Source of the DNA: Pseudoxanthomonas sp. J35
Lineage (GTDB): Bacteria; Pseudomonadota; Gammaproteobacteria; Xanthomonadales; Xanthomonadaceae
DNA length: 64,000 bases
Assembly: GCF_000513995.1 (NCBI RefSeq)
Contig: NZ_AZVB01000023.1
Location: forward strand, 139 to 64,138
Direction: 5' to 3'
Part shown: positions 1-64,000 of the stretch, in pieces
How the letters are laid out: the number at the start of each line of letters is the position of its first letter
How positions within the stretch are numbered: the first letter of the stretch is position 1
Made by a program: the position numbers and the translations under genes
Notes under the pieces: model-generated
Seen by the model: the letters and a program-made list of their open reading frames with translations, nothing else
Database searches by the model: none
Told to the model about the DNA's origin: nothing

Positions 1-144
1 CTTCGGGTAGTGCGGTGCGATCAGCGCCAGCAATGCGTTCCACGGCACCACCTGCTCCATCTCCGCCAGGAAGACCTCGCGCCGCGTCTTCTTGCGCTTG
101 CCCGTGTGTTCCGCGTCCCCGAAGCTCAGCTGCATCGTCGTCAT
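1..144 (-). CDS. IS5 family transposase, N-terminal part (runs off the window)
   Basis: The reverse strand reads an open frame of 48 codons from the ATG at 144 to the window edge, beginning MTTMQLSFGDAEHTGKRKK and continuing through an MEQVVPW motif. This is the characteristic N-terminus of IS5-group transposases (the InsH-type N-terminal domain). Such proteins cut and rejoin the element's ends with a DDE nuclease, whose catalytic residues would lie beyond the edge. A second ATG at codon 4 could also be the start. Whether the gene is intact cannot be judged. Its position next to a broken YCII gene suggests that this element caused that disruption. Confidence 0.8.
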   Translation of the reverse strand, partial: MTTMQLSFGDAEHTGKRKKTRREVFLAEMEQVVPWNALLALIAPHYPK

Positions 145-235
145 CCGTCGAACCTTGCGCTATTGTCGCCGAAGGGATTTGTCCAACCCGGCTACAATGC
201 CCGGGGCACAAAACAGGGCACAAACCCCGGTTTGT
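1..235 (-). mobile_element. IS5-family insertion sequence, one end
   Basis: The end of an insertion sequence runs off the left edge. It holds the first 48 codons of an IS5-type transposase and about 90 bp of terminal DNA. The outer part carries a repeated GGGCACAAA word and the palindrome CAAACCCCGGTTTG (221-234), which may belong to the terminal inverted repeat. The boundary near 230-237 is inferred from where the neighbouring YCII reading frame stops resembling its family. The other end and the target duplication are outside the window. Confidence 0.65.
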
Positions 236-499
236 GAATGGCTTCGATGATGAAGAGTCCGCCGACCATTTCCTTCGCTTCGGTATAGGGGCCGTCGCTG
301 GCCTGCATCCTGCCGGCGCGGGTGCGCAGCGTCTTCCAGTCCTTCGGCTCGGCCAGCGAGGCGGATACCCGCATCTTCCCGGTCGCCTGCATCTTCTCGT
401 CCAGCGCCGGGCACTGGCTGACCAGCCTCGCGACCGCCTCGGGGGTCATCTTCGCGAACGCTTCGGGGGGGTGTGGTACGCCAGGCCGAGGTATTTCAT
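192..499 (-). pseudogene. YCII-related domain protein, frameshifted and truncated by the IS
   Basis: The gene starts at 499 with a good GGAGG site and reads MKYLGLAYHT, a typical start for YCII-domain proteins (small ferredoxin-like proteins, PF03795, often annotated as DGPF domain). At a run of seven C (plus strand G, about 465-471) the frame shifts. One more C would join this start to PPEAFAKMTPEAV and the conserved SDGPYTEAKEMVGGLFIIEA stretch. After FIIEA the resemblance ends and about 15 unrelated codons lead to a stop at 192, inside the IS edge. So there are two independent lesions: a homopolymer frameshift and a missing C-terminal third. The homopolymer change could be a sequencing error. 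The truncation looks real. Confidence 0.75.
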
Positions 500-639
500 C
501 GCGCATCCTCCATGGGTATGCACGGGCGACGAATCGGCGGCGCGGGGATCGACAGGCGGATTTCGCCCCGGCCAGAAGTGCCCGAACCAGGGGCTGCGTT
601 TGCGGACGCAAACTCCCCCGCGAAGCGAGGATGAGCGAC

Positions 640-660
640 GCGCCCGTCAGCGACGGGCGC
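640..660 (-). terminator. Hairpin at the end of the L,D-transpeptidase gene
   Basis: GCGCCCGT and ACGGGCGC form an 8-bp perfect stem with a 5-nt loop, overlapping the stop codon of the upstream gene on the minus strand. There is no T-run, so termination is only a possibility. Confidence 0.35.
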
Positions 661-1363
661 TCTTCCTGCCGTTCTTGTCTCCGGCGGTCGCGCGGCTCTG
701 CACGAACTCGGGGAAGGTGTCGGCCAGCGAGTCCTTCTCCGGCAGGATGTAGAACACGCCGCCGCGCGCGAACACCGGTTCGATGACCTTCTCGTAGAAC
801 TCGGGCGCGACGTTGATGCAGCCGTGGGTGATGCGGTTGTCGTCCGGCTCGGGCGAGGCCAGGCGCTCGGGCCGCCGCTCGGAGCGGACTCCGGTCGCGG
901 TGGGATGGATGGAGACCGCGGACTCGTAGTCCACCCAGAGCACGCGGCCGGCGTCGATCGACGGGCCGAAGCCGCCGATGAAACGGCCGGCGGGCGTGGT
1001 GCGGTCGCGTCCGGGGATCTCGCGCAGCGCCAGGCCGGCGATACCCGGTGCGGTGTGGTCGCCGATCGCCGAGCCGAACAGCCCGGGCGCGGCACCGCGC
1101 GGACGGCCATCGCCGTCGAACACGAGGATCTGCGCCGAGGCCTTGTCCATGATCGCGAACGGATAGCCTTCGGTGTCGCGCGTGGCGACGATCCAGCCGG
1201 CCAGCTCGATCACCAGGTCGGACACTTCCTGGTCCGGCGGAAGCAGGTCGACGGCGCCTTCCTGCTGCGCGACGGGCTCCTGGTCGGCAGCGAATACGGG
1301 GTTTGCGAACGCCAGGGCACACAGCAGCGCGCCCAGGATCGCAGGATGTTTAGGTGTACGGAT
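647..1363 (-). CDS. L,D-transpeptidase (YkuD family), probable AUC start
   Basis: This is a secreted YkuD-fold enzyme that forms or exchanges meso-DAP cross-links in peptidoglycan, or attaches proteins to it. The catalytic motif ITHGCINV has Cys182 and His180 (numbered from 1363), with an upstream His at 153. The open frame reaches back to a GTG at 1447, but those extra codons cover the preceding gene's terminator-like hairpin. A clean signal peptide (RTPKHPAILGALLCALAFA, then NPVFA) begins exactly at an ATC codon at 1361-1363, which sits 8 nt after an AGGA site. I therefore place the start there, as a rare AUC start or a C/G sequence change in ATG. No ATG, GTG or TTG lies between. The enzyme follows an Lpp-like gene on the same strand, which fits a role at the cell wall. 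The family is secure; the start is not. Confidence 0.85.
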   Translation of the reverse strand: MRTPKHPAILGALLCALAFANPVFAADQEPVAQQEGAVDLLPPDQEVSDLVIELAGWIVATRDTEGYPFAIMDKASAQILVFDGDGRPRGAAPGLFGSAIGDHTAPGIAGLALREIPGRDRTTPAGRFIGGFGPSIDAGRVLWVDYESAVSIHPTATGVRSERRPERLASPEPDDNRITHGCINVAPEFYEKVIEPVFARGGVFYILPEKDSLADTFPEFVQSRATAGDKNGRKSARR

Positions 1364-1401
1364 GGTGCGATTCCTCGCGGGGATCGAATCAGGGAATGAG
1401 A

Positions 1402-1422
1402 CCGGTGGCGCAAGGCCACCGG
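1402..1422 (-). terminator. Hairpin after the Lpp-like gene
   Basis: CCGGTGGC / GCCACCGG form an 8-bp stem with a 5-nt loop, followed on the minus strand by TCTCATT. It lies between the lipoprotein stop and the likely start of the L,D-transpeptidase, so it could terminate or attenuate the lipoprotein transcript. Confidence 0.45.
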
Positions 1423-1463
1423 GTCCCAGGTTCAAACCGTTCCTCACAACTCGTGCAGGACGA

Positions 1464-1730
1464 TCAACCGCGCGGCTGGCGGGTCGGCGGCGCCGATTCC
1501 AGCTGCTGGACGCGGCTTTCCAGCTGGTTCAAGCGCTGGTTGGCCTGCTGCGCGGACTGGTTGGCCGCATCAGCACTCTGCGCCGCGCCCTGCACCCGGG
1601 TGTCGAGCTGGTCGAGACGCGAGTTGATGCGGGCGAAGTCCTCGTCGTAGCTGGCACAGCTGGCAAGACCCAGGCCGGCGACAAGCGCCACGCCCAACGT
1701 ACGCGCCATCACCACATGATGCTTGCTCAT
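1464..1730 (-). CDS. Lpp/OprI-like alanine-zipper lipoprotein
   Basis: The protein has 88 residues. A lipoprotein signal peptide ends in the lipobox LASC, so Cys25 would be acylated and the 64-residue mature part anchored in the outer membrane. The rest is a heptad-patterned, Ala- and Gln-rich helix (RINSRLDQLDTRV through RLNQLESRVQQLES), the pattern of the trimeric Lpp/OprI rods. Unlike E. coli Lpp it ends in TRQPRG with no C-terminal lysine, so the usual covalent link to peptidoglycan cannot form in the standard way. The start is supported by AGGAGG 8 nt upstream. The gene leads into the L,D-transpeptidase on the same strand. Confidence 0.85.
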   Translation of the reverse strand: MSKHHVVMARTLGVALVAGLGLASCASYDEDFARINSRLDQLDTRVQGAAQSADAANQSAQQANQRLNQLESRVQQLESAPPTRQPRG

Positions 1731-2292
1731 AAACCAATCCTCCTTCGTCTGGGGGCCTCGGAATATAGCGACCTTTCGGTCAATGCCATGAAGACGCCTT
1801 CAGCTCACATTGCTGTACGTGGATGGAGCGTGAAGGCGGACAGATGCGTGTCGCACGCGCACGTTTAATCCGCGGTGAACTCCTCAGGTATACATCGAGT
1901 AATGCCTCACAGATCGGATGGTTCGCCGCTCGGAAACGCATCAGCATGGCCGCATATCGCTACCACTCACGTTGCCGGGTTGCGGATCCAACAGTGTGGA
2001 CGGGAGCGACCCACCATCCGGATTCTCCGGTCTGGCGGATAGGCAGGCGGCAACCGGACCAGCTTGCCCGGCATCGGCATCGGCATCGGCATCGGCATCG
2101 GCATCGGCATCGGCATCGGCACGGACACCGACACCGGCATCAGCCCTGCCTGGGCTTCGGCGATGGACTACCCGGTTGCGGGCAAGCTCATGGCAACGCA
2201 CAGGCCGATGCACCGGCCGCAAGTGGGTCGGGGGCGCCAGAAACGCGATATGTTCCGTTGACTACGCATGCCGACCCCTTTATGTTGTGGCC
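1731..2292. other. Gene-free stretch upstream of the nrd riboswitch
   Basis: These 560 bp separate the divergent lipoprotein and nrdAB units. I see no convincing coding frame: the frames here are short and biased by a hexamer repeat (2070-2117). Both transcripts must have their promoters in this stretch, but I could not place either with confidence. Near the lipoprotein gene a TATATT and a TTGACC occur with wrong spacing. Confidence 0.5.
2070..2117 (+). repeat. Tandem hexanucleotide repeat (GGCATC)8
   Basis: Eight exact copies of GGCATC occur in a row, followed by a degenerate tail with GGCACGGACACCGACACC up to about 2140. The copies are perfect, which suggests recent slippage and likely length variation between strains. 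The array lies about 175 bp upstream of the cobalamin riboswitch, so it may fall inside or near the nrdAB promoter region. Confidence 0.9.
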
Positions 2293-2472
2293 GTCGGTTC
2301 CGCCGGTGCTCGCCGGTGGATGAAAAGGGAAGCCGGTCGAAACCCGGCACTGCCCCGCAGCGGTAGATGGAGACGACGTCGCACCTGGCACTGGGATGGT
2401 GATCCCGGGAAGCCGCGACCGAGGAGGTACCGGACGCCGGTACCACATCCATGAGTCCGAAGACCTGCCGAC
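2293..2472 (+). promoter_or_regulatory. Cobalamin (B12) riboswitch
   Basis: The leader of nrdA holds the hallmark blocks of the AdoCbl riboswitch in order: AAAAGGGAAGCCGGT (2322-2336), the B12-box-like AACCCGGCACTGCCCCGC (from about 2340), CACTGGGA (about 2389), CCCGGGAAGC (about 2404) and GAGTCCGAAGACCTGCC (2453-2469). GTCGG at 2293 and CCGAC at 2468 can close helix P1. Cobalamin binding is expected to lower expression of the class Ia reductase, as in other bacteria that also carry a B12-dependent class II enzyme; whether this genome has nrdJ cannot be seen here. Exact limits are approximate. Confidence 0.92.
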
Positions 2473-2590
2473 AGCCGCGCGCAGCACACCGCGCGGTGCC
2501 GGCCGCGGAGTCTCCGGGGGGAGATGGCTGGTGCAGCAGGACCAGCCGCCACCCCACGTCGCGGCTCCTGCGACACCGCATGCCTACCCT

Positions 2591-2656
2591 GTTTCTCCGA
2601 TGCCATGCGCGCCTGCGTGGGACAGGCGCGCGCCCGTGCATCACGCATGGAGAAAC
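2591..2656 (+). promoter_or_regulatory. RBS-sequestering hairpin of nrdA (likely expression platform)
   Basis: GTTTCT (2591-2596) and CCATGCG (2603-2609) pair with CGCATGGAGAAAC (2644-2656), with GCGCCTG/CAGGCGC as an inner hairpin. The 3' arm contains the GGAG ribosome-binding site of nrdA, so the folded form would block translation. There is no U-run after any leader hairpin, which argues for translational rather than transcriptional control by the riboswitch. The competing anti-sequestor pairing is not worked out. Confidence 0.6.
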
Positions 2657-2660
2657 TCCG

Positions 2661-5084
2661 ATGAATCCGAACGAAGCCGCCGTGGCCGACGCCGCGCCCG
2701 CCGCGCCTGCCTTCGACCTGACCCCGCCGCCGGCGGCCACGACGATGCGCGTGACCAAGCGCAATGGGCAGAGCGAGGCGGTCGACCTCAACAAGATCGT
2801 GCGGGCCATCGCCCGTGCCGCCGAAGGCCTTTATTCGGTGGAACCGATGAGGGTGGCCACGCGCACGATCTCCGGCCTGTACGACGGCGCCACCACCGCC
2901 GAACTGGACGAGCTGTCCATCCGCACCGCGGCGCTGCTGACCGCGGAGGAACCCGAGTACGGGCGGCTGGCGGCGCGCCTGCTGGCGGGCGTGATCGCCA
3001 AGGAGGTCTCCGGGCAGGAGATCCACGCCTTCTCCCAGTCCATCAACCGCGGCCATGAACTGGGCCTGGTCAACGACCGCCTGCTCGGCTTCGTGCAGGC
3101 CAATGCGCGCAAGCTGAACGACGCGCTGGATGCGACGCTCGACCGCAACTTCGACTACTTCGGCCTGCGCACCCTGTACGACCGCTACCTGCTGCGCCAT
3201 CCGCAGACGCGCAAGGTGATCGAGACCCCGCAGCAGTTCTTCATGCGCATCGCCAGCGCGCTGAGCGAGGACGTCCCCGGCGCCATCGCCCTGTACCGGC
3301 GCATGGCCGAGCTCGATTACCTGCCCTCCTCGCCGACGCTGTTCAACAGCGGCACCACGCACGAGCAGCTGTCGTCGTGTTTTCTGCTGGATTCGCCGCA
3401 GGACACGCTGGAGTCCATCTATGCCCGCTACGGCGACATCGCCCAGCTGAGCAAGTTCAGCGGCGGGATCGGGGTCAGCTATACGCGGGTCAGGGCCCGC
3501 GGTTCGCTGATCCGTTCGACCAATGGCCACAGCAACGGGATCGTGCCGTGGCTGAAGACGCTGGATTCCTCGGTCGCGGCGGTCAACCAGGGCGGCAAGC
3601 GCAAGGGCGCCGCCTGCGTCTACCTCGAGCCCTGGCATGCCGACGTCGAGGAATTCCTCGAGCTGCGCGACAACACCGGCGACGAGGCGCGCCGCACCCA
3701 CAACCTCAACCTCGCCAACTGGATCCCGGACCTGTTCATGCGCCGGGTGGAGGCCGATGCGGAGTGGTCCCTGTTCGACCCGCGCGTGGTCCCGGAGCTG
3801 GTTGACCTGTACGGCGAGAGTTTCGACCGGGCCTACGAGCAGGCCGAGGTCCAGGGCAAGGCAGCCAGGATGGTCAAGGCCCGGGAGCTGTACGCGCGGA
3901 TGATGCGGACGCTCGCGCAGACCGGCAACGGCTGGATGACGTTCAAGGACAAGTGCAACCGCGCCAGCAACCAGACCCTTCGCGCCGGCAACGTGATCCA
4001 CCTGTCCAACCTGTGCACGGAGATCCTCGAGGTCACCTCCAGCGAGGAGACCGCGGTGTGCAACCTCGGCTCGATCAACCTGGCCCGCCACCTCGACGAG
4101 GACGGCGCCTTCGACTTCGACAAGCTGGCCGAGACCGTGCGCCTGGCGGTGCGCCAGCTCGACCGCGTGATCGACCTCAACTTCTATCCGATCGAGAGCG
4201 CCCGCCGCGGCAACCTGCGCTGGCGCCCGGTCGGGCTGGGCTGCATGGGCCTGCAGGACGTGTTCTTCCGCCTGCGCCTGCCGTTCGACGCCCCCGAGGC
4301 GCGCGCGCTCTCGGCCAGGATCGCCGAGACGATCTACTACCACGCCCTGGAGACCTCCTGCGAGCTGGCCCAGGAGCGCGGGCCCCACCCGTCCTTCGCC
4401 GATACCCGTGCGGCCAATGGCGAGCTGCAGTTCGACGCCTGGAACGTCGTCCCCGCGGATGCGGAGCGCTGGGACGCGCTGCGCGAGCGGATCCGCCGCC
4501 ATGGCCTGCGCAACTCCCTGCTGGTCGCCATCGCCCCGACCGCGACGATCGCCTCCATCGCCGGCTGCTACGAGTGCGTGGAACCGCAGGTGTCCAACCT
4601 GTTCAAGCGCGAGACCCTGTCCGGCGACTTCCTGCAGGTCAACCGCTACCTGGTCGACGAGCTCAAGACCCTGGGCCTGTGGACGCCGGAAATGCGCGAC
4701 GCCATCAAGCTGGCCGAAGGCTCGATCCAGGCCCTGCCGCAGATCCCCCGGCTCCTGCGCGACGTCTACCGCACTGCCTGGGAAATTCCGATGCGCTCGC
4801 TGATCGACATGGCCACCGACCGCGGCGCCTTCATCGACCAGTCGGCCTCGCTCAACCTGTTCATGGAAAGCCCCACCATCGGCGCCCTGTCCTCCATGTA
4901 CATGTACGCCTGGAAGAAGGGCATCAAGACCACCTACTACCTGCGTTCGCGCCCGGCCACCCGCATCGCCAAGGCGACGGTTGCCGGCAGTACCGGAGCC
5001 CGGGCCCCGGCACCGGACTACACGCCGGAGCAGGCCGTGGCCTGCTCGCTGGAGAACCCCGAAGCCTGCGAGGCCTGCCAGTGA
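2661..5084 (+). CDS. nrdA: Class Ia ribonucleoside-diphosphate reductase, alpha subunit
   Basis: The protein has 807 residues. It makes deoxyribonucleotides from ribonucleoside diphosphates, using a radical delivered by NrdB. An N-terminal ATP-cone (about residues 29-115, MRVTKRNGQSEAVDLNKI) gives allosteric control. The radical/redox cysteines are visible: Cys240 (SSCFLL), Cys452 in NLCTE, with Asn450 and Glu454 of the same motif, and Cys467 (CNLGSIN). The radical-relay tyrosine pair is at 759-760 (TTYYLRS), and the C-terminal dithiol relay is CEACQ. I start at the ATG at 2661 after GGAG because the upstream frame extension lies inside the riboswitch. The gene overlaps nrdB. Expression should fall when cobalamin is plentiful, because of the leader riboswitch. 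Confidence 0.97.
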   Translation: MNPNEAAVADAAPAAPAFDLTPPPAATTMRVTKRNGQSEAVDLNKIVRAIARAAEGLYSVEPMRVATRTISGLYDGATTAELDELSIRTAALLTAEEPEYGRLAARLLAGVIAKEVSGQEIHAFSQSINRGHELGLVNDRLLGFVQANARKLNDALDATLDRNFDYFGLRTLYDRYLLRHPQTRKVIETPQQFFMRIASALSEDVPGAIALYRRMAELDYLPSSPTLFNSGTTHEQLSSCFLLDSPQDTLESIYARYGDIAQLSKFSGGIGVSYTRVRARGSLIRSTNGHSNGIVPWLKTLDSSVAAVNQGGKRKGAACVYLEPWHADVEEFLELRDNTGDEARRTHNLNLANWIPDLFMRRVEADAEWSLFDPRVVPELVDLYGESFDRAYEQAEVQGKAARMVKARELYARMMRTLAQTGNGWMTFKDKCNRASNQTLRAGNVIHLSNLCTEILEVTSSEETAVCNLGSINLARHLDEDGAFDFDKLAETVRLAVRQLDRVIDLNFYPIESARRGNLRWRPVGLGCMGLQDVFFRLRLPFDAPEARALSARIAETIYYHALETSCELAQERGPHPSFADTRAANGELQFDAWNVVPADAERWDALRERIRRHGLRNSLLVAIAPTATIASIAGCYECVEPQVSNLFKRETLSGDFLQVNRYLVDELKTLGLWTPEMRDAIKLAEGSIQALPQIPRLLRDVYRTAWEIPMRSLIDMATDRGAFIDQSASLNLFMESPTIGALSSMYMYAWKKGIKTTYYLRSRPATRIAKATVAGSTGARAPAPDYTPEQAVACSLENPEACEACQ

Positions 5085-6097
5085 GCGCCGCCCGCCAGAT
5101 GCTGCTCCACCCCGGCTTCGAGCTCACCCTGCGCCCGATGCGCTATCCGCAGTTCTACGAGATGTACCGCAATGCCATCCGCAACACCTGGACGGTGGAA
5201 GAGGTGGACTTCTCGCAGGATCTGGCCGACCTCAGGCACAAGCTCGGCCCGGCCGAACGCCACCTCGTCGAGCGGCTCGTCGCTTTCTTCGCCACCGGCG
5301 ATTCGATCGTGTCCAACAACCTGGTGCTGAACCTCTACCAGCACGTCAACGCGCCGGAGGCGCGGATGTACCTGTCGCGGCAGCTGTACGAAGAGGCGCT
5401 GCACGTGCAGTTCTACCTGACCCTGCTGGACACCTACCTGCCGGATCCGGCCGAGCGCGCCAGGGCCTTCGCGGCGGTCGACAACATCCCGTCGATCCGC
5501 CGGAAGGCCGAGTTCTGCTTCAAGTGGATCGACTCGATCCAGTCGCTGCACCGGATCGAGTCCCGCGAGCAGCGCCGCCAGTTCCTGCTGAACATGGTCT
5601 GCTTCGCCGGGTGCATCGAGGGCCTGTTCTTCTTCGGCGCGTTCGCCTACGTGTACTACCTGCGCTCGCGCGGGCTGCTGCACGGGCTGGCCAGCGGCAC
5701 CAACTGGGTGTTCCGCGACGAAAGCTGCCACATGGCGTTCGCCTTCGAGGTCATCCGCACCGCGCGCGAGGAGGAACCGGACCTGGTCGACGAGGCGTTC
5801 CACCAGCAGGTGGTGGAGATGCTGGAAGAGGCAGTGGAGTGCGAGCACGCCTTCGCCCTGGACACCCTGTCCGGCGGCGTGGCCGGCCTGTCGCCGAAGG
5901 ATATGCGCGAGTACCTGCAGTACTGCGCCGACCAGCGCCTGGTGCAACTGGGCTTCCCGAAGCACTTCGGCTCGCGCAACCCGTTCCCGTTCATGGACCT
6001 GCAGGACGTGCAGGAACTGACCAACTTCTTCGAGCGGCGGGTATCGGCCTACCAGGTCGGCGTGGAGGGCGAGGTCGCTTTCGACGAGGCGTTCTGA
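5081..6097 (+). CDS. nrdB: Class Ia ribonucleoside-diphosphate reductase, beta subunit
   Basis: The protein has 338 residues counted from a GTG that overlaps the nrdA stop (GTGA). The ATG at 5099 is the alternative start. This is the di-iron subunit that holds the tyrosyl radical. The ligand pattern is complete: Asp74, Glu105 and His108 in YEEALHVQFY, then Glu180, Glu214 and His217 in DESCH. Tyr112 stands four residues after His108, the position of the radical tyrosine in class Ia enzymes, so this is not a tyrosine-free variant. It is translationally coupled to nrdA and under the same riboswitch. No ferredoxin or NrdH-like partner follows. Confidence 0.96.
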   Translation: MSAARQMLLHPGFELTLRPMRYPQFYEMYRNAIRNTWTVEEVDFSQDLADLRHKLGPAERHLVERLVAFFATGDSIVSNNLVLNLYQHVNAPEARMYLSRQLYEEALHVQFYLTLLDTYLPDPAERARAFAAVDNIPSIRRKAEFCFKWIDSIQSLHRIESREQRRQFLLNMVCFAGCIEGLFFFGAFAYVYYLRSRGLLHGLASGTNWVFRDESCHMAFAFEVIRTAREEEPDLVDEAFHQQVVEMLEEAVECEHAFALDTLSGGVAGLSPKDMREYLQYCADQRLVQLGFPKHFGSRNPFPFMDLQDVQELTNFFERRVSAYQVGVEGEVAFDEAF

Positions 6098-6171
6098 CAT
6101 CCAACGGGTGGGCGGGCGACGCATCAAACCCGCCTCCCCGGAAGAGATGCCATGGCGCGCGCGCCGCACCG

Positions 6172-6223
6172 GGGATGGCAGCGTCGCCGGTGCGCCCCGC
6201 GCTTGCGTCGCCGCTGCCATCCC
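6172..6223 (+). terminator. Long hairpin downstream of nrdB
   Basis: GGGATGGCAGCG (6172-6183) and CGCTGCCATCCC (6212-6223) form a perfect 12-bp stem, and the 28-nt loop can pair further (GCC/GGC blocks). It lies 75 bp after nrdB. There is no T-run, so it could stabilise the 3' end or assist Rho-dependent termination. Confidence 0.4.
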
Positions 6224-6393
6224 TGCCCGTGCACCTGCAGCACGCACATCCGATCCCCGATCCCGCGGCGCCCGGGCTGCCCAAGCCCCGGCATGTCGCC
6301 ATCCCCGGCACCGGAACGGCCGGGGGTGGCGACCACCGGCCGACCCGCGTGCCCGGCGCCAGCGACGGCCGCGTGGCGGAGGCGCGGGATCCG

Positions 6394-6670
6394 TCAGTCC
6401 TTGGCCCCGGCGTCTGGCAGCACCCGCACCGTCGCGCTCATGCCTGCCGCCAGCACCAGCCCATCCGGCACCGTGGCCGGATCGATGCGGATGCGTACCG
6501 GGATGCGCTGGGCCAGGCGGCCAGTTGAACGTGGGAGTGACGTCGGCCAGCAGGTTCTCCGAAGTGGGGCTGGCCGAATCGGCGATGCCGATAGCGAGCG
6601 CCGTGCCGATGTACAGCCAGGTCTGGCCCTCGCCCTCCAGCGACTTGCGCAGCGCGGCCAGGCGGCCGGC
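6394..6670 (-). pseudogene. Remnant of an HlyD/AaeA-type membrane fusion protein, C-terminal part
   Basis: On the minus strand one frame reads LYIGTALAIGIADSASPTS and then NLLADVTPTFNW. About two bases are missing near 6518-6524. The next frame continues RLAQRIPVRIRIDP and ends in GMSATVRVLPDAG with a stop at 6394. Joined, this matches the C-terminal beta-barrel of periplasmic adaptors, where family members read PTFNWVRLAQRIPVRI. The N-terminal barrel and coiled coil are absent upstream, so only a decayed fragment remains. There is no partner pump gene nearby. Nothing else coding is evident from 6098 to 6390. Confidence 0.5.
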
Positions 6671-6689
6671 AACGGCCGGCGGCGGCCGC

Positions 6690-6928
6690 GGTCCCTGCCG
6701 CGCTCACGGCGCGGTTTCCGTGCCGGCCAGCAGGAGACGGCTGTGGGCGTACGCGGCTGACGGCCGGACATGAACGGCGCCGATGGCGCCGGCCCGGCCC
6801 GATGGGCTAGAATCCGCAGCGTTCCGGCGCGGCTTCCGCCCGCCGCAGCACCTGCGACCCGCCTCGCGTGCCCGGCACGCCGCGGATCGCCAGATCTCCG
6901 GGCCGCGCAGCGCGCGGCCCGCGTCTAT
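6690..6928. other. Gene-free stretch upstream of the SRP RNA gene
   Basis: No coding frame is supported here. A TAGAAT (6808-6813) on the plus strand could be a -10 element, but no good -35 sits at the right distance. GGGCCGCGC / GCGCGGCCC (6900-6920) form a perfect 9-bp stem with a 3-nt loop just before the mature RNA's 5' end, possibly part of a processed precursor. Confidence 0.4.
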
Positions 6929-7040
6929 GGTGGCCCCGTCGGCCCCTCGCGACGCTAGGTCGAAAACCCCGCCAGGGCCGGAAGGCAGCAACGGTATCGA
7001 TCGACGCGGGCGCCGAGGCAAGCCGGCGGGGCCGCCACCT
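6929..7040 (+). ncRNA. ffs: Signal recognition particle RNA (4.5S, small bacterial type)
   Basis: The conserved SRP domain is plain: GGGCCGGAAGGCAGCAACGG on the 5' side of the apical loop and GCCGAGGCAAGCC on the 3' side of the hairpin. These are the Ffh-binding symmetric and asymmetric loops. The ends GGTGGCCCCG and GGGGCCGCCACC pair to close one long rod of about 112 nt. A TTTT follows immediately and may end transcription. The RNA joins Ffh to target inner-membrane proteins co-translationally. Confidence 0.95.
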
Positions 7041-7051
7041 TTTCGGGCTTC

Positions 7052-7125
7052 GTAGAGCGGGGCTTGCCCCGCTGCTCGTCATGCGCGCGGGCACATCACG
7101 GGGAGTCGGGCGAGCCCGACTCTAC
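7052..7125 (+). repeat. SMAG-like REP dimer 1
   Basis: One palindromic unit starts GTAGAGCGGGGCTTGCCCCG (from 7052). A second in the opposite orientation ends CCCGACTCTAC (7125). Both carry the GTAG head typical of Stenotrophomonas SMAG / REP elements, each with its own hairpin stem. The two units differ in stem sequence (GCGGGGC versus GTCGGGC), forming a head-outward dimer. Confidence 0.8.
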
Positions 7126-7164
7126 AAGGGCGTGGATTCGCCCGACGGTATGGTGCCTGCCCTT

Positions 7165-7241
7165 GTAGAGCGGGGCTTGCCCCGCTGCTCTTCACGCGCG
7201 CGGGCACACCAGGCGGGGGAGTCGGGCAAGCCCGACTCTAC
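7165..7241 (+). repeat. SMAG-like REP dimer 2, near-duplicate of dimer 1
   Basis: The arrangement is the same as dimer 1, 113 bp further on: GTAGAGCGGGGCTTGCCCCG from 7165 and the inverted GTCGGGCAAGCCCGACTCTAC ending at 7241. The spacer shares CGCGCGGGCAC with dimer 1, so the whole dimer was duplicated. It lies just beyond the stop of the beta-propeller gene and may protect or end that transcript. Confidence 0.8.
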
Positions 7242-7260
7242 GAGGTGGTGGCGGAGGGAT

Positions 7261-8283
7261 TCAGGGGCCGGCGACGATGCCGAGGGCGTCGGGTTCGTCG
7301 CCGGTGGGCCAGCGGTCGATGACGACCCAGGAGACGGTGTCGACAACGGCGATCTCGTTGCCGCCGCTGATGGCGACGTACGCACGCAGGCCGGAAGGAT
7401 CGACGATCGCGCCGATCGGCAGCGCGGCGCGGCCGAGCATGGTCTCGCGGTACTCCGCGTCCGGGTCGGCCAGCTGTACGTTGGCCACCGGCCGGCGCGC
7501 GACCGCATCGAAGACCGACAGGGTGCCGGCACGGGCATTGGTCACCAGCGCGTGGCGGCCGCTGGGGGTGAAGGCGACGCGGATCGGGAAGCCGGCACTG
7601 TCGAGGGTGTCGAGCACGTCCAGGGTCCGCGGGTCGTGCACGGTCACCGTGCCCGCGGCGCGGTTGGTCACCCACACCGTCTCGTCGCGGGCCACGGCCA
7701 CGCCTTCGGCACCGGCGCCGGCCGGCTTTTCCAGTACCGAGCCATCGATGAGGTCCACGCGGACCAGGGTGCCGGCGGAAATCTTGGTGACGTACGCGGT
7801 GCGCCCGTCGGCGGACAGGGCGACCATGTGGCCGGTGCCCGGTCCGATGTCGTAGGCGCGTACCACTGCCCCGCCGCGCAGGTCGACGCGCAGCAGCGAA
7901 TTGCTCGCCTCGGTGGTGACCAGCAGGTGGTGGCCGTCCGGTTCGAAGCGGAGGCCGTGCGGGCGGCCGTGCCTGCCGAGGTCGACCTGGCGCACGCGCT
8001 TGCCGTCGCGGGTGTCGTAGACGCTGAGGGTATGGCCCGGAGCCTGGTGGCCGTATTCGCTGACCACCGCCTGGCGGCCGTCGGGACTGACCGCGATCTC
8101 GTGCGGGCCGGGTCCGGTCTCGGCCTCGCCGAGCTTGCGGCCATCGTCCAGCGACAGTCGCCACAGCGTGTTGGCGGACTTGTTGCCGACCAGCAGTTCA
8201 CCGGCGGCGGCCGGCAGCGCCAGCGAGGCGAGCAGCAGCGCCGGCAGCAGTGCCCGGCGCCAGCGGGTGCGCTTCGAGGTCAT
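7261..8283 (-). CDS. YncE-like secreted beta-propeller protein
   Basis: The protein has 340 residues: a signal peptide (about 1-27, ending ALPAAAG), then repeated blades of the YVTN / cytochrome d1-like propeller type (PHEIAVSPDGRQAVVSEYG, PHGLRFEPDGHHLLVT, GHMVALSADGRTAYVT, IRVAFTPSGRHALVT). These propellers act as periplasmic binding or scaffold modules; no catalytic or haem-ligating residue stands out. The ATG at 8283 follows AGGAGG, and its ATGA overlaps the moaE stop, so it is the last gene of the molybdopterin run. Its role there is unknown. A link to a periplasmic molybdoenzyme would be a guess from position only. Confidence 0.8.
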   Translation of the reverse strand: MTSKRTRWRRALLPALLLASLALPAAAGELLVGNKSANTLWRLSLDDGRKLGEAETGPGPHEIAVSPDGRQAVVSEYGHQAPGHTLSVYDTRDGKRVRQVDLGRHGRPHGLRFEPDGHHLLVTTEASNSLLRVDLRGGAVVRAYDIGPGTGHMVALSADGRTAYVTKISAGTLVRVDLIDGSVLEKPAGAGAEGVAVARDETVWVTNRAAGTVTVHDPRTLDVLDTLDSAGFPIRVAFTPSGRHALVTNARAGTLSVFDAVARRPVANVQLADPDAEYRETMLGRAALPIGAIVDPSGLRAYVAISGGNEIAVVDTVSWVVIDRWPTGDEPDALGIVAGP

Positions 8284-8753
8284 GGGGTGTCCTCCTTGGG
8301 TGTGCTTCCTTCCGTAGTGGCCGCGACCGGATGCAGCCACTGCCGGTCGCCATCAGCGTAGCGCTCGTGTTTCCAGATCGGCACGCGCGCCTTGACCTCG
8401 TCGATCACCCAGCGGCAGGCAGCGAATGCGGCATCGCGGTGCCCGGCCCCCACCCCGACCCAGACCGCCAGTTCGCCGATCGCCAGCTCGCCGGTGCGGT
8501 GCACGCAGTGCACGCCGGTGATGGCGAACCTCTGCGCCGCCTCCTCGACGATGCGCTGGCCCTCGGCCTCGGCCAGCGCGGTGTAGGCTTCGTACATCAG
8601 CCCGTGCACCGGACGGCCTTCGTTGTGGTTGCGGACCCAGCCTTCGAAGCTGGCATACGCCCCGGCGGCATCGTCCAGCAGGCGGGCGCGCAGCGGCGCG
8701 ACCTCGAAGGGCGCGCTGGCCAGCTCGAACTTCGCGTGCGGCTTCGCCGGCAT
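8280..8753 (-). CDS. moaE: Molybdopterin synthase catalytic subunit
   Basis: The protein has 157 residues. With thiocarboxylated MoaD it inserts two sulfurs into cyclic pyranopterin monophosphate to give molybdopterin. Family motifs are clear: YASFEGWVRNHNEGR, the HRTG segment, and VPIWKHERYADGDRQW, which contains the active-site lysine region. The ATG at 8753 sits one base after the moaD stop. The annotatable frame extends further upstream, but that part lies within moaD. Its stop overlaps the start of the beta-propeller gene. Confidence 0.95.
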   Translation of the reverse strand: MPAKPHAKFELASAPFEVAPLRARLLDDAAGAYASFEGWVRNHNEGRPVHGLMYEAYTALAEAEGQRIVEEAAQRFAITGVHCVHRTGELAIGELAVWVGVGAGHRDAAFAACRWVIDEVKARVPIWKHERYADGDRQWLHPVAATTEGSTPKEDTP

Positions 8754-8754
8754 C

Positions 8755-8997
8755 TCAGCCTCCGGACACCGGCGGGATGAAGGCGACCTCGCTGCCCTCG
8801 CGCGGGGCATCGTTCCAGCGCGCGAAGGCGCCGTCGACGGCGACGCGCAGGTGCTCGCGCGGCCAGCGCAGGCCGTGGCGGACGGCGACCTCGGCGTACA
8901 GCGCGGCCAGGTCCGGCGCGGCGCTGTCGACGGACTCGCCGTCCACGCCGGTCGCCTCGCGCAGGCCGGCGAAGTACAGCAGCCGCAGCCGCGCCAT
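8755..8997 (-). CDS. moaD: Molybdopterin synthase sulfur carrier subunit
   Basis: An 80-residue ubiquitin-fold protein, starting [17 protein letters not shown] and ending in the invariant Gly-Gly (PPVSGG). MoeB adenylates that terminus and a sulfur donor then converts it to the thiocarboxylate. The length is normal for the family. Its ATG overlaps the moaC stop (TGATG), and moaE begins one base after its stop, so MoaD and MoaE are made in a coupled way. MoeB is not in this window. Confidence 0.93.
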   Translation of the reverse strand: MARLRLLYFAGLREATGVDGESVDSAAPDLAALYAEVAVRHGLRWPREHLRVAVDGAFARWNDAPREGSEVAFIPPVSGG

Positions 8998-9497
8998 CAC
9001 CCCGCCCTTCCGAAGTCGCGCTTGCCGCCGCGCTTGCCCAGCAGCCTGGCCGGGCCCAGCACGATCGCGTGCGACAGCGCCTTGCTCATGTCGTACACGG
9101 TCAGCGCCGCCACGGTCGCCCCGGTCAACGCTTCCATCTCCACGCCGGTCCGCGCGGTGGTGCGCGCGGTGCACTCGATGCGCAGTTCGCGCTCGCCGTG
9201 CCAGTCGATGGCGATCTTCAGCCCGTCCAGCGGCAGCGCGTGGCAGAACGGGATCAGTTCGTGGGTGCGCTTGGCCGCCATCGTGCCGGCGATCACCGCG
9301 GTCTCGACGATGCCGCCCTTGGATGCGCGCAGGCCGCTGGCGCGCAGCTGCGCGGCGACCTCGGCCGGGAACCGCACCCTGCACTCGGCGGTGGCGCTGC
9401 GCGCGGTGGCGGCCTTGTGCGACACGTCGACCATGGCTGGCCGGCCGGCATCGTCCAGGTGGGTCAGTCGGGCGGCGGGGGACTTGCGGGTGGCCAA
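8997..9497 (-). CDS. moaC: Cyclic pyranopterin monophosphate synthase
   Basis: The protein has 166 residues. It converts the MoaA product, 3',8-cyclo-GTP, to cyclic pyranopterin monophosphate. Conserved blocks are [46 protein letters not shown] and [20 protein letters not shown], followed by MSK with the catalytic lysine. It starts one base after the moaA stop and overlaps moaD by one base. Length and motifs indicate an intact enzyme. Confidence 0.95.
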
Positions 9498-9498
9498 C

Positions 9499-10521
9499 TC
9501 AACCTCCGATCAGGTACATCTCGATGTGCTTGCGCGGCGCGGACGGATTGCCGCGGATCTCGCTGTAGCGATCCTCGCGCCGCGACCACAGGCCTGCCAG
9601 GTGCCCGAACAGCGCGGCCTCGCCCTGCGCCAGGGCCGGCTTCAGATCGTGGCCCTGGTCGGCGAACAGGCAGGTATACAGCTGGCCATCGGCAGAGACG
9701 CGGGCGCGGTGGCAGTGGCCGCAGAATGGCGTGCTCACCGAACTGACGAAGCCGACCTCGCCGCCACCGTCCGCGAACGCGTAGCGCTCGGCCACCTCGC
9801 CGCAGTAGTGCGACTGCAGCGGGCGCAGCGGCCAGCGCGCGGCGATGCGGTCGCGCAGCTCGGCCGAGGTCACCACCTGTTCCTGGCGCCAGCCGTTGCA
9901 GGTACCCACGTCCATGTACTCGATGAAGCGGACCACGTGGCCCGTCCCGCGGAAGTGCCCCAGCAGCGGCAGCACCTGCTCCTCGTTGAGGCCACGCTGG
10001 ACCACGCAGTTGATCTTCAGCGGGCCGAAGCCGGCGGCCCCGGCGGCGGCGATGCCCTCCAGCACCGGTCCCACCTCGCCGCGGCCTCCGGACATGGCGC
10101 TGAACACCGCCGGATCCAGCGCGTCCAGGCTCACCGTTAGCCGGCGCAGCCCGGCCTCGCGCAGCGCGCGCGCCTGCGCGGCCAGCAGCGAGCCGTTGGT
10201 GGTCAGGGCCAGGTCGTCGATGCCGGGGATCCGCGCCAGGCGCGCGACCAGGTCCGGCAGGCGCTTGCGCAGCAGCGGTTCGCCGCCGGTCAGGCGCAGC
10301 TTGTGCACGCCGGCGGCAGCGAAGGCGCGCACCAGGGTCTCGATCTGGTCGAAGGACAGGCGCCCGGCCGCGTCCAGGCCGTGGTCGTCGGGGATGCGGT
10401 CCGCCGGCATGCAGTAGCCGCAGCGGAAATTGCAGGCGTCGATGACCGACAGCCGCAGGTCGTGCAGGGGCCGGCCGAGGCGGTCCAGGATCGGAGCCTG
10501 CGCCGGCCGTGCCAGGTTCAT
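9499..10521 (-). CDS. moaA: GTP 3',8-cyclase (radical SAM)
   Basis: The protein has 340 residues and catalyses the first step of molybdenum cofactor synthesis. The radical-SAM cluster is bound by Cys30, Cys34 and Cys37 (CNFRCGYC). The second, GTP-binding 4Fe-4S cluster uses the CGHC pair and the later cysteine in QLYTCLF. The C-terminus ends in the required Gly-Gly (MYLIGG). I use the ATG at 10521, whose ATGA overlaps the stop of the upstream metallo-beta-lactamase gene. Its family domain begins shortly after, at [10 protein letters not shown]. Confidence 0.95.
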
Positions 10522-11279
10522 GGCGGCGACGCCTGCATCGCGGTGGGTCCGGCCAGCCCGAGCAGCTCGCCCGGATGGGCGACGCGGTGGCCGCGCGCGG
10601 CCATCGCCGAAGCATCGGCGGCGCTGGCGTAGTGGTACAGCACCATGCGCTGGCGCAGCGCCTCCGGATACTCGCGCTCCAGGTCGTCCAGGCCGGTATG
10701 CGAAGGATTGCCGTGCAGGCCGCAGTCGTGGGCGATCAGCTCGCCGGCATCGGCGAAGCGGGCCAGCATCTCCGGGATCGGGCGGGTATCGCCGGTCCAC
10801 ACCAGGCTGCCGCGCAGGCGCAGGCCGAACGCGGTATCCGGCCAGTGGTGGCGCACCGGGAACACCTCCAGGCGGATGCCGTCGTGCCAGAACGCCTCGC
10901 TGACCGGAACCAGCTGGAACGCGTCCCAGAAGTTGGCGCCGCCTTCGGCCAGCACGTTCGGGTAGTCGGCCACGCGCCGCTGCAGCAGCGGCACCACCGG
11001 CGCCGGCACGTACAGGCGCACCCGGCCGCGGCGCTGCGGGTCGAAGTAGCTGGACACGAACAGCCGCTCCAGCCCGGCGACGTGGTCCAGGTGCACGTGG
11101 GTGATGAACACCGCGTCGGGCAGGTGGCCGTACGCGGCCTCGAACGCGGTCAGCCCTTCGGCGCCGCAGTCGATGGTCAGCCACGGGCGGCCGTCGCGCT
11201 CGAGGCTGGCCATCGCCGAGCCCAGCTCCACCGCCGACGCGTTGCCTACCCCGTGCAACCGGAGCGACCAGGCGGCCAT
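10518..11279 (-). CDS. Metallo-beta-lactamase-fold hydrolase
   Basis: The protein has 253 residues. The metal-binding signature THVHLDHVAG is present, with further ligands likely in VRHHWPD, WTGDTRP and HDCGL, so a two-metal active site looks intact. The general outline resembles ribonuclease Z / phosphodiesterase-like MBL proteins rather than a lactamase or glyoxalase II, and there is no signal peptide. Substrate is unknown. It sits between kdkA and moaA, overlapping both (TGATG upstream, ATGA downstream), so it is made with the molybdopterin enzymes. Confidence 0.8.
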   Translation of the reverse strand: MAAWSLRLHGVGNASAVELGSAMASLERDGRPWLTIDCGAEGLTAFEAAYGHLPDAVFITHVHLDHVAGLERLFVSSYFDPQRRGRVRLYVPAPVVPLLQRRVADYPNVLAEGGANFWDAFQLVPVSEAFWHDGIRLEVFPVRHHWPDTAFGLRLRGSLVWTGDTRPIPEMLARFADAGELIAHDCGLHGNPSHTGLDDLEREYPEALRQRMVLYHYASAADASAMAARGHRVAHPGELLGLAGPTAMQASPP

Positions 11280-12028
11280 CAGCAGCCCCGCTTCCAGGAC
11301 AGTTCGTAGGCGCGGCGCAGGCGCGCGAAGTCGGCCTCGACCTCGGCGCTGGCGCGCTCGCCGCGCAGCTTCAGCAGCGAACGCAGCAGCCGGCGCAGGT
11401 TGGCCTCGCGCCAGTGGGTGGCGGGGATGCGCATGCGCCCGCGGTCGAAATCGATCAGCCAGCCGCGGCCGTTGCCGTCGAACAGCAGGTTGTGCGCGTT
11501 GAGGTCGGCGTGGTCCAGGCCTTCGCGGTGGAAGCGGGCGATCAGGCGCCCGGCTTCTTCCCAGGGCGCGCCGCTACCGGCGACCAGTGCGCGGTCGGCC
11601 AGCGAGCGCACGTCGACCAGGCGCTCGAGCAGGATCGAGGCCCGGTAGGTGAACCCGTCGCGCACGTAGCTGGCCGCCAGCGGGGTCGGCAGCGGCAGGC
11701 CGCGGCCGAGCAGCTCGCGCATCAGCCGGAATTCGGCGAAGCTGCGGGTATGCGCGGCGCCGCGCCACAGGTAGCGGTCGCGGCTGAAGCGCGCGGCCAG
11801 GCCGCCACGCAGGTAGTGGCGCAGCACGCAGGCGCCGAACGGCGCATCGACGAACCAGGCGCCGCCGCGGCCGCCGGAGCCGACCGGACGCGCGTGGTCG
11901 CCCCACGCCGCCGGCGAGAACAGTTCCGGGCCAGCTTGCCGCAGCCGCTGGCGGTCGAAGAGAATGGCCCCGTATCCGCTCTCCGCGCGGTACGGCGTCA
12001 AGGCTTCGCTGGCATCGAAGGCGACCAT
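11279..12028 (-). CDS. kdkA: 3-deoxy-D-manno-octulosonic acid (Kdo) kinase
   Basis: The protein has 249 residues and belongs to the KdkA/WaaP kinase-like family, which phosphorylates Kdo in the inner core of lipopolysaccharide at the cytoplasmic face. Visible motifs are the catalytic-loop [11 protein letters not shown] and the metal-binding IDFDRGR, plus the N-terminal VLRHYLRGG segment with its nucleotide-loop character. I use the ATG at 12028 ([10 protein letters not shown]) because the longer frame runs into the divergent gene's leader. It is divergent from a heptosyltransferase with only 29 bp between the starts, which fits core-LPS function. It heads the coupled run into the moa genes. 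Confidence 0.9.
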
Positions 12029-12057
12029 CCGCACGAGTCTAACAACACCTGCAAGCG

Positions 12058-13098
12058 ATGCGCCCCTCACTCTGCCTGCTGCGCCTGTCCGCCCTCGGCG
12101 ACGTGACCCACGTGGTGCCCCTCGTGCGCACCCTGCAACGGGCCTGGCCCGACGGCCCGCCGCTGCACTGGGTGATCGACCCGGCCGGCTTCCGCCTGCT
12201 CGAGGGGCTCGAAGGGGTGGTCTTCCACGTCTACGACAAGCGCACCGGCCTGGCCGGCATGCGCGAGCTGCGCCGCTCGCTGCCGGCGGAAGGCTTCGAT
12301 GCCCTGCTGCACATGCAGCTGGCCGCGCGCGCCAACCTGCTGTCGGCGTTCATCCCGGCGCGCCGGCGGATCGGCTACGACCGCACCCGCTCCAAGGAGC
12401 TGCACGGGCTGTTCGTCAACGAGCGCATCCCCGACCGCCCCGGCCTGCACGTGCTGGACGTGCTCGGCAGCTTCTGCGAGCCGCTGGGCCTGCGCCAGGA
12501 CACGGTCGTCTGGGACCTGCCGGTCCCCGAGGCGGCCTTCGAATGGGCGCGCGAACAGTGGCCGGACGACGGCACCCCGGTGCTGATGATCTCGCCCTGC
12601 TCCAGCCACGCCCTGCGCAACTGGCGCGCCGAACGCTACGCCGCCCTGGCCGACCATGCCGCCGCACGCGGCTGGCGGATCGTGCTGTGCGGCGGGCGCA
12701 GCGGGCTGGAGCGGCAGACCGCCGACGCCATCCTCGCCGGCATGCGCGCGCCGGCGCTGGACCTGGTGGGCAGGGACACGCTCAAGCAGCTGCCGGCCCT
12801 GCTCGCCCGCGCCGACCTGCTGGTCACCCCCGATTCCGGGCCCATGCACATCGCCAACGCGATGGGCACGAAGGTGCTGGGCCTGCACGCGGCCACCGAC
12901 CCGGACCGCAGCGGTCCCTACTCGGACCGCCGCTACTGCGTGGACCGCTACGATGACGCCGCGCGCCGTTTCCTCGGCAAGCCCGCCGCTTCGCAGAAGT
13001 GGGGCACCAAGATCGAGCACGACGGCGTGATGGACCTGGTCACGGTGGAAGATGCGATCGAAGCCTTCGAGCGTTACCGCAACGACCACGGCGGCTGA
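12058..13098 (+). CDS. waaC: LPS heptosyltransferase I-like glycosyltransferase (GT9)
   Basis: The protein has 346 residues and is a family 9 glycosyltransferase of the ADP-heptose type, adding L,D-heptose to the Kdo of lipid A. The N-terminal domain begins [19 protein letters not shown]. The donor-binding C-terminal domain has the [11 protein letters not shown] and [19 protein letters not shown] motifs. Placement next to kdkA supports the inner-core role. Heptosyltransferase I and other GT9 members are similar, so waaC is the likely but not certain name. Confidence 0.85.
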
Positions 13099-13131
13099 TC
13101 GGGACGGCATTCCGTCCCGCCCCGGGAGGCC

Positions 13132-16100
13132 ATGAGCGCGGCCGCCCGCCTGCCGTCGACGTCCCTCCGTCCAGCGCCCTCGGGCGCGGCGATCCTGTTC
13201 CTGTTCGTGCTGTCCGGCTTCGCCGGGCTGGTCTACCAGTCGCTGTGGACCCAGTACCTGGGCCTGGTGCTGGGCCACGCCGCCTACGCGCAGAGCCTGG
13301 TGCTGGCGATCTTCATGGGCGGCATGGCCGCCGGCGCCTGGCTGGCGGCGCGGCTGGGCACGCGCTGGACCCGGCTGCTGTTCGCCTACGCCATCGCCGA
13401 AGCGGCGATCGGCGTGCTCGGCCTGGCCTTCCATGCGCTGTTCCTCGGCTACGCCGGAATCTCCGCGGCGGTGCTGCCGGTGCTGGGCGATGGCGTGGCC
13501 GGCCATACCTTCCCCTGGCTGGGCGCGAGCCTGCTGATCCTGCCAGCGTGCCTGCTGCTGGGCGCGACCTTCCCGCTGCTGAGCGCCGGGTGGCTGCGCA
13601 CCGCGCTGGCCCAGGACGCGCGCGTGCTCGGCGGCCTGTACGCGGCCAACAGCCTGGGCGCGGCGCTGGGCGCGCTGCTGGCCACCTTCCTGCTGCTGCC
13701 GCGGCTGGGCATGCCCGGGGCGATGACGGTCGCCGGCGTGGCCAACCTGGCGGTCGCGGCGGGCGCGTGCTGGCTGTCCTGGCGACACGAAGGGGACAGC
13801 GGCGGCCGGGCATCCTGCGCACCGCCCGCTTCTTCTCCAGCCACGTCTGGAACACCCGCTGGCACCGCCCGTGTCGGCCTGGTGCGCGTCGTGCTCGCCG
13901 CCGGCCTGCTCTCCGGCGCCTGCTCCTTCGTCTACGAGATCGGCTGGATCCGACTGCTCAACCAGGCGCTGGGCACGACCGTGCACAGTTTCGAGCTGAT
14001 GCTGGCCGCGTTCCTGCTCGGCCTGGCCTCCGGCGGCGCCTGGGTGCACCGGCGCGCGCCGCGGCTGCGCGATCCGCTGCAGAGTGCGGCGTTCGCGCAG
14101 GTGGCGATGGGCGTGGCGGCGATGCTATCGCTGCTGGCCTTCGCCCAGTCCTTCGACTGGACCGCCGCGCTGGTGCAGTCGCTGGCGCGCACCGACGGCG
14201 GCTACCGGCTGTTCCTGCTCGGCAGCGGCGGCATCGCCATCGCGGTGATGCTGCCGGCGGCATTCTTCGCCGGCACCACCCTGCCACTCTTCACCCTGGT
14301 GCTGCTGCGTAACGGGGCGGGCGAGGCTTCGATCGGACGGCTGTATGCGGCGAATACCGCCGGCGCGATCGCCAGCGTGCTGCTGGCCGTGCACGTGCTG
14401 GTGCCGCTGCTGGGCGTGCGCGGCGCGGTGCTGCTGGCCGCGGCCGGCGACGTGGCCCTGGGGTTCTGGCTGTACGCGCAGCTGCGCGGCGAGCTGTCGC
14501 CGGCGCGCATGGCGCTGCTGTCGCTGGGCGGCGTGGCGGCGCTGGCGGTGGCCATGCAATGGGGCCAGCCCGATCCGCGTGTGCAACTGTCGGGCGTGTT
14601 CCGCACCGGCTTCGCCCAGCTCGATGCATCGCTGGAAGTGCCGTTCCTGCGCGACGGCAAGACCGCCACCATCGGCGTGGCGCGCTCGCCCTCCACCGGC
14701 ACGCTGTCGCTGATCACCAACGGCAAGTCCGACGGTGCGATGGCCGCCAGCCTCGATGCTCCGCCGGGGGGCGACGAGCTGACCATGGTCAGCCTCGGCG
14801 CCCTGCCCCTGGCCCTGCATCCGCTGCCGCGCCAGGTCGGGGTGATCGGCTGGGGCCTCGGCATGTCGACCCACACCTTGCTCGGCAGCGACCGGGTCGA
14901 ACGGGTGGAGACGGTGGAGATCGAACCGCTGGTGCACCGCGCCGGTGCGCAGCTGTTCGCCGCACGCATCGGCCGCGCCCTGCACGACCCGCGCTCGCAG
15001 GTGCACTTCGACGATGCGCGCCGCTTCTACACGAGCGGCCGCCGGCGCTACGACGTGATCGTGTCCGAGCCGTCCAACCCCTGGGTCAGCGGCGTGGCCG
15101 GCCTGTTCACCCGCGAGTTCTACCGCTTCCTGCACGGCCACCTGGCCGAGGACGGCCTGCTGGTGCAGTGGCTGCAGACCTACGAGATCGACGACGCACT
15201 GCTGGCGCGGATCGTCGCCGCGCTGCGCGAGAACTTCGCCGACGCGGCCGTGTACCTGGCGCAGGACAACGACCTGGTGGTGGTCGCCTGCCGCAGTGCC
15301 TGCCCGCAAGCGGACGCCATGCGCCTGCGCGCGACCGCGGCGCTGGCCAGCGAGACTGGGCGGGTCGGCCTGGCCGGCGACGCCGCGCTGCAGCTGCGCC
15401 GCCTCGGTGGCGGCGCGTTGCTGGACACCTACGTACGCGCCCTGCAGGCCGAAGCGCACAGCGACTTCCACCCGGTGGTGTCGCTGCAGGCGCCGCGCAC
15501 CCGCTTCCGCCGCGACCGCGCCGACACCCTGCAACGCCTGGCCGACAACGGCCTTCCGGTGCTCGACCTGATCGAAGGCCGGCGGCCGCCACCGGCATCG
15601 GAGGACATCCCGATCCTGCGCGGCCACAGCCTCCTGCAGGCCCGTCAGCGCGCCATCGCCCTGGCCGACGCGCTGCGCGCAGGCCACCACGCCAGCGCGC
15701 TGGCACGCCGCTCGATCGATACGCCCCCGGCGGAAACCGGACTACAGGCCCTGCTGGCCCTGTCACGCGGCGTGGTCGACGACCCGGTGACCTGGGCCGG
15801 CGCCGCCTCGGGGGTGGCCGTGGCCACGCTGGGCCACCTGCCCCCGGAAGACCTGCAAGGGGTGTGGCTGCAGCCGGCCTGGATCGACGCGTCGATCCAG
15901 CCGCCGGCGGTGCGGGCGATGCTGGCGCTGTACGCCGCCGCCGCCGCGCGCGACGCGCAGGCGATGCTGCGCAGCGGCGAGGCCCTGCTGCAGCTGCCGC
16001 AGGCGCTGCCGGCGGAAGTGGAGGAACAGGCCCTGCTCATCGCCCAGCTCGGCGCGCTGGGCAGCGGCCGGCCGCAGGACGTGGAGCGCCTGCACCAGGC

Positions 16101-16215
16101 CTACGGCGTGGCCATCCCGCACAGCGAGCGGCTGCGCATGGTCCGGCACATGGTCAGGATCCGCGCGCTGGAAGTGCGCGCGGACGCGGCTCAGAGCGTG
16201 GAGCCGGTGCGGTAA
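13132..16215 (+). CDS. Fused MFS-type membrane domain and spermidine-synthase-like domain protein
   Basis: The protein has 1027 residues. The N-terminal half (about 25-465) is a string of hydrophobic helices in two similar halves, each with LSGFAGLVYQSLWTQ-like or SGACSFVYEIGWIRLL openings, joined by a Ser/Pro linker near 220-240. A class-I methyltransferase/spermidine-synthase fold follows (GVIGWGLGMSTHTLL near 570, VETVEIEPL, DARRFY). Its active-site segment reads VSEPSNPWVSG, lacking the DxxD carboxylates of true aminopropyltransferases. The last 300 residues are Ala-rich and helical. Genes of this type are common in proteobacteria but their substrate is not established. The 3' end overlaps the convergent DUF6165 gene by 25 bp. 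Confidence 0.85.
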   Translation: MSAAARLPSTSLRPAPSGAAILFLFVLSGFAGLVYQSLWTQYLGLVLGHAAYAQSLVLAIFMGGMAAGAWLAARLGTRWTRLLFAYAIAEAAIGVLGLAFHALFLGYAGISAAVLPVLGDGVAGHTFPWLGASLLILPACLLLGATFPLLSAGWLRTALAQDARVLGGLYAANSLGAALGALLATFLLLPRLGMPGAMTVAGVANLAVAAGACWLSWRHEGDSGGRASCAPPASSPATSGTPAGTARVGLVRVVLAAGLLSGACSFVYEIGWIRLLNQALGTTVHSFELMLAAFLLGLASGGAWVHRRAPRLRDPLQSAAFAQVAMGVAAMLSLLAFAQSFDWTAALVQSLARTDGGYRLFLLGSGGIAIAVMLPAAFFAGTTLPLFTLVLLRNGAGEASIGRLYAANTAGAIASVLLAVHVLVPLLGVRGAVLLAAAGDVALGFWLYAQLRGELSPARMALLSLGGVAALAVAMQWGQPDPRVQLSGVFRTGFAQLDASLEVPFLRDGKTATIGVARSPSTGTLSLITNGKSDGAMAASLDAPPGGDELTMVSLGALPLALHPLPRQVGVIGWGLGMSTHTLLGSDRVERVETVEIEPLVHRAGAQLFAARIGRALHDPRSQVHFDDARRFYTSGRRRYDVIVSEPSNPWVSGVAGLFTREFYRFLHGHLAEDGLLVQWLQTYEIDDALLARIVAALRENFADAAVYLAQDNDLVVVACRSACPQADAMRLRATAALASETGRVGLAGDAALQLRRLGGGALLDTYVRALQAEAHSDFHPVVSLQAPRTRFRRDRADTLQRLADNGLPVLDLIEGRRPPPASEDIPILRGHSLLQARQRAIALADALRAGHHASALARRSIDTPPAETGLQALLALSRGVVDDPVTWAGAASGVAVATLGHLPPEDLQGVWLQPAWIDASIQPPAVRAMLALYAAAAARDAQAMLRSGEALLQLPQALPAEVEEQALLIAQLGALGSGRPQDVERLHQAYGVAIPHSERLRMVRHMVRIRALEVRADAAQSVEPVR

Positions 16216-16598
16216 TCCTGGTAGGACTTCTCCTCGACGTAGGCCGAGCCCAGCGCCAGGTTGATCTCCTTCTTCACCCGCGCGCGCTCGTCGTTCTCGA
16301 AGTACACGCTGCGCGCCAGGCGCACGAACTCCTCGTCGAACTCCTGCGCCTTCTCCTTGACCCGGATGTCGTCCTCGATGTCCCACAGCCGTTCGTTGAC
16401 CGCCTTCAGCTGCGCGCGCAGCTGGGCGATGTCCTTGCCGGCGGCCGGATGCTGCATCCAGGTGTGCTCCAGCGCGGACAGTTCCTTGCGGACGTTGGCC
16501 AGCTTGGCGGGATCGGTCATGCGCTCGGACTTGATCTGCAGGATCGCGATCTTGTCGAGCAGCTCGCCGAAGGATACGGGGACCAGGATCTCGGACAT
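16191..16598 (-). CDS. DUF6165 family protein
   Basis: A 135-residue cytoplasmic, charged, mostly helical protein beginning MSEILVPVSFGELLDKIAILQIKSERM. I recognise it as the small family often named DUF6165. No enzyme motif, membrane segment or metal site is apparent, and the function is unknown. In some relatives it lies near tetratricopeptide or glycosyltransferase genes, which is weak evidence for an envelope link. Its end overlaps the convergent fusion gene by 25 bp, so the two transcripts share their 3' ends. Confidence 0.75.
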   Translation of the reverse strand: MSEILVPVSFGELLDKIAILQIKSERMTDPAKLANVRKELSALEHTWMQHPAAGKDIAQLRAQLKAVNERLWDIEDDIRVKEKAQEFDEEFVRLARSVYFENDERARVKKEINLALGSAYVEEKSYQDYRTGSTL

Positions 16599-16664
16599 CG
16601 GGGCGGCACCGGAAGGGAAAGCAGGGCGCTAGTCTAGCCAACCGCGGCCGGGACGATCCCGATG

Positions 16665-16693
16665 TTGTGCAGAGCGCGCCGGTTCCGTATCAT
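16665..16693 (+). promoter_or_regulatory. Sigma-70 promoter of tRNA-Ser
   Basis: TTGTGC (16665-16670) and TATCAT (16688-16693) are separated by exactly 17 bp, about 39 bp before the tRNA gene. Confidence 0.6.
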
Positions 16694-16731
16694 GGCGGGC
16701 CCCGCGGACGGACCACGCCGCGCGGGCTTCC

Positions 16732-16822
16732 GGAAAGGTGGCAGAGTGGTCGAATGCGCCGGATTCGAAATCCGGTGTACCGGTCTCCGGTACCGTGGGT
16801 TCGAATCCCACCCTTTCCGCCA
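16732..16822 (+). tRNA. tRNA-Ser (CGA)
   Basis: The acceptor arms GGAAAGG / CCTTTCC pair, the anticodon loop TTCGAAA gives CGA, a long variable arm (CCGGTCTCCGG) marks a class II tRNA, the T-loop is GTTCGAATC, and CCA is encoded. A strong terminator follows 11 bp later, so this is a single-gene unit. Confidence 0.96.
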
Positions 16823-16833
16823 GATACAGAAGA

Positions 16834-16858
16834 AGACGGGCTCCGGCCCGTCTTTTTC
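16834..16858 (+). terminator. Rho-independent terminator of tRNA-Ser
   Basis: AGACGGGC, loop TCCG, GCCCGTCT, then a run of T with one C: a textbook intrinsic terminator. Confidence 0.92.
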
Positions 16859-16956
16859 TTTGTCCGCTCCCTTGTCCGCGCCCCGCGCCGCCGGCGTGGC
16901 CCACCGCGCCGGCCCAATCCGTTTTATCCTGCTGACAGCGAATCCACGCGGGCGCC

Positions 16957-17661
16957 ATGATCGAATTCGGACACCTCACCCATGTCGGCCTGCGCCGGCA
17001 GCTGAACGAGGACACGTACTACGGCGACGGTGAGCTGGGCCTGTGGCTGGTGGCCGATGGCATGGGCGGCCATGCCTGCGGCGAGGTGGCCAGCGCGCTG
17101 GCCCGCGAGACCATCGTCCGCGAGGTCCGCAGCGGCACCCCGCTGGTCCAGGCGATCCGCATCGCCGACGAGGAGATCATCCGCGTCTCCCGCCGCCGCA
17201 ACGACGCCCTGCCGATGGGCACCACCGTGGTCGCCGCGCGCGTGCAGGGCCAGCGCTTCGAGGTGGCCTGGGTCGGCGACAGCCGCGCCTACCTGTGGCA
17301 GGACGGCCGCCTGGCCCAGCTGAGCCAGGACCACAGCTACGTCCAGGACCTGGTCGACCAGGGCACGCTGACCCCGGAACAGGCCCGCTCGCACCCGCAC
17401 CGCAACGTAGTGACCCAGGCGCTGGGCGTGACCGATCCGAACCACCTGAACGTGTCGCTGATGGCCGGCGAACTGCGCCCGGGCATGCAGCTGCTGCTGT
17501 GCAGCGACGGCCTCACCGAGGAAGTGGACGACAGCCGCATCGCCGAGACCCTGGCCGGCCAGGACTGCAGCGCGCAGGAATGCGTGGACACGCTGGTGGC
17601 CGCCGCGCTCGACGGCGGCGGTTCGGACAACGTCACCGCGGTGCTGGTGCGCTGCCAGTAG
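16957..17661 (+). CDS. PP2C-family serine/threonine protein phosphatase
   Basis: A 234-residue single-domain metal-dependent phosphatase. The metal and catalytic motifs are in order: RQLNEDTYYGD, LVADGMGGHACGEVAS, PMGTTVVAA, WVGDSRAYL, LLLCSDGLTEEVDD and GGSDNVTAVLV. All key aspartates are present. Such Stp/PppA-type enzymes reverse phosphorylation by Hanks-type kinases, for example in type VI secretion or cell-wall control, but no kinase or FHA protein lies nearby, so its target is unknown. It stands alone between tRNA-Ser and the convergent dnaQ. Confidence 0.92.
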   Translation: MIEFGHLTHVGLRRQLNEDTYYGDGELGLWLVADGMGGHACGEVASALARETIVREVRSGTPLVQAIRIADEEIIRVSRRRNDALPMGTTVVAARVQGQRFEVAWVGDSRAYLWQDGRLAQLSQDHSYVQDLVDQGTLTPEQARSHPHRNVVTQALGVTDPNHLNVSLMAGELRPGMQLLLCSDGLTEEVDDSRIAETLAGQDCSAQECVDTLVAAALDGGGSDNVTAVLVRCQ

Positions 17662-17682
17662 CAGCGCGACCGGCCCGTGGGC

Positions 17683-17701
17683 GGGCCGGCGTGGCCGGCC
17701 C
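17683..17701. terminator. Hairpin between convergent phosphatase and dnaQ genes
   Basis: GGGCCGGC, GTG, GCCGGCCC: a perfect 8-bp stem with a 3-nt loop in the 57-bp convergent gap. There is no T-run on either side, so this is a weak call. Confidence 0.4.
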
Positions 17702-17718
17702 TCCCCTGATCGGCTACT

Positions 17719-18456
17719 TCAGGCGTTGACCGCCTCGGCCAGCGGCTCCGGCGATTCCAGCGCGTCCCACAGCGCGCGGCCGGCCTTCTTGCGCAGCCGC
17801 TCCAGGCGCCGCTGGTGCGCCTCCAGCTCCCCGGCCGAGGCGCCGATACGCGGGCGCTCGCCGCCGACCGGGCCGAAGCTGGCCACCGCCACCGGGCGCG
17901 CGGCCTCGTCGGCGACCTCGCCGAAGCCGATCTCCTCCTGCCCGGAGGTCAGGGCGACGTAGACGTCGGCCAGGATCTGGGCGTCGAGCAGCGCGCCGTG
18001 CAGCTGGCGGTGCGAGTTGTCCACGCCCAGGCGCTTGCACAGCGCGTCCAGCGAGTTGCGCTGGCCGGGGAAACGTTCGCGCGCCAGCAGCAGGGTATCG
18101 ACCACGGTGCAGCGGTCGACGATGCGGCCAAGGTCCCCGCCGCAGCGCGACAGCTCGTAGTCGAGGAAGCCCAGGTCGAAGGCCGCGTTGTGGATGATGA
18201 GCTCGGCGCCGTCGATGTACTCGAGGAACTCGTCGACGATCTCCTCGAAGCGCGGCTTGTCGGCCAGGAACTCGAGGGTCAGTCCGGTCACTTCCTGGGC
18301 GCCGGCCTCGAAGTCGCAGTCGGGCTTGAGGTAGCGGTGGAAGTTGCGGCCGCTGGGGCGCCGCTCCAGCAGTTCCACGCAACCGATCTCGACGATGCGG
18401 TTGCCCTTCTTCCACTCCAGGCCGGTGGTTTCGGTATCGAGGATGATCTGGCGCAT
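17719..18456 (-). CDS. dnaQ: DNA polymerase III epsilon subunit (3'-5' proofreading exonuclease)
   Basis: The protein has 245 residues. ExoI is ILDTETTGLEW (Asp and Glu metal ligands), ExoII is IIHNAAFDLGFLDYEL, and ExoIII is HGALLDAQILADVYV (HxxxxxD form), so this is a DEDDh exonuclease. A C-terminal tail of about 60 residues would contact the polymerase alpha subunit. The ATG at 18456 gives MRQIILDTETTGLE, the normal start; the longer frame lies in rnhA. It follows rnhA with only 5 bp between the genes, so the two are likely co-transcribed. Confidence 0.95.
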   Translation of the reverse strand: MRQIILDTETTGLEWKKGNRIVEIGCVELLERRPSGRNFHRYLKPDCDFEAGAQEVTGLTLEFLADKPRFEEIVDEFLEYIDGAELIIHNAAFDLGFLDYELSRCGGDLGRIVDRCTVVDTLLLARERFPGQRNSLDALCKRLGVDNSHRQLHGALLDAQILADVYVALTSGQEEIGFGEVADEAARPVAVASFGPVGGERPRIGASAGELEAHQRRLERLRKKAGRALWDALESPEPLAEAVNA

Positions 18457-18461
18457 CGGGC

Positions 18462-18914
18462 TCAGTGTACCGCGCCAGTGTCGCGCACCCGCTGGGCCGC
18501 TGTGCGCGCGAGCATGTCGACCCGCTCGTTGTCGGGGTCGCCGTTGTGGCCCTTGACCCAGCGCCACTCGACCTTGTGGCGGCCGGCGGCGGCGTGCAGG
18601 CGTTCCCACAGGTCGCGGTTCTTGACCGGGTCGCCGCCGGCGGTCTTCCAGCCGCGACGCACCCAGCCGGGCATCCATTCGGTGATGCCCTGGCGCACGT
18701 ACTGCGAATCGGTATGCAGGACCACGTTGCACGGCTCGCGCAGCGTCTCCAGGGCCATGATCGCGGCCATCAGCTCCATGCGGTTGTTGGTGGTGTCCGG
18801 CTCGCCGCCGGCCAGTTCGCGCTCGTGCGCGTTGTAGCGCAGCAGCGCTCCCCATCCGCCGGGCCCCGGGTTGCCGAGGCAGGCGCCGTCGGTGTGGATC
18901 TGGATCTTCTTCAT
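18462..18914 (-). CDS. rnhA: Ribonuclease HI
   Basis: A 150-residue enzyme that degrades the RNA strand of RNA-DNA hybrids. Active-site carboxylates are visible in [17 protein letters not shown] (Asp), [15 protein letters not shown] (Glu) and LHTDSQYV (Asp), with NERVDMLAR supplying the last Asp. The basic protrusion of the E. coli type ([17 protein letters not shown]) is present. I start at the ATG at 18914 ([10 protein letters not shown]). It lies between a YafS-like methyltransferase gene and dnaQ, all on one strand. Confidence 0.96.
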
Positions 18915-18933
18915 TCGTTTCCTTGCAGGGAGT

Positions 18934-19584
18934 TCAGGCCACCGGCGCGGCGCCCCGCCGCCATGCCAGCGGGGCCGGCGCCACCGGCGCCAGGCCACGT
19001 TTCTCGGCCACGATCACGCAGGCCGCGCGCAGCGGCAGGCGCGAGGCGCGGGTGCCGCCGGCGCCGGCCAGCCGCCAGCGCGGGCCGATGAACTGCGGCG
19101 GGTCGGCCTGCAGTCCCAGCGCGCGCAGCCGCTGCAGCCAAGGCCCGTGCGCCGGGGCCGGCAGGTCGCGCGGCCGGCGCAGGCGGAACGGGCTCCACGG
19201 GTTGACCAGGAACAGCCACAGGCGACCGCCCTCGACCAGCACCCGGGTGCATTCCTCCAGCAGCGCCCAGGGATCGTCGCTGCCCGGGTGCTGGAGGATG
19301 ACGTCACCGAGGCAGTCGTTGGCCAGCGGCAGCGGCAGGCCGCAGCGCAGTGTCCCGGCGTAGCCGCCCTCGCATTCGTGCAGGAGCATGCCGCGGCGGG
19401 CCGGCAGGAGGGCCGCGTCCGCACCCATGCAGGGGCCGGGCACCAGCCACAGCCAGGGACGGGCCGGACGCACGGCCATGGCTTCGGCCAGCCAGCGGCG
19501 CTCCTCGGCCAGCAACCACTGCGCCTCGGCACCGCTGAACCGGAGCTTGGCGCCGGGTTGACGGCTGGAGGCGGCGGCAGGCAT
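18934..19584 (-). CDS. Class I SAM-dependent methyltransferase, YafS-like
   Basis: The protein has 216 residues. Between gloB and rnhA many gammaproteobacteria carry this methyltransferase-fold gene (yafS in E. coli). The sequence shows a degenerate SAM fold: LWLVPGP replaces the Gly-rich loop, and [23 protein letters not shown] followed by [16 protein letters not shown] gives the post-motif strands with a conserved NPWSPF. Substrate is unknown. Because the nucleotide loop is weak, activity is not assured. Its start is only 12 bp from the divergent gloB start, so each promoter must overlap the other gene. It runs into rnhA (19 bp gap). Confidence 0.75.
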
Positions 19585-19596
19585 GGTCGGGATTCT

Positions 19597-20358
19597 ATGC
19601 GACTGAGCGCGCTGCCCGCATTCGAGGACAACTACATCTGGGTCCTGCGCGAGGGGCACCGGGCGCTCGTCGTCGATCCCGGCGAAGCCGCGCCGGTGCT
19701 GGCTGCGGCCGCCGAGGGACTCGAACCGGCGGCGATCCTGCTGACCCACCACCACAACGACCACATCGGCGGCGTGCACGCGCTGCTGGAGCGCTGGCCG
19801 GGCCTGCCGGTGTTCGCGCCGGACGATGCGCGCATCGACGTGGAGGCCGAGCGTGTCGGCGAAGGCAGCCGCCTGCGCCTGCTCGACCACGGCCTGGAGG
19901 TGCTGGCCGTCCCCGGCCATACCCGCAGCCACCTCGCTTACCTCGTCGATGGCCACCTGTTCTGCGGGGACACCCTGTTCAGCCTGGGCTGTGGCCGCCT
20001 GTTCGAGGGTACGCCGGTGCAGATGCTCGAATCGCTGGCCAAGCTCGCCGCCCTGCCCGCCGACACGCGGGTCTGCTGCGGACACGAATACACCCGTTCC
20101 AACGGCGCCTTCGCCGCGGCCGTGGAACCGGCCAATGCCGCCCTCGGCGCGCGCCGGGCGGAGGTCGAACGGCTGCTGGCCGCCGGCCAGCCCACCCTGC
20201 CCTCCACCCTCGGCAGCGAACGGGAGTGCAACCCGTTCCTGCGCTGCGAGGTTCCGGCGGTCCGCGCCGCCGCGGCCGCCCGCCTGGGCCACGAGCCGGC
20301 GGATGCAGTGGAGACCTTCGCCGCGCTGCGCGCCTGGAAGGACGTTTTCCGCGCATGA
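19597..20358 (+). CDS. gloB: Hydroxyacylglutathione hydrolase (glyoxalase II)
   Basis: The protein has 253 residues. It hydrolyses S-lactoylglutathione to D-lactate, the second step of methylglyoxal detoxification. The two-metal signature THHHNDHIGG (His51, His53, Asp55, His56) is intact, with later ligands in VPGHTRSHLAY, FCGDTLFSLGCGRLFEG and CCGHEYTRSN. The C-terminal part (RECNPFLRCEVP) matches the family's substrate-binding domain. The ATG at 19597 is preferred. It overlaps mltD by 4 bp (ATGA). Confidence 0.95.
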   Translation: MRLSALPAFEDNYIWVLREGHRALVVDPGEAAPVLAAAAEGLEPAAILLTHHHNDHIGGVHALLERWPGLPVFAPDDARIDVEAERVGEGSRLRLLDHGLEVLAVPGHTRSHLAYLVDGHLFCGDTLFSLGCGRLFEGTPVQMLESLAKLAALPADTRVCCGHEYTRSNGAFAAAVEPANAALGARRAEVERLLAAGQPTLPSTLGSERECNPFLRCEVPAVRAAAAARLGHEPADAVETFAALRAWKDVFRA

Positions 20359-21539
20359 CGCCGCGCCGGCTGACCCTGGCCGCGATGGCCGGCGCCTGCC
20401 TGCTGTCCGCCTGCGCGGTGCAGCCGGCGACGAAGCCGACGCCACCCGCGCCGGCCATCCCCGCACCCGAACCGACGCGGGCGCCACCGGCGGCGCCCGC
20501 CCGCACCGAGGTCCCGGCGCCGCCGCCGGCCACGCCGCTGGCCGGCGACACGGTTACCGGCCTGGACATCTACGAGGCCTTCCGCGACGGCCTGGCCGAA
20601 CCGCAGTGCGACAACGCGCAGGAGCGCTGGCGCCGGCACTTCGCCCACGCCCCGGAGCGGCTCGGCAATCCCGACCGCGACACCCTCGCGCTGTTCGGCT
20701 ACGTGGTCGGCGTGCTGCGCGAGGCCGACCTGCCGACCGAGTTCGCCCTGATCCCGTTCGTCGAGAGCGGCTATGCGCCGGGTGCGCGCAGCAAGGCCGG
20801 GCCGGCGGGCCTGTGGCAGTTCGTGCCGGCCACCGCGCGCGACCACGGCGTGCGCATCGCCGGCGGTTACGACGGGCGCCTGGCGCCGGCCGAGTCCACC
20901 CGCGCTGCGGTCAGCTACCTCGACCACCTCTACCGCCGCTTCGACGGCAACTGGCGGCTGGCGCTGATGGCCTACAACGCCGGCGAGTTCCGGGTGAAGA
21001 AGGCCCTGCAGCGCAGCAGCAACGACGGCGCCGGCGACGCCGCGCCGCAGAGCCTGCCGGGGCTGGCGCCGGTGACCTACGCCTACGTGGAGAAGCTGCA
21101 CGCGCTGGCCTGCCTGCTGGAGGAAGCCGGCGGCCAGCCGCAGTGGCGCGCGCAGCTGGAGCGACCGGTGCCGATACTGCGCGAACAGGCGGTGGATGGC
21201 ACCGGCAACCTGCAGGCCTGGGCCAGCCGCCAGGGCCACGACCTGGCCACGCTGCGCCGGCTCAACCCGGCCCTCGGCGGCAGCTGGCCCAGCGGCCACG
21301 CGCCGCTGGCGCTGGTGCCCGGCCGCGGCCAGCCGGGCCACATCGAGGCCGATCCGCTGGCCAGCCTGCGCCAGGCATCCGCGGGCGCGCCCGATGCGGC
21401 CACCTACACCGTGCGCCGCGGCGACTCGGCCTGGACGATTGCCAGGCGCCATGGCGTGGCCATCGCCCGCCTGCTCGAACTCAACGGGCTGCGCGCCGAC
21501 AGCGTGCTCAAGCCCGGCATGGTGCTGCGGCTGCCCTGA
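20355..21539 (+). CDS. mltD: Membrane-bound lytic murein transglycosylase D
   Basis: A 394-residue lipoprotein. The signal peptide ends in LLSAC (Cys about 17), then a Pro/Ala-rich linker (18-65) and a lysozyme-like GH23 domain, where Glu137 in PFVESGY is the catalytic acid and SKAGPAGLWQFVPATA and LMAYNAGE are the flanking motifs. A single LysM domain (YTVRRGDSAWTIARRHG to VLRLP) ends the protein; E. coli MltD has two or more. It cleaves glycan strands to 1,6-anhydromuramic ends. It is coupled to gloB by a 4-bp overlap, the same neighbourhood as in enterobacteria. Confidence 0.92.
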   Translation: MTPRRLTLAAMAGACLLSACAVQPATKPTPPAPAIPAPEPTRAPPAAPARTEVPAPPPATPLAGDTVTGLDIYEAFRDGLAEPQCDNAQERWRRHFAHAPERLGNPDRDTLALFGYVVGVLREADLPTEFALIPFVESGYAPGARSKAGPAGLWQFVPATARDHGVRIAGGYDGRLAPAESTRAAVSYLDHLYRRFDGNWRLALMAYNAGEFRVKKALQRSSNDGAGDAAPQSLPGLAPVTYAYVEKLHALACLLEEAGGQPQWRAQLERPVPILREQAVDGTGNLQAWASRQGHDLATLRRLNPALGGSWPSGHAPLALVPGRGQPGHIEADPLASLRQASAGAPDAATYTVRRGDSAWTIARRHGVAIARLLELNGLRADSVLKPGMVLRLP

Positions 21540-21574
21540 CGCGGCCGCCCCGCACCCTCTCCCCGCAACAAGAA

Positions 21575-21603
21575 AGGGCGCGACAGCCAGGCTGCCGCGC
21601 CCT
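21575..21603 (-). terminator. Terminator between mltD and ppiD (convergent)
   Basis: AGGGCGCG and CGCGCCCT form an 8-bp stem with a 13-nt loop that can pair further (CAGCC/GGCTG). On the minus strand it is followed by TTCTTGTTG, so it best fits the end of ppiD, and it may also serve mltD. Confidence 0.65.
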
Positions 21604-21652
21604 ATTCCCCTGGAGATGTCGCCGCGGCGCGGGTGCGCCGCGGCGCGATTGC

Positions 21653-23629
21653 TTACAGCTGCGCTTCCTCAACCACGATGTCGAAGCGCTTGCGCTGTGC
21701 GCGCACGTAGGCTTCGGCCGCGGCGGCGCCGTCGATCTGTTCGAGCTGGCGGCGCAGCTGGACGCGCTGCTCTTCCGGAATCTGCGACGGATCGCCCGGC
21801 TTCACCGCGGTGACCACGAACACCGCCTGGCGGCCGTCCGGCATCAGGAAGCGGCCGGCGGCCGGCTTGCCTTCGCCGGCCGGGGCGGCGGCGAAGATGC
21901 GGCGGTTGGCTTCCTGGGTCGGGGCCGGCACGCCACGCGGCATGTTGGTGAACGGCATCACCTCGGTGCCGGCGGAAGCGGCGACCTCGGCCATCGCCTC
22001 GCCCGCGCGCAGGCGCTCGACGATCGCGTCGGCGGCGGCCTCGGCGGCCTTGCGCTGGCGGTCGGCGCGCACCGCGGCGACCACCTGGTCGCGCACCTCG
22101 GCCAGCGGACGTGCCGCTTCCGGCTGGTGCTCGACCACGCGGATCACCACGCTGCGCTCCGGGCCCAGCGGGATCGGATCGCTGGCGGTGCCGTCCTCGA
22201 TCATTGCCTCGGAGAACGCGGCGCGCTTCACCTCGGGCGAGGCGGCGATGCCGGTGACGTCCTGGCGGGTGAACGGGCCGAGCTTCTGCACCGGCAGGCC
22301 CACCGCTTCGGCGGCCGGGGCCAGCGTCGACGGGTTCTGGTAGATGAGATCGGTCAGGCGGCCGGCCAGCTCGCTGAAGGCGCGCTCGCGGTCGGCCTGG
22401 GCCTGCTCGCGCTCCAGTTCGGCGCGGACCTGCTCGAAGCTGGCCTGCGCGCCCTGCTTGAGCTCGCGCAGCTGCAGCACGTGGTAGCCGAAGTCGGTCT
22501 GCACCGGGCCACGCACCTCGCCCGGCTGCATCGCGAACAGCGCTTCCTCGAACGGCGCGACCATCACGCCGCGTTCGACCCAGCCCAGGTCGCCGCCGCT
22601 GTCGCGCGAACCCGGATCCTCGGAATTGGCCTTGGCCAGCGCCGCGAAATCTGCCCCCGGCGCGCGCGCCTGTTCGGCCAGCTTCTGCGCCTTTTCCTGC
22701 GCGGCCTTGCGCGTGGCTTCGTCGGCATCCGGGGCGACGCGCACCAGGATGTGCGAGGCCAGGCGCTGCTCGGGCTCGACGAAACGGGCCTTCTCGTCCT
22801 CGAAGCGCTTGCGCAGCGTCGCCTCGTCGGCCGGCGCCGGTTCCGGCAGGCGGCTTGCGTCGAGCTCGACGTATTCGATGGTCACCGTCTCCGGGCTGGT
22901 GAAGTCGCCCGGGTGCGCCTCGTACCAGGCCTGGATCGCGGCGTCGTCGACCTCGGCGGTGTCCTCGGCCGGCGGCGGCAGGATCGCCACCTCGATGTCG
23001 CGGGTCTCGCCGGACAGGCGCAGCAGGCGCTCGAACTCGCCATCGGTCACGAACGCCGAAGTGCCGAGGCCGACCGGGATCAGCGACTGCTGCAGCGAGC
23101 TGCGCACCAGCTGCTCGAACTGCTTCGGTGTCTGCGCCGGCACCTGCGAGGCCAGCGCCAGCTGGTAGCGGCTCGGATCGAACTTGCCGTCGACCTGGAA
23201 GGCCGGGATCGAGGCGATGTACTCGCGGACCGCCGCGTCGCTGACCACCACGCCGGCGCGGTCGGCGGCCAGCTGCAGGACCTTCTCGTCGATCAGCTGG
23301 TCGAGCACGCGGCGCTTGTTCTCGATGGTCTCGAATTCGCGCGGATCGAAGGCCTCGCCCTGCTCCTGGCGCGCCTGCATGCGCTCCTGCTCGAAGCGGC
23401 GGCGGAATTCGTCGACGCTGACTTCGCGGTGTTCCCACAGCATGGAAGCCGGCCACCACTTCGGCGCGCCTTCCCACCAGGTCGGCGGAGCCTTCACCTG
23501 CGCCACGTTGTTGGCGCCCAGGCCGCCGAGGTAGCGCTGGTCGATGACGAACAGGAACGGAATCATCAACAGCGCGATGATGACGGTGGCGACCCACCCC
23601 GAAGTCCGGTCGCGGAGTTTCTGCAGCAT
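21653..23629 (-). CDS. ppiD: Periplasmic folding chaperone / peptidyl-prolyl isomerase PpiD
   Basis: The protein has 658 residues. One N-terminal membrane anchor (about 11-31, [18 protein letters not shown]) holds a SurA-like periplasmic chaperone. The parvulin PPIase domain lies near 280-380 ([36 protein letters not shown]). PpiD sits at the SecYEG exit and helps newly exported outer-membrane proteins fold. It ends the conserved tig-clpP-clpX-lon-hupB-ppiD order. Two tRNA genes and a strong terminator separate it from hupB, so it needs its own promoter, which I could not place. Confidence 0.93.
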
Positions 23630-23728
23630 TGGTCCTGCCTGGTCTGTCTACGTCGGGTTAAGCGGCGCAGTTTAACCGAGCCGCGGGCGGCGCGCTCCGG
23701 CGGCCCCGCGCCGCGCCGGCGGGAAGCG

Positions 23729-23763
23729 GAAAAAAAGAAGGCCCCTGGTTTCCCAGGGGCCTT
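23729..23763 (-). terminator. Rho-independent terminator of the tRNA-Val/tRNA-Asp transcript
   Basis: On the minus strand AAGGCCCCTGG, a 4-nt loop, CCAGGGGCCTT, then TCTTTTTTTCC. This is an 11-bp stem with a long U-run, 9 bp after tRNA-Asp. Confidence 0.92.
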
Positions 23764-23771
23764 CCGGATAG

Positions 23772-23848
23772 TGGCGGAGTGGACGGGACTCGAACCCGCG
23801 ACCTCCGGCGTGACAGGCCAGCATTCTAACCGACTGAACTACCACTCC
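23772..23848 (-). tRNA. tRNA-Asp (GTC)
   Basis: The acceptor is GGAGTGG / CCACTCC, the anticodon loop CTGTCAC gives GTC, the T-arm is GCGGGTTCGAGTCCCGT, and CCA is encoded. It is 77 nt long. Confidence 0.97.
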
Positions 23849-23861
23849 GCGTGAGACAGCT

Positions 23862-23890
23862 ATTGTAAGACGATTTTTCGAGTTGTGGAA
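23862..23890 (-). promoter_or_regulatory. Possible promoter of tRNA-Asp
   Basis: On the minus strand TTCCAC (23885-23890) and TACAAT (23862-23867) are 17 bp apart. The -10 box is good and the -35 weak. Transcription would start about 7 bp before the tRNA. Confidence 0.45.
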
Positions 23891-23927
23891 GACCGTCTTG
23901 CAACTTTTTTTTCACATCCGCCGAAGC

Positions 23928-24002
23928 TGGTGGGTGCTGAGGGTTTCGAACCCCCGACCCTCGCCTTGTAAGGGCGACGCTCTACCGCTGAGCTAAGCAC
24001 CC
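23928..24002 (-). tRNA. tRNA-Val (TAC)
   Basis: The acceptor is GGGTGCT / AGCACCC, the anticodon loop CTTACAA gives TAC, the T-arm is GGGGGTTCGAAACCCTC, and CCA is encoded; 75 nt. It begins 32 bp after the hupB stop and is probably part of that transcript. Confidence 0.97.
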
Positions 24003-24034
24003 GGGTCAGGCAACCCGCCTCGGCAGCGGGCCGA

Positions 24035-24307
24035 TCAGTTTACAGCGTCCTTCAGGGCCTTGCCAGCCTTGAACGCCGGATTCTTCGAGGCCTTGATCTT
24101 GATGGTCTCGCCCGTCTTCGGGTTGCGGCCGGTGCGGGCGGCGCGCTTGCGGACCTGGAAGGTACCGAAGCCGACGAGCGTGACCGCCTCGCCCTTCTTC
24201 AGCGCCTTGGTGATCGCATCGATCACCGCATCGACCGCGCGCGCGGCCTCGGCCTTGGTGACTTCGGCATCGCTGGCGACGGCGTCGATCAGATCGGTTT
24301 TGTTCAT
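24035..24307 (-). CDS. hupB: DNA-binding protein HU (beta-type)
   Basis: A 90-residue nucleoid protein of the HU/IHF family. It has the N-terminal helices ([21 protein letters not shown]), the core [31 protein letters not shown] and the C-terminal [13 protein letters not shown]. The DNA-intercalating RNPKTG loop with its proline is intact. HU bends and compacts DNA without sequence specificity. Its position downstream of lon matches hupB in other gammaproteobacteria. I start at the ATG at 24307, as the longer frame adds an unrelated basic extension. Confidence 0.97.
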
Positions 24308-24468
24308 TCTTCTGTGCTCCCTGTGCGGCATCGCCGCGAGATGGGTGTGATGTGGGCCCGCGCCCCTCGCGTGCCCGATGGTCCGGTGCCACCGCACGGT
24401 ACTGGCCGCTGGCGGGTGCGCCCGTTATACAGGGGGGCGCCACCATGCCGCAACCCGAAAATGCAGCA

Positions 24469-24497
24469 ATGGCGCGGGTTTTTGCCTCCCGCGCCAT
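24469..24497 (-). terminator. Hairpin after lon
   Basis: ATGGCGCGGG and CCCGCGCCAT form a perfect 10-bp stem with a 9-nt loop, 29 bp downstream of the lon stop. Only an interrupted T stretch (TGCTGCATTTT) follows. Confidence 0.6.
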
Positions 24498-24525
24498 CGC
24501 TGGGGCCATGCCGTGGACAGGATCG

Positions 24526-26994
<2,469 letters not shown>

Positions 26995-27045
26995 GCAGGC
27001 TCCGTGAAAACGTGGGGATGGCGGCCTCCGCCGCCCTGGCCCACG

Positions 27046-27074
27046 TTATGGGGGCTAGCCGGAGACGTTGCAAG
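27046..27074 (-). promoter_or_regulatory. Sigma-32 (RpoH) heat-shock promoter of lon
   Basis: On the minus strand CTTGCAA (27068-27074), 14 bp, then CCCCATAA (27046-27053). The RpoH consensus is CTTGAAA with 13-15 bp to CCCCATNT. The predicted start lies about 45 nt before the lon ATG. A 9-bp palindrome, GACCGGAAA / TTTCCGGTC (27078-27100), sits directly upstream. Confidence 0.75.
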
Positions 27075-27112
27075 AAGGACCGGAAAAGTCCTTTCCGGTC
27101 ATGCAGATAAGA

Positions 27113-27138
27113 GAAGCCCCGGGGTGGCCCGGGGCTTC
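27113..27138 (-). terminator. Terminator after clpX
   Basis: GAAGCCCCGGG, a 4-nt loop, CCCGGGGCTTC: an 11-bp stem followed on the minus strand by TCTTAT, 32 bp past the clpX stop. Confidence 0.8.
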
Positions 27139-27169
27139 TTCAGGTTGCTTAACCGCGGCGCGGGCCGGG

Positions 27170-28459
27170 TCATTCGGCCGAGGCCACCTTCGGCGGGGCC
27201 GCCGGCGGGGTCTGGTAGATCAGGTACGGCTCGGTCTTGTGCTCGATCACCGATTCGTCCACCACCACCTTGCTGACGTTCTCCATGGACGGCAGCTCGT
27301 ACATGGTGTCCAGCAGCACCGACTCGACGATGGTGCGCAGGCCGCGGGCGCCGGTCTTGCGCTTGAGCGCCTTGCGCGCGATCGCCGACAGCGCGTCCGG
27401 ACGGAACTCCAGCTCCACGCCCTCCATCTCGAACAGCTTCTTGAACTGCTTGGTGATGGCGTTCTTCGGCTCGGTCAGGATCTTGACCAGGGCCTCCTCG
27501 TCCAGCTCCTCCAGGGTCGCCACCACCGGCAGGCGGCCGACGAACTCCGGGATCAGGCCGAACTTGATCAGGTCCTCCGGCTCGACGTCGGCCAGCAGCT
27601 TGCCGGTGTCGGCCTTGACCTTGGTGCTCTTCACCTTGGCGCCGAAGCCGATGCCGCCTGCCTCGCTGGTGCGCTGCTGGATGATCTTGTCCAGGCCGGC
27701 GAACGCGCCGCCGACGATGAACAGGATGTTCTTGGTGTCGACCTGCAGGAACTCCTGCTGCGGGTGCTTGCGGCCGCCCTGCGGCGGGACCGAAGCGACG
27801 GTGCCCTCGATCAGCTTCAGCAGCGCCTGCTGCACGCCTTCGCCGGACACGTCGCGGGTGATCGACGGGTTCTCGCTCTTGCGCGAGATCTTGTCGATCT
27901 CGTCGATGTAGACGATGCCCTGCTGCGCCTTCTCGACGTCGTAGTCGCACTTCTGCAGCAGCTTCTGGATGATGTTCTCCACGTCCTCGCCGACGTAGCC
28001 GGCTTCGGTCAGTGTGGTCGCATCGGCGATCGTGAACGGGACGTTCAACAGCCGCGCCAGGGTCTCGGCCAGCAGGGTCTTGCCCGAACCGGTCGGGCCG
28101 ACCAGCAGGATGTTGGACTTGGCCAGCTCCACGTCCTCGTTGCGCTGGCGGCTCTCGATGCGCTTGTAGTGGTTGTACACGGCCACCGCGAGGGTCTTCT
28201 TCGCCCGCTGCTGGCCGATCACGTACTGGTCCAGGACCTCGAGGATCTCGCGCGGCTTGGGCAGCGAGCTGCGCGAGGACTGTGCCTTCTCCTCGAGTTC
28301 CTCGCGGATGATGTCGTTGCAGAGCTCCACGCATTCATCGCAGATGAACACGCTCGGGCCGGCGATCAGCTTCCGCACCTCGTGCTGGCTCTTTCCGCAG
28401 AAGGAGCAGTAGAGGATCTTGTTGCTGTCTCCGGAACGGCCTTGCCGGTCTTCGCTCAT
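27170..28459 (-). CDS. clpX: ATP-dependent Clp protease ATP-binding subunit ClpX
   Basis: A 429-residue AAA+ unfoldase that feeds proteins into ClpP. The N-terminal zinc-binding domain has the four cysteines in YCSFCG and [10 protein letters not shown]. The AAA+ module has Walker [13 protein letters not shown], the pore loop GYVGEDVEN and Walker [13 protein letters not shown]. The ClpP-contacting IGF loop is present (GGIGFGAKV). It is downstream of clpP with 149 bp between, where a TATTCT on the minus strand could be a -10 box, so partly separate transcription is possible. Confidence 0.97.
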
Positions 28460-28608
28460 GCTTGTTCTTTTCCACTGTTACAGCCCGCCGGAGCGGGTTC
28501 GGGGCGAGAATAGCACAGGGCCGGAACTGCGCCAGAGGCGCGCCGGGCCGTGCTTCTCGGGGTTGCCGGCCCGCCCGGGAGGGGGCAGGACCGGCTGCCT
28601 GGCGGGGG

Positions 28609-29238
28609 TCAGCCCGCCTGGATCGACTCTTCCGGGCGACGCTCCAGGACTTCGTCGACCAGGCCGTAGGCCTTGGCCTCGGCCGCGCTCTTGAAGTTGT
28701 CGCGTTCGGTGTCGCGGGCGATGGTCTCGATCGACTGGCCGGTATGGTGGGCCAGGATCTCGTTCAGCCTCGCGCGCATGCTGAGGATCTCGCGCGCGTG
28801 GATGTCGATGTCGGTGGCCTGGCCCTGGAAGCCGCCCAGCGGCTGGTGGATCATCACCCGCGAGTTCGGCAGCGCGTAGCGCTTGCCGGCCGCGCCGGCC
28901 GCCAGCAGCACGGCGCCCATCGAGGCTGCCTGGCCGACGCAGATGGTGCTCACGTCCGGCTTGATGTACTGCATGGTGTCGTAGATCGCCATGCCGGCCG
29001 TGACCAGGCCGCCGGGCGAGTTGATGTACAGGCTGATGTCCTTCTCGGGGTTCTCGGCCTCGAGGAAGAGCATCTGGGCGATGATCACGTTGGCGACGTG
29101 GTCCTCGACCGGGCCGACCAGGAAGATCACCCGCTCCTTGAGCAGGCGCGAATAGATGTCGTACGCGCGCTCGCCGCGGCTGGTCTGTTCGACCACCATC
29201 GGGACCAGGTTGAGGGCTTTGGTCGGGATCATGCTCAT
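28609..29238 (-). CDS. clpP: ATP-dependent Clp protease proteolytic subunit
   Basis: A 209-residue serine peptidase that forms the 14-mer chamber. The catalytic triad is Ser106 (GQAASMGAV), His131 (VMIHQPLGG) and an Asp in RDTERDNF, most likely Asp180. A short propeptide is expected at the N-terminus, as in E. coli (mature start near [11 protein letters not shown]). I use the ATG at 29238, which follows AGGAG; the ATG two codons later is the alternative. It works with ClpX and with ClpA, which is not in this window. Confidence 0.96.
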
Positions 29239-29257
29239 GGGGGCTCCTGGCTGGGTT

Positions 29258-29281
29258 GGGGCGCCGGTCATCCGGCGCCCC
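29258..29281. terminator. Perfect hairpin between tig and clpP
   Basis: GGGGCGCCGG, TCAT, CCGGCGCCCC: a 10-bp perfect stem in the 88-bp gap, without a T-run. It could attenuate tig read-through or stabilise the clpP leader. Confidence 0.45.
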
Positions 29282-29326
29282 GGGACAGCATAGCGGGGGC
29301 GGCGAAGGCGCCGCACCCGCCGGCCG

Positions 29327-30622
29327 TCATCCCCGGATGGCTTCCTGGAACGACAGCGCCACCTCGGTGTGCTGGGCGCGCTCGGAGATCCAGTCGATCA
29401 CCTGCTCTTCCATCACCCGGGCCTGCAGTCCCTGCATCAACTGGGGGTCGTTCCGGTACATCTCAATGACCTGCTCCGGCTCCTCGTAGGTCGAGGCGAT
29501 CAGGCGCAGGGTTTCGTTCACGCGCTTGGGGTCCAGGCGCAGCTCGTGGCGGCGGGCGACCTCGCCGACCAGCAGGCCGGCCAGGACGCGCTTGCGCGCC
29601 GGCTCCAGGAACTGCTCGTGGGCGTCGGCCGGCGGCTGGCCCGGGTCGCGGCCGCTGCGGCGGATCTGCTCCAGCTGCTGGGCCAGCATCGCCCGGGCCT
29701 CGTTCTCGACCAGGCGCGGCGGCAGCTCGACGTGGGCCCAGGTGTTGACCAGCTGCTCGCCGACCTCGCGGCGCAGGCGGTTCATCAGCGCGCCCTTGAG
29801 CTCGCGCTCGAGGTTGGTGCGGATGTCCTCGCGGAACTTGTCCATCTCGCCGCTCTTCACGCCGAAGCTCTTGATGAACGCGGCGTCAACCTCCGGCAGG
29901 ACCGGCTCGGCGATGCGCGACAGGGTCACGTGGACCTGGGCGGTCTTGCCGGCCAGCTCGGCCTGGCGCCAGTTCTCCGGGAAAGCCACGTCGAGGACGG
30001 TCTCGACGCCCTGCTCCAGGCCGACCAGCGCGTTCTCGACCGCCGGCAGCAGCTGGCCGGAGCCGATCAGGGTGCTGAACTGCTCGGCGCCCTCGGCCGG
30101 CTGGCGGAACTCGCCCAGCCCGGTCCACAGCGAGCCGGCGACCAGGTCGCCCTCCTTCGCCGCGCGGGTGACCGGGTTGAAGGTACGGCGCTGCAGGCGC
30201 AGGTTCTCGATCATCTGGTCGATGTCGGCCTCGGTCACCTCGGCGGTGTGGCGGGTCACCTGCAGCTTGGACACGTCGATGTCGCCGAAGTCCGGCACCA
30301 CCTCGAAGGTGGCGACGAATTCCAGCTCGCTGTCGCCGGCACGGTCGATGCGCGGGCTGCCGGCCACGCGCAGGTCGTGTTCGCGGATGGCCGAATCGAA
30401 GGTCTGGCGCACCAGGCCGCCGAGGACCTCGGCCTTGACCTGCTCGCCGAAGCGCTGCTCGATCACCTTCGGCGGAACCTTGCCCGGACGGAAGCCCTTG
30501 ATGCGGGCGGTGCGCGCGATCTCGCGCAGGCGGCCACTCACGCTGGACTCCACCTGCTCCGCCGGCAGGCTGAAGTTCATGCGGCGTTCGAGGTTGCCGG
30601 TGGATTCGACGGAAACTTGCAT
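29327..30622 (-). CDS. tig: Trigger factor (ribosome-associated chaperone)
   Basis: The protein has 431 residues. The N-terminal ribosome-binding domain carries the signature GFRPGKVP (about 43-50), then comes the FKBP-like PPIase domain (about 160-245, [16 protein letters not shown]) and the helical C-terminal chaperone domain. The PPIase insert looks shortened or degenerate compared with FKBPs, and chaperoning does not need it. I begin at the ATG at 30622 ([14 protein letters not shown]); the longer frame adds only an Ala/Gly stretch. It heads the tig-clpP-clpX-lon series. Confidence 0.96.
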
Positions 30623-30767
30623 GTGTCTGGCTCCTGCGGCCGCGGCTCCTGCCACGGCGGAAATCGACGTTGGGTTAAGGGCTTGGGACCGGCTTGACAG
30701 CTGGCCCGACGGAACGCGCTAGTTTCGCCCATCCGTGGCACGTGCGCCAGTCCGTGGAAAGATGGCA

Positions 30768-30796
30768 TTGACACCCCCGCAGCGTTCACGAACAAT
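30768..30796 (+). promoter_or_regulatory. Possible promoter of the tRNA-Pro/Arg/His run
   Basis: TTGACA (30768-30773), 17 bp, AACAAT (30791-30796). The -35 is perfect and the -10 matches 4 of 6. It lies about 85 bp before tRNA-Pro. Confidence 0.4.
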
Positions 30797-30883
30797 AGCC
30801 GACCTTCCGGACGCCTTCGGGCTCCAGGGAGCCGGGCCCGGCGGGCCGGAGCGAGGTCTGCCGGACCGTCGAACCCAGCACAC

Positions 30884-30960
30884 CGGGGTATAGCGCAGTC
30901 TGGTAGCGCGCCTGCTTTGGGAGCAGGATGTCGGGGGTTCGAATCCCTCTACCCCGACCA
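30884..30960 (+). tRNA. tRNA-Pro (TGG)
   Basis: The acceptor is CGGGGTA / TACCCCG, the anticodon loop TTTGGGA gives TGG, the T-arm is GGGGGTTCGAATCCCTC, and CCA is encoded; 77 nt. Confidence 0.97.
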
Positions 30961-30998
30961 TTCCGCCACCGGGGCGGGTCGATGCCTCACCGAGTTGT

Positions 30999-31075
30999 GC
31001 GCCCGTAGCTCAACCGGATAGAGCACCGGCCTTCTAAGCCGGCGGTTGCAGGTTCGATTCCTGCCGGGCGCGCCA
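30999..31075 (+). tRNA. tRNA-Arg (TCT)
   Basis: The acceptor is GCGCCCG / CGGGCGC, the anticodon loop CTTCTAA gives TCT, the T-arm is GCAGGTTCGATTCCTGC, and CCA is encoded; 77 nt. Its gap to tRNA-Pro is 38 bp. Confidence 0.97.
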
Positions 31076-31104
31076 GATCGGGCGCCGGGCATAGCAGTTC
31101 CAGT

Positions 31105-31182
31105 GGTGGCTGTAGCTCAGTTGGTTAGAGTACTGGATTGTGATTCCAGTGGTCGTGGGTTCGAATCCCATCAGCCACCCCA
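31105..31182 (+). tRNA. tRNA-His (GTG)
   Basis: It starts with the extra G(-1), as GGTGGCTG pairing with CAGCCACC. The anticodon loop TTGTGAT gives GTG, the T-arm is GTGGGTTCGAATCCCAT, and CCA is encoded. Confidence 0.97.
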
Positions 31183-31215
31183 CCATTCCGAAGCAACGGA
31201 AGTTGCCGAGGGGAG

Positions 31216-31243
31216 TTGCCAGGACAGCGAAATCCGCTAGAAT
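31216..31243 (+). promoter_or_regulatory. Sigma-70 promoter of tRNA-Lys
   Basis: TTGCCA (31216-31221), 16 bp, TAGAAT (31238-31243), about 30 bp before the tRNA. Confidence 0.6.
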
Positions 31244-31273
31244 GTGCAACTCGGTTCCACACCGAGTTTCTCG

Positions 31274-31349
31274 GGGCCGTTAGCTCAGTTGGTAGAGCAG
31301 CTGACTCTTAATCAGTAGGTCCAAGGTTCGAATCCTTGACGGCCCACCA
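31274..31349 (+). tRNA. tRNA-Lys (CTT)
   Basis: The acceptor is GGGCCGT / ACGGCCC, the anticodon loop CTCTTAA gives CTT, the T-arm is CAAGGTTCGAATCCTTG, and CCA is encoded; 76 nt. Confidence 0.96.
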
Positions 31350-31356
31350 GACCGAA

Positions 31357-31390
31357 GAAAACGCCCGGCCAGTCCGGGCGTTTTCTTTTT
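31357..31390 (+). terminator. Rho-independent terminator after tRNA-Lys
   Basis: GAAAACGCCCGG, loop CCAGT, CCGGGCGTTTTC, then TTTTT: a 12-bp stem and U-run ending the Pro-Arg-His-Lys series. Confidence 0.94.
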
Positions 31391-31402
31391 CCGGCGGCGG
31401 CA

Positions 31403-31430
31403 TCGCACGGCCCCGCCGCGCCGCTACAAT
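31403..31430 (+). promoter_or_regulatory. Possible promoter of tRNA-Leu
   Basis: TACAAT (31425-31430) is a good -10 box 11 bp before the tRNA. The -35 TCGCAC (31403-31408, 16 bp spacer) is poor. Confidence 0.45.
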
Positions 31431-31441
31431 GCCGGCGACCT

Positions 31442-31526
31442 GCGAAAGTGGCGGAATTGGTAGACGCACTGGATTTAGGTTCCAGCGGGTAACCCCGTGA
31501 GGGTTCGAGTCCCTCCTTTCGCACCA
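31442..31526 (+). tRNA. tRNA-Leu (TAG)
   Basis: The acceptor is GCGAAAG / CTTTCGC, the anticodon loop ATTTAGG gives TAG, a long variable arm GCGGGTAACCCCGT is present, the T-arm is GAGGGTTCGAGTCCCTC, and CCA is encoded; 85 nt. Confidence 0.96.
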
Positions 31527-31586
31527 CGCCCCCACCCTCCCGCGTGTATCCTTGGCCGCATATCCCAGCCAGACGGAGCACGCGCC

Positions 31587-32345
31587 ATGCGCAGCGGCAA
31601 TCCCGCCTTCCAGGAATCCACCTTCCTCGATCTCGGCAGCGGCACGGTGGTGTCGCGCGACGCCGGCACCATGACCCTCAACGGCACGGTCAACCGCACC
31701 GGCATCCTGCTGTTGCTGGCGGTGCTCACCGGCGCCTGGTCGTGGTCGCAGGCGTTCGGCGCGGACGGCACGGTGAACCCGGCCATCGGCATGTACGTGT
31801 GGGGCGGCCTGCTCACCGGCCTGGTGCTGGGGATGGTCACCATCTTCAAGCAGGCCTGGTCGCCGGTGACCGCGCCGCTGTACGCGATCGCCGAGGGCGT
31901 CTTCCTTGGCGCGATCTCGGCCCTGTTCGACGCCCGCTTCAACGGCATCGTCATGCAGGCGGTGCTGCTGACCTTCGGCACGCTGTTCGCCATGCTGTTC
32001 GCCTACCGCAGCGGCCTGGTCAAGGCCACCGAGAACTTCAAGCTCGGCGTGGTCGCGGCCACCGGCGGCATCTGCCTGGTCTACCTGGCGACCATCGTGC
32101 TGGGCTTCTTCGGCATCCAGATCCCGATGATCCACGAGTCGGGGATCATCGGGATCGGCTTCAGCCTGTTCGTGGTGGTGATCGCGGCGCTGAACCTGGT
32201 GCTGGACTTCGACTTCATCGAGACCGGCGTGGAGCGCGGCGCGCCGAAGTACATGGAGTGGTACGGCGCCTTCGGCCTGATGGTCACCCTGGTGTGGCTG
32301 TACCTGGAGTTCCTGCGCCTGCTGTCGAAGCTGCAGTCGCGCTGA
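31587..32345 (+). CDS. Bax inhibitor-1 / YccA family membrane protein
   Basis: A 252-residue inner-membrane protein with about seven transmembrane helices and the opening MRSGNPAF shared by this subgroup. The family (BI-1, YccA, YetJ) includes pH-sensitive calcium leak channels and an FtsH modulator. The C-terminal DFDFIETGVERGAPKYMEWYG segment carries the conserved aspartates and the acidic residues of the pore region. The start is the ATG at 31587, preceded by GGAG at 31575. It follows tRNA-Leu by 60 bp and is closed by its own terminator, so it is a single-gene unit. Confidence 0.92.
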   Translation: MRSGNPAFQESTFLDLGSGTVVSRDAGTMTLNGTVNRTGILLLLAVLTGAWSWSQAFGADGTVNPAIGMYVWGGLLTGLVLGMVTIFKQAWSPVTAPLYAIAEGVFLGAISALFDARFNGIVMQAVLLTFGTLFAMLFAYRSGLVKATENFKLGVVAATGGICLVYLATIVLGFFGIQIPMIHESGIIGIGFSLFVVVIAALNLVLDFDFIETGVERGAPKYMEWYGAFGLMVTLVWLYLEFLRLLSKLQSR

Positions 32346-32365
32346 CCGCCGCCGGCGGGAAGACG

Positions 32366-32397
32366 AACGGGGCGCCCTTGGCGCCCCGTTTTCTTTT
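32366..32397 (+). terminator. Rho-independent terminator of the BI-1 family gene
   Basis: AACGGGGCGCC, CTT, GGCGCCCCGTT, then TTCTTTT: an 11-bp stem with a T-rich tail, 20 bp after the stop. Confidence 0.93.
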
Positions 32398-32417
32398 GGT
32401 GCGTCGTGCCGGCCCGC

Positions 32418-33731
32418 TCACGCGGCCGGCATCGCCTTGCGCCGCGGCCACAGCATGAAGCCCAGCGCCGACAGCGCCAGCAGCCAACAGTAGTGCACGC
32501 TGCCGGCCACGGCCAGCGGCGACAGCGCGCCCAGCGAGGCGACCAGCAGCACCTGCGCGCCGTAGGGCAGGACGCCCTGGACCACGCAGGCGAAGATGTC
32601 CAGTACGCTGGCCGAGCGCCGCGGGCTGATCCCGTGGCGCTCGGCGATGTCGCGGGCCAGGCTGCCGCTGACCAGGATGGCCACGGTGTTGTTGGCGGTC
32701 AGCGCGTCGGTGCCGGCGGCCAGCGCGGCAATGCTCAGCTCGCCCGAGCGGCGCCCGGTATGGCCGCGGGCGAAGCGGGCGATCGCGCCGGCCAGCCAGT
32801 CCAGCCCGCCGGTGGCCTTGATCAGCGCGGCCAGGCCGCCGATCAGGATCGACAGCAGGGTGATCTCGACCATGCTCTCGAAGCCGGCGTAGATGTCGCC
32901 GACGAAATCCACCGCCCCGTAGTCCGGCGCCAGCGCCAGCCCGGCCACGCCGGCGGCGACGATGCCGATGCCCAGCACCAGCACCACGTCCAGGCCGGCG
33001 ACGGCCAGCACCAGCACCAGCAGGTACGGCAGCACCAGCCACGGCGAGGCGGCGGCTTCGGACGCCGGCACCGGCGAGCTGTCGCCCATCGTGGCCAGCA
33101 GCAGCACCGTCGCCAGCGCCGCCGGCGCGGCGATCTTCAGGTTCTCGCGGAACTTGTCGCGCATCTCCGCGCCCTGGCTGCGGGTGGCGGCGATGGTGGT
33201 GTCGGAGATGATCGACAGGTTGTCGCCGAACATCGCCCCGCCCAGCACCGCGCCGGTGACCAGCACCCGGTCCAGGCCGGAGGCGTCGGCCACGCCCAGC
33301 GCGATCGGCACCACCGCCGCGACCGTGCCCATCGAGGTGCCGATCGACAGCGAGACGAACGAGGCCACCAGGAACAGCCCCGGCAGGATCAGCGCCGGCG
33401 GCAGCGCGCCCAGGCCCAGCGCCACCACCGCGTCCACCGCGCCCACGCCCTTGGAGACCATGGCGAAGGCGCCGGCCAGCAGGAAGATCAGGCACATCAG
33501 CATGACGTTGCCTTCGCCCATGCCCGACAGCAGCGTCGCCTGCGGCGGCACCCCGCGGCGCCGCGCCAGCCACAGGCTCAGGGCCAGCGCCGGCAGGATC
33601 GCCACCGGCGCGCGCAGCTGGTAGAAGCCCATCGGCTCGCCCTGCGCGGTGTAGTACAGGCCGGCGCCGAAGAACAGCGCGAGGAACACGAGCAGCGGGG
33701 TCAGCGCCAGGACGCTGGGACGGACGGACAT
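32418..33731 (-). CDS. NhaC family Na+/H+ antiporter
   Basis: A 437-residue polytopic membrane protein with about 11-12 hydrophobic helices. NhaC-type signatures include SLSIGTSMGTVAAVVPIALG, GGAMFGDNLSIISDTTIAAT and ALTANNTVAILVSG. The discontinuous-helix Asp-Asn (GDNLS) and the charged DTT triplet probably contribute to ion exchange. The family exchanges Na+ for H+, sometimes coupled to organic acids such as malate. I start at the ATG at 33731 (MSVRPSVLAL), since the extra upstream codons are Pro-rich and lack hydrophobic character. There is no regulator next to it. Confidence 0.88.
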   Translation of the reverse strand: MSVRPSVLALTPLLVFLALFFGAGLYYTAQGEPMGFYQLRAPVAILPALALSLWLARRRGVPPQATLLSGMGEGNVMLMCLIFLLAGAFAMVSKGVGAVDAVVALGLGALPPALILPGLFLVASFVSLSIGTSMGTVAAVVPIALGVADASGLDRVLVTGAVLGGAMFGDNLSIISDTTIAATRSQGAEMRDKFRENLKIAAPAALATVLLLATMGDSSPVPASEAAASPWLVLPYLLVLVLAVAGLDVVLVLGIGIVAAGVAGLALAPDYGAVDFVGDIYAGFESMVEITLLSILIGGLAALIKATGGLDWLAGAIARFARGHTGRRSGELSIAALAAGTDALTANNTVAILVSGSLARDIAERHGISPRRSASVLDIFACVVQGVLPYGAQVLLVASLGALSPLAVAGSVHYCWLLALSALGFMLWPRRKAMPAA

Positions 33732-33818
33732 GGGCGGGAGCGGCGCGGGGGAAGGAGGCGCCGATTCTTGCGTGGCGCCCACCCCGGGCCAAGCGCCACG
33801 GGTGGCACAGCGCGCAAC

Positions 33819-33844
33819 GAAAACGGGACGCTGTGCGTCCCGTT
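33819..33844 (-). terminator. Terminator after icd
   Basis: On the minus strand AACGGGACGC, ACA, GCGTCCCGTT, then TTCGTTG: a 10-bp stem with a short T-rich tail, 50 bp past the icd stop. Confidence 0.75.
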
Positions 33845-33893
33845 CGTGTCGTCGCCAAGGGCCGGCGCCGTGGTGGCCGGCCCGGTGCCCGCT

Positions 33894-34898
33894 TCAGAGG
33901 CGGCTGGCGATGGCCTGGGCGAAGCCCATGGTGGTGCCAGTGCCGCCCAGGTCGCCGGTCAGCGAGTCCCTGGCTTCCAGGGTGGCCACGATCGCCTTGC
34001 GCAGGCGCTCGGCGTTGGCGCCCTGGCCGATGTGGTCGAGCATCTGTGCCGCCGCCAGCAGCAGCGCGCAGGGGTTGGCGATGCCCTTGCCGGCGATGTC
34101 CGGCGCGGTGCCGTGGACGGCCTCGAAGATCGCCGCGTCCGCGCCGATGTTGGCGCCCGGGGCCAGGCCCAGGCCGCCGACCAGGCCGGCGCACAGGTCG
34201 GAGATGATGTCGCCGAACAGGTTGGTGGTGACGATCACGTCGAACTGCTCCGGACGCATCACCAGCTGCATGCAGGCGTTGTCGACGATCATTTCCTGGA
34301 ACTCGATCTCCGGGTACTGCGCGGCCACCTCGCGCGCGACCTTCAGGAACAGGCCGGAGGTCGACTTGATGATGTTGGCCTTGTGCACCGCGGTGACCTT
34401 CTTGCGGCCGGTCTTCCTGGCCAGCTCGAAGGCGTAGCGGACGATGCGCTCGGAGCCCTTGCGGGTGACGCGGGTGCCGGAGAACGCGGTCTCGCCGTCG
34501 GCCGACACTTCCTGGCCCTCGGCCAGGTAGGCGCCCTCGGTGTTCTCGCGTACGGTGATCATGTCGATGTTCTCGTACCGCGACTTGGTGTTCGGGAACG
34601 AGATGGCCGGGCGCACGTTCGCGTACAGGTCGAAGTGGCGGCGCAGGCTGACGTTGATCGAGGTGAAGCCGCCGCCGACCGGGGTGGTCAGCGGGCTCTT
34701 CAGGGCCACCTTGTTGCGGGCGATGGAGTCCAGGGTCTCCTTCGGCATCAGGTCACCGTGCTTCTCCAGGGCCACCACGCCGGCATCGGCGAATTCGTAT
34801 TCCAGGCCGGCGCCGAGGCGGTCGAGCACGTGCAGGGTGGCGTCCATGATCTCCGGGCCGATGCCGTCGCCGCGGATGACCGTGATTTTCTGGGTCAT
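33894..34898 (-). CDS. icd: NAD-dependent isocitrate dehydrogenase
   Basis: A 334-residue member of the beta-decarboxylating dehydrogenase family, close in size and sequence to the short NAD-type (IDH3-like) enzyme known from Xanthomonas rather than the 416-residue NADP enzyme of E. coli. It oxidises isocitrate to 2-oxoglutarate. Signature residues: VIRGDGIGPEI, the substrate arginines in SLRRHFDLYANVRP, the VRENTEGAY segment, TAVHKANIIK and the NLFGDIISD metal aspartates. Homoisocitrate or 3-isopropylmalate dehydrogenase are close paralogs, but the GHVR-free layout and length favour isocitrate. A CATAAT (34974-34979) on the minus strand may be its -10 box. Confidence 0.88.
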   Translation of the reverse strand: MTQKITVIRGDGIGPEIMDATLHVLDRLGAGLEYEFADAGVVALEKHGDLMPKETLDSIARNKVALKSPLTTPVGGGFTSINVSLRRHFDLYANVRPAISFPNTKSRYENIDMITVRENTEGAYLAEGQEVSADGETAFSGTRVTRKGSERIVRYAFELARKTGRKKVTAVHKANIIKSTSGLFLKVAREVAAQYPEIEFQEMIVDNACMQLVMRPEQFDVIVTTNLFGDIISDLCAGLVGGLGLAPGANIGADAAIFEAVHGTAPDIAGKGIANPCALLLAAAQMLDHIGQGANAERLRKAIVATLEARDSLTGDLGGTGTTMGFAQAIASRL

Positions 34899-35026
34899 GT
34901 GGTGTGATTCCGGAACAGGCGCACGGGTCCGGCGGGCCGGACACGGCGCGGAAGGGGGAAAGTTGGGTGTGAAATTATGCCCGATCCGCGCTGAACGCCC
35001 CACCTCGACCTTTGGAGGGGAACGCC

Positions 35027-35050
35027 GGTGCCCGCCTGCCGGCGGGCACC
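35027..35050 (-). terminator. Hairpin after the AhpD-like gene
   Basis: GGTGCCCGCC, TGCC, GGCGGGCACC: a perfect 10-bp stem beginning 9 bp past the stop. No U-run follows. Confidence 0.5.
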
Positions 35051-35059
35051 GCAGGTGTT

Positions 35060-35461
35060 TCAGCCGTGGTCGTGGGCCGGGGGCGCGCTTTCGGCCCCGC
35101 CCTCGAGCTGGTCGAGGAAGTCCACCGCCCGGCGCAGGTGCGGGATCACGATCGAGCCGCCCACCACCAGGCCGACCGAGAAGGCCTCGAAGAACTCGTC
35201 GCGGTTGACCCCGGCCTCGCGGCACTGGGCCACGTGGTAGCTGATGCAGTCGTCGCAGCGCAGGACCAGCGAGGCGACCAGGCCCAGCAGCTCCTTGGTC
35301 TTCACGTCCAGGGCGCCGGCCTGGTAGGTCTGGGTGTCCAGGGCGAAGAAGCGGCGCACGACCTGGTTGGGCTCGGCCAGGATGCGCTGGTTCATGCGCT
35401 GGCGGAACTCGGTGAACTGGCGGACCCGGTCGTCGCCGCCCTGCCCTTCGCCGCCGCTCAC
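35060..35461 (-). CDS. AhpD-like carboxymuconolactone decarboxylase family protein
   Basis: The protein has 133 residues and an all-helical AhpD fold. The redox motif CDDC (Cys69, Cys72) with the following His76 (CDDCISYHV) is that of alkylhydroperoxidase-like proteins, so a peroxidase or disulfide-reductase activity is more likely than a lactone decarboxylase. A GTG start overlaps the glutaredoxin stop (GTGA), so the two redox proteins are made together; the nearest internal ATG is MNQRILAEP. The pairing with glutaredoxin suggests a thiol-dependent electron supply. Confidence 0.85.
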   Translation of the reverse strand: MSGGEGQGGDDRVRQFTEFRQRMNQRILAEPNQVVRRFFALDTQTYQAGALDVKTKELLGLVASLVLRCDDCISYHVAQCREAGVNRDEFFEAFSVGLVVGGSIVIPHLRRAVDFLDQLEGGAESAPPAHDHG

Positions 35462-35739
35462 GCCGAGGCCTCCGGGGCCTGGCCGTCCAGCAGCGGCAGC
35501 AGCTTGCCGGCGCGGTGCATCGCCATCATGTCGTCATAGCCGCCGACGTGGACGTCGCCAACGAAGATCTGCGGCACGCTGGTACGGCGGGCGAGGTTCA
35601 CCATCTTCTCGCGCTCGGCCGGGTCCAAGTCGACGCGGACCTCGGTCCATTCGCGGCCTTGGCTCTTGAGGAAGTTCTTGGCCGCCACGCAGTACGGGCA
35701 GATGGCGGTGGAATAAAGGGTGATCTGGGGAACGGACAC
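35458..35739 (-). CDS. grxC: Glutaredoxin 3
   Basis: A 93-residue thioredoxin-fold protein with the dithiol site CPYC (Cys14, Cys17), the cis-proline motif TSVPQIFVG, and GGYDDMMAMH for glutathione binding. It reduces protein disulfides and mixed glutathione disulfides. The start is a GTG (MSVPQITLYS). It is coupled to the AhpD-like gene downstream. It may also serve NrdAB, whose C-terminal dithiol needs such a reductant; that is a family-based guess. Confidence 0.94.
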   Translation of the reverse strand: MSVPQITLYSTAICPYCVAAKNFLKSQGREWTEVRVDLDPAEREKMVNLARRTSVPQIFVGDVHVGGYDDMMAMHRAGKLLPLLDGQAPEASA

Positions 35740-35891
35740 GGGAAACTCCGCGGGACGGATGGGGTCTATACGGATATGGTAGCGGCCGTGCCCGGCGCAG
35801 CCTGCACGGATGGAACACAGCGGATTAACCGCCGATTCACCCGTGCCCCCCGCCCCGACCGCATCCTGCCCCAGACCCCGGAGACCCTGCC

Positions 35892-37529
35892 TTGCGTTAC
35901 CTGCTGCTGGCCGCCGCCCTGTCCCTGAGCCTGGCTCCGCTGCGCACGACCGCGCAGGAGGAGCCGCGCCTGCCCGACATCGGCTCCTCGGCCGGCGAGC
36001 TGCTGACCCCGGCCAAGCAGGCCGAGTACGGCGCGATGATGCTGCGCGAGCTGCGCAACTACGGCTACCTGCTCGACGACCCGCTGCTGGACGACTGGCT
36101 GCAGTCGATGGGCAACCGCCTGGGCGCCAACAGCGACCGCCCCGAGCAGCCGTACACGCTGTTCATGCTCAAGGAACGGCAGATCAACGCCTTCGCCACC
36201 CTGGGCGGCTACATCGGCATGAACGCCGGCCTGGTCCTGACCGCGCGGCGCGAGGACGAGGTCGCGGCGGTGCTGTCGCACGAGATCGCCCACGTCACCC
36301 AGCAGCACGTGCTGCGCGGTGTCGAACGCGCCCAGCGCGACCAGGTCCCGATCCTGCTGGGCATGCTGGCGGCGATCGTGGCGGCGCAGGCGGCCGGTGG
36401 CAGCTCCAGCGGCGACGCCACCCAGGCGGCGATCGTCAGCGGCATGGGCCTGATCCAGCAGAACCAGATCAACTACACCCGCTCCAACGAATCCGAGGCC
36501 GACCGCCTGGGCATCCGCACCCTCTCGCGCAGCGGCTACGACGTCGACGCGATGGCCGGCTTCTTCGAGCGCATGGCCCAGGCCACCCGCGGCAACGAGG
36601 GCGGCTACACGGTGCCGGACTACCTGCGCACCCACCCGGTCAACACCACCCGCATCAGCGAGGCGCGGCAGCGCGCCGACCAGCTCAAGCGCAACACGGT
36701 CACCGCGGTGACCTCGGTGCCCGGCGGCGGCGAACGGATCGAACGCGTCGACCGTTCGCGGATCCAGGCGCCCCCGGGCATCGGCAACCCGCTGCTGCCG
36801 GCCGGCTTCCGCCTGGACTCGCTGGACCCGGCCGACGGCATGCAGGGCGCGCAGTTCGCCTGGGCCCAGGAGCGCCTGCGTGCGCTCACCGCCAACACGG
36901 CGGACGCGGCGATCCGCGAGTACGAAGCATTGCGCCGGGCCAGCCCCACCGGCCTGAGCGATGCGCAGCGCTACGGCCTGGCGATCGCGCGGATGGCGCG
37001 GGAACCGGCCATTGCCGCGCAGGAACTGGCGGCACTGCTGGAGGACCATCCGGACAGCCTGTGGGTGGCCCTGGCCCTGGGCCAGGCCGAATCGCGCGCC
37101 GGCAGGACCGCGCAGGCCAACCGCCGCTTCGACGAACTGCTGCAGCGGATGCCGTCCAGCCGCCCGGTGGCGCTGACCTACGCCCACGCCCTGGTCGAAC
37201 AGGGCGGCGCCGAGGCCGGCCGCCGCGCCCAGGAAGTGCTGCGGCCGATGCTGGCCCGCGCCGGCGAGGACCCGGTGTTCCAGCAGACCTTCGCCCGCGC
37301 CAGCGAGCTGGCCGGCGACACCCACCGCGCGGCCGAGGCCTACGCCGAGGCGGCCTTCCTCAACGGCCGCCCGGAGCAGGCGCTGATCCAGCTGGAGACG
37401 CTGAAGAAGCGCGGCGACCTGGACTACGTGACCCGCTCGCGGGTCGACGCGCGCATCGCCGCGATCACCCCGACCGTACTCGAGCTGCGCCGCCAGGGCA
37501 TCCGCGACCCGGACATGCAGCGGCGCTGA
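35892..37529 (+). CDS. BepA-like periplasmic M48 metalloprotease with TPR domain
   Basis: A 545-residue exported protein. The signal peptide is about 1-21 (MRYLLLAAALSLSLAPL). The zinc protease domain has HEIAH (His130, Glu131, His134) and a third ligand in SNESEADRLG. The C-terminal 220 residues are tetratricopeptide-like helices (RAQEVLRPMLARAGEDP region). BepA (YfgC) helps assemble LptD and degrades stalled outer-membrane proteins. The start appears to be TTG at 35892, because no ATG or GTG lies before the signal peptide. It is a single gene upstream of the pho locus. Confidence 0.9.
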   Translation: MRYLLLAAALSLSLAPLRTTAQEEPRLPDIGSSAGELLTPAKQAEYGAMMLRELRNYGYLLDDPLLDDWLQSMGNRLGANSDRPEQPYTLFMLKERQINAFATLGGYIGMNAGLVLTARREDEVAAVLSHEIAHVTQQHVLRGVERAQRDQVPILLGMLAAIVAAQAAGGSSSGDATQAAIVSGMGLIQQNQINYTRSNESEADRLGIRTLSRSGYDVDAMAGFFERMAQATRGNEGGYTVPDYLRTHPVNTTRISEARQRADQLKRNTVTAVTSVPGGGERIERVDRSRIQAPPGIGNPLLPAGFRLDSLDPADGMQGAQFAWAQERLRALTANTADAAIREYEALRRASPTGLSDAQRYGLAIARMAREPAIAAQELAALLEDHPDSLWVALALGQAESRAGRTAQANRRFDELLQRMPSSRPVALTYAHALVEQGGAEAGRRAQEVLRPMLARAGEDPVFQQTFARASELAGDTHRAAEAYAEAAFLNGRPEQALIQLETLKKRGDLDYVTRSRVDARIAAITPTVLELRRQGIRDPDMQRR

Positions 37530-37546
37530 GGCCGGCGACGGGGCCG

Positions 37547-37580
37547 CTGTAACACGCCGGTCATCGAACGGTAGTCTAAT
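37547..37580 (+). promoter_or_regulatory. Pho box and -10 element of phoB
   Basis: Two 7-mers, CTGTAAC (37547-37553) and CGGTCAT (37558-37564), lie 4 bp apart, matching the PhoB direct repeat CTGTCAT-N4-CTGTCAT at 5 and 6 of 7 positions. TCTAAT (37575-37580) follows 10 bp later, the standard place for a -10 box in PhoB-activated promoters, where the Pho box replaces the -35. Autoregulation of phoB is implied. Confidence 0.65.
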
Positions 37581-37609
37581 CGCGGCGACGCGCCCTCCCT
37601 GGACGTTCC

Positions 37610-38299
37610 GTGCAGAAGCAGATCCTGATCGTCGACGACGAACCGGCCATCCGCGACATGGTCGCCTTCGCCCTGCGCAAGGGCGACTACGCGCCGGTCC
37701 ATGCCGGCGACGCGCGCGAGGCGCAGGCGGCCATCGCCGAGCGCGTGCCCGACCTGATCCTGCTGGACTGGATGCTGCCGGGCACCAGCGGCCTGGAGCT
37801 GGCCCGGCGCTGGCGCCGCGAGGCACTGACCCGCGAGGTGCCGATCATCATGCTCACCGCCCGCGGCGAGGAGGACGACCGCGTCGGCGGCCTGGAGGCC
37901 GGCGTCGACGACTACGTGGTCAAGCCGTTCTCGGCGCGCGAGCTGCTGGCGCGGGTCCGCGCGGTGATGCGCCGCACCCGCGAGGACGACGAGGACGGCA
38001 GCATCAGCGCCGGCCCGCTGCGCATCGACGGCGCCGCGCACCGCGTCTTCGCCGGCGACAGCACCGTGCCGATCGGCCCCACCGAATACCGCCTGCTGCA
38101 CTTCTTCATGACCCACCCCGAACGCGTGTACAGCCGCGCCCAGCTGCTGGACCACGTCTGGGGCGGCAGCGTGTACGTCGAGGAACGCACCATCGACGTG
38201 CACATCCGCCGCCTGCGCAAGACCCTGGAGCCGTTCGCCGCCGACGCGCTGATCCAGACCGTGCGCGGTGCCGGCTACCGCTTCTCGACCGCGACCTGA
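37610..38299 (+). CDS. phoB: Phosphate regulon response regulator PhoB
   Basis: A 229-residue OmpR-type regulator. The receiver domain has Asp9-Asp10, the phosphoacceptor Asp53 (LILLDWMLPG), the Thr of MLTARG and the Lys of YVVKPFSARE. The C-terminal winged helix recognises Pho boxes (EYRLLHFFMTHPERVYSRAQLLD and VHIRRLRKTLEPF). The start is GTG at 37610. It is followed 19 bp later by phoR and then ppk1, so sensing and polyphosphate synthesis are linked. A Pho box precedes it. Confidence 0.95.
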   Translation: MQKQILIVDDEPAIRDMVAFALRKGDYAPVHAGDAREAQAAIAERVPDLILLDWMLPGTSGLELARRWRREALTREVPIIMLTARGEEDDRVGGLEAGVDDYVVKPFSARELLARVRAVMRRTREDDEDGSISAGPLRIDGAAHRVFAGDSTVPIGPTEYRLLHFFMTHPERVYSRAQLLDHVWGGSVYVEERTIDVHIRRLRKTLEPFAADALIQTVRGAGYRFSTAT

Positions 38300-38318
38300 G
38301 CGGGAGCGCGCCCACGGT

Positions 38319-39716
38319 ATGAGGCCCTTCCCCGACAGGCTGGAATCCGCTGCCGCTCCGGGCCGCGCACCCGTGCCCCTGCGCGCGGCGTGGCGGCGCA
38401 CCCTGGCCGGCACCCTCGCGCTGCTGGCCATCGCGCTGCTGCTCGGCCTGGCCCTCGGCCAGCCCGCCTGGACGCTGGCGGCCGCGGCGCTGGTCCTGCT
38501 GGCCTGGCACGGCGGACGCCTGCATCGCATGCTGGCTGACATCGACGCGCACCGGGCCGCGCCGCCCCGACGCGGCGGCAAGGGCGTGTGGAACGCGCTG
38601 GCCGGGCTGCTGCGGCGCGACCGGGCGGAAATGCGGGCGCGCAAGCGTCGCCTGCTCGACCTGCTGCGCGCCTACCGCGCCGCCGCCGACGCCCTCCCCG
38701 ACGCGGTGGTGGTGGTCGACCGCGACACCCTGCGCATCCTCTGGTCCAACCGCGCCAGCACCGTCCTGCTCGGCCTGCACCGGCCGCGGGACCGCGGCGC
38801 GCCGGTGGTCGAACGCCTGCAGCCGCTGCCGCTGGCGCGCTGGCTGGCCGCCGGGCGCAACGCCGAACCGATGCATGACGCGCGCTCGCCGGTGGACGAG
38901 CGCGTGCGCCTGGACCTGCGCCTGGTCCCGTATTCGGAGGACTACTGGCTGCTGGTCGCCCGCGACGTCAGCAAGCTGCTGCACCTGGAACAGATGCGGC
39001 AGGACTTCGTCGCCAACGTCTCCCATGAACTGCGCACCCCGCTGACCGTGGTCCACGGCTACCTGGACATGCTCGATCCGGAAGACATGCCCGAGTGGCA
39101 GCCGATGCTGGAGGAGATGCGCCGGCAGTCGCAGCGCATGACCCGGCTGGTCGAGGACCTGCTCACGCTCTCGCGGCTGGAAGCACGCGACAGCCTGCCC
39201 GAGGAGACCGTGGCCATGGCGCCGATGCTGGCCGCGCTGCGCCGCGAGGCCGAGGCCTGGTCGCAGGGCCGGCACGCGATCGAGGTGCAGGACCTGGCCG
39301 GCTGCGACCTGGCCGGCTCCGGCCAGGAGCTGCACAGCGCCTTCTCCAACCTGGTCACCAATGCGGTCCGCTACACCCCCGCCGGCGGCCGGATCACGAT
39401 CCGCTTCGCCCGCGATGCCGGCGGCGGCGCAGTCCTCTCGGTGCAGGACACCGGCCAGGGCATCCCCGCGGCGCACCTGCCGCGCCTGACCGAGCGCTTC
39501 TACCGGGTATCCGGCAGCCGCTCGCGCGAAAGCGGCGGCACCGGCCTGGGGCTGTCCATCGCCAAGCACGTGCTGGGCCTCCACCAGGCACGGCTGGAGG
39601 TGGAGAGCACGGTCGGCCAGGGCAGCACCTTCAGCTGCCACTTCGGCCCCGGGCGGGTCCGGGCGAGGCATGATGGAGAGGCCGAACCGCCTGCGGCCCG
39701 CCAGGCCAGCCACTGA
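38319..39716 (+). CDS. phoR: Phosphate regulon sensor histidine kinase PhoR
   Basis: A 465-residue membrane kinase. Two hydrophobic segments (about 28-66, TLAGTLALLAIALLLGLALG and AAAALVLLAWHGG) lie near the N-terminus, as in E. coli PhoR, with no large periplasmic sensor. A linker and PAS domain (ADALPDAVVVVDRDTLRILWSN) follow. The phosphoacceptor is His236 in SHELRTPLTVVHGYL. The ATPase has N (NLVTNAVRYT), G1 (VQDTGQGIP) and G2 (GTGLGLSIAKHV) boxes. It phosphorylates PhoB under phosphate limitation, probably through PstSCAB-PhoU, which is not in this window. I use the ATG at 38319, since the longer frame overlaps phoB. Confidence 0.94.
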   Translation: MRPFPDRLESAAAPGRAPVPLRAAWRRTLAGTLALLAIALLLGLALGQPAWTLAAAALVLLAWHGGRLHRMLADIDAHRAAPPRRGGKGVWNALAGLLRRDRAEMRARKRRLLDLLRAYRAAADALPDAVVVVDRDTLRILWSNRASTVLLGLHRPRDRGAPVVERLQPLPLARWLAAGRNAEPMHDARSPVDERVRLDLRLVPYSEDYWLLVARDVSKLLHLEQMRQDFVANVSHELRTPLTVVHGYLDMLDPEDMPEWQPMLEEMRRQSQRMTRLVEDLLTLSRLEARDSLPEETVAMAPMLAALRREAEAWSQGRHAIEVQDLAGCDLAGSGQELHSAFSNLVTNAVRYTPAGGRITIRFARDAGGGAVLSVQDTGQGIPAAHLPRLTERFYRVSGSRSRESGGTGLGLSIAKHVLGLHQARLEVESTVGQGSTFSCHFGPGRVRARHDGEAEPPAARQASH

Positions 39717-39740
39717 CCCGCTTACGAGTTGCGCGCGACG

Positions 39741-41849
39741 ATGGAAAACGACCTGCTTCCTTCCGATCCGGCAGCGGCCGCCCCCGCAGGCGACGGCGAC
39801 GACGTACTGCGCGACCCGGCGCTGTACCTCAACCGCGAACTGGGCCAGCTGGATTTCAACTTCCGCGTGCTGGCGCAGGCGCGCGACCCGTCGGTACCGG
39901 TGCTGGAGCGGCTGCGCTTCCTGTGCATCTCCTGCACCAACCTCGACGAGTTCTTCGAGATCCGCGCGGCGATGGTGCGCCACGCCCAGGCGCTGGGCCT
40001 GCCGGCGCAGTCCGACGGCATCGCCCCGGCGCAGCTGATGGAACTGATCCACCAGCGCGCGGCGGAACTGGTGGAGGCGCAGTACCGCTGCTGGAACACC
40101 GAGCTGCGTCCGGCCCTGGCCGAGGCCGGGGTCGACATCCTGCCCCGCCGCACCTGGAACCCGCGGCAGCGCCGCTGGCTGCGCGCCTGGTTCCGCAAGA
40201 ACGTGGTGCCTGTGCTGTCGCCGCTGGGGCTGGATCCCTCGCATCCGTTCCCGCGCATCCTCAACAAGTCGCTCAACGTGGTGGTGGTGCTCGACGGCAT
40301 CGACGCGTTCGGGCGCCCGGGCCACCTGGCGGTGGTGCGCGCGCCGCGCTCGCTGAGCCGCATCATCGAGCTGCCGCCCAGCCTCGCCGGCAAGGGCCGC
40401 CAGGCCTTCGTGCTGCTGTCGTCGATGCTGTCGGCGTTCGCCGACGAGCTGTTCCCGGGCATGGAGGTGCGCGGCGCCTACCAGTTCCGGGTGACCCGCA
40501 ACTCCGAACTGGTGGTGGACGAGGACGAGGTCGAGAACCTGGCCTCGGCCGTGCGCAGCGAACTGGCCGGGCGCGGCTACCGTCCCGCGGTGCGCCTGGA
40601 GATCTCGCACGACTGCCCGCGGCCGATCGTGCGCACCCTGCTGCAGAACTTCGAGCTGCCGGAGAACGCGGTCTACTACATCGACGGCCCGGTCAACCTC
40701 AACCGCGCGATCGTGGTCCACGAACTGGTCCAGCGGCCGGACCTGAAGTACCCGGCGTTCTCGCCGCGCAGCCGCCTCGGGGACCGCGACGTGTTCGCGG
40801 TGGTCTCGGCCGGCGACGTCCTGCTGCACCACCCGTTCGACTCGTTCTCCGGCGTGCTGGAGCTGGTCACCCAGGCGGCGTCCGACCCTGACGTGCTGGC
40901 GATCAAGCAGACCCTGTACCGCACCGCCAAGAACTCGGCCATCGTCGATGCGCTGGTCCTGGCCGCGCGCAACGGCAAGGACGTCACCGCGGTGGTCGAG
41001 CTGCGCGCGCGCTTCGACGAGGAGGCCAACCTCGCCTTCGCCGAGCGCCTGCAGGAGGCCGGCGTGCAGGTGGTCTACGGCGTGGTCGGCTACAAGACCC
41101 ACGCCAAGATGATGCTGGTGGTGCGGCGCGAGGGCCGCCGGCTGCGCCGCTACGTGCACCTGGGCACGGGCAACTACCACAGCGGCACCGCCAACGCCTA
41201 CACCGACCTGGGCCTGATCACCGCCGACCCGGAGATCGGCAACGACGTGCACCTGCTGTTCCAGCAGCTGTCCGGCCTGGCGCCGTCGATCCGGCTGCGG
41301 CGCATCCTGCAGTCGCCGTTCACCCTGCACAGCGGGATCCTGCAGCGGATCCAGCGCGAAACGCGGCTGGCGCGCAGCGGACGGGCGGGACGGATCATCG
41401 CCAAGATGAACGCCCTCAACGAGCCGCAGGTGGTGCGCGCGCTCTACGAGGCCTCGCAGGCGGGCGTGCAGATCGACCTGATCGTGCGCGGCGCCTGCAC
41501 GCTGCGCCCCGGCGTGCCGGGCGTGTCCGACAACATCCGCGTGCGCTCGATCGTCGGCCGCTTCCTCGAGCACAGCCGCGTGTACTGGTTCGGCAACGAC
41601 GGCAGACCTGAGCTGTTCTGCGCCAGCGCCGACTGGCTGGAGCGCAACCTGCTGCGCCGGGTGGAAACCTGCTTCCCGATCCTCGACCCGGCGCTGGCCG
41701 AGCGCGTGTACCGCGAGGTGCTGCAGAGCTGCCTGGCCGACAACCTCAACGCCTGGGAGCTGGGTGCCGACGGCAGCTACCGCAAGCGCGAACCGGCCCC
41801 GGGCGAGGCACCGCATTCGGCGCAACAGGCGCTGCTGGATGCGCTGTAG
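39741..41849 (+). CDS. ppk1: Polyphosphate kinase 1
   Basis: The protein has 702 residues and reversibly makes inorganic polyphosphate from ATP. It shows the PPK1 domain order: N domain (LYLNRELGQLDFNFRVL), head, and two phospholipase-D-like C domains. The autophosphorylated histidine lies in GYKTHAKMMLVVRR and the second catalytic one in FLEHSRVYWFG, with the RYVHLGTGNYH motif between. I use the ATG at 39741 over a TTG four codons earlier. It is in line with phoR (24 bp gap) and followed by ppx, so synthesis and breakdown of polyphosphate sit beside the phosphate sensor. Confidence 0.95.
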   Translation: MENDLLPSDPAAAAPAGDGDDVLRDPALYLNRELGQLDFNFRVLAQARDPSVPVLERLRFLCISCTNLDEFFEIRAAMVRHAQALGLPAQSDGIAPAQLMELIHQRAAELVEAQYRCWNTELRPALAEAGVDILPRRTWNPRQRRWLRAWFRKNVVPVLSPLGLDPSHPFPRILNKSLNVVVVLDGIDAFGRPGHLAVVRAPRSLSRIIELPPSLAGKGRQAFVLLSSMLSAFADELFPGMEVRGAYQFRVTRNSELVVDEDEVENLASAVRSELAGRGYRPAVRLEISHDCPRPIVRTLLQNFELPENAVYYIDGPVNLNRAIVVHELVQRPDLKYPAFSPRSRLGDRDVFAVVSAGDVLLHHPFDSFSGVLELVTQAASDPDVLAIKQTLYRTAKNSAIVDALVLAARNGKDVTAVVELRARFDEEANLAFAERLQEAGVQVVYGVVGYKTHAKMMLVVRREGRRLRRYVHLGTGNYHSGTANAYTDLGLITADPEIGNDVHLLFQQLSGLAPSIRLRRILQSPFTLHSGILQRIQRETRLARSGRAGRIIAKMNALNEPQVVRALYEASQAGVQIDLIVRGACTLRPGVPGVSDNIRVRSIVGRFLEHSRVYWFGNDGRPELFCASADWLERNLLRRVETCFPILDPALAERVYREVLQSCLADNLNAWELGADGSYRKREPAPGEAPHSAQQALLDAL

Positions 41850-41902
41850 GGATCGCACCTGCCACGGGCAGCAGGCATGGAGCTTCCGCTAGGATACGCG
41901 CC

Positions 41903-43426
41903 ATGCCCTTTCCGCCCCCCCGCCCGCAGGTCCAGGACGGCGACGCGCTGGCCGCGATCGACCTCGGTTCCAACAGCTTCCACATGGTCCTGGCCCAGCA
42001 CAAGCCGGGCCAGTTGCGGGTGATCGACCGCCTGCGCGAAACCGTGCGCCTGGCCGACGGCCTGGACGAACACGGCGGGCTGAGCGAGCCGGCGCGGCAG
42101 CGCGCGCTCGACTGCCTGGCGCGCTTCGGCCAGCGCCTGCGCGGCGTCGAGCGCCTGCACGTTCGCGCGCTGGCGACCAACTCGGTGCGCAAGCTGCGCG
42201 ATCCGCACGAATTCCTGCACGCCGGCGAGACCGCGCTGGGGCATCCGATCGAAGTGGTGTCCGGCCGCGAGGAGGCGCGCCTGATCTACCTTGGCGTGGC
42301 CCATGCGCAGCCGCCCAAGCCGGGACAGCTGCGCCTGGTGATCGACATCGGCGGCGGCTCGACCGAGTTCATCATCGGCCGCGGCTTCGAGCCGGTGGAG
42401 CGCGAGAGCCTGCAGGCCGGCTGCATTGCTTCCACCCGCCGCTTCTTCCCCAACGGCCGCCTGTCGAAGCGCCGCTGGAACGCCGCGGTTACCGGGATCA
42501 CCGCCGAGTTCCAGCAGTTCGCGCGTCGCTACCGCCAACTCGGCTGGCAGGAGGTGCTGGGTTCGTCCGGCACGCACAAGGCCATCGGCGAGATCTGCGC
42601 GGCGATGAAGCTGACCAAGGGCGCGATCACCGCCGAGGCCCTGCCCAAGGTGCGCGAACAGCTGCTGCGCGCCGACAGCATCGACCAGATCGACCTCCCT
42701 GGCCTGTCCGCCGAGCGCCGCCCGATCATCGCTGGCGGCGTGCTGGTGCTGGAGGCGGCGTTCCGCGCGCTCGGGTTGCAGAAGCTGCTGGTCAGCAAGG
42801 CGGCGATGCGCGAAGGCATCATCTACGACATGCTCGGCCGCGGCAGCGCCGCCGATCCGCGCGACGCCTCGATCGCGTCGCTGGTCATGCGCTACGGCAT
42901 CGACGAGGTGCAGGCGGCGCGGGTCGAAGCCACCGCGCTGCGCCTGCTCGAACAGGTCGCCGCCGACTGGAACCTGGAAGACGACGACGCGCGCATGCTC
43001 GGCTGGGCCGCGCGCGTGCACGAGCTGGGCCTGGCGATCGCCCACAGCGGCTACCACGTGCACGGTTCCTACGTGCTGGAGCATTCGGACCTGTCCGGCT
43101 TCTCCCGCCAGGAACAGCAGGTGCTGGCCGCGCTGGTGCGCACGCACCGGCGCAAGGTACCCAGGAGCGCCTTCGACGCCCTGCCCGACCGCCTGCTGCT
43201 GCCGGCGCGGCGCATGGCCGCGCTGCTGCGGCTGGCGGTGGTCCTGCACCGCGGCCACAACGGCGAGGACATCCCGCGGCTGGACCTGTCCGCCAGCGGC
43301 AACCGCCTGCAGCTGGTGCTGGAACGCGACTGGATCGAAAGCCGCCCGCTGCTGCGCGCCGACCTGGTGGCCGAGCGCGAGGGCATGGCCGGGCTGGGGA
43401 TCGGATTCGAGCCCATGGTCGCCTGA
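41903..43426 (+). CDS. ppx: Exopolyphosphatase (Ppx/GppA family)
   Basis: A 507-residue ASKHA-fold phosphatase. Motifs: AAIDLGSNSFHMVLAQ (phosphate loop), ALATNSVRKL, VSGREEARLIYLGV with its catalytic Glu, and VIDIGGGSTEFIIG. The C-terminal part is the HD-like helical domain (AARVHELGLAIAHSGYHVHG). It releases phosphate from polyphosphate ends. GppA (pppGpp phosphatase) is a close relative, but the length and position beside ppk1 favour Ppx. It begins 53 bp after ppk1 and is probably co-transcribed. Confidence 0.93.
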   Translation: MPFPPPRPQVQDGDALAAIDLGSNSFHMVLAQHKPGQLRVIDRLRETVRLADGLDEHGGLSEPARQRALDCLARFGQRLRGVERLHVRALATNSVRKLRDPHEFLHAGETALGHPIEVVSGREEARLIYLGVAHAQPPKPGQLRLVIDIGGGSTEFIIGRGFEPVERESLQAGCIASTRRFFPNGRLSKRRWNAAVTGITAEFQQFARRYRQLGWQEVLGSSGTHKAIGEICAAMKLTKGAITAEALPKVREQLLRADSIDQIDLPGLSAERRPIIAGGVLVLEAAFRALGLQKLLVSKAAMREGIIYDMLGRGSAADPRDASIASLVMRYGIDEVQAARVEATALRLLEQVAADWNLEDDDARMLGWAARVHELGLAIAHSGYHVHGSYVLEHSDLSGFSRQEQQVLAALVRTHRRKVPRSAFDALPDRLLLPARRMAALLRLAVVLHRGHNGEDIPRLDLSASGNRLQLVLERDWIESRPLLRADLVAEREGMAGLGIGFEPMVA

Positions 43427-43511
43427 GTGGCCCGAGGGCCCCCGCCCTCCTTCAACCCCATCCGCCACGCCCGCGCGTTCGATCTCCCGTCCAGCCCACG
43501 GGAGTCCCGAC

Positions 43512-45269
43512 ATGCGCACTGCCCCGAAGTCCCCGCTCGTCCTGGCCCTGGCCGTCGCCATCGCCCTGGCCGCGGCCGCCTGCAGTACCGGCCCGCGGTC
43601 GGGCACCGCCGCTTCCGCCGACGCGGACGCCACCGCCGATGCCCGGGCCGAGGCCCTGGCCCAGGCCCGGGCACGCGAGCATGCCCTCGCCCGGCGCAAG
43701 GTCGCCGAAGCCCCCGCCGGCCTGATGGCGCCGGCGCCGCCTCCGCCTGCCCCGGCCGCGATGGCCGCGTACGCGAGCCGCCAGGCGATGGCTCCGCACT
43801 GGATGCCGGTACCCTCGCCGCCGCCAGCGAACACCGAGGTCTACGCCGGACGCGACGACAACCCGGTGCAGCGCGCCAGCGAACAGCCCCTGTCGACCTT
43901 CTCCATCGACGTGGACACCGGCAGCTACGCCAACGTCCGCCGCATGCTGCGGGCGGGCGTGCGCCCGCCGGCGGATGCGGTGCGCGTGGAGGAGTTCCTC
44001 AACTACTTCGACTACGGCCACCCGGCGCCGGCCAGCCGCGACGTCCCGTTCCGCGTGACCACCGAACTGGCGCCCTCGCCCTGGAACGCCAACCGCCAAC
44101 TGCTGATGATCGGCATCAAGGGCTACGAGGTCCGCCAGGCGGAACTGCCGCCGGCCAACCTGGTGTTCCTCATCGACACCTCCGGCTCGATGGATTCGCC
44201 GGACAAGCTGCCCCTGCTCAAGCGCGCGCTGGCCATGCTGGTGCCGCAGCTGCGCGCGCAGGACCGCGTCTCGATCGTGGTCTACGCCGGCTCGGCCGGC
44301 CTGGTCCTGCCACCCACCCCGGGCGACCGCCATGCCGAGATCCTCGCCGCACTGGAACGCCTCCAGGCCGGCGGCAGCACCAACGGCGGCGAAGGCATCC
44401 GTCTGGCCTACGCGGCGGCGCGCCAGGGCTTCGTCGAAGGCGGCGTCAACCGCATCCTGCTGGCCACCGACGGCGACTTCAACGTCGGCACCGTCGACCG
44501 CGGCACCCTGGAAACCTGGGTCGCCGACCAGCGCAGGTCCGGCATTGCCCTGTCCACCCTCGGCTTCGGCAGCGGCAACTACAACGACGCCATGGCCGAA
44601 CGCCTGGCCGACGCCGGCGATGGCCAGCACGCCTACATCGACACCGTGCAGGAAGCGCGCAAGGTGCTGGTCGAGCAGATGCAGTCCACGCTGCTGACCA
44701 TTGCCCGCGACGTGAAGATCCAGCTCGAGTTCAACCCCGCCCTGGTCGCCGAATACCGCCTGGTCGGCTACGAGAACCGCCTGCTCGGCCACGCCGACTT
44801 CGCCAACGACCGCGTCGACGCCGGCGACATCGGCGCCGGCCACGAAGTCACCGCCCTCTACGAGATCGCCCTGGCCGGCTCCGGTGGCGAACGCCTGCCG
44901 CCGCTGCGCTACGGCGCCCCGCCATCCGCTTCCGCCGCGGCAAGGACCGGCGAACTGGCTCACCTGCGCCTGCGCTACAAGCTGCCGGACCAGGACCGGA
45001 GCCGCCTGATCGAGACCCCGGTGCTGCGCTCGTCGCTGCGCCCGGAACCCAGCCCTTCGCTGCGCTTCGCCACCGCCGTGGCCGGCTACGCCGACCTCCT
45101 GCGCGGCGGCGGCAACGTCGGCGACTGGACCTGGAGCGACGTCACCACCACCGCTCGCGGCGCCCTCGGCGACGACCGCTGGGGCCTGCGCCACGAGTTC
45201 CTCGGCCTGGTCGAAGAAGCCCGCGGCGTAACCGGCGCGGACACGCCGCGACCGCTGGCGAGCGAATGA
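43512..45269 (+). CDS. YfbK-like von Willebrand factor A domain lipoprotein
   Basis: The protein has 585 residues. A lipobox-like signal (ALAAAACS) is followed by a long Ala/Pro-rich region (about 25-115), a conserved lead-in (PLSTFSIDVDTGSYANVRRML), and a vWA domain whose MIDAS metal site is DTSGSMDS with ATDGDFN downstream. A C-terminal beta-rich DUF3520-type domain (VGYENRLLGHADFANDRVDAGDIGAGH) completes the YfbK layout. The function of the family is unknown. MIDAS domains usually bind protein ligands through Mg2+. It lies 85 bp after ppx on the same strand, with no obvious link to phosphate. Confidence 0.87.
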   Translation: MRTAPKSPLVLALAVAIALAAAACSTGPRSGTAASADADATADARAEALAQARAREHALARRKVAEAPAGLMAPAPPPPAPAAMAAYASRQAMAPHWMPVPSPPPANTEVYAGRDDNPVQRASEQPLSTFSIDVDTGSYANVRRMLRAGVRPPADAVRVEEFLNYFDYGHPAPASRDVPFRVTTELAPSPWNANRQLLMIGIKGYEVRQAELPPANLVFLIDTSGSMDSPDKLPLLKRALAMLVPQLRAQDRVSIVVYAGSAGLVLPPTPGDRHAEILAALERLQAGGSTNGGEGIRLAYAAARQGFVEGGVNRILLATDGDFNVGTVDRGTLETWVADQRRSGIALSTLGFGSGNYNDAMAERLADAGDGQHAYIDTVQEARKVLVEQMQSTLLTIARDVKIQLEFNPALVAEYRLVGYENRLLGHADFANDRVDAGDIGAGHEVTALYEIALAGSGGERLPPLRYGAPPSASAAARTGELAHLRLRYKLPDQDRSRLIETPVLRSSLRPEPSPSLRFATAVAGYADLLRGGGNVGDWTWSDVTTTARGALGDDRWGLRHEFLGLVEEARGVTGADTPRPLASE

Positions 45270-45316
45270 CCCCATGCCGTCCCACGCCCCGCTCCGGCGC
45301 GTCGACCTCTGGCCCC

Positions 45317-45392
45317 GTAGAGTCGGGCCTGCCCGACTCCCACGCCGGATGTCCGACGTGCGCGAAAAGCAGCGGGGCAAGCCCCGCTCTAC
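45317..45392 (-). repeat. SMAG-like REP dimer 3
   Basis: GTAGAGTCGGGCCTGCCCGA from 45317 and GCGGGGCAAGCCCCGCTCTAC ending at 45392. It is the same pair of units as the dimers at 7.1 kb, in the opposite orientation, with a different 30-bp spacer. Confidence 0.8.
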
Positions 45393-45687
45393 AAGAAGCA
45401 ACCGCACAGCCCCTCCCGCAGGGAGAGTGGCGAGAACGAACGAAGTCACGACCCGAACGCGCCCGAAGACGCGGTAGCGTGGGGGTAGCCAAAAGCGTCT
45501 CGCTGGGTGATGCGGTTGGGAAGCTGGCGCGTGGCGACGCGCCGGGCGTCACCAGCGCCCTGGCGCATTCCCGGCGCGGACGCGGAACCGCGCGATGCGC
45601 CATACCCGCGCGCTGCCGCGGCTCCGTCCGGAGCCCGCCACGCGAACGCCGTTGCCGTTGCGTTTGCTGTTACGGCCGCCCCCCAGT

Positions 45688-45718
45688 CCCCGGATGCGCT
45701 TCGCTTATCCGGGCTACA
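45688..45718 (+). repeat. Short palindromic repeat (CCCGGAT...ATCCGGG)
   Basis: CCCGGAT (45689-45695) and ATCCGGG (45707-45713) flank GCGCTTCGCTT and end in CTACA. It resembles the dispersed GGATAAGCGAAGCGCATCC palindromes common in proteobacterial intergenic DNA. Confidence 0.55.
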
Positions 45719-45755
45719 GACGCGGGCCTCTCTCCCGATGAGAGAGCGACACGGC

Positions 45756-46700
45756 TCAGCCGAGCAGGTGCTCCAGCACCGCCATGCGCACGGCCACGCC
45801 GTTGGCGACCTGGCGCAGTACCCACGACTGCGGGCCGTCGGCGACCTCGTCGGTGATTTCCACGCCGCGGTTGATCGGGCCCGGATGCAGCACCGCCGCA
45901 TCGCGCGCCGCGCGCGCCAGGCGCTGCGCGGTGAGGCCGTAGCGCGCGTGGTAGTCCTCCAGCGACGGCACCAGGCCCTCTTCCATCCGCTCGCGCTGCA
46001 GGCGCAGCATCATCACCGCGTCCACGCCCTCCAGCATCGCGTCGAAATCGTCGCCGACCACGCAGCCGGCGGTGGTCTCCGCGTCCGGCAGCAGCGAGGC
46101 CGGCCCGCAGACCCGGATCTCGCCCGCGCCCAGCGCGCGCAGCGCATGCAGGTCGGAACGCGCCACCCGCGAATGCTTGACGTCGCCCACGATCAGGATC
46201 TTCAGCTTCGAGAAATCGCTGCCCTTGGCCTGGCGCAGCGTCAGCATGTCGAGCAGGCCCTGGGTCGGGTGCGCGTTGCGGCCGTCGCCGGCGTTGACCA
46301 GCGCCGTGCCCTCGCCGGCCGCGTTGGCCAGCGCCTGCACCGCCCCGTCGCCCGGATGGCGCACGATGAAGCCGCGCACCCCCATCGCCTCCAGGTTCTT
46401 CAGCGTGTCGCGCGCGGTCTCGCCCTTGCGCGTGGACGAGGTCGATGCGTCGAAGTTGAGCACGTCCGCGCCCAGCCGTTGCGCGGCCAGCTGGAACGAG
46501 CTGCGGGTGCGCGTGGAAGGCTCGAAGAACAGCGTGCACACCGCCGTGCCGGCAAGCACCGCGCGCTTGCCGACGCGGCCGACCGCCGCGTCGCGGATCT
46601 GCCCGGCGCGGTCGAGCAGCTGCAGCATGGTGGCGGGCGGCATGCCCTCGAGGGTCAGCAGGTGTCGCAGGCGGCCGTTCGGATCGATCTGGGGCGTCAT
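45756..46700 (-). CDS. pyrB: Aspartate carbamoyltransferase catalytic subunit
   Basis: The protein has 314 residues. It condenses carbamoyl phosphate with aspartate in pyrimidine synthesis. The carbamoyl-phosphate loop FFEPSTRTRSSFQ, the SSTRKGE loop, RHPGDG, NAGDGRNAHPTQGLLDM and HPGPINRGVEI are intact. I use the ATG at 46700 (MTPQIDPNGRL). There is no pyrI or pyrC-like partner beside it. The upstream genes ruvX and yqgE are on the same strand (41 bp gap), the common yqgE-ruvX-pyrB order of gammaproteobacteria, and are likely one operon. Confidence 0.95.
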   Translation of the reverse strand: MTPQIDPNGRLRHLLTLEGMPPATMLQLLDRAGQIRDAAVGRVGKRAVLAGTAVCTLFFEPSTRTRSSFQLAAQRLGADVLNFDASTSSTRKGETARDTLKNLEAMGVRGFIVRHPGDGAVQALANAAGEGTALVNAGDGRNAHPTQGLLDMLTLRQAKGSDFSKLKILIVGDVKHSRVARSDLHALRALGAGEIRVCGPASLLPDAETTAGCVVGDDFDAMLEGVDAVMMLRLQRERMEEGLVPSLEDYHARYGLTAQRLARAARDAAVLHPGPINRGVEITDEVADGPQSWVLRQVANGVAVRMAVLEHLLG

Positions 46701-46741
46701 GGCGTCGGTGGCAGGTGCTGGGAATGGGAGATGGATGCGGC

Positions 46742-47215
46742 TCACACCGGCGTGGCGTCGCCGGGCGACTCCAGCCAGCGCTCGATGATCACCGCCGCGG
46801 CGGCGGCATCGAGCGCGGCGGCATCGCGGCGGCGGCGGTTGCCGGCGGCACGGTCGCGGGCGAAGCGGTGCGCCGCCTCGACCGAGCTGGAACGTTCGTC
46901 GACCATCACCACCGGCAGCCGGTAGCGGGTCTTGAGCTGGTTGGCGAAGGCGCGGGCGCGGCGGCGCGCCGGCTGGTCGGCGCCGTCGAGGGTCATCGGG
47001 TCGCCGACCACCAGGCCGCGCGGACGCCACTCCGCATGCAGGCGGTCGACCGCGGCCCAGTCGGTGCCGTTCTCGCGCACGTCGACCACCGCCACCGCCC
47101 GCGCCCCGCCCAGCGCGCTGCCGACGGCCACGCCGATGCGGCGCGAACCGACGTCGAAGCCGAGCACGATCGCGTCGGCCGCGAGCAGGGCCTCGTTCGC
47201 GGGGGCCTCAGGCAT
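46742..47215 (-). CDS. ruvX: Holliday junction resolvase-like protein RuvX/YqgF
   Basis: A 157-residue RNase H-fold nuclease. The first strand carries the catalytic Asp in [16 protein letters not shown]. Later motifs are [11 protein letters not shown], the VMVDERSSS Glu region, and [18 protein letters not shown] with the C-terminal Asp. The family processes the 5' end of pre-16S rRNA and is essential in E. coli. It overlaps the yqgE stop by 8 bp, a strong sign of coupling. The central DERSSSVEA is typical; the run of arginines (NRRRRDAAA) after it is a local peculiarity. Confidence 0.92.
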
Positions 47216-47774
47216 GCCCGCTGTAATCGGCCAGGCGGAACAGGTCGACGCCGATGCGCCCGGCCGCGGTCTGCCAGCGGCGCTCCAGCGGCAGGTCGAA
47301 CAGCAGCTCGGCGTCCATCGGCGCGGTCAGCCAGGTGTTCTCGCCCAACTCGTATTCGAGCTGGCCGGCGCCCCAGCCGGCGCAGCCCAGCGCCACCAGC
47401 GCGCGCGGCGGCCCCTCGCCGGCGGCCATCGCCTCGAGGATGTCGCGCGAGGTGGTCAGGTACAGGCCGTCGGCCACCTGCAGGCTGGAATCCCAGGCGC
47501 GGTCGCCGTCGTGCAGGACGAAGCCGCGTTCCTGGTGGACCGGCCCGCCGTGCAGCACCGGGCGCGCGCACAGTTCCTCGTCGTCGCTGCCGATGCCCAT
47601 CTGCGACAGCACCTGGCCGAGGGTGTACTCGGAGGCGCGGTTGACCACCACGCCCATGGCACCCTGTTCGTCGTGCTGGCAGATCAGCGCCACGCTGCGC
47701 GCGAAGTTGGGATCGGCCAGCGCCGGCAGTGCGATCAGCAGCTGGTTGGCCAGGTTGTCGTTCGCCACGGACAT
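47208..47774 (-). CDS. YqgE/AlgH family protein
   Basis: A 188-residue member of UPF0301 (YqgE; AlgH in Pseudomonas). Characteristic blocks: [52 protein letters not shown], and [15 protein letters not shown] near the end. The fold is a compact alpha/beta domain without known catalytic residues, and the molecular role is unclear. It begins the yqgE-ruvX-pyrB run, and the divergent tag gene starts 77 bp away. Confidence 0.92.
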
Positions 47775-47851
47775 GCGCGCATTCTAGCGCCCATGCGGAG
47801 GCGGCGGCCGGCTGCCGCATAATCGGGCAGCCCACCACCACGCCTCGCCAC

Positions 47852-48394
47852 ATGTCCGGCTACTGCGACTTCGCCCCGGGCCACCCGCTGCACGGCCCCT
47901 ACCACGACCACGAGTACGGCTTCCCGGAGCGCGACGAGCCCGTCCTGTTCGAGCGCCTGCTGCTGGAGATCAACCAGGCCGGGCTGAGCTGGGAAACCAT
48001 GCTGAAGAAGCGCGAGGGCTTCCGCCGCGCCTACGACGGCTTCGACGTGGACCGGGTCGCCGCCTACGGCGAGGCCGACCGCCAGCGCCTGCTGGCCGAT
48101 CCGGGGATCATCCGCAACCGCCTGAAGATCGAGGCGGCGATCCACAACGCCCAGGTGGTCCGGCGCCTGCGCGACAGCCACGGCGGCTTCGCCGCCTGGC
48201 TGGACGCCCACCACCCGCTGGACAAGCCCGGCTGGGTGAAGCTGTTCCGCCGCACCTTCCGCTTCACCGGCGGCGAGATCACCGGCGAGTTCCTGATGAG
48301 CCTGGGCTACCTGCCCGGCGCGCACCGCGCCGACTGCCCGGTGCAGGCGCGGATCGCCCCGCTGGCGCCGCCGTGGATGGCGGCGGCCGGCTGA
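47852..48394 (+). CDS. tag: DNA-3-methyladenine glycosylase I
   Basis: A 180-residue base-excision repair enzyme that removes 3-methyladenine. The zinc snap that ties the N- and C-termini is visible: Cys5 (SGYCDF) and a His in YHDHEYG at one end, and HRADCP (His, Cys) at the other. The substrate pocket segment FERLLLEINQAGLSWETMLKKR contains the catalytic-pocket Glu and Trp. The helix-hairpin-helix part follows (LLADPGIIRNRLKI). It is preceded by 77 bp shared with yqgE and convergent with the YitT gene. Confidence 0.94.
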   Translation: MSGYCDFAPGHPLHGPYHDHEYGFPERDEPVLFERLLLEINQAGLSWETMLKKREGFRRAYDGFDVDRVAAYGEADRQRLLADPGIIRNRLKIEAAIHNAQVVRRLRDSHGGFAAWLDAHHPLDKPGWVKLFRRTFRFTGGEITGEFLMSLGYLPGAHRADCPVQARIAPLAPPWMAAAG

Positions 48395-48411
48395 AGCGCC
48401 GGCACCGGCGG

Positions 48412-49128
48412 TCACACGCCCATGTAGCGGTGCGGCCGGTGGTTGAACATCAGCACCAGGCTCAGCAGCACCGCGCCGACCGCCGAGTACAGCACCTTCG
48501 ACGGCGGCAGCACGAAGAAGGCCGCGGTCATCAGCAGCGCGTCAAAGGCCAGCTGGACCTTGCCGGCGCTGATCCCGTGGTCGCGCTGCAGGTACACCGC
48601 CAGGATGCCGACGCCGCCGAGACTGGCGCGGTGGCGGATGAAGAACAGCACGCCGAGCCCGCACAGCGCCCCGCCGACCACCGCCGAGTACAGCGTCGAC
48701 ATGTAGGCGTAGCCGGCCCAGCGCGGCAGCAGGTCGGTGAGCAGGCCGCAGGCGCCTACCGCGACGAAGGTCTTGAGGGTGAACTCCCAGCCCATCCGCC
48801 GCACCGCGATCCAGTAGAACGGCAGGTTCACCAGCACGAACACCAGGCCGAAGTTCCAGCCCAACGCGTAGTGCAGCAGGAACGAGACCCCGGCCATGCC
48901 GCCGATCATCAGCCCGCCCTGGGCGAACACGGCCAGGCCCAGCGAGGCCACCAGGGTCGCCAGCAGCATGCCCTGCACGTCCTCGGCCACCGAATGGTGG
49001 AAGGCGCGGTCGTCCGCCCGGGTCCCGGCCGAGTCGGGTGGCGGGGTCAGGGGGCCGGAAGTGACGACGGTGCCGTCCGCGGGCAGGGGTTCCTGCCCGG
49101 GCCGGAGGTCCGGATCGGTGGCGTTCAC
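48412..49128 (-). CDS. YitT family (DUF161) membrane protein
   Basis: A 238-residue inner-membrane protein with about five to six helices (GMLLATLVASLGLAVFAQG, GMAGVSFLLHYALGWNFGLV, and others) and the internal-repeat GGxxGVS-type loops of YitT proteins. The C-terminal cytoplasmic DUF2179 domain found in Bacillus members is absent, so it is the short form. About 50 hydrophilic residues precede the first helix. I take the GTG at 49128 (VNATDPDLRPG) as the start; this is uncertain. Substrate unknown; some relatives are proposed anion or drug transporters. Confidence 0.8.
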   Translation of the reverse strand: MNATDPDLRPGQEPLPADGTVVTSGPLTPPPDSAGTRADDRAFHHSVAEDVQGMLLATLVASLGLAVFAQGGLMIGGMAGVSFLLHYALGWNFGLVFVLVNLPFYWIAVRRMGWEFTLKTFVAVGACGLLTDLLPRWAGYAYMSTLYSAVVGGALCGLGVLFFIRHRASLGGVGILAVYLQRDHGISAGKVQLAFDALLMTAAFFVLPPSKVLYSAVGAVLLSLVLMFNHRPHRYMGV

Positions 49129-49197
49129 GTGGGGGGCCGCGGGTGGGGGGCGCGATTCTAGCCTGAGCCGCGCCCGGGTAACGTCGCCAGGAAACGA

Positions 49198-49221
49198 CGA
49201 GGCCGCCCGGAGGCGGCCTCG
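49198..49221 (-). terminator. Terminator after pilU
   Basis: CGAGGCCGCC, CGGA, GGCGGCCTCG: a 10-bp perfect stem with a 4-nt loop, followed on the minus strand by TCGTTTCC. It is 35 bp past the pilU stop. Confidence 0.75.
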
Positions 49222-49256
49222 CTGTGCGCCGGAAGGACCCGGCCGGCAGCGGCGCC

Positions 49257-50387
49257 TCAGCGCGCCTCGGCGATCTCCACCCCGTCCAGGCCCTGGGCCA
49301 GGGTGCGGGCGTCGCCGCCCTGGGACAGCTTGATGCGCAGGCGCACCTCGTTCTGCGAGTCGGCGTAGCGCAGCGCGTCCTCGTAGGAGATCTCGCCGGC
49401 CTGGTACAGCTCGAACAGGCTCTGGTCGAAGGTCTTCATGCCCAGGTTGGTCGACTCCTTCATGACCTCCTTGAGCTTGTGGATCTCGCCCTCGCGGATG
49501 TAGTCCTGCACCAGCGGGGTGCCGAGCAGGATCTCCATGGCCACGCGGCGGCCCTTGCCGTCCGGGGTCGGCACCAGCTGCTGGGCGACCACGCCCTTGA
49601 GGTTCAGCGACAGGTCCATCAGCAGCTGGCCGCGCCGGTCCTCGGGGAAGAAGTTGATGATGCGGTCCATCGCCTGGTTGGCGTTGTTCGCATGCAGGGT
49701 GCACAGCACCAGGTGGCCGGTCTCGGCGAAGGCGATGGCATGGTCCATGCCCTCGCGGGTACGCACCTCGCCGATCATGATCACGTCCGGGGCCTGGCGC
49801 AGGGTGTTCTTCAGCGCCGCCTCCCAGCTCTCGGTGTCGATGCCGACCTCGCGCTGGGTGACGATGCAGCCCTCGTGCTTGTGCACGAACTCGATCGGGT
49901 CCTCGATGGTGATGATGTGGCCGGTCGAGTTCTGGTTGCGGTAGCCGATCATCGCCGCCAGCGAGGTGGATTTACCCGTGCCGGTGGCGCCGACGAAGAT
50001 GATGATGCCGCGCTTGGTCATCGCCAGCGTCTTGATGATCGGCGGCAGGTTCAGCTCCTCGACGGTCGGGATCTTGGTCTCGATCCGGCGCAGCACCATG
50101 CCCACCTGGTTGCGCTGGTAGAAGCACGACACGCGGAAGCGGCCCACGCCGGCCACGCCGATGGCGAAGTTGCACTCGTGGGTCTTCTCGAATTCCTCGC
50201 GCTGCTGGGGCGTCATCACGTTGAGCACCAGGTCGCGGCTCTGCTGCGGGGTGAGCGGCGTCTGCGTGATCGGCGTGATCTTGCCGTGGACCTTCATCGC
50301 CGGCGGCATGCCCGCGGTGATGAACAGGTCCGACGCCTTCTGGTGCGCCATCAGCTTGAGGAACGAGGTGAAGTCGATGGTGCTCAT
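49257..50387 (-). CDS. pilU: Type IV pilus retraction ATPase PilU
   Basis: A 376-residue secretion-type ATPase that works with PilT in pilus retraction. The Walker A is GATGTGKSTSLAAM, the Asp box is IEDPIEFVHKHE, Walker B is APDVIMIGEVRTREGMD and the His box is HLVLCTLHANN. Compared with PilT it has the GATGTGKS variant and the longer C-terminal tail (SQGGDARTLAQGLDG) typical of PilU. I start at the ATG at 50387, the longer frame lying in repeated DNA. The adjacent pilT lies 143 bp upstream. Confidence 0.95.
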   Translation of the reverse strand: MSTIDFTSFLKLMAHQKASDLFITAGMPPAMKVHGKITPITQTPLTPQQSRDLVLNVMTPQQREEFEKTHECNFAIGVAGVGRFRVSCFYQRNQVGMVLRRIETKIPTVEELNLPPIIKTLAMTKRGIIIFVGATGTGKSTSLAAMIGYRNQNSTGHIITIEDPIEFVHKHEGCIVTQREVGIDTESWEAALKNTLRQAPDVIMIGEVRTREGMDHAIAFAETGHLVLCTLHANNANQAMDRIINFFPEDRRGQLLMDLSLNLKGVVAQQLVPTPDGKGRRVAMEILLGTPLVQDYIREGEIHKLKEVMKESTNLGMKTFDQSLFELYQAGEISYEDALRYADSQNEVRLRIKLSQGGDARTLAQGLDGVEIAEAR

Positions 50388-50405
50388 TGGGGCTCCTGCG
50401 GAGCG

Positions 50406-50518
50406 GTGATTCGTGATCGGTGATTGGTGATTCGAGGAAGCAAACCGCCTTTCCAGCTCACCCATCCACGCCCACGATCACGGCTTTTACGAATCACGAA
50501 TGACCAATCACCAATCAC
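50406..50518. repeat. Imperfect 29-bp inverted repeat of TGATTCG/TGATTGG units
   Basis: GTGATTCGTGATCGGTGATT... (50406-50434) is matched by its reverse complement at 50489-50518, 25 of 29 positions pairing, with about 54 bp between. Each arm is itself made of about four near-copies of a 7-8 bp unit. It fills the pilT-pilU gap and could fold into one long stem in the transcript. Confidence 0.8.
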
Positions 50519-50530
50519 ACGCCTTTTCGA

Positions 50531-51568
50531 TCACTCGAAAAGGCGCTTGTCCTTGGCGTATTCCTTCGCCTGCTGGCGGGTGACCAGGCCGCGCTTGACC
50601 AGGTCCTGCAGGTGCTGGTCGAGTGTCATCATGCCGTACTGCTGGCCGGTCTGGATCGCAGAGTACATCTGCGCGACCTTGTCCTCGCGGATCAGGTTGC
50701 GGATGGCCGGGGTGCCGACCATGATCTCCCAGGCCGCGGTACGGCCGCCGCCGACCTTCTTCAGCAGCGCCTGCGAGATCACCGCGCGCAGCGATTCGGA
50801 CAGCATCGAGCGGACCATCGGCTTCTCGCCGGCCGGGAACACGTCAATGATGCGGTCGATGGTCTTGGCCGCCGAGCTGGTGTGCAGGGTGCCGAACACC
50901 AGGTGGCCGGTCTCCGCGGCGGTCAGCGCCAGGCGGATGGTCTCCAGGTCGCGCATTTCGCCGACCAGGATGTAGTCGGGGTCCTCGCGCAGCGCCGAGC
51001 GCAGGGCCTCGTTGAAGCCGTGGGTGTCGCGGTGCACCTCGCGCTGGTTGATCAGGCACTTCTGCGAGGTGTGCACGAACTCGATCGGGTCCTCGACGGT
51101 GAGGATGTGCCCGTACTCGTTCTTGTTGATGTGGTCGATCATCGCCGCCAGCGTGGTCGACTTGCCCGAGCCGGTCGGGCCGGTGACCAGGATCAGGCCC
51201 TGCGGCTGGTTGATCAGCTCGCGGAAGATCGGCGGGCAGCCCAGGTCCTCCAGGGTCAGCACGTCCGAGGGAATGGTACGGAACACCGCGCCGGCGCCGC
51301 GGTTCTGGTTGAACGCGTTGACGCGGAAGCGGGCCAGCGACGGGATCTCGAACGAGAAGTCGACCTCGAGGAACTCCTCGTAGTCGCGCCGCTGCTTGTC
51401 CGACATGATGTCGTAGACCAGCGCATGGACCTGCTTGTGGTCCAGGGCGGGGATGTTGATGCGGCGCACGTCGCCGTCCACGCGGATCATCGGCGGCAGG
51501 CCGGCGGACAGGTGCAAGTCGGAAGCCTTGTTCTTGACCGAGAAGGCCAGCAGTTCGGCGATATCCAT
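50531..51568 (-). CDS. pilT: Type IV pilus retraction ATPase PilT
   Basis: A 345-residue hexameric motor that depolymerises the pilus and so powers twitching. The Walker A is GPTGSGKSTTLAAM, the Asp box VEDPIEFVHTSQ, Walker B DPDYILVGEMRDLET and the His box HLVFGTLHTSSA. The PilT-specific AIRNLIRE motif, needed for retraction, is present (GTPAIRNLIRED), near the C-terminus. The divergent yggS start lies 105 bp away. PilU follows on the same strand after an inverted repeat. Confidence 0.97.
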   Translation of the reverse strand: MDIAELLAFSVKNKASDLHLSAGLPPMIRVDGDVRRINIPALDHKQVHALVYDIMSDKQRRDYEEFLEVDFSFEIPSLARFRVNAFNQNRGAGAVFRTIPSDVLTLEDLGCPPIFRELINQPQGLILVTGPTGSGKSTTLAAMIDHINKNEYGHILTVEDPIEFVHTSQKCLINQREVHRDTHGFNEALRSALREDPDYILVGEMRDLETIRLALTAAETGHLVFGTLHTSSAAKTIDRIIDVFPAGEKPMVRSMLSESLRAVISQALLKKVGGGRTAAWEIMVGTPAIRNLIREDKVAQMYSAIQTGQQYGMMTLDQHLQDLVKRGLVTRQQAKEYAKDKRLFE

Positions 51569-51673
51569 CCAAGATCCCCCAGGTGGCCCGCGTTCTGTGC
51601 GCAGGCTGGAACGTTACATCCCCTGCGGGGCAGTATAGCGCTCCCGCCGCTGCCGCCAATGCCCGGAAAACCG

Positions 51674-52360
51674 ATGTCCGCCGACCGTCTCAGAATCGTG
51701 CTGCAGCGCATCCAGAACGCGGCCGAGGCCTGTGGCCGGCCAGCGCCGGCGCTGCTCGCGGTGTCCAAGACCCAGCCGGCGGAAGCCGTGGCCGCCCTGG
51801 CCGAGGCCGGCCAGCGCGGGTTCGGCGAGAACTACGTGCAGGAGGCCGCGGCCAAGCGCGCCGCGCTGGCGGAGCGCCATCCCGGCCTGGCCTGGCACCT
51901 GATCGGCCACCTGCAGTCGAACAAGGCCGCGCTGGCCGCGCAGACCTTCGACTGGGTGCACAGCGTCGACCGACCCAGCGTCGTCACCGCCCTCGCCCGC
52001 CACCGCGACCCGGCGCGCGGTCCGCTGAACGTGCTGGTGCAGGTGAACGTCGAGGCCGAGCCGGGCAAGTCCGGCTGCGCCCCGGACGACCTGCCGGCCC
52101 TGGCCGCGCAGGTGGCGTCCGAGCCCCAGCTGGCGCTGCGCGGTCTGATGTCGATCCCGGTGCCGCACGAGGACCCGGAACTGCGACGCCCGGCGTTCCG
52201 GCGCATGCGCACCCTGTTCGAGCAGCTGGCCACGGAGCATCCGCGCGTGGACACCCTGTCGATGGGGATGAGCGATGACTTCGCGATCGCCATCGAGGAA
52301 GGCTCGACCCTGGTCCGGATCGGCACCGCCCTGTTCGGCCCGCGGCCGCCGAAGCCGTAG
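51674..52360 (+). CDS. Pyridoxal-phosphate homeostasis protein YggS/PLPBP
   Basis: A 228-residue single TIM barrel that binds PLP through Lys32 (LLAVSKTQP). Other signatures: FGENYVQEA, WHLIGHLQSNKA, VHSVDRP, LVQVNVEAEPGKSGC, RGLMSIPVP, and LSMGMSDDFAIAIEEGSTLVRIGTALFG near the end. It buffers PLP and affects amino-acid metabolism and has no known catalytic activity. The ATG at 51674 is preferred over one 15 bp earlier. The gene begins a coupled plus-strand unit with proC 19 bp later, a frequent pairing. Confidence 0.93.
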   Translation: MSADRLRIVLQRIQNAAEACGRPAPALLAVSKTQPAEAVAALAEAGQRGFGENYVQEAAAKRAALAERHPGLAWHLIGHLQSNKAALAAQTFDWVHSVDRPSVVTALARHRDPARGPLNVLVQVNVEAEPGKSGCAPDDLPALAAQVASEPQLALRGLMSIPVPHEDPELRRPAFRRMRTLFEQLATEHPRVDTLSMGMSDDFAIAIEEGSTLVRIGTALFGPRPPKP

Positions 52361-52379
52361 CGCATTCCCTGGAGGACAC

Positions 52380-53219
52380 ATGAATCCACACGCCCCCGCG
52401 GCCGACGCCATCGCCTTCATCGGCGGCGGCAACATGGCCCGCAGCCTCATCGGCGGCCTGCTCCGCCGCGGCGCCGACCCGCGCCGGATCCGCGTCGCCG
52501 AACCGGTGGCCGCGCTGCGCGAGGCCCTGGCCGCCGATTTCGGCGTGCAGGTGTTCGAGCACGGATCGGACGCGGTGCAGGACGCCGGCCTGTGGCTGCT
52601 GGCCGTCAAGCCGCAGATGATGCGCGTGGCCTGCGAACCGCTGGCCGCCGTGGCGCAGTCGCTCCGGCCGCTGGTGGTATCGATCGCCGCCGGCATCCCG
52701 GTGGCCCGGCTGCAGGAATGGCTGGGCGGCGGCCTGCCGGTGGTGCGCTGCATGCCCAATACCCCGGCCCTGCTCGGCGCCGGCGTGACCGGCCTGTTCG
52801 CCGGCGAGGGCGTGGACCAGGCGCAGCGCGCCCGCGCAGAGGAACTCCTTTCCAGCGCCGGCGCGACGGTATGGGTGGACGGCGAAACGCTGGTCGACGC
52901 GGTCACCGCGGTCTCCGGCAGCGGCCCGGCCTACGTGTTCCTGCTGGCCGAGGCGATGGAAGCGGCGGCGGTGGCCGAGGGCCTGCCGCCGGCCGATGCC
53001 CGCACCCTGGTCGTCCACACCCTGCTCGGCGCCGGCCGCATGCTGGCCGAAGCCGGTGACCCGCCAGCCGAGCTGCGCCGCAAGGTCACCTCGCCCGGCG
53101 GCACCACCCAGGCGGCGATCGAAACCTTCCAGGCCGGCGGCTTCGAGGCGCTGGTCGCCCGCGCGGTGCACGCCGCGCGCGAACGGGGCGCCGCGCTGGC
53201 CGCGGCGACCGGCCCATGA
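52380..53219 (+). CDS. proC: Pyrroline-5-carboxylate reductase
   Basis: A 279-residue enzyme for the last step of proline synthesis. The NAD(P)-binding Rossmann loop is IAFIGGGNMARSLIGGLL, followed by LLAVKPQMM and VRCMPNTPALLGAGVTGL. The dimerisation and substrate domain has AVSGSGPAYVFLLAEAM and the KVTSPGGTTQAAIETF signature. The ATG at 52380 follows GGAGG. It overlaps the DUF4426 gene by 4 bp. Confidence 0.96.
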   Translation: MNPHAPAADAIAFIGGGNMARSLIGGLLRRGADPRRIRVAEPVAALREALAADFGVQVFEHGSDAVQDAGLWLLAVKPQMMRVACEPLAAVAQSLRPLVVSIAAGIPVARLQEWLGGGLPVVRCMPNTPALLGAGVTGLFAGEGVDQAQRARAEELLSSAGATVWVDGETLVDAVTAVSGSGPAYVFLLAEAMEAAAVAEGLPPADARTLVVHTLLGAGRMLAEAGDPPAELRRKVTSPGGTTQAAIETFQAGGFEALVARAVHAARERGAALAAATGP

Positions 53220-53683
53220 ACGCGCTGCGCCTGGCCAAGGCCGCCCTGCTCGGCGGCCTCGTACTGGCCGGCTGCGGCGGCCCGGCCCCACAGGCGGCGC
53301 AGTTCGTGCCGCCGGCACCGAGCACCACCGACCTGTCCGGTTCGCTGCGCGCCCGCTACAACCTGCTGCCCACCCTCGCCCTCGGCGAGGCGGTGGCGCG
53401 CGAGTACGGCGTCGAACGCGACGAAGGCACCGCGCTGCTGGTGGTGGCGCTGCGCCGCGTCGGCGCCGATGGCGAGGAAACCAGCGCCGACGCCGGGGTG
53501 TCCGCCGAGGCCGTCGACCTGGGCGGGCGCCGCCAGCAGGTGGCGCTGCGCAAGGTCGCCACCGGCGACTACGTCGACCACGTGGGCACCGTGCGCGTGG
53601 GCCGCCACGACACCATCCGCGTGCAGGTCGCCGTGGTCGCCGACGGCCGCCGCCAGCAGTTCGATTTCCAGCGCAACTTCTGA
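53216..53683 (+). CDS. DUF4426 domain lipoprotein
   Basis: A 155-residue secreted protein with a lipobox (LVLAGC, Cys20), so probably a lipoprotein. The rest is a single beta-rich domain with the pattern of DUF4426 proteins found next to proC and yggS in Pseudomonas and Xanthomonas (YNLLPTLALGEAVAREYGVERD, then a C-terminal VADGRRQQFDFQRNF). Function unknown. It overlaps proC by 4 bp (ATGA), so it is the third gene of that unit. Confidence 0.8.
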   Translation: MNALRLAKAALLGGLVLAGCGGPAPQAAQFVPPAPSTTDLSGSLRARYNLLPTLALGEAVAREYGVERDEGTALLVVALRRVGADGEETSADAGVSAEAVDLGGRRQQVALRKVATGDYVDHVGTVRVGRHDTIRVQVAVVADGRRQQFDFQRNF

Positions 53684-53869
53684 GCGGGGTTGCGTCCGGC
53701 GCCCATGCTGGCTAAGTTCGGCGCGGGAGTGGCCGCCATCCGCACGCCGGAAGCGGCCAGAGAACCAGGGGGGAGACCGCGCGGGCGCCCATGCGCCCCG
53801 GCGCCATTCCGCCCGCGCGTTTCCTTGCAACGGTCAGGCCCGCCGTCCGGGCCCGAAGGGGGACGCGTC

Positions 53870-54286
53870 ATGAACAGACTGCATTGCCTGGCAATCCTTG
53901 CCTTGAGCGTGGCCTTCCCGGCCTCGGCGCAGCAGGGCGCCTGCCCGCCCCTGCCTGCCGGGACCCACCTGCAGTGGCAGGAGAAGGTGCACGACGGCTT
54001 CGTGCTGTGCCGCGCGCTCGATGGCGAACGGCCGGTGCTGAGCCTGATGCTCACGGCCAAGCCCACGGTCAACCTGCTGCGCCGCAACCGCCTTGAAGAA
54101 GGCAGCATCGGCTCGCACGAAGTGCGCTGGTACCAGCCGGAAATGGCGGTCCAGACCGGCGCGCAGCAGCGGATCACCATCGTCGAGCTCGGCAACGACC
54201 GCTACGCGCAGGTCTGGGTCGAGGCATCCAGCGACACCGAGTTGCGCCAGCTGCTCACGCTGGCGCAGTCGATCCCGCTGTACTGA
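53870..54286 (+). CDS. Small secreted protein of unknown function
   Basis: A 138-residue protein with a clear signal peptide (about 1-20, MNRLHCLAILALSVAFPASA, cleaving before QQGAC). Two cysteines in the mature part (ACPPL and FVLCRAL) may form a disulfide. The body is predicted mostly beta strand: WQEKVHDGFVLCRALDG, PVLSLMLTAKP, ITIVELGNDRYAQVWVE. I do not recognise a family. The ATG at 53870 is preceded by AAGGGGG. It is separated from the DUF4426 gene by 186 bp and seems to have its own promoter. Confidence 0.7.
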   Translation: MNRLHCLAILALSVAFPASAQQGACPPLPAGTHLQWQEKVHDGFVLCRALDGERPVLSLMLTAKPTVNLLRRNRLEEGSIGSHEVRWYQPEMAVQTGAQQRITIVELGNDRYAQVWVEASSDTELRQLLTLAQSIPLY

Positions 54287-54299
54287 GCCCACGCGGAAG

Positions 54300-54324
54300 G
54301 CGCGGCCGGGGAGCCCGGCCGCGC
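54300..54324. terminator. Hairpin between convergent genes
   Basis: GCGCGGCCGGG, GAG, CCCGGCCGCGC: a perfect 11-bp stem with a 3-nt loop in the 43-bp convergent gap. There is no T-run. Confidence 0.6.
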
Positions 54325-54329
54325 CGCGT

Positions 54330-55190
54330 TCAGAAGCGACCTTCCTGGAAGTCGACGAAGGCCTGCATCAGCTCCTGCTTCGTGTTCATCACGAACGGGC
54401 CGTAGCGGACCACCGGCTCGCGCAACGGCGTGCCGGCCACCAGGATCAGGCGCGCACCGGCCTCGCCGGCGCGCAGCGACAGCGCGCCGCCGCCGCCGAG
54501 CACGCCCATTTCCGCGGTCTCCAGCAGGCGGGCGTCATCGCCCTCACCCACCGTGGCCGCACCTTCGAACACGTAGGCGAAGGCGTTGTGCCCGTCGGGC
54601 AGCGCGTATTCCCAGGCCACGCCCGGCTGCAGGGCGATGTCCAGGTACACCGGATCGGTGGCCGGCTGCACGATCGGGCCGACGGTGTCGCCGACGCGGC
54701 CGGCGATCACCTTCACCTGCACGCCCGGCGCCGGCTCGACCACGGGGATGTGGTCGGGCGCGAACTCCTGGTAGCGCGGCGCGGTCATCTTCTCGCGCGC
54801 CGGCAGGTTCACCCACAGCTGGAAGCCGCGCATGCGCCCGGATTCCTGCTCGGGCATCTCCGAATGCACCAGGCCGCGGCCGGCGGTCATCCACTGCACG
54901 CTGCCGGAGGTCAGCAGGCCTTCGTTGCCGTGGTTGTCGCGGTGGCGCATGCGCCCGTCCAGCATGTAGGTCACGGTCTCGAAGCCGCGATGCGGATGCT
55001 CCGGGAAGCCGGCGATGTAGTCTTCGGCCTTGTCGGTCCCGAACTCGTCCAGCAGCAGGAACGGATCCAGGTCCGGCAGCGCGGGGCCGCCGATCACCCG
55101 GGTCAGCTTCACGCCGGCGCCGTCCGAGGTCGGGGTGCCGCGCACCTTGCGGACCAGGCGGGCGGGTTGGGTACCGAGGGAGGTGTTCAT
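54330..55190 (-). CDS. Pirin family bicupin protein
   Basis: A 286-residue two-cupin protein. The N-terminal cupin carries the metal-binding pattern of pirins: HPHRGFETVTYMLDG and, further on, GLVHSEMPE (two His, then His and Glu). Members include quercetin 2,3-dioxygenases and proteins that affect pyruvate dehydrogenase, so no single function can be assigned. I use the ATG at 55190. The gene is 118 bp after the aldehyde dehydrogenase gene on the same strand and could be read through from it. Confidence 0.88.
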   Translation of the reverse strand: MNTSLGTQPARLVRKVRGTPTSDGAGVKLTRVIGGPALPDLDPFLLLDEFGTDKAEDYIAGFPEHPHRGFETVTYMLDGRMRHRDNHGNEGLLTSGSVQWMTAGRGLVHSEMPEQESGRMRGFQLWVNLPAREKMTAPRYQEFAPDHIPVVEPAPGVQVKVIAGRVGDTVGPIVQPATDPVYLDIALQPGVAWEYALPDGHNAFAYVFEGAATVGEGDDARLLETAEMGVLGGGGALSLRAGEAGARLILVAGTPLREPVVRYGPFVMNTKQELMQAFVDFQEGRF

Positions 55191-55308
55191 TGGGGCTCCG
55201 TTTCGTGGATTGCGCCCCAGCATGGTGGCGGGCGGGCGCGGGAGGAACGGCTGGCCACGTAACCCTCCGTTCCACCGCCGGTGCCACTGGGGCGGGCCCT
55301 GCCCGCGC

Positions 55309-56670
55309 TCAGGCCACCCAGACGCTCTTGATGTTGGTGAACTCGTGGATGCCGTGCGCCGCCAGCTCGCGGCCGAATCCCGAGCGCTTCGTACCGCCGA
55401 ACGGCAAGCGCTGGTCGCTGCGGACGATGGCGTTGACGAAAGCCGCCCCGACCCGCAGCTGTCCGGCGATGCGCTCGCCCCGTGCCGCATCGCCGGTCCA
55501 CACGCTGCCGCCCAGGCCGAAGGTGGTGTCGTTGGCCACGCGCACCGCCTCGGCCTCGTCGGCCACCCGCAGCACGCTGGCCACCGGCCCGAACAGCTCC
55601 TCCGAGTACGCCGGCATGCCCGGCTTCACCCCGTCGAGGATCGAGGCCGGATAGCCGGCATAGGAGGCATCGGGCTCGCAGCCCAGCAGCGGCTTCGCGC
55701 CCTTGGCGATGCTGTCGGTCACCTGTCCGTGCAGGGTGTCGCGCAGGTCCTGCCGCGCCATCGGCGCCAGCGTGGTCGCCTCATCCTGCGGATCGCCCAG
55801 GCGCAGCTTCGAGGCGGCTTCGACGAAGCGGCGGACGAATTCGCCGGCGATCGCCTCGACCACGATGAAGCGCTTGGCCGCGATGCAGGTCTGCCCGGCG
55901 TTGCCGAAGCGCGAGGCCACCGCCCCGGCCACTGCCGCGTCCAGGTCGGCATCCTCCAGCACCACGAAGGCGTCGCTGCCGCCCAGCTCCATCACGCACT
56001 TCTTCAGGTGCTTGCCGGCGGTGGCGGCCACCGAGCTGCCGGCCCGCTCGCTGCCGGTCAGGGTCACGCCGGCGATGCGCGGGTCGGCGATCACCATCGC
56101 CGCCTGTTCGTTGTCGATGTGGAGCACGCCGAACGCGCCTTCCGGCAGCCCGGCCTCGCGCAGCACGTCGAGGATGGCGTCGGCGCAGCGTGGCACGTTG
56201 CTGGCGTGCTTGAGCACGGCGACATTGCCGGCCATCAGTCCCGGGGCGAGGAAGCGGAACACCTGCCAGAACGGGAAGTTCCACGGCATCACCGCGAACA
56301 CGCAGCCCAGCGGCTCGTAGCGCACGTAGCTGCGTTGCGCCTCGGTGGCGACCGGCTGCGGCTGCAGATACCCGGCGGCATGGTCGGCGTAGTAGTCGCA
56401 GACCGCGGCGCACTTGTCGATCTCGGCCAGGCCTTCCTTGCGCAGCTTGCCCATCTCCGCGCTCATGACCTGCTGCAGCTCTTCGCGTCGCCGGCGCAGC
56501 ACCCCGGCGACGGCGTGCAGCACCTCGCCACGGGATTCGATGCTGCGCGCGGACCAAGCGGGGAACGCCGCGTCCGCGGCCGCCAGCAGCGCATCCACCT
56601 GCTCCGGCGCCAGCAGCGCCTGCCGGTGCTCGACCTGTCCGGTCGCGGGATTGATCGTCTCGACACTCAT
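55309..56670 (-). CDS. NAD(P)-dependent succinate-semialdehyde dehydrogenase
   Basis: A 453-residue aldehyde dehydrogenase. The catalytic Cys is in FGNAGQTCIAAKR, the general-base Glu in MELGGSDAF, and the cofactor-binding motif is PWNFPFWQ. The length and FGLGGSVWT region fit the sad/gabD-like succinate-semialdehyde group. Its position right after the polyamine transport genes suggests it oxidises 4-aminobutanal, or succinate semialdehyde derived from GABA, in putrescine breakdown. The exact aldehyde is not certain. The start is the ATG at 56670, the upstream ATG being only four codons away. Confidence 0.88.
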   Translation of the reverse strand: MSVETINPATGQVEHRQALLAPEQVDALLAAADAAFPAWSARSIESRGEVLHAVAGVLRRRREELQQVMSAEMGKLRKEGLAEIDKCAAVCDYYADHAAGYLQPQPVATEAQRSYVRYEPLGCVFAVMPWNFPFWQVFRFLAPGLMAGNVAVLKHASNVPRCADAILDVLREAGLPEGAFGVLHIDNEQAAMVIADPRIAGVTLTGSERAGSSVAATAGKHLKKCVMELGGSDAFVVLEDADLDAAVAGAVASRFGNAGQTCIAAKRFIVVEAIAGEFVRRFVEAASKLRLGDPQDEATTLAPMARQDLRDTLHGQVTDSIAKGAKPLLGCEPDASYAGYPASILDGVKPGMPAYSEELFGPVASVLRVADEAEAVRVANDTTFGLGGSVWTGDAARGERIAGQLRVGAAFVNAIVRSDQRLPFGGTKRSGFGRELAAHGIHEFTNIKSVWVA

Positions 56671-56754
56671 CGTGGGTCTCACCTCATGCAGGCCGCGAGC
56701 ATGGCCCCGCCGGGGTTAGCGCCATGTCGGCGCTCCCGGCGCGGCGTGGCGGCC

Positions 56755-57600
56755 TCAGCCGTTCTCCTGCAGCGCCAGCTGCATGTCGCGCTGGCGCCGG
56801 CGGTCCTCGCGGTACATCAGCCACCAGCCGACCACCGCGGCCAGCGACACGACCATGATCATCAGCGTGGCCAGCGCGTTGATCTTCGGGCTCACGCCCA
56901 GGCGCACCGAGGAGAACACCTTGATCGGCAGCGTGGTCGAATCCGGGCCGGCGACGAAGCTGGCGATCACCACGTCGTCCAGCGACAGGGTGAAGGCCAG
57001 CAGCCAGCCGGACAGCAGGGCCGGGGCGATGATCGGCAGGGTGATCAGGAAGAACACCTTGAGCCGGTTGGCGCCCAGGTCCATCGCCGCCTCTTCCAGC
57101 GACTTGTCCAGGTCCTGCAGGCGCGATGACACCACCACGGTCACGAAGGACACGGTCAGGGTCACGTGCGCGATCCAGATCGCGACCATGCCCTTGGACG
57201 GGATCCCCAGCGCCGCACCCACCGAGACCAGCATCAGCAGGATCGACAGGCCGATGATCACCTCCGGCATCACCAGCGGCGCGGTGATCAACGCGCCGAA
57301 CACGGTCTTGCCGGGGAAGCGGCGGAAGCGGGTCATCACCATCGCGCCGAGGGTGCCGATCACGGTGGCGGCGGTGGCGGTCCAGAAGGCGATGCGCAGG
57401 CTGACCCAGGCCGCGTCCAGGATCTGCCGGTCGCGCATCAGCTCGCCGTACCACTTGGTCGAGAACCCCGCCCAGACCGTGGCCAGGCGCGAGGAATTGA
57501 ACGAGTACACCACCAGCAGCACGATCGGCAGGTACAGGAAGGCGAAGCCGAGCACCAGCACCGCCCAGCGCAGCAGCTTCAGGCCGAGGGTCTCGTTCAT
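56755..57600 (-). CDS. potI: Polyamine ABC transporter permease (PotI/SpuH type)
   Basis: A 281-residue permease with six helices (WAVLVLGFAFLYLPIVLLVVY and others). The EAA loop that docks the ATPase is EAAMDLGANRLKVFFLITLP. It pairs with the PotH-type permease to carry putrescine or spermidine from the binding proteins. The ATG at 57600 overlaps the stop of the upstream permease gene. It is the last transport gene of the run. Confidence 0.92.
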   Translation of the reverse strand: MNETLGLKLLRWAVLVLGFAFLYLPIVLLVVYSFNSSRLATVWAGFSTKWYGELMRDRQILDAAWVSLRIAFWTATAATVIGTLGAMVMTRFRRFPGKTVFGALITAPLVMPEVIIGLSILLMLVSVGAALGIPSKGMVAIWIAHVTLTVSFVTVVVSSRLQDLDKSLEEAAMDLGANRLKVFFLITLPIIAPALLSGWLLAFTLSLDDVVIASFVAGPDSTTLPIKVFSSVRLGVSPKINALATLMIMVVSLAAVVGWWLMYREDRRRQRDMQLALQENG

Positions 57601-58508
57601 GTCAGCCGGCCCTCCATTTCCTTGTGCTGGTAGCGGTTGAAGATGAGGATCGGCACCAGCAGCAGCAACAGCATCACGATCGCCACCGCCGAGGCGGCCG
57701 GCCAGTCGCGGTTGTTGAAGAACTCGCCCCACAGCACCCGGCCGATCATCAGCGTGTCCGGCCCGCCCAGCATCTCCGGGATCACGAACTCGCCCACCGC
57801 CGGGATCATCACCAGCATGCAGCCGGCGATGATCCCAGGGCGCGACAGCGGCAGGGTGATGCGCAGGAACGCCTGCCAGGGCCTGGCGCCCAGGTCGTAG
57901 GCGGCCTCCAGCAGGCGCAGGTCGAGCTTGACCAGGTTGGCGTACAGCGGCAGGACCATGAACGGCAGGTAGCAGTAGACGATGCCGATGTAGGCCGCCA
58001 GCGGGGTGTAGAGGATGCGCAGCGGCGCGTCGACCAGCCCGGTCCACAGCAGGAAGCGGTTGAGCAGGCCGTTGGCGTCGAGGATGCCGACCCAGGCGTA
58101 GACGCGCAGCAGGAACGAGATCCACGACGGCAGCACCACCGCCATCAGCGCGATGTTGCGCGTGGACGGCTTCATCCGCGCGATGAAGTAGGCCATCGGG
58201 TAGCCGATCAGCAGGCACAGCAGGGTCGACACCGCCGCGATCTTGATCGAGCTGAGGTAGGCCAGGATGTACTGGGAGTCGGTGAACAGGGCCGCGTAGT
58301 TGCCCAGGTTCAGGCGCAGGGTCAGCTCCTTGTCCAACACCTCCACGATCGGCGTGTACGGCGGCATGGCGATGGCCAGCCGCGAGAAGGAGATCTTCAG
58401 GACGATCAGGAACGGGATCGCGAAGAACAGCAGCAGCCACAGGAACGGCACGGCGATCACCGCCCAGCGGCCGGACGGCAGGAACCGCTTCAGCGCGCGC
58501 GCGTTCAT
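57597..58508 (-). CDS. potH: Polyamine ABC transporter permease (PotH/SpuG type)
   Basis: A 303-residue permease with six helices. The first is VIAVPFLWLLLFFAIPFLIV, and the EAA loop reads EAAYDLGARPWQAFLRITLP. It is longer than PotI because of its periplasmic segment between helices 1 and 2 (PYTPIVEVLDKELTLRLNLG). I use the ATG at 58508 (MNARALKRFL). The ATGA overlap with the ATPase gene upstream and the 4-bp overlap downstream show tight coupling. Confidence 0.92.
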   Translation of the reverse strand: MNARALKRFLPSGRWAVIAVPFLWLLLFFAIPFLIVLKISFSRLAIAMPPYTPIVEVLDKELTLRLNLGNYAALFTDSQYILAYLSSIKIAAVSTLLCLLIGYPMAYFIARMKPSTRNIALMAVVLPSWISFLLRVYAWVGILDANGLLNRFLLWTGLVDAPLRILYTPLAAYIGIVYCYLPFMVLPLYANLVKLDLRLLEAAYDLGARPWQAFLRITLPLSRPGIIAGCMLVMIPAVGEFVIPEMLGGPDTLMIGRVLWGEFFNNRDWPAASAVAIVMLLLLLVPILIFNRYQHKEMEGRLT

Positions 58509-59638
58509 GAGGTCAGCACCACGCCGTCGTTGTCGGCCCACCACAGCCATACCTCGTCGCCCCAGGTCAGCGCGTCGCTGGCCCAGCGCTGCTGGTTGGT
58601 GAAGTTGGCCATCAGCTTGAAGCCGCTGGGCAGGCGCACGTGGTAGACCGAGTGGCTGCCGAAGTAGGCGATGTCCTCGATGGTGCCGCGGGCCTTGTTG
58701 TACGGCTGGCCAGGCTCGTCCTTGCCGATCCCCAGCTTCTCCGGGCGCAGGGCGAAGGACACCGCCTGGCCCTCGAAGCCGGTGATGCCGTGGCCGACGT
58801 AGATCGGCGCCTCGAAGGCCGGGGTACGCAGCGTCACGTACTCCGGCTGGTCGTCGTCGATCACCGCGTCGATCAGGTTCACCGAGCCGATGAACTCGGC
58901 GGCGAAGCGGTTGGCCGGCTGCTCGTAGATCTCGTCCGGCTTGCCGACCTGCTGGATCCAGCCCTGGTCCATCAGCGCGATGCGGGTGGCCATGGTCATG
59001 GCCTCCTCCTGGTCGTGGGTGACCATCACGCAGGTCACCCCCGAGCTTTCGATGATGTTGACCAGCTCCAGCTGCATGCGCGAGCGCAGCTTCTTGTCCA
59101 GCGCGCCCATGGGCTCGTCGAGCAGGAGGAGTTTCGGGCCCTTGGCCAGCGAGCGGGCCAGGGCCACGCGCTGCTGCTGGCCGCCGGAGAGCTGGTGTGG
59201 CTTGCGCTTGGCCAGCTTGCCCAGCTGCACCAGTTCCAGCATCTCGCCGACGCGCTTCCTGATGGCGTCCTTCGACAGCCCGTCCTGCTTGAGGCCGAAG
59301 GCGATGTTCTGCTCCACGGTCATGTGCGGGAACAGGGCGTAGGACTGGAACATCATGTTGATCGGCCGCTCGTACGGCGGCAGGTCATTCATGACCTCCC
59401 CGTCCAGCACGATCCGGCCCTTGGTCGGCCGCTCGAAGCCGGCCAGGCAGCGCAGCAGGGTCGACTTGCCGCTGCCCGAGCCGCCCAGCAGGGCGAAGAT
59501 CTCGCCCTTGCGGATATCCAGGCTGACGTCGTCCACGGCGACGAAGCCGTCGAATTCCTTGCGCACCCCTTCGATGCGCAGGTAGCGCGCCGCGTCGCCC
59601 GCCGGGGTCGGGTTCGCGGGTTCAGTAATGGCCGCCAT
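58505..59638 (-). CDS. potG: Polyamine ABC transporter ATP-binding protein (PotG/SpuF type)
   Basis: A 377-residue ABC ATPase. Walker A is GGSGSGKST, the Q-loop FQSYALFPHMT, the signature LSGGQQQRVALARSL, Walker B LLLLDEPMGALD and the switch His in MVTHDQEEAM. The C-terminal TOBE-type domain (from about 280) binds regulators or polyamines. I use the ATG at 59638 (GGAG upstream) rather than the GTG two codons before. It energises import through the two permeases that follow. Confidence 0.94.
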   Translation of the reverse strand: MAAITEPANPTPAGDAARYLRIEGVRKEFDGFVAVDDVSLDIRKGEIFALLGGSGSGKSTLLRCLAGFERPTKGRIVLDGEVMNDLPPYERPINMMFQSYALFPHMTVEQNIAFGLKQDGLSKDAIRKRVGEMLELVQLGKLAKRKPHQLSGGQQQRVALARSLAKGPKLLLLDEPMGALDKKLRSRMQLELVNIIESSGVTCVMVTHDQEEAMTMATRIALMDQGWIQQVGKPDEIYEQPANRFAAEFIGSVNLIDAVIDDDQPEYVTLRTPAFEAPIYVGHGITGFEGQAVSFALRPEKLGIGKDEPGQPYNKARGTIEDIAYFGSHSVYHVRLPSGFKLMANFTNQQRWASDALTWGDEVWLWWADNDGVVLTS

Positions 59639-59707
59639 GGGCACTCCAGGTTGGGGTCGGGCGGTCCGCCGTCCGGGACGGCGGACCGCGCCTGGTTGCC
59701 GTGCAGA

Positions 59708-60841
59708 CTACCGGCCGGTCTTCAGTTCGGTCCAGAGCCGCGTGTACAGCCGGTCCACTTCCGGCGGGACGATCGCCAGGGTGAACAGGCGGTCGCTGAC
59801 CTCCTCCGGCGGGTAGATCGTCGGATCGTTGCGGATCTCCTCCTCCACCAGCGGCAGCGAGGCCGGGACCGGGTTCGGGAAGGCCACGGCGTTGGTGTTG
59901 GCCGCCGCGACCTCCGGCCTCATCAGGTAGTCGATGAAGGCGTAGGCGGCGTCGAGGTTCTTCGCGTCCTTGGGGATGGCCAGCATGTCCACGAACAGGG
60001 CGGTGCCCTCGCGCGGGATCGAGTAGGCCACGTTGACCCCGTTGCCGGCCTCGGCGGCGCGGTCGCGGGCCTGCAGGATGTCGCCGGACCAGCCCAGCAC
60101 CAGGCAGGCGTTGCCGTTGGCCAGGGCGTCGATGTACTGGCTGGAGTGGAAGGTCTGGACGTAGGGGCGGATGCTCCGCAGCAGCCTGGCGCCCTTCTCG
60201 ATCACCGCCGGATCGGTGCTGTTGGGGTCCTCGCCCAGGTAGTTCAGGGCGATCGGGACCACTTCGGAGGGGGTGTCGAGCAGCATCACCCCGCAGTCCT
60301 TCATCTTGCGGATGTTCTCGGGCTTGAACAGCAGGTCCCAGCTGTTGGCGATCTCGGTGCTGCCGAAGGCGGCGGTGAGTTTGTCGACGTTGTAGCCGAT
60401 GCCGGTGGTGCCCCACAGGTAGGGCACGCCGTACCGGTTGCCCGGATCCTGCACCGCGATCCGCTTCATCAGCTCCGGGTCGAGCCCGGCGTGGTTCTTC
60501 AGCTTCGAGGTATCCAGCGGCTGGAACACGCCGGCCTGGATCTGCCGGCCGAGGAACTGCAGCGACGGCACCACCACGTCGAAGCCGGAATTGCCGGCCA
60601 GCAGCTTGGCCTCCAGCACCTCGTTGCTGTCGAACACCCCGTAGTTGACCCGGACCCCGTGCTCGCGCTCGAAGCCGGGCACCGTCTCCTCGGCGATGTA
60701 GTCGGACCAGTTGTAGACGTTGACCGCCCCGCCCCCGGCGGGTTTGTCCTCGCCTCCCCCTTCTGCCCCCTGTTTCCCGCATGCGGACAGCGCGAGCGCC
60801 GCCGCCAGTGCCAACACCATACAGCCAGGTTTCCACGTCAT
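59708..60841 (-). CDS. potF: Polyamine-binding periplasmic protein, copy 2 (SpuE position)
   Basis: A 377-residue solute-binding lipoprotein: the signal ends LALSAC. The ligand pocket follows PotF: VNVYNWSDYIAEET (Trp, Ser, Asp), GVPYLWGTTGIGYN, and CLVLGWSGDI (Trp and Asp). A Tyr near the end (VDRLYTRLW) is typical. Compared with copy 1 it keeps Trp at YNWSD and LWGTT. By operon position it matches Pseudomonas SpuE, the spermidine-preferring protein, but the PotF-like aromatic set could also favour putrescine. I use the ATG at 60841, as the longer frame lacks a signal. Confidence 0.9.
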   Translation of the reverse strand: MTWKPGCMVLALAAALALSACGKQGAEGGGEDKPAGGGAVNVYNWSDYIAEETVPGFEREHGVRVNYGVFDSNEVLEAKLLAGNSGFDVVVPSLQFLGRQIQAGVFQPLDTSKLKNHAGLDPELMKRIAVQDPGNRYGVPYLWGTTGIGYNVDKLTAAFGSTEIANSWDLLFKPENIRKMKDCGVMLLDTPSEVVPIALNYLGEDPNSTDPAVIEKGARLLRSIRPYVQTFHSSQYIDALANGNACLVLGWSGDILQARDRAAEAGNGVNVAYSIPREGTALFVDMLAIPKDAKNLDAAYAFIDYLMRPEVAAANTNAVAFPNPVPASLPLVEEEIRNDPTIYPPEEVSDRLFTLAIVPPEVDRLYTRLWTELKTGR

Positions 60842-60980
60842 ACGTCGCTTCCCCTTGCCCCGCAGGGCCTGTCGGTAGTCCACGACGCCGCCTCACGGTG
60901 GCGTCCCCGGGTTCCCCTCCCCTGACCTCCCACCTTGCGATCGCTGTTGCGTGTTGCGTGAGCTGATGTTGCCGCCTGCC

Positions 60981-61002
60981 CGCGCCGGCCTGGACCGGCG
61001 CG
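60981..61002 (-). terminator. Hairpin between the two polyamine-binding genes
   Basis: CGCGCCGG, CCTGGA, CCGGCGCG: a perfect 8-bp stem 17 bp past the copy-1 stop. It has no T-run and may partially attenuate or stabilise the upstream message so that binding protein exceeds transporter. Confidence 0.45.
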
Positions 61003-61018
61003 GAGGCGCCGCCGCGGG

Positions 61019-62137
61019 TCAGCGGCCGGTCTTGATCTCCATCCAGAGCCGCGTGTACAGCTTGTCGGTCTCCGGCGAGTTGATCGCGTAGGTGAACAGC
61101 TTGGCCTTCACGTCCTCCGGCGGGTAGATCGTCGGATCGTTGCGGATCTCCTCGTCCACCAGCTCGGTGGCCGCGACCACCGGGTTGGCGTACTTGATGT
61201 AGTTGGTGTTGGCGGCGGCCACCTGCGGCTCGAGCAGGTAGTTGATGAAGGCGTAGGCGTTCTCCGGGTGCTTGGCGTCGGCCGGGATCGCCAGCATGTC
61301 GAACCACTGCGGCGCGCCTTCCTTCGGGATCGAGTAGCCGACATTGACGCCGTTGCCGGCTTCCTCGGCGCGGTCACGGGCCTGGATGATGTCGCCTGAC
61401 CAGCCGACCACCAGGCAGGTGGTGCCGTTGGCCAGCGAGCTGACGTACTGGCTGGAGTGGAAGTTCTGCACGTACGGGCGGATCGACTTGATCAGGTCGG
61501 CCGCCTTCTGCAGTACCGCCGGGTCGGCGCTGTGCGGGTCCTCGCCCAGGTAGTGCAGCGCGATCGGGATCATGTCCGACGGGGTGTCGAGCAGGGTCAC
61601 GCCGCAGTCCTTGAGCTTGCTGATCTTGGCCGGGTCGAACACCAGGCTCCAGCTGTCGGTCACGTCGGTGCTGCCGAAGATGGCCTCGATCTTGTCGACG
61701 TTGAAGCCGATGCCGGTGGTGCCGGACATGTACGGCACGCCGTAGCGGTTGCCCGGGTCCTGGGTGGCGATGCGTTCCATCACCGCCGGGTCCAGGTTGG
61801 CCAGGTTCGGGATCTTGCTCTTGTCCAGCTCCTTGAACACGCCGGCCTGGATCTGGCGGCCGAAGAAGTTCAGGGTCGGCACCACCACGTCGTAGCCGCT
61901 GGAGCCGGCCAGCAGCTTGGCCTCCAGGACCTCGTCGCTGTCGTACACGTCGTAGGTGACGCGGATGCCGGTCTGCTTCTCGAAGTTGGGGATGGTCTCC
62001 TCGGCGATGTAGTCCGAGTAGTTGTAGACGTTGAGGACCTTCTCCTCGCCACCGGCGGCGTCGCCCGGGGCGTCCTTGCCACCGCAGGCGGCAAGCAGGG
62101 TTGCGGCGATGCCCAGGCTGAGCAGGCGGAGTTTCAT
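61019..62137 (-). CDS. Polyamine-binding periplasmic protein, copy 1 (SpuD position)
   Basis: A 372-residue solute-binding lipoprotein (signal ending LLAAC). It is a clear paralog of the copy 163 bp downstream on the transcript. Pocket segments read LNVYNYSDYIAEET, GVPYMSGTTGIGFN and CLVVGWSGDI. So the first Trp has become Tyr and the LW pair has become MS, while the WSGD acidic site is kept. In the Pseudomonas spu operon the gene in this place is spuD (putrescine-binding). The residue changes make its preference uncertain. Confidence 0.9.
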   Translation of the reverse strand: MKLRLLSLGIAATLLAACGGKDAPGDAAGGEEKVLNVYNYSDYIAEETIPNFEKQTGIRVTYDVYDSDEVLEAKLLAGSSGYDVVVPTLNFFGRQIQAGVFKELDKSKIPNLANLDPAVMERIATQDPGNRYGVPYMSGTTGIGFNVDKIEAIFGSTDVTDSWSLVFDPAKISKLKDCGVTLLDTPSDMIPIALHYLGEDPHSADPAVLQKAADLIKSIRPYVQNFHSSQYVSSLANGTTCLVVGWSGDIIQARDRAEEAGNGVNVGYSIPKEGAPQWFDMLAIPADAKHPENAYAFINYLLEPQVAAANTNYIKYANPVVAATELVDEEIRNDPTIYPPEDVKAKLFTYAINSPETDKLYTRLWMEIKTGR

Positions 62138-62187
62138 GGCGGGGTTCCTCGTGGGTGGCGGAAAACGGCAGGTTAGCGCCGGGGGCC

Positions 62188-63552
62188 TCATTTGCCCAGT
62201 TCGGCGGCGGTCTGGTCGAGCGATTTCCAGGCCTTGTCGAACAGCTCGTCGACCTGCTCGCGGGTGATCACCAGCGGCGGCGACAGCAGCATCGAATCCC
62301 AGGTCGCGCGCAGGATCAGGCCGTTGCGCAGGGCGATGTCGCGGCACAGCGCGCCGACCTTGCCGCGCTCCTCGAAGAAGGCGCGGCGGCGCTTGTCCGG
62401 GACCAGCTCCAGCGCGCCCATCAACCCCGCGATGCGGGCCTCGCCCACCAGGCGGTGCTCGCCCAGCTCGGCCCACCGCTGGGCCAGGTACGGGGCGACC
62501 TCCTCGCGGGCGCGCTCGACGATGCGCTCTTCCTGCATGATCCGCAGGTTCTCCAGCGCCACCGCCGCGCACACCGGGTGCCCGGAATAGGTCGCGCCGT
62601 GGGCCAGCTCGCCGCCGGTCTCGGCCAGCACCCTGGCGACGCGGTCGTTGAACAGCGCCGCGCCCAGCGGGATGTAGCCGGAGGTGATGCCCTTGGCGAT
62701 GGTCATGACGTCCGGGCGGAAGCCGAAGTGCTGCGAGCCGAACCACTGCCCGGTGCGGCCGAAGCCGCAGATCACCTCGTCGGCCACCAGCAGCACGTCG
62801 TACTGCCGGCAGATCCGCTCGATCTCCTTCCAGTAGCTCATCGGCGGGATGTAGACGCCGATGGCGCCCATGATCGGCTCGCCGATGAAGGCGGCCACCC
62901 GCTCCGGCCCCAGTTCGAGAATCTTCTGCTCCAGCCGGCGCGCGGCGACCAGGCCGTACTCCTCCTCCGACAGGTCGCCGCCGTCGGCGAACCAGAACGG
63001 CGGGTCGATGTGGTGGATGTCCGGGATCGGCAGCCCGCCCTGCCTGTGCATGCCCTTCATGCCGCCGAGGCTGGCGCCGGCCACGGTGGTGCCGTGGTAG
63101 CCGTCGTGGCGGCCGATGAAGATGTTCTTCTGCGGCTGGTCCTGCACCGCCCAGAAATGCCGCACCAGGCGCAGGATGGTGTCGTTGGCCTCGGAGCCGG
63201 AGTTGACGAAGAAGGCGTGGTCGAGGTCGTAAGGCGTCAGCTCGGCCAGCTTCGCCGCCAGGCGGATGGTCGGCTCGGTGGTGCACTGGAAGAAGCTGTT
63301 GTAGTAGGCCAGCTCGGTCATCTGCCGGGCCGCGGCCGCGCCCAGCTCCGGGCGCCCGTAGCCGATGTTCACGCACCACAGGCCGGCGAAGGCGTCCAGC
63401 AGCTTGTTGCCCTCGGCGTCCCAGACGTAGCAGCCCTCGCCGCGGGTAAGCACGCGGGTGCCGCGCCTGGCCAGGGCGGCGTTGTCGTTGAACGGATGCA
63501 GGTGGTGGGCGGCGTCGAGGCGCTGGAGTTCGCGGAGGGCGTTGGGATCCAT
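62188..63552 (-). CDS. spuC: Putrescine-pyruvate aminotransferase (SpuC type)
   Basis: A 454-residue class III PLP aminotransferase. PLP-anchoring parts: FVNSGSEANDTILRLVRHF, GRHDGYHGTTVAG (ring-stacking Tyr), LVADEVICGFGRTG (Asp that holds the pyridine N) and MTIAKGITSGYIPLGA with the Schiff-base Lys. It converts putrescine to 4-aminobutanal with pyruvate as acceptor. The omega-amino acid:pyruvate enzyme family is similar, but the neighbours (glutamylpolyamine synthetase upstream, polyamine transporter downstream) support SpuC. The ATG at 63552 gives the full domain. It follows the synthetase-like gene by 20 bp. Confidence 0.92.
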   Translation of the reverse strand: MDPNALRELQRLDAAHHLHPFNDNAALARRGTRVLTRGEGCYVWDAEGNKLLDAFAGLWCVNIGYGRPELGAAAARQMTELAYYNSFFQCTTEPTIRLAAKLAELTPYDLDHAFFVNSGSEANDTILRLVRHFWAVQDQPQKNIFIGRHDGYHGTTVAGASLGGMKGMHRQGGLPIPDIHHIDPPFWFADGGDLSEEEYGLVAARRLEQKILELGPERVAAFIGEPIMGAIGVYIPPMSYWKEIERICRQYDVLLVADEVICGFGRTGQWFGSQHFGFRPDVMTIAKGITSGYIPLGAALFNDRVARVLAETGGELAHGATYSGHPVCAAVALENLRIMQEERIVERAREEVAPYLAQRWAELGEHRLVGEARIAGLMGALELVPDKRRRAFFEERGKVGALCRDIALRNGLILRATWDSMLLSPPLVITREQVDELFDKAWKSLDQTAAELGK

Positions 63553-63572
63553 GAGGTTTCCGTCGCGGGGCG

Positions 63573-64000
63573 TCAGACGTTCAGCAGCAGGAACTCGCGT
63601 TCCCAGGAACTGATGACGCGGAAGAAAGTTTCGTATTCCTTGCGCTTGACCGACACGTAGGCGCGCACGAAGCGCGGGCCCAGCATCTCCGCCAGCGGGC
63701 CGCAGGTCTCCAGCCCGTCCAGCGCCTCGCCCAGCGAGCGCGGCAGGTCGTAGCCCAGCTCCTTGGCGCTCTGCTCGGTCGGCGGGGTCGGCTTGAGCTT
63801 CTCGCGGATGCCCAGCAGGCCGCAGGCCAGGGTCGCGGCCATGGCCAGGTAGGGGTTGGCGTCGGAACCGGCGAAGCGGCTTTCCACACGCTGGTTCTCC
63901 GGCGTGTCCATCGGCACGCGCAGGCCGCAGGTGCGGTTGTCGTAGCCCCAGCGCACGTTGCTCGGCGAAACCTCGCCGAACATCAACCGCCGGTAGGAGT
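63573..64000 (-). CDS. Gamma-glutamylpolyamine synthetase (glutamine synthetase family), C-terminal part
   Basis: Only the last 142 codons are in the window. The frame reads SYRRLMFGEVSPSNVRWGYDNRT, then VESRFAGSDANPYLAMAATLACGLLGI, which is the C-terminal catalytic region of the glutamine synthetase fold; the Arg of VESR belongs to the ATP/glutamate site. It lacks the adenylylation Tyr loop position of GlnA and shows the PuuA/SpuB-type RWGYDNRT. Together with SpuC this fits the gamma-glutamylation route of putrescine use. The start, and any regulator upstream, are outside the window. Confidence 0.88.
   Translation of the reverse strand, partial: SYRRLMFGEVSPSNVRWGYDNRTCGLRVPMDTPENQRVESRFAGSDANPYLAMAATLACGLLGIREKLKPTPPTEQSAKELGYDLPRSLGEALDGLETCGPLAEMLGPRFVRAYVSVKRKEYETFFRVISSWEREFLLLNV

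Follow-up and report, generated by a model that had tools for sequence, protein, structure and literature searches.

A cobalamin riboswitch ahead of class I nrdAB in Pseudoxanthomonas sp. J35 and its association with class II nrdJ in related genomes

Results

The nrdAB locus and its leader

The stretch of Pseudoxanthomonas sp. J35 DNA analysed here (the window, 64,000 nucleotides of contig NZ_AZVB01000023.1) carries adjacent genes for the two subunits of a ribonucleotide reductase, preceded by a leader with the following features.

2258-2286, + strand: promoter-like site TTGACT-17-TATGTT, sigma-70-like (pattern scan)
2278-2486, + strand: cobalamin riboswitch aptamer (RF00174; cmscan, 111.8 bits)
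2460-2469, + strand: core AAGACCTGCC of the B12 box (sequence)
2474-2497, + strand: hairpin right behind the aptamer, with a conserved loop sequence (alignment, fold)
2498-2532, + strand: possible helix GCCGGCC/GGCTGGT enclosing the hairpin GTCTCC-GGGG-GGAGAT at 2510-2525 (alignment, by eye)
2591-2656, + strand: sequestering hairpin with outer helix 2591-2598/2649-2656 and inner stem 2607-2615/2623-2631 (folding, shuffles)
2649-2652, + strand: nrdA Shine-Dalgarno (SD) sequence GGAG (sequence; unpaired probability 0.00-0.02)
2661-5084, + strand: nrdA, class I ribonucleotide reductase large subunit, 807 aa, one ATP cone (NrdE_NrdA, 737 bits)
5099-6097, + strand: nrdB, class I small subunit (Ribonuc_red_sm, 280 bits)

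The two domain matches bear out the assignment of nrdA and nrdB to class I in the initial annotation of this DNA. Class Ia enzymes have a di-iron tyrosyl radical. NrdB retains the tyrosine of the E-x2-H-x3-Y motif, which presumably has the role that it plays in E. coli NrdB, and the metal is not readable from the sequence. The core blocks of an adenosylcobalamin (AdoCbl) riboswitch that had been recognized upstream of nrdA likewise fall within a match to the Rfam cobalamin covariance model that covers the full model (positions 1-189) and lies far above the cut-off of 31.5 bits (E = 3.6e-27). The promoter-like site is directly upstream of, and adjoins, this aptamer, and shuffled sequences yield 0.0 +/- 0.2 such sites in the same pattern scan. 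Sites with at least 9 of 12 matches are present before the aptamer in 56 of 59 riboswitch-nrdA leaders, a count that was made without a shuffle control and that retains 5 leaders identical to others past the B12 box. Transcription is predicted to start near 2293, about 7 bases past TATGTT and at the position where the initial annotation had placed the start of the feature, so that the RNA would begin with the aptamer, the transcribed part of which probably starts there.

The hairpin at 2474-2497, directly behind the aptamer, shares part of its 5' arm with the 3' strand of the helix that closes the aptamer. A kissing contact between L5 and L13 is a feature of cobalamin riboswitches; the L5 tip is variable in the leaders compared here, and no matching downstream loop was found in them by eye. 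An upstream open reading frame at GGAGATGGCTGGTG, present in some leaders, was dropped as a conserved feature because its GTG is GCG in many others. A tandem hexamer repeat, (GGCATC)n, occupies 2070-2121 of the window, some 140 bases before the promoter-like site of nrdA.

A hairpin over the nrdA Shine-Dalgarno sequence

Folding recovers exactly the hairpin at 2591-2656 that had been proposed to hold the ribosome-binding site in its 3' arm, with the GGAG buried upstream of the nrdA ATG at 2661. In the outer helix, GTTTCTCC (2591-2598) pairs with GGAGAAAC (2649-2656) with probabilities of 0.94-0.98 in three fold windows, and the inner stem has a pair probability of 0.87. The fold of 2588-2663 has an energy of -36.8 kcal/mol, compared with -26.2 +/- 3 kcal/mol among 200 dinucleotide shuffles, one of which folds as well (z -3.53), and the SD/arm duplex alone gives z -4.0, with 0 of 300 arm shuffles as good. 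Moreover, the hairpin lies about 120 bases downstream of the B12 box, matching the annotated spacing, and a pattern scan of 1900-2700 identified no terminator-like site on the + strand, in keeping with the earlier statement that a U-run is lacking. An SD within a hairpin and the absence of an intrinsic terminator from the + strand are features of a riboswitch of the translational type. In translational cobalamin riboswitches the ligand favours the SD-burying fold; by analogy with these, and given the presence of nrdJ described below, AdoCbl should do the same here.

Aptamer-dependent exposure of the SD, which folding the leader with and without an aptamer constraint might have revealed, was not seen. 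The SD of the window leader is buried in both cases, in the minimum-energy structure and in the ensemble, so that no switch is visible in silico. Two-state folding of the 59 leaders gives a mean unpaired probability for the SD of 0.21 when the aptamer 3' strand is available and 0.25 when it is withheld, a difference that is small and opposite in sign to that expected of an OFF switch. An antisequestor formed by GGAGATGG and the anti-SD arm was rejected, being no better than shuffles (mean z +0.73, 0 at p<=0.05, n=51 after 3 of 54 leaders lacking the arm anchor had been omitted). The ON state may need co-transcriptional folding or a tertiary contact, both of which lie beyond the fold models used. 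Burial of the SD in every model of the window leader is also what one would expect were the hairpin at 2591-2656 a constitutive brake, or an element that serves stability, with no connection to B12, and the aptamer acted in some other way. That reading, which we hold to be very unlikely, sits poorly with the riboswitch-free nrdA leaders of relatives, nearly all of them from one Stenotrophomonas clade, in which the SD is paired less.

For this comparison 17 riboswitch loci without a start call were left out, 5 exact duplicates (retained in the two-state folding and the promoter count) were removed for the alignment and SD tests, and 1 of 37 riboswitch-free leaders was removed as a duplicate; L125, which has a misparsed start, is among the 36 remaining in the SD/arm test and was dropped from the accessibility test (n=35), and L097, without an anchor, was left out of the SD-helix comparison. 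The median unpaired probability of the SD is 0.18 in riboswitch leaders (n=54) and 0.42 in riboswitch-free nrdA leaders (n=35), with a Mann-Whitney p of 1.5e-8 that overstates the significance, since relatedness was ignored and is marked among these leaders, most of all among the riboswitch-free set. Values below 0.25 are found in 34 of 54 riboswitch leaders compared to 3 of 35 riboswitch-free leaders, and values below 0.5 in 52 and 23, respectively. In the SD/arm shuffle test the 54 distinct riboswitch leaders have a mean z of -0.74 (10 at p<=0.05), and the 36 riboswitch-free leaders have a mean z of +0.51 (0/36 at p<=0.05). The letters of the SD helix differ between leaders, as in GTTTCTCC/GGAGAAAC in the window, GTGGTTC/GAACCAC in L138, GCATCCTC/GAGGATGC in L005, GATCCTCCAT/ATGGAGGATT in L079, and GTCCTTC/GAAGGAC in L120. 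Column covariation among 5 near leaders, in which the outer helix is paired in 75% of cells, is only weakly positive: 3 pairs have changed on both sides, shuffles give 1.7, and 58 of 500 shuffles score as high. The weakness reflects a helix register that moves from one species to the next. The expectation that the pairing would be conserved in relatives is therefore borne out as far as SD-burying pairing recurs, whereas few single leaders pass the shuffle test and the column covariation is weak.

A different reading of the same leader places control at transcription, with the AdoCbl-bound, untranslated leader open to Rho and the terminal hairpin merely lowering basal translation. The predicted burial of the SD in both states and the GC-rich character of the leader, which is about 370 nt long, would suit such a mechanism, as would the report of transcriptional control by the Streptomyces nrdABS riboswitch, to judge from the title of Borovok 2006 as it stands in the reference list of PMC5962746. 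The absence of an intrinsic terminator from the + strand has no bearing on Rho, but relatives maintain the SD pairing with different sequence, and we consider Rho-dependent control unlikely, though a serious rival.

nrdJ and the supply of B12

The B12-dependent class II reductase that had been predicted elsewhere in the genome is present: nrdJ lies at C13:261689-263599 of the window's genome (G000) and scores 592.5 bits against a cut-off of 399.95. The genome also contains a gene for a PduO-type adenosyltransferase (201.8 bits), and its sole other cobalamin riboswitch match precedes btuB, which encodes a TonB-dependent vitamin B12 receptor (TIGR01779, TonB-B12; 610.5 bits against a cut-off of 599.7). 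A search of G000 for corrin synthesis with PF02572 and PF07685 gave no match to the former and none over the cut-off for the latter, with one below it at 22.8 bits. This gene content suggests that the organism would salvage B12 and convert it to AdoCbl.

Elsewhere in the genus, cobalamin riboswitches are also found before metE (L020-L023, L025) and btuB-like genes, with metE, a second B12-free isozyme, likely under B12 control. In a number of genomes a long insert that keeps the frame interrupts nrdJ, usually around model position 280, and open frames reach about 1100-1190 aa, which would fit an intein (G035, G042, G046, G051, G062, G071, G074, G079, G090, G099, G135, G146, G153, G165 and G189, together with G145, in which the insert is at another position). 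Class II nrdJ is the single reductase match listed for G018, G028, G040, G048, G064, G069, G075, G082, G086, and G095, species in which DNA synthesis may be B12-dependent. Contig C12 of G101 has, in succession on a single strand, nrdJ, a cobalamin riboswitch, and then a reductase-like frame.

Association of the riboswitch with nrdJ in the family

For 90 genomes of the genus and family samples that have a listed nrdA, we compared where riboswitches and class I nrdA matches lie. The nrdA counts are among the matches listed, with 39 genomes searched anew; in the other family genomes, second class I copies are covered down to the cut of the match list. The riboswitch precedes nrdA in all 75 genomes that have nrdJ over the cut-off and a listed class I nrdA. 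In 74 of these it lies 652-1002 bases before the nrdA match by coordinates; the remaining genome (G003), negative by coordinates, reflects a contig break, because a G001-like nrdA start follows its riboswitch. Both genomes in which nrdJ is cut at a contig edge are riboswitch-positive, and none of the ten nrdJ-less genomes that are 99-100% complete has the riboswitch before nrdA (G007, G032, G033, G059, G068, G078, G085, G091, G105, G111). A riboswitch without nrdJ was found in three incomplete genomes, G023, G039, and G045 (72, 83, and 87% complete). The last of these, which stands beside a lineage that has neither riboswitch nor nrdJ, has a weak match before nrdA (C234:5240-5457, 52.9 bits), perhaps a decaying switch. 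Outside the 90 are genomes with no listed class I nrdA (e.g. G018, G020, G040, G048, G051), G029 and G056 (82% and 76% complete, weak matches only), G107 (no match), G049 (a reductase match of 168 bits that has no assigned class and no riboswitch next to it), G101 (a riboswitch followed by a weak nrdA-like match), G098 (a two-part nrdJ and no nrdA), and G038 (89% complete, riboswitch not found). The G049 match (C1:588437-589963) and one in G170 (C141:15704-17248, 162 bits) fall outside all three reductase types seen.

In a named set of 79 genomes with window-type nrdA, in which the B12 box was identified by motif and L131 was outside the nrdJ search, riboswitch and nrdJ are both present in 41 and both absent in 33, most of the double absences belonging to one Stenotrophomonas clade. 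Five genomes break the rule: L116 has the riboswitch and only a fragment of nrdJ, and L084, L095, L110, and L114 have nrdJ without the riboswitch. The latter four are nested within the maltophilia/rhizophila clade of the NrdA tree, as if their nrdJ had been regained. L114, a record titled Bacillus subtilis SK7B5, is probably mislabelled, its nrdA being of Stenotrophomonas type and inside that clade. On the NrdA tree of the named set the riboswitch changes twice, with nrdJ absent both times. Further absences on wider trees are those of G033, of G068 (next to G017, which has the riboswitch), of G032/G078/G105 (next to G045), and of G007. Riboswitch and nrdJ are thus jointly absent in about six lineages, 6/6 concordant; a hand-calculated sign test yields 0.03 on the assumption that the six are independent, something that gene trees alone cannot prove. 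Pair tests on supported branches of the trees find 1 pair in the named set, and the wider trees supply 3 and 2 pairs, with median p values of 0.25 and 0.5. On average no test runs the other way, and the pairs are too few for significance. Taken together, riboswitch and nrdJ mostly come and go together. That the riboswitch is a functionless relic, as burial of the SD in silico might suggest, seems to us extremely improbable in view of the full-length aptamer match, the conservation of the promoter-like site, and this joint absence with nrdJ.

Probable exchange of nrdAB cassettes under the riboswitch

Class I NrdA in the genus is either of the window type (TIGR02504, about 370 bits) or of an E. 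coli-like type (about 145 bits), the two being 32% identical over 733 residues. At the E. coli-like loci that were laid out, a thioredoxin/glutaredoxin-like gene is next in 10 of 10 and a flavodoxin-like gene in 8 of 10 (labels by eye). Loci such as those of G004 and G015 share flanking genes upstream and downstream, which places the two cassettes at the same site. In the leader tree, 10 of 11 other genus leaders form one group (support 89/93) in which 5 leaders of each cassette type are mixed, favouring retention of the riboswitch over its arrival with each cassette. The same genus site holds an E. coli-like cassette in G007, which lacks nrdJ and has no riboswitch at nrdA, and the window type in S. 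maltophilia G133, which has an E. coli-like copy elsewhere and lacks a B12 box ahead of both copies. Stenotrophomonas genomes, e.g. G085, G111, and G133, can carry two distinct class I nrdAB cassettes; neither copy is behind a cobalamin riboswitch in G085 and G111 (by Rfam) or G133 (by motif), and in other Stenotrophomonas the window-type copy alone was checked.

The window's genome departs from this pattern. Its NrdJ is 99% identical to that of G015 (support 100/99); G015 has an E. coli-like cassette at the genus site, whereas G000 has the window type at a site without any of those flanks, adjoining genes with MoaE, MoaC, and MoaA-type domains. The window NrdA groups near Luteimonas aestuarii and Lysobacter with moderate support, and the window leader near Thermomonas and WH4bin29 (97/90). 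A single group of the window and 11 genus leaders is rejected (p-AU 0.017), and the G015 leader also falls outside. These placements and the separate site make it probable that the riboswitch-nrdAB unit came from outside the genus, with the NrdA and leader trees disagreeing on the donor. Contamination of the window contig was discarded as an explanation, the genome being listed as 99.99% complete and 0.01% contaminated. The tetranucleotide profile of the window without nrd correlates with six genus stretches (r 0.92-0.96) and two other G000 contigs (0.89, 0.94), a test that discriminates weakly because other genera also reach 0.85-0.92.

On balance we lean towards a history in which the riboswitch is stable and the enzyme interchangeable. 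The genus site would have kept its riboswitch while the whole nrdAB cassette was swapped between two distant class I reductases, an E. coli-like cassette of the window species, as in its near twin, would have been replaced by an apparently extra-generic riboswitch-nrdAB unit at another site, and loss of nrdJ would have taken the riboswitch too, independently in about six lineages. The switch thus appears to outlast replacement of the enzyme that it controls. Natural pairs such as G000 and G015, with near-identical NrdJ and different nrdAB cassettes, could reveal which part of the leader must adapt to a new gene start.

Discussion

We think it quite probable that nrdAB is subject to AdoCbl-dependent translational repression, with NrdJ taking over when B12 is present; here we infer the identity of the ligand, the direction and translational level of control, and the coupling of aptamer to hairpin. 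In this mechanism the cobalamin riboswitch would form the 5' end of the nrdAB mRNA, and salvaged B12 would be adenosylated by the PduO-type enzyme to give AdoCbl. When AdoCbl is present, the leader would adopt the fold in which the hairpin at 2591-2656 buries the nrdA ribosome-binding site, NrdAB would not be made, and the B12-dependent NrdJ would supply deoxynucleotides. When B12 is absent, the ribosome-binding site would be exposed and NrdAB would replace NrdJ.

The nrdAB riboswitch is a well-formed and evolutionarily supported case of an already known type of system. Borovok et al. 2006 reportedly described a coenzyme-B12 riboswitch on the class Ia reductase of Streptomyces, which possesses a class II enzyme as well. 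The locus resembles Streptomyces nrdABS in having a B12 riboswitch on a class I reductase and a class II enzyme in the same organism; unlike nrdABS, for which control is transcriptional by the title, it has the SD in a hairpin, and an intrinsic terminator was not found. PMC5962746 places some ribonucleotide reductases under riboswitch control, with reference to Vitreschak 2003 and Borovok 2006. Sun et al. 2013 (PMC3766115) describe, as a category, cobalamin riboswitches on isozymes that can stand in for B12-dependent enzymes, and nrdAB resembles that category as a B12-free alternative; the main text of the article contains 0 occurrences of 'nrd', 'ribonucleotide reductase', or 'Xanthomonas'. 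Among the literature found on B12 riboswitches and reductases in Xanthomonas, Stenotrophomonas, and the Xanthomonadales, no report is evidently on nrdAB, within coverage that mostly excludes subscription papers and is no proof of novelty. To the known system the present analysis adds that riboswitch and nrdJ are mostly present or absent as a pair, and that enzymes are probably exchanged under the switch. The first of these tests, across a whole family, whether a B12-free isozyme has a B12 riboswitch because the genome also encodes a B12-dependent counterpart. Within the genus, the metE riboswitch belongs to the same family, and its SD GAGGAA likewise has an upstream complementary arm, TTCCTCAT (L020); it differs from the nrdA leader in sequence and in controlling methionine synthase.
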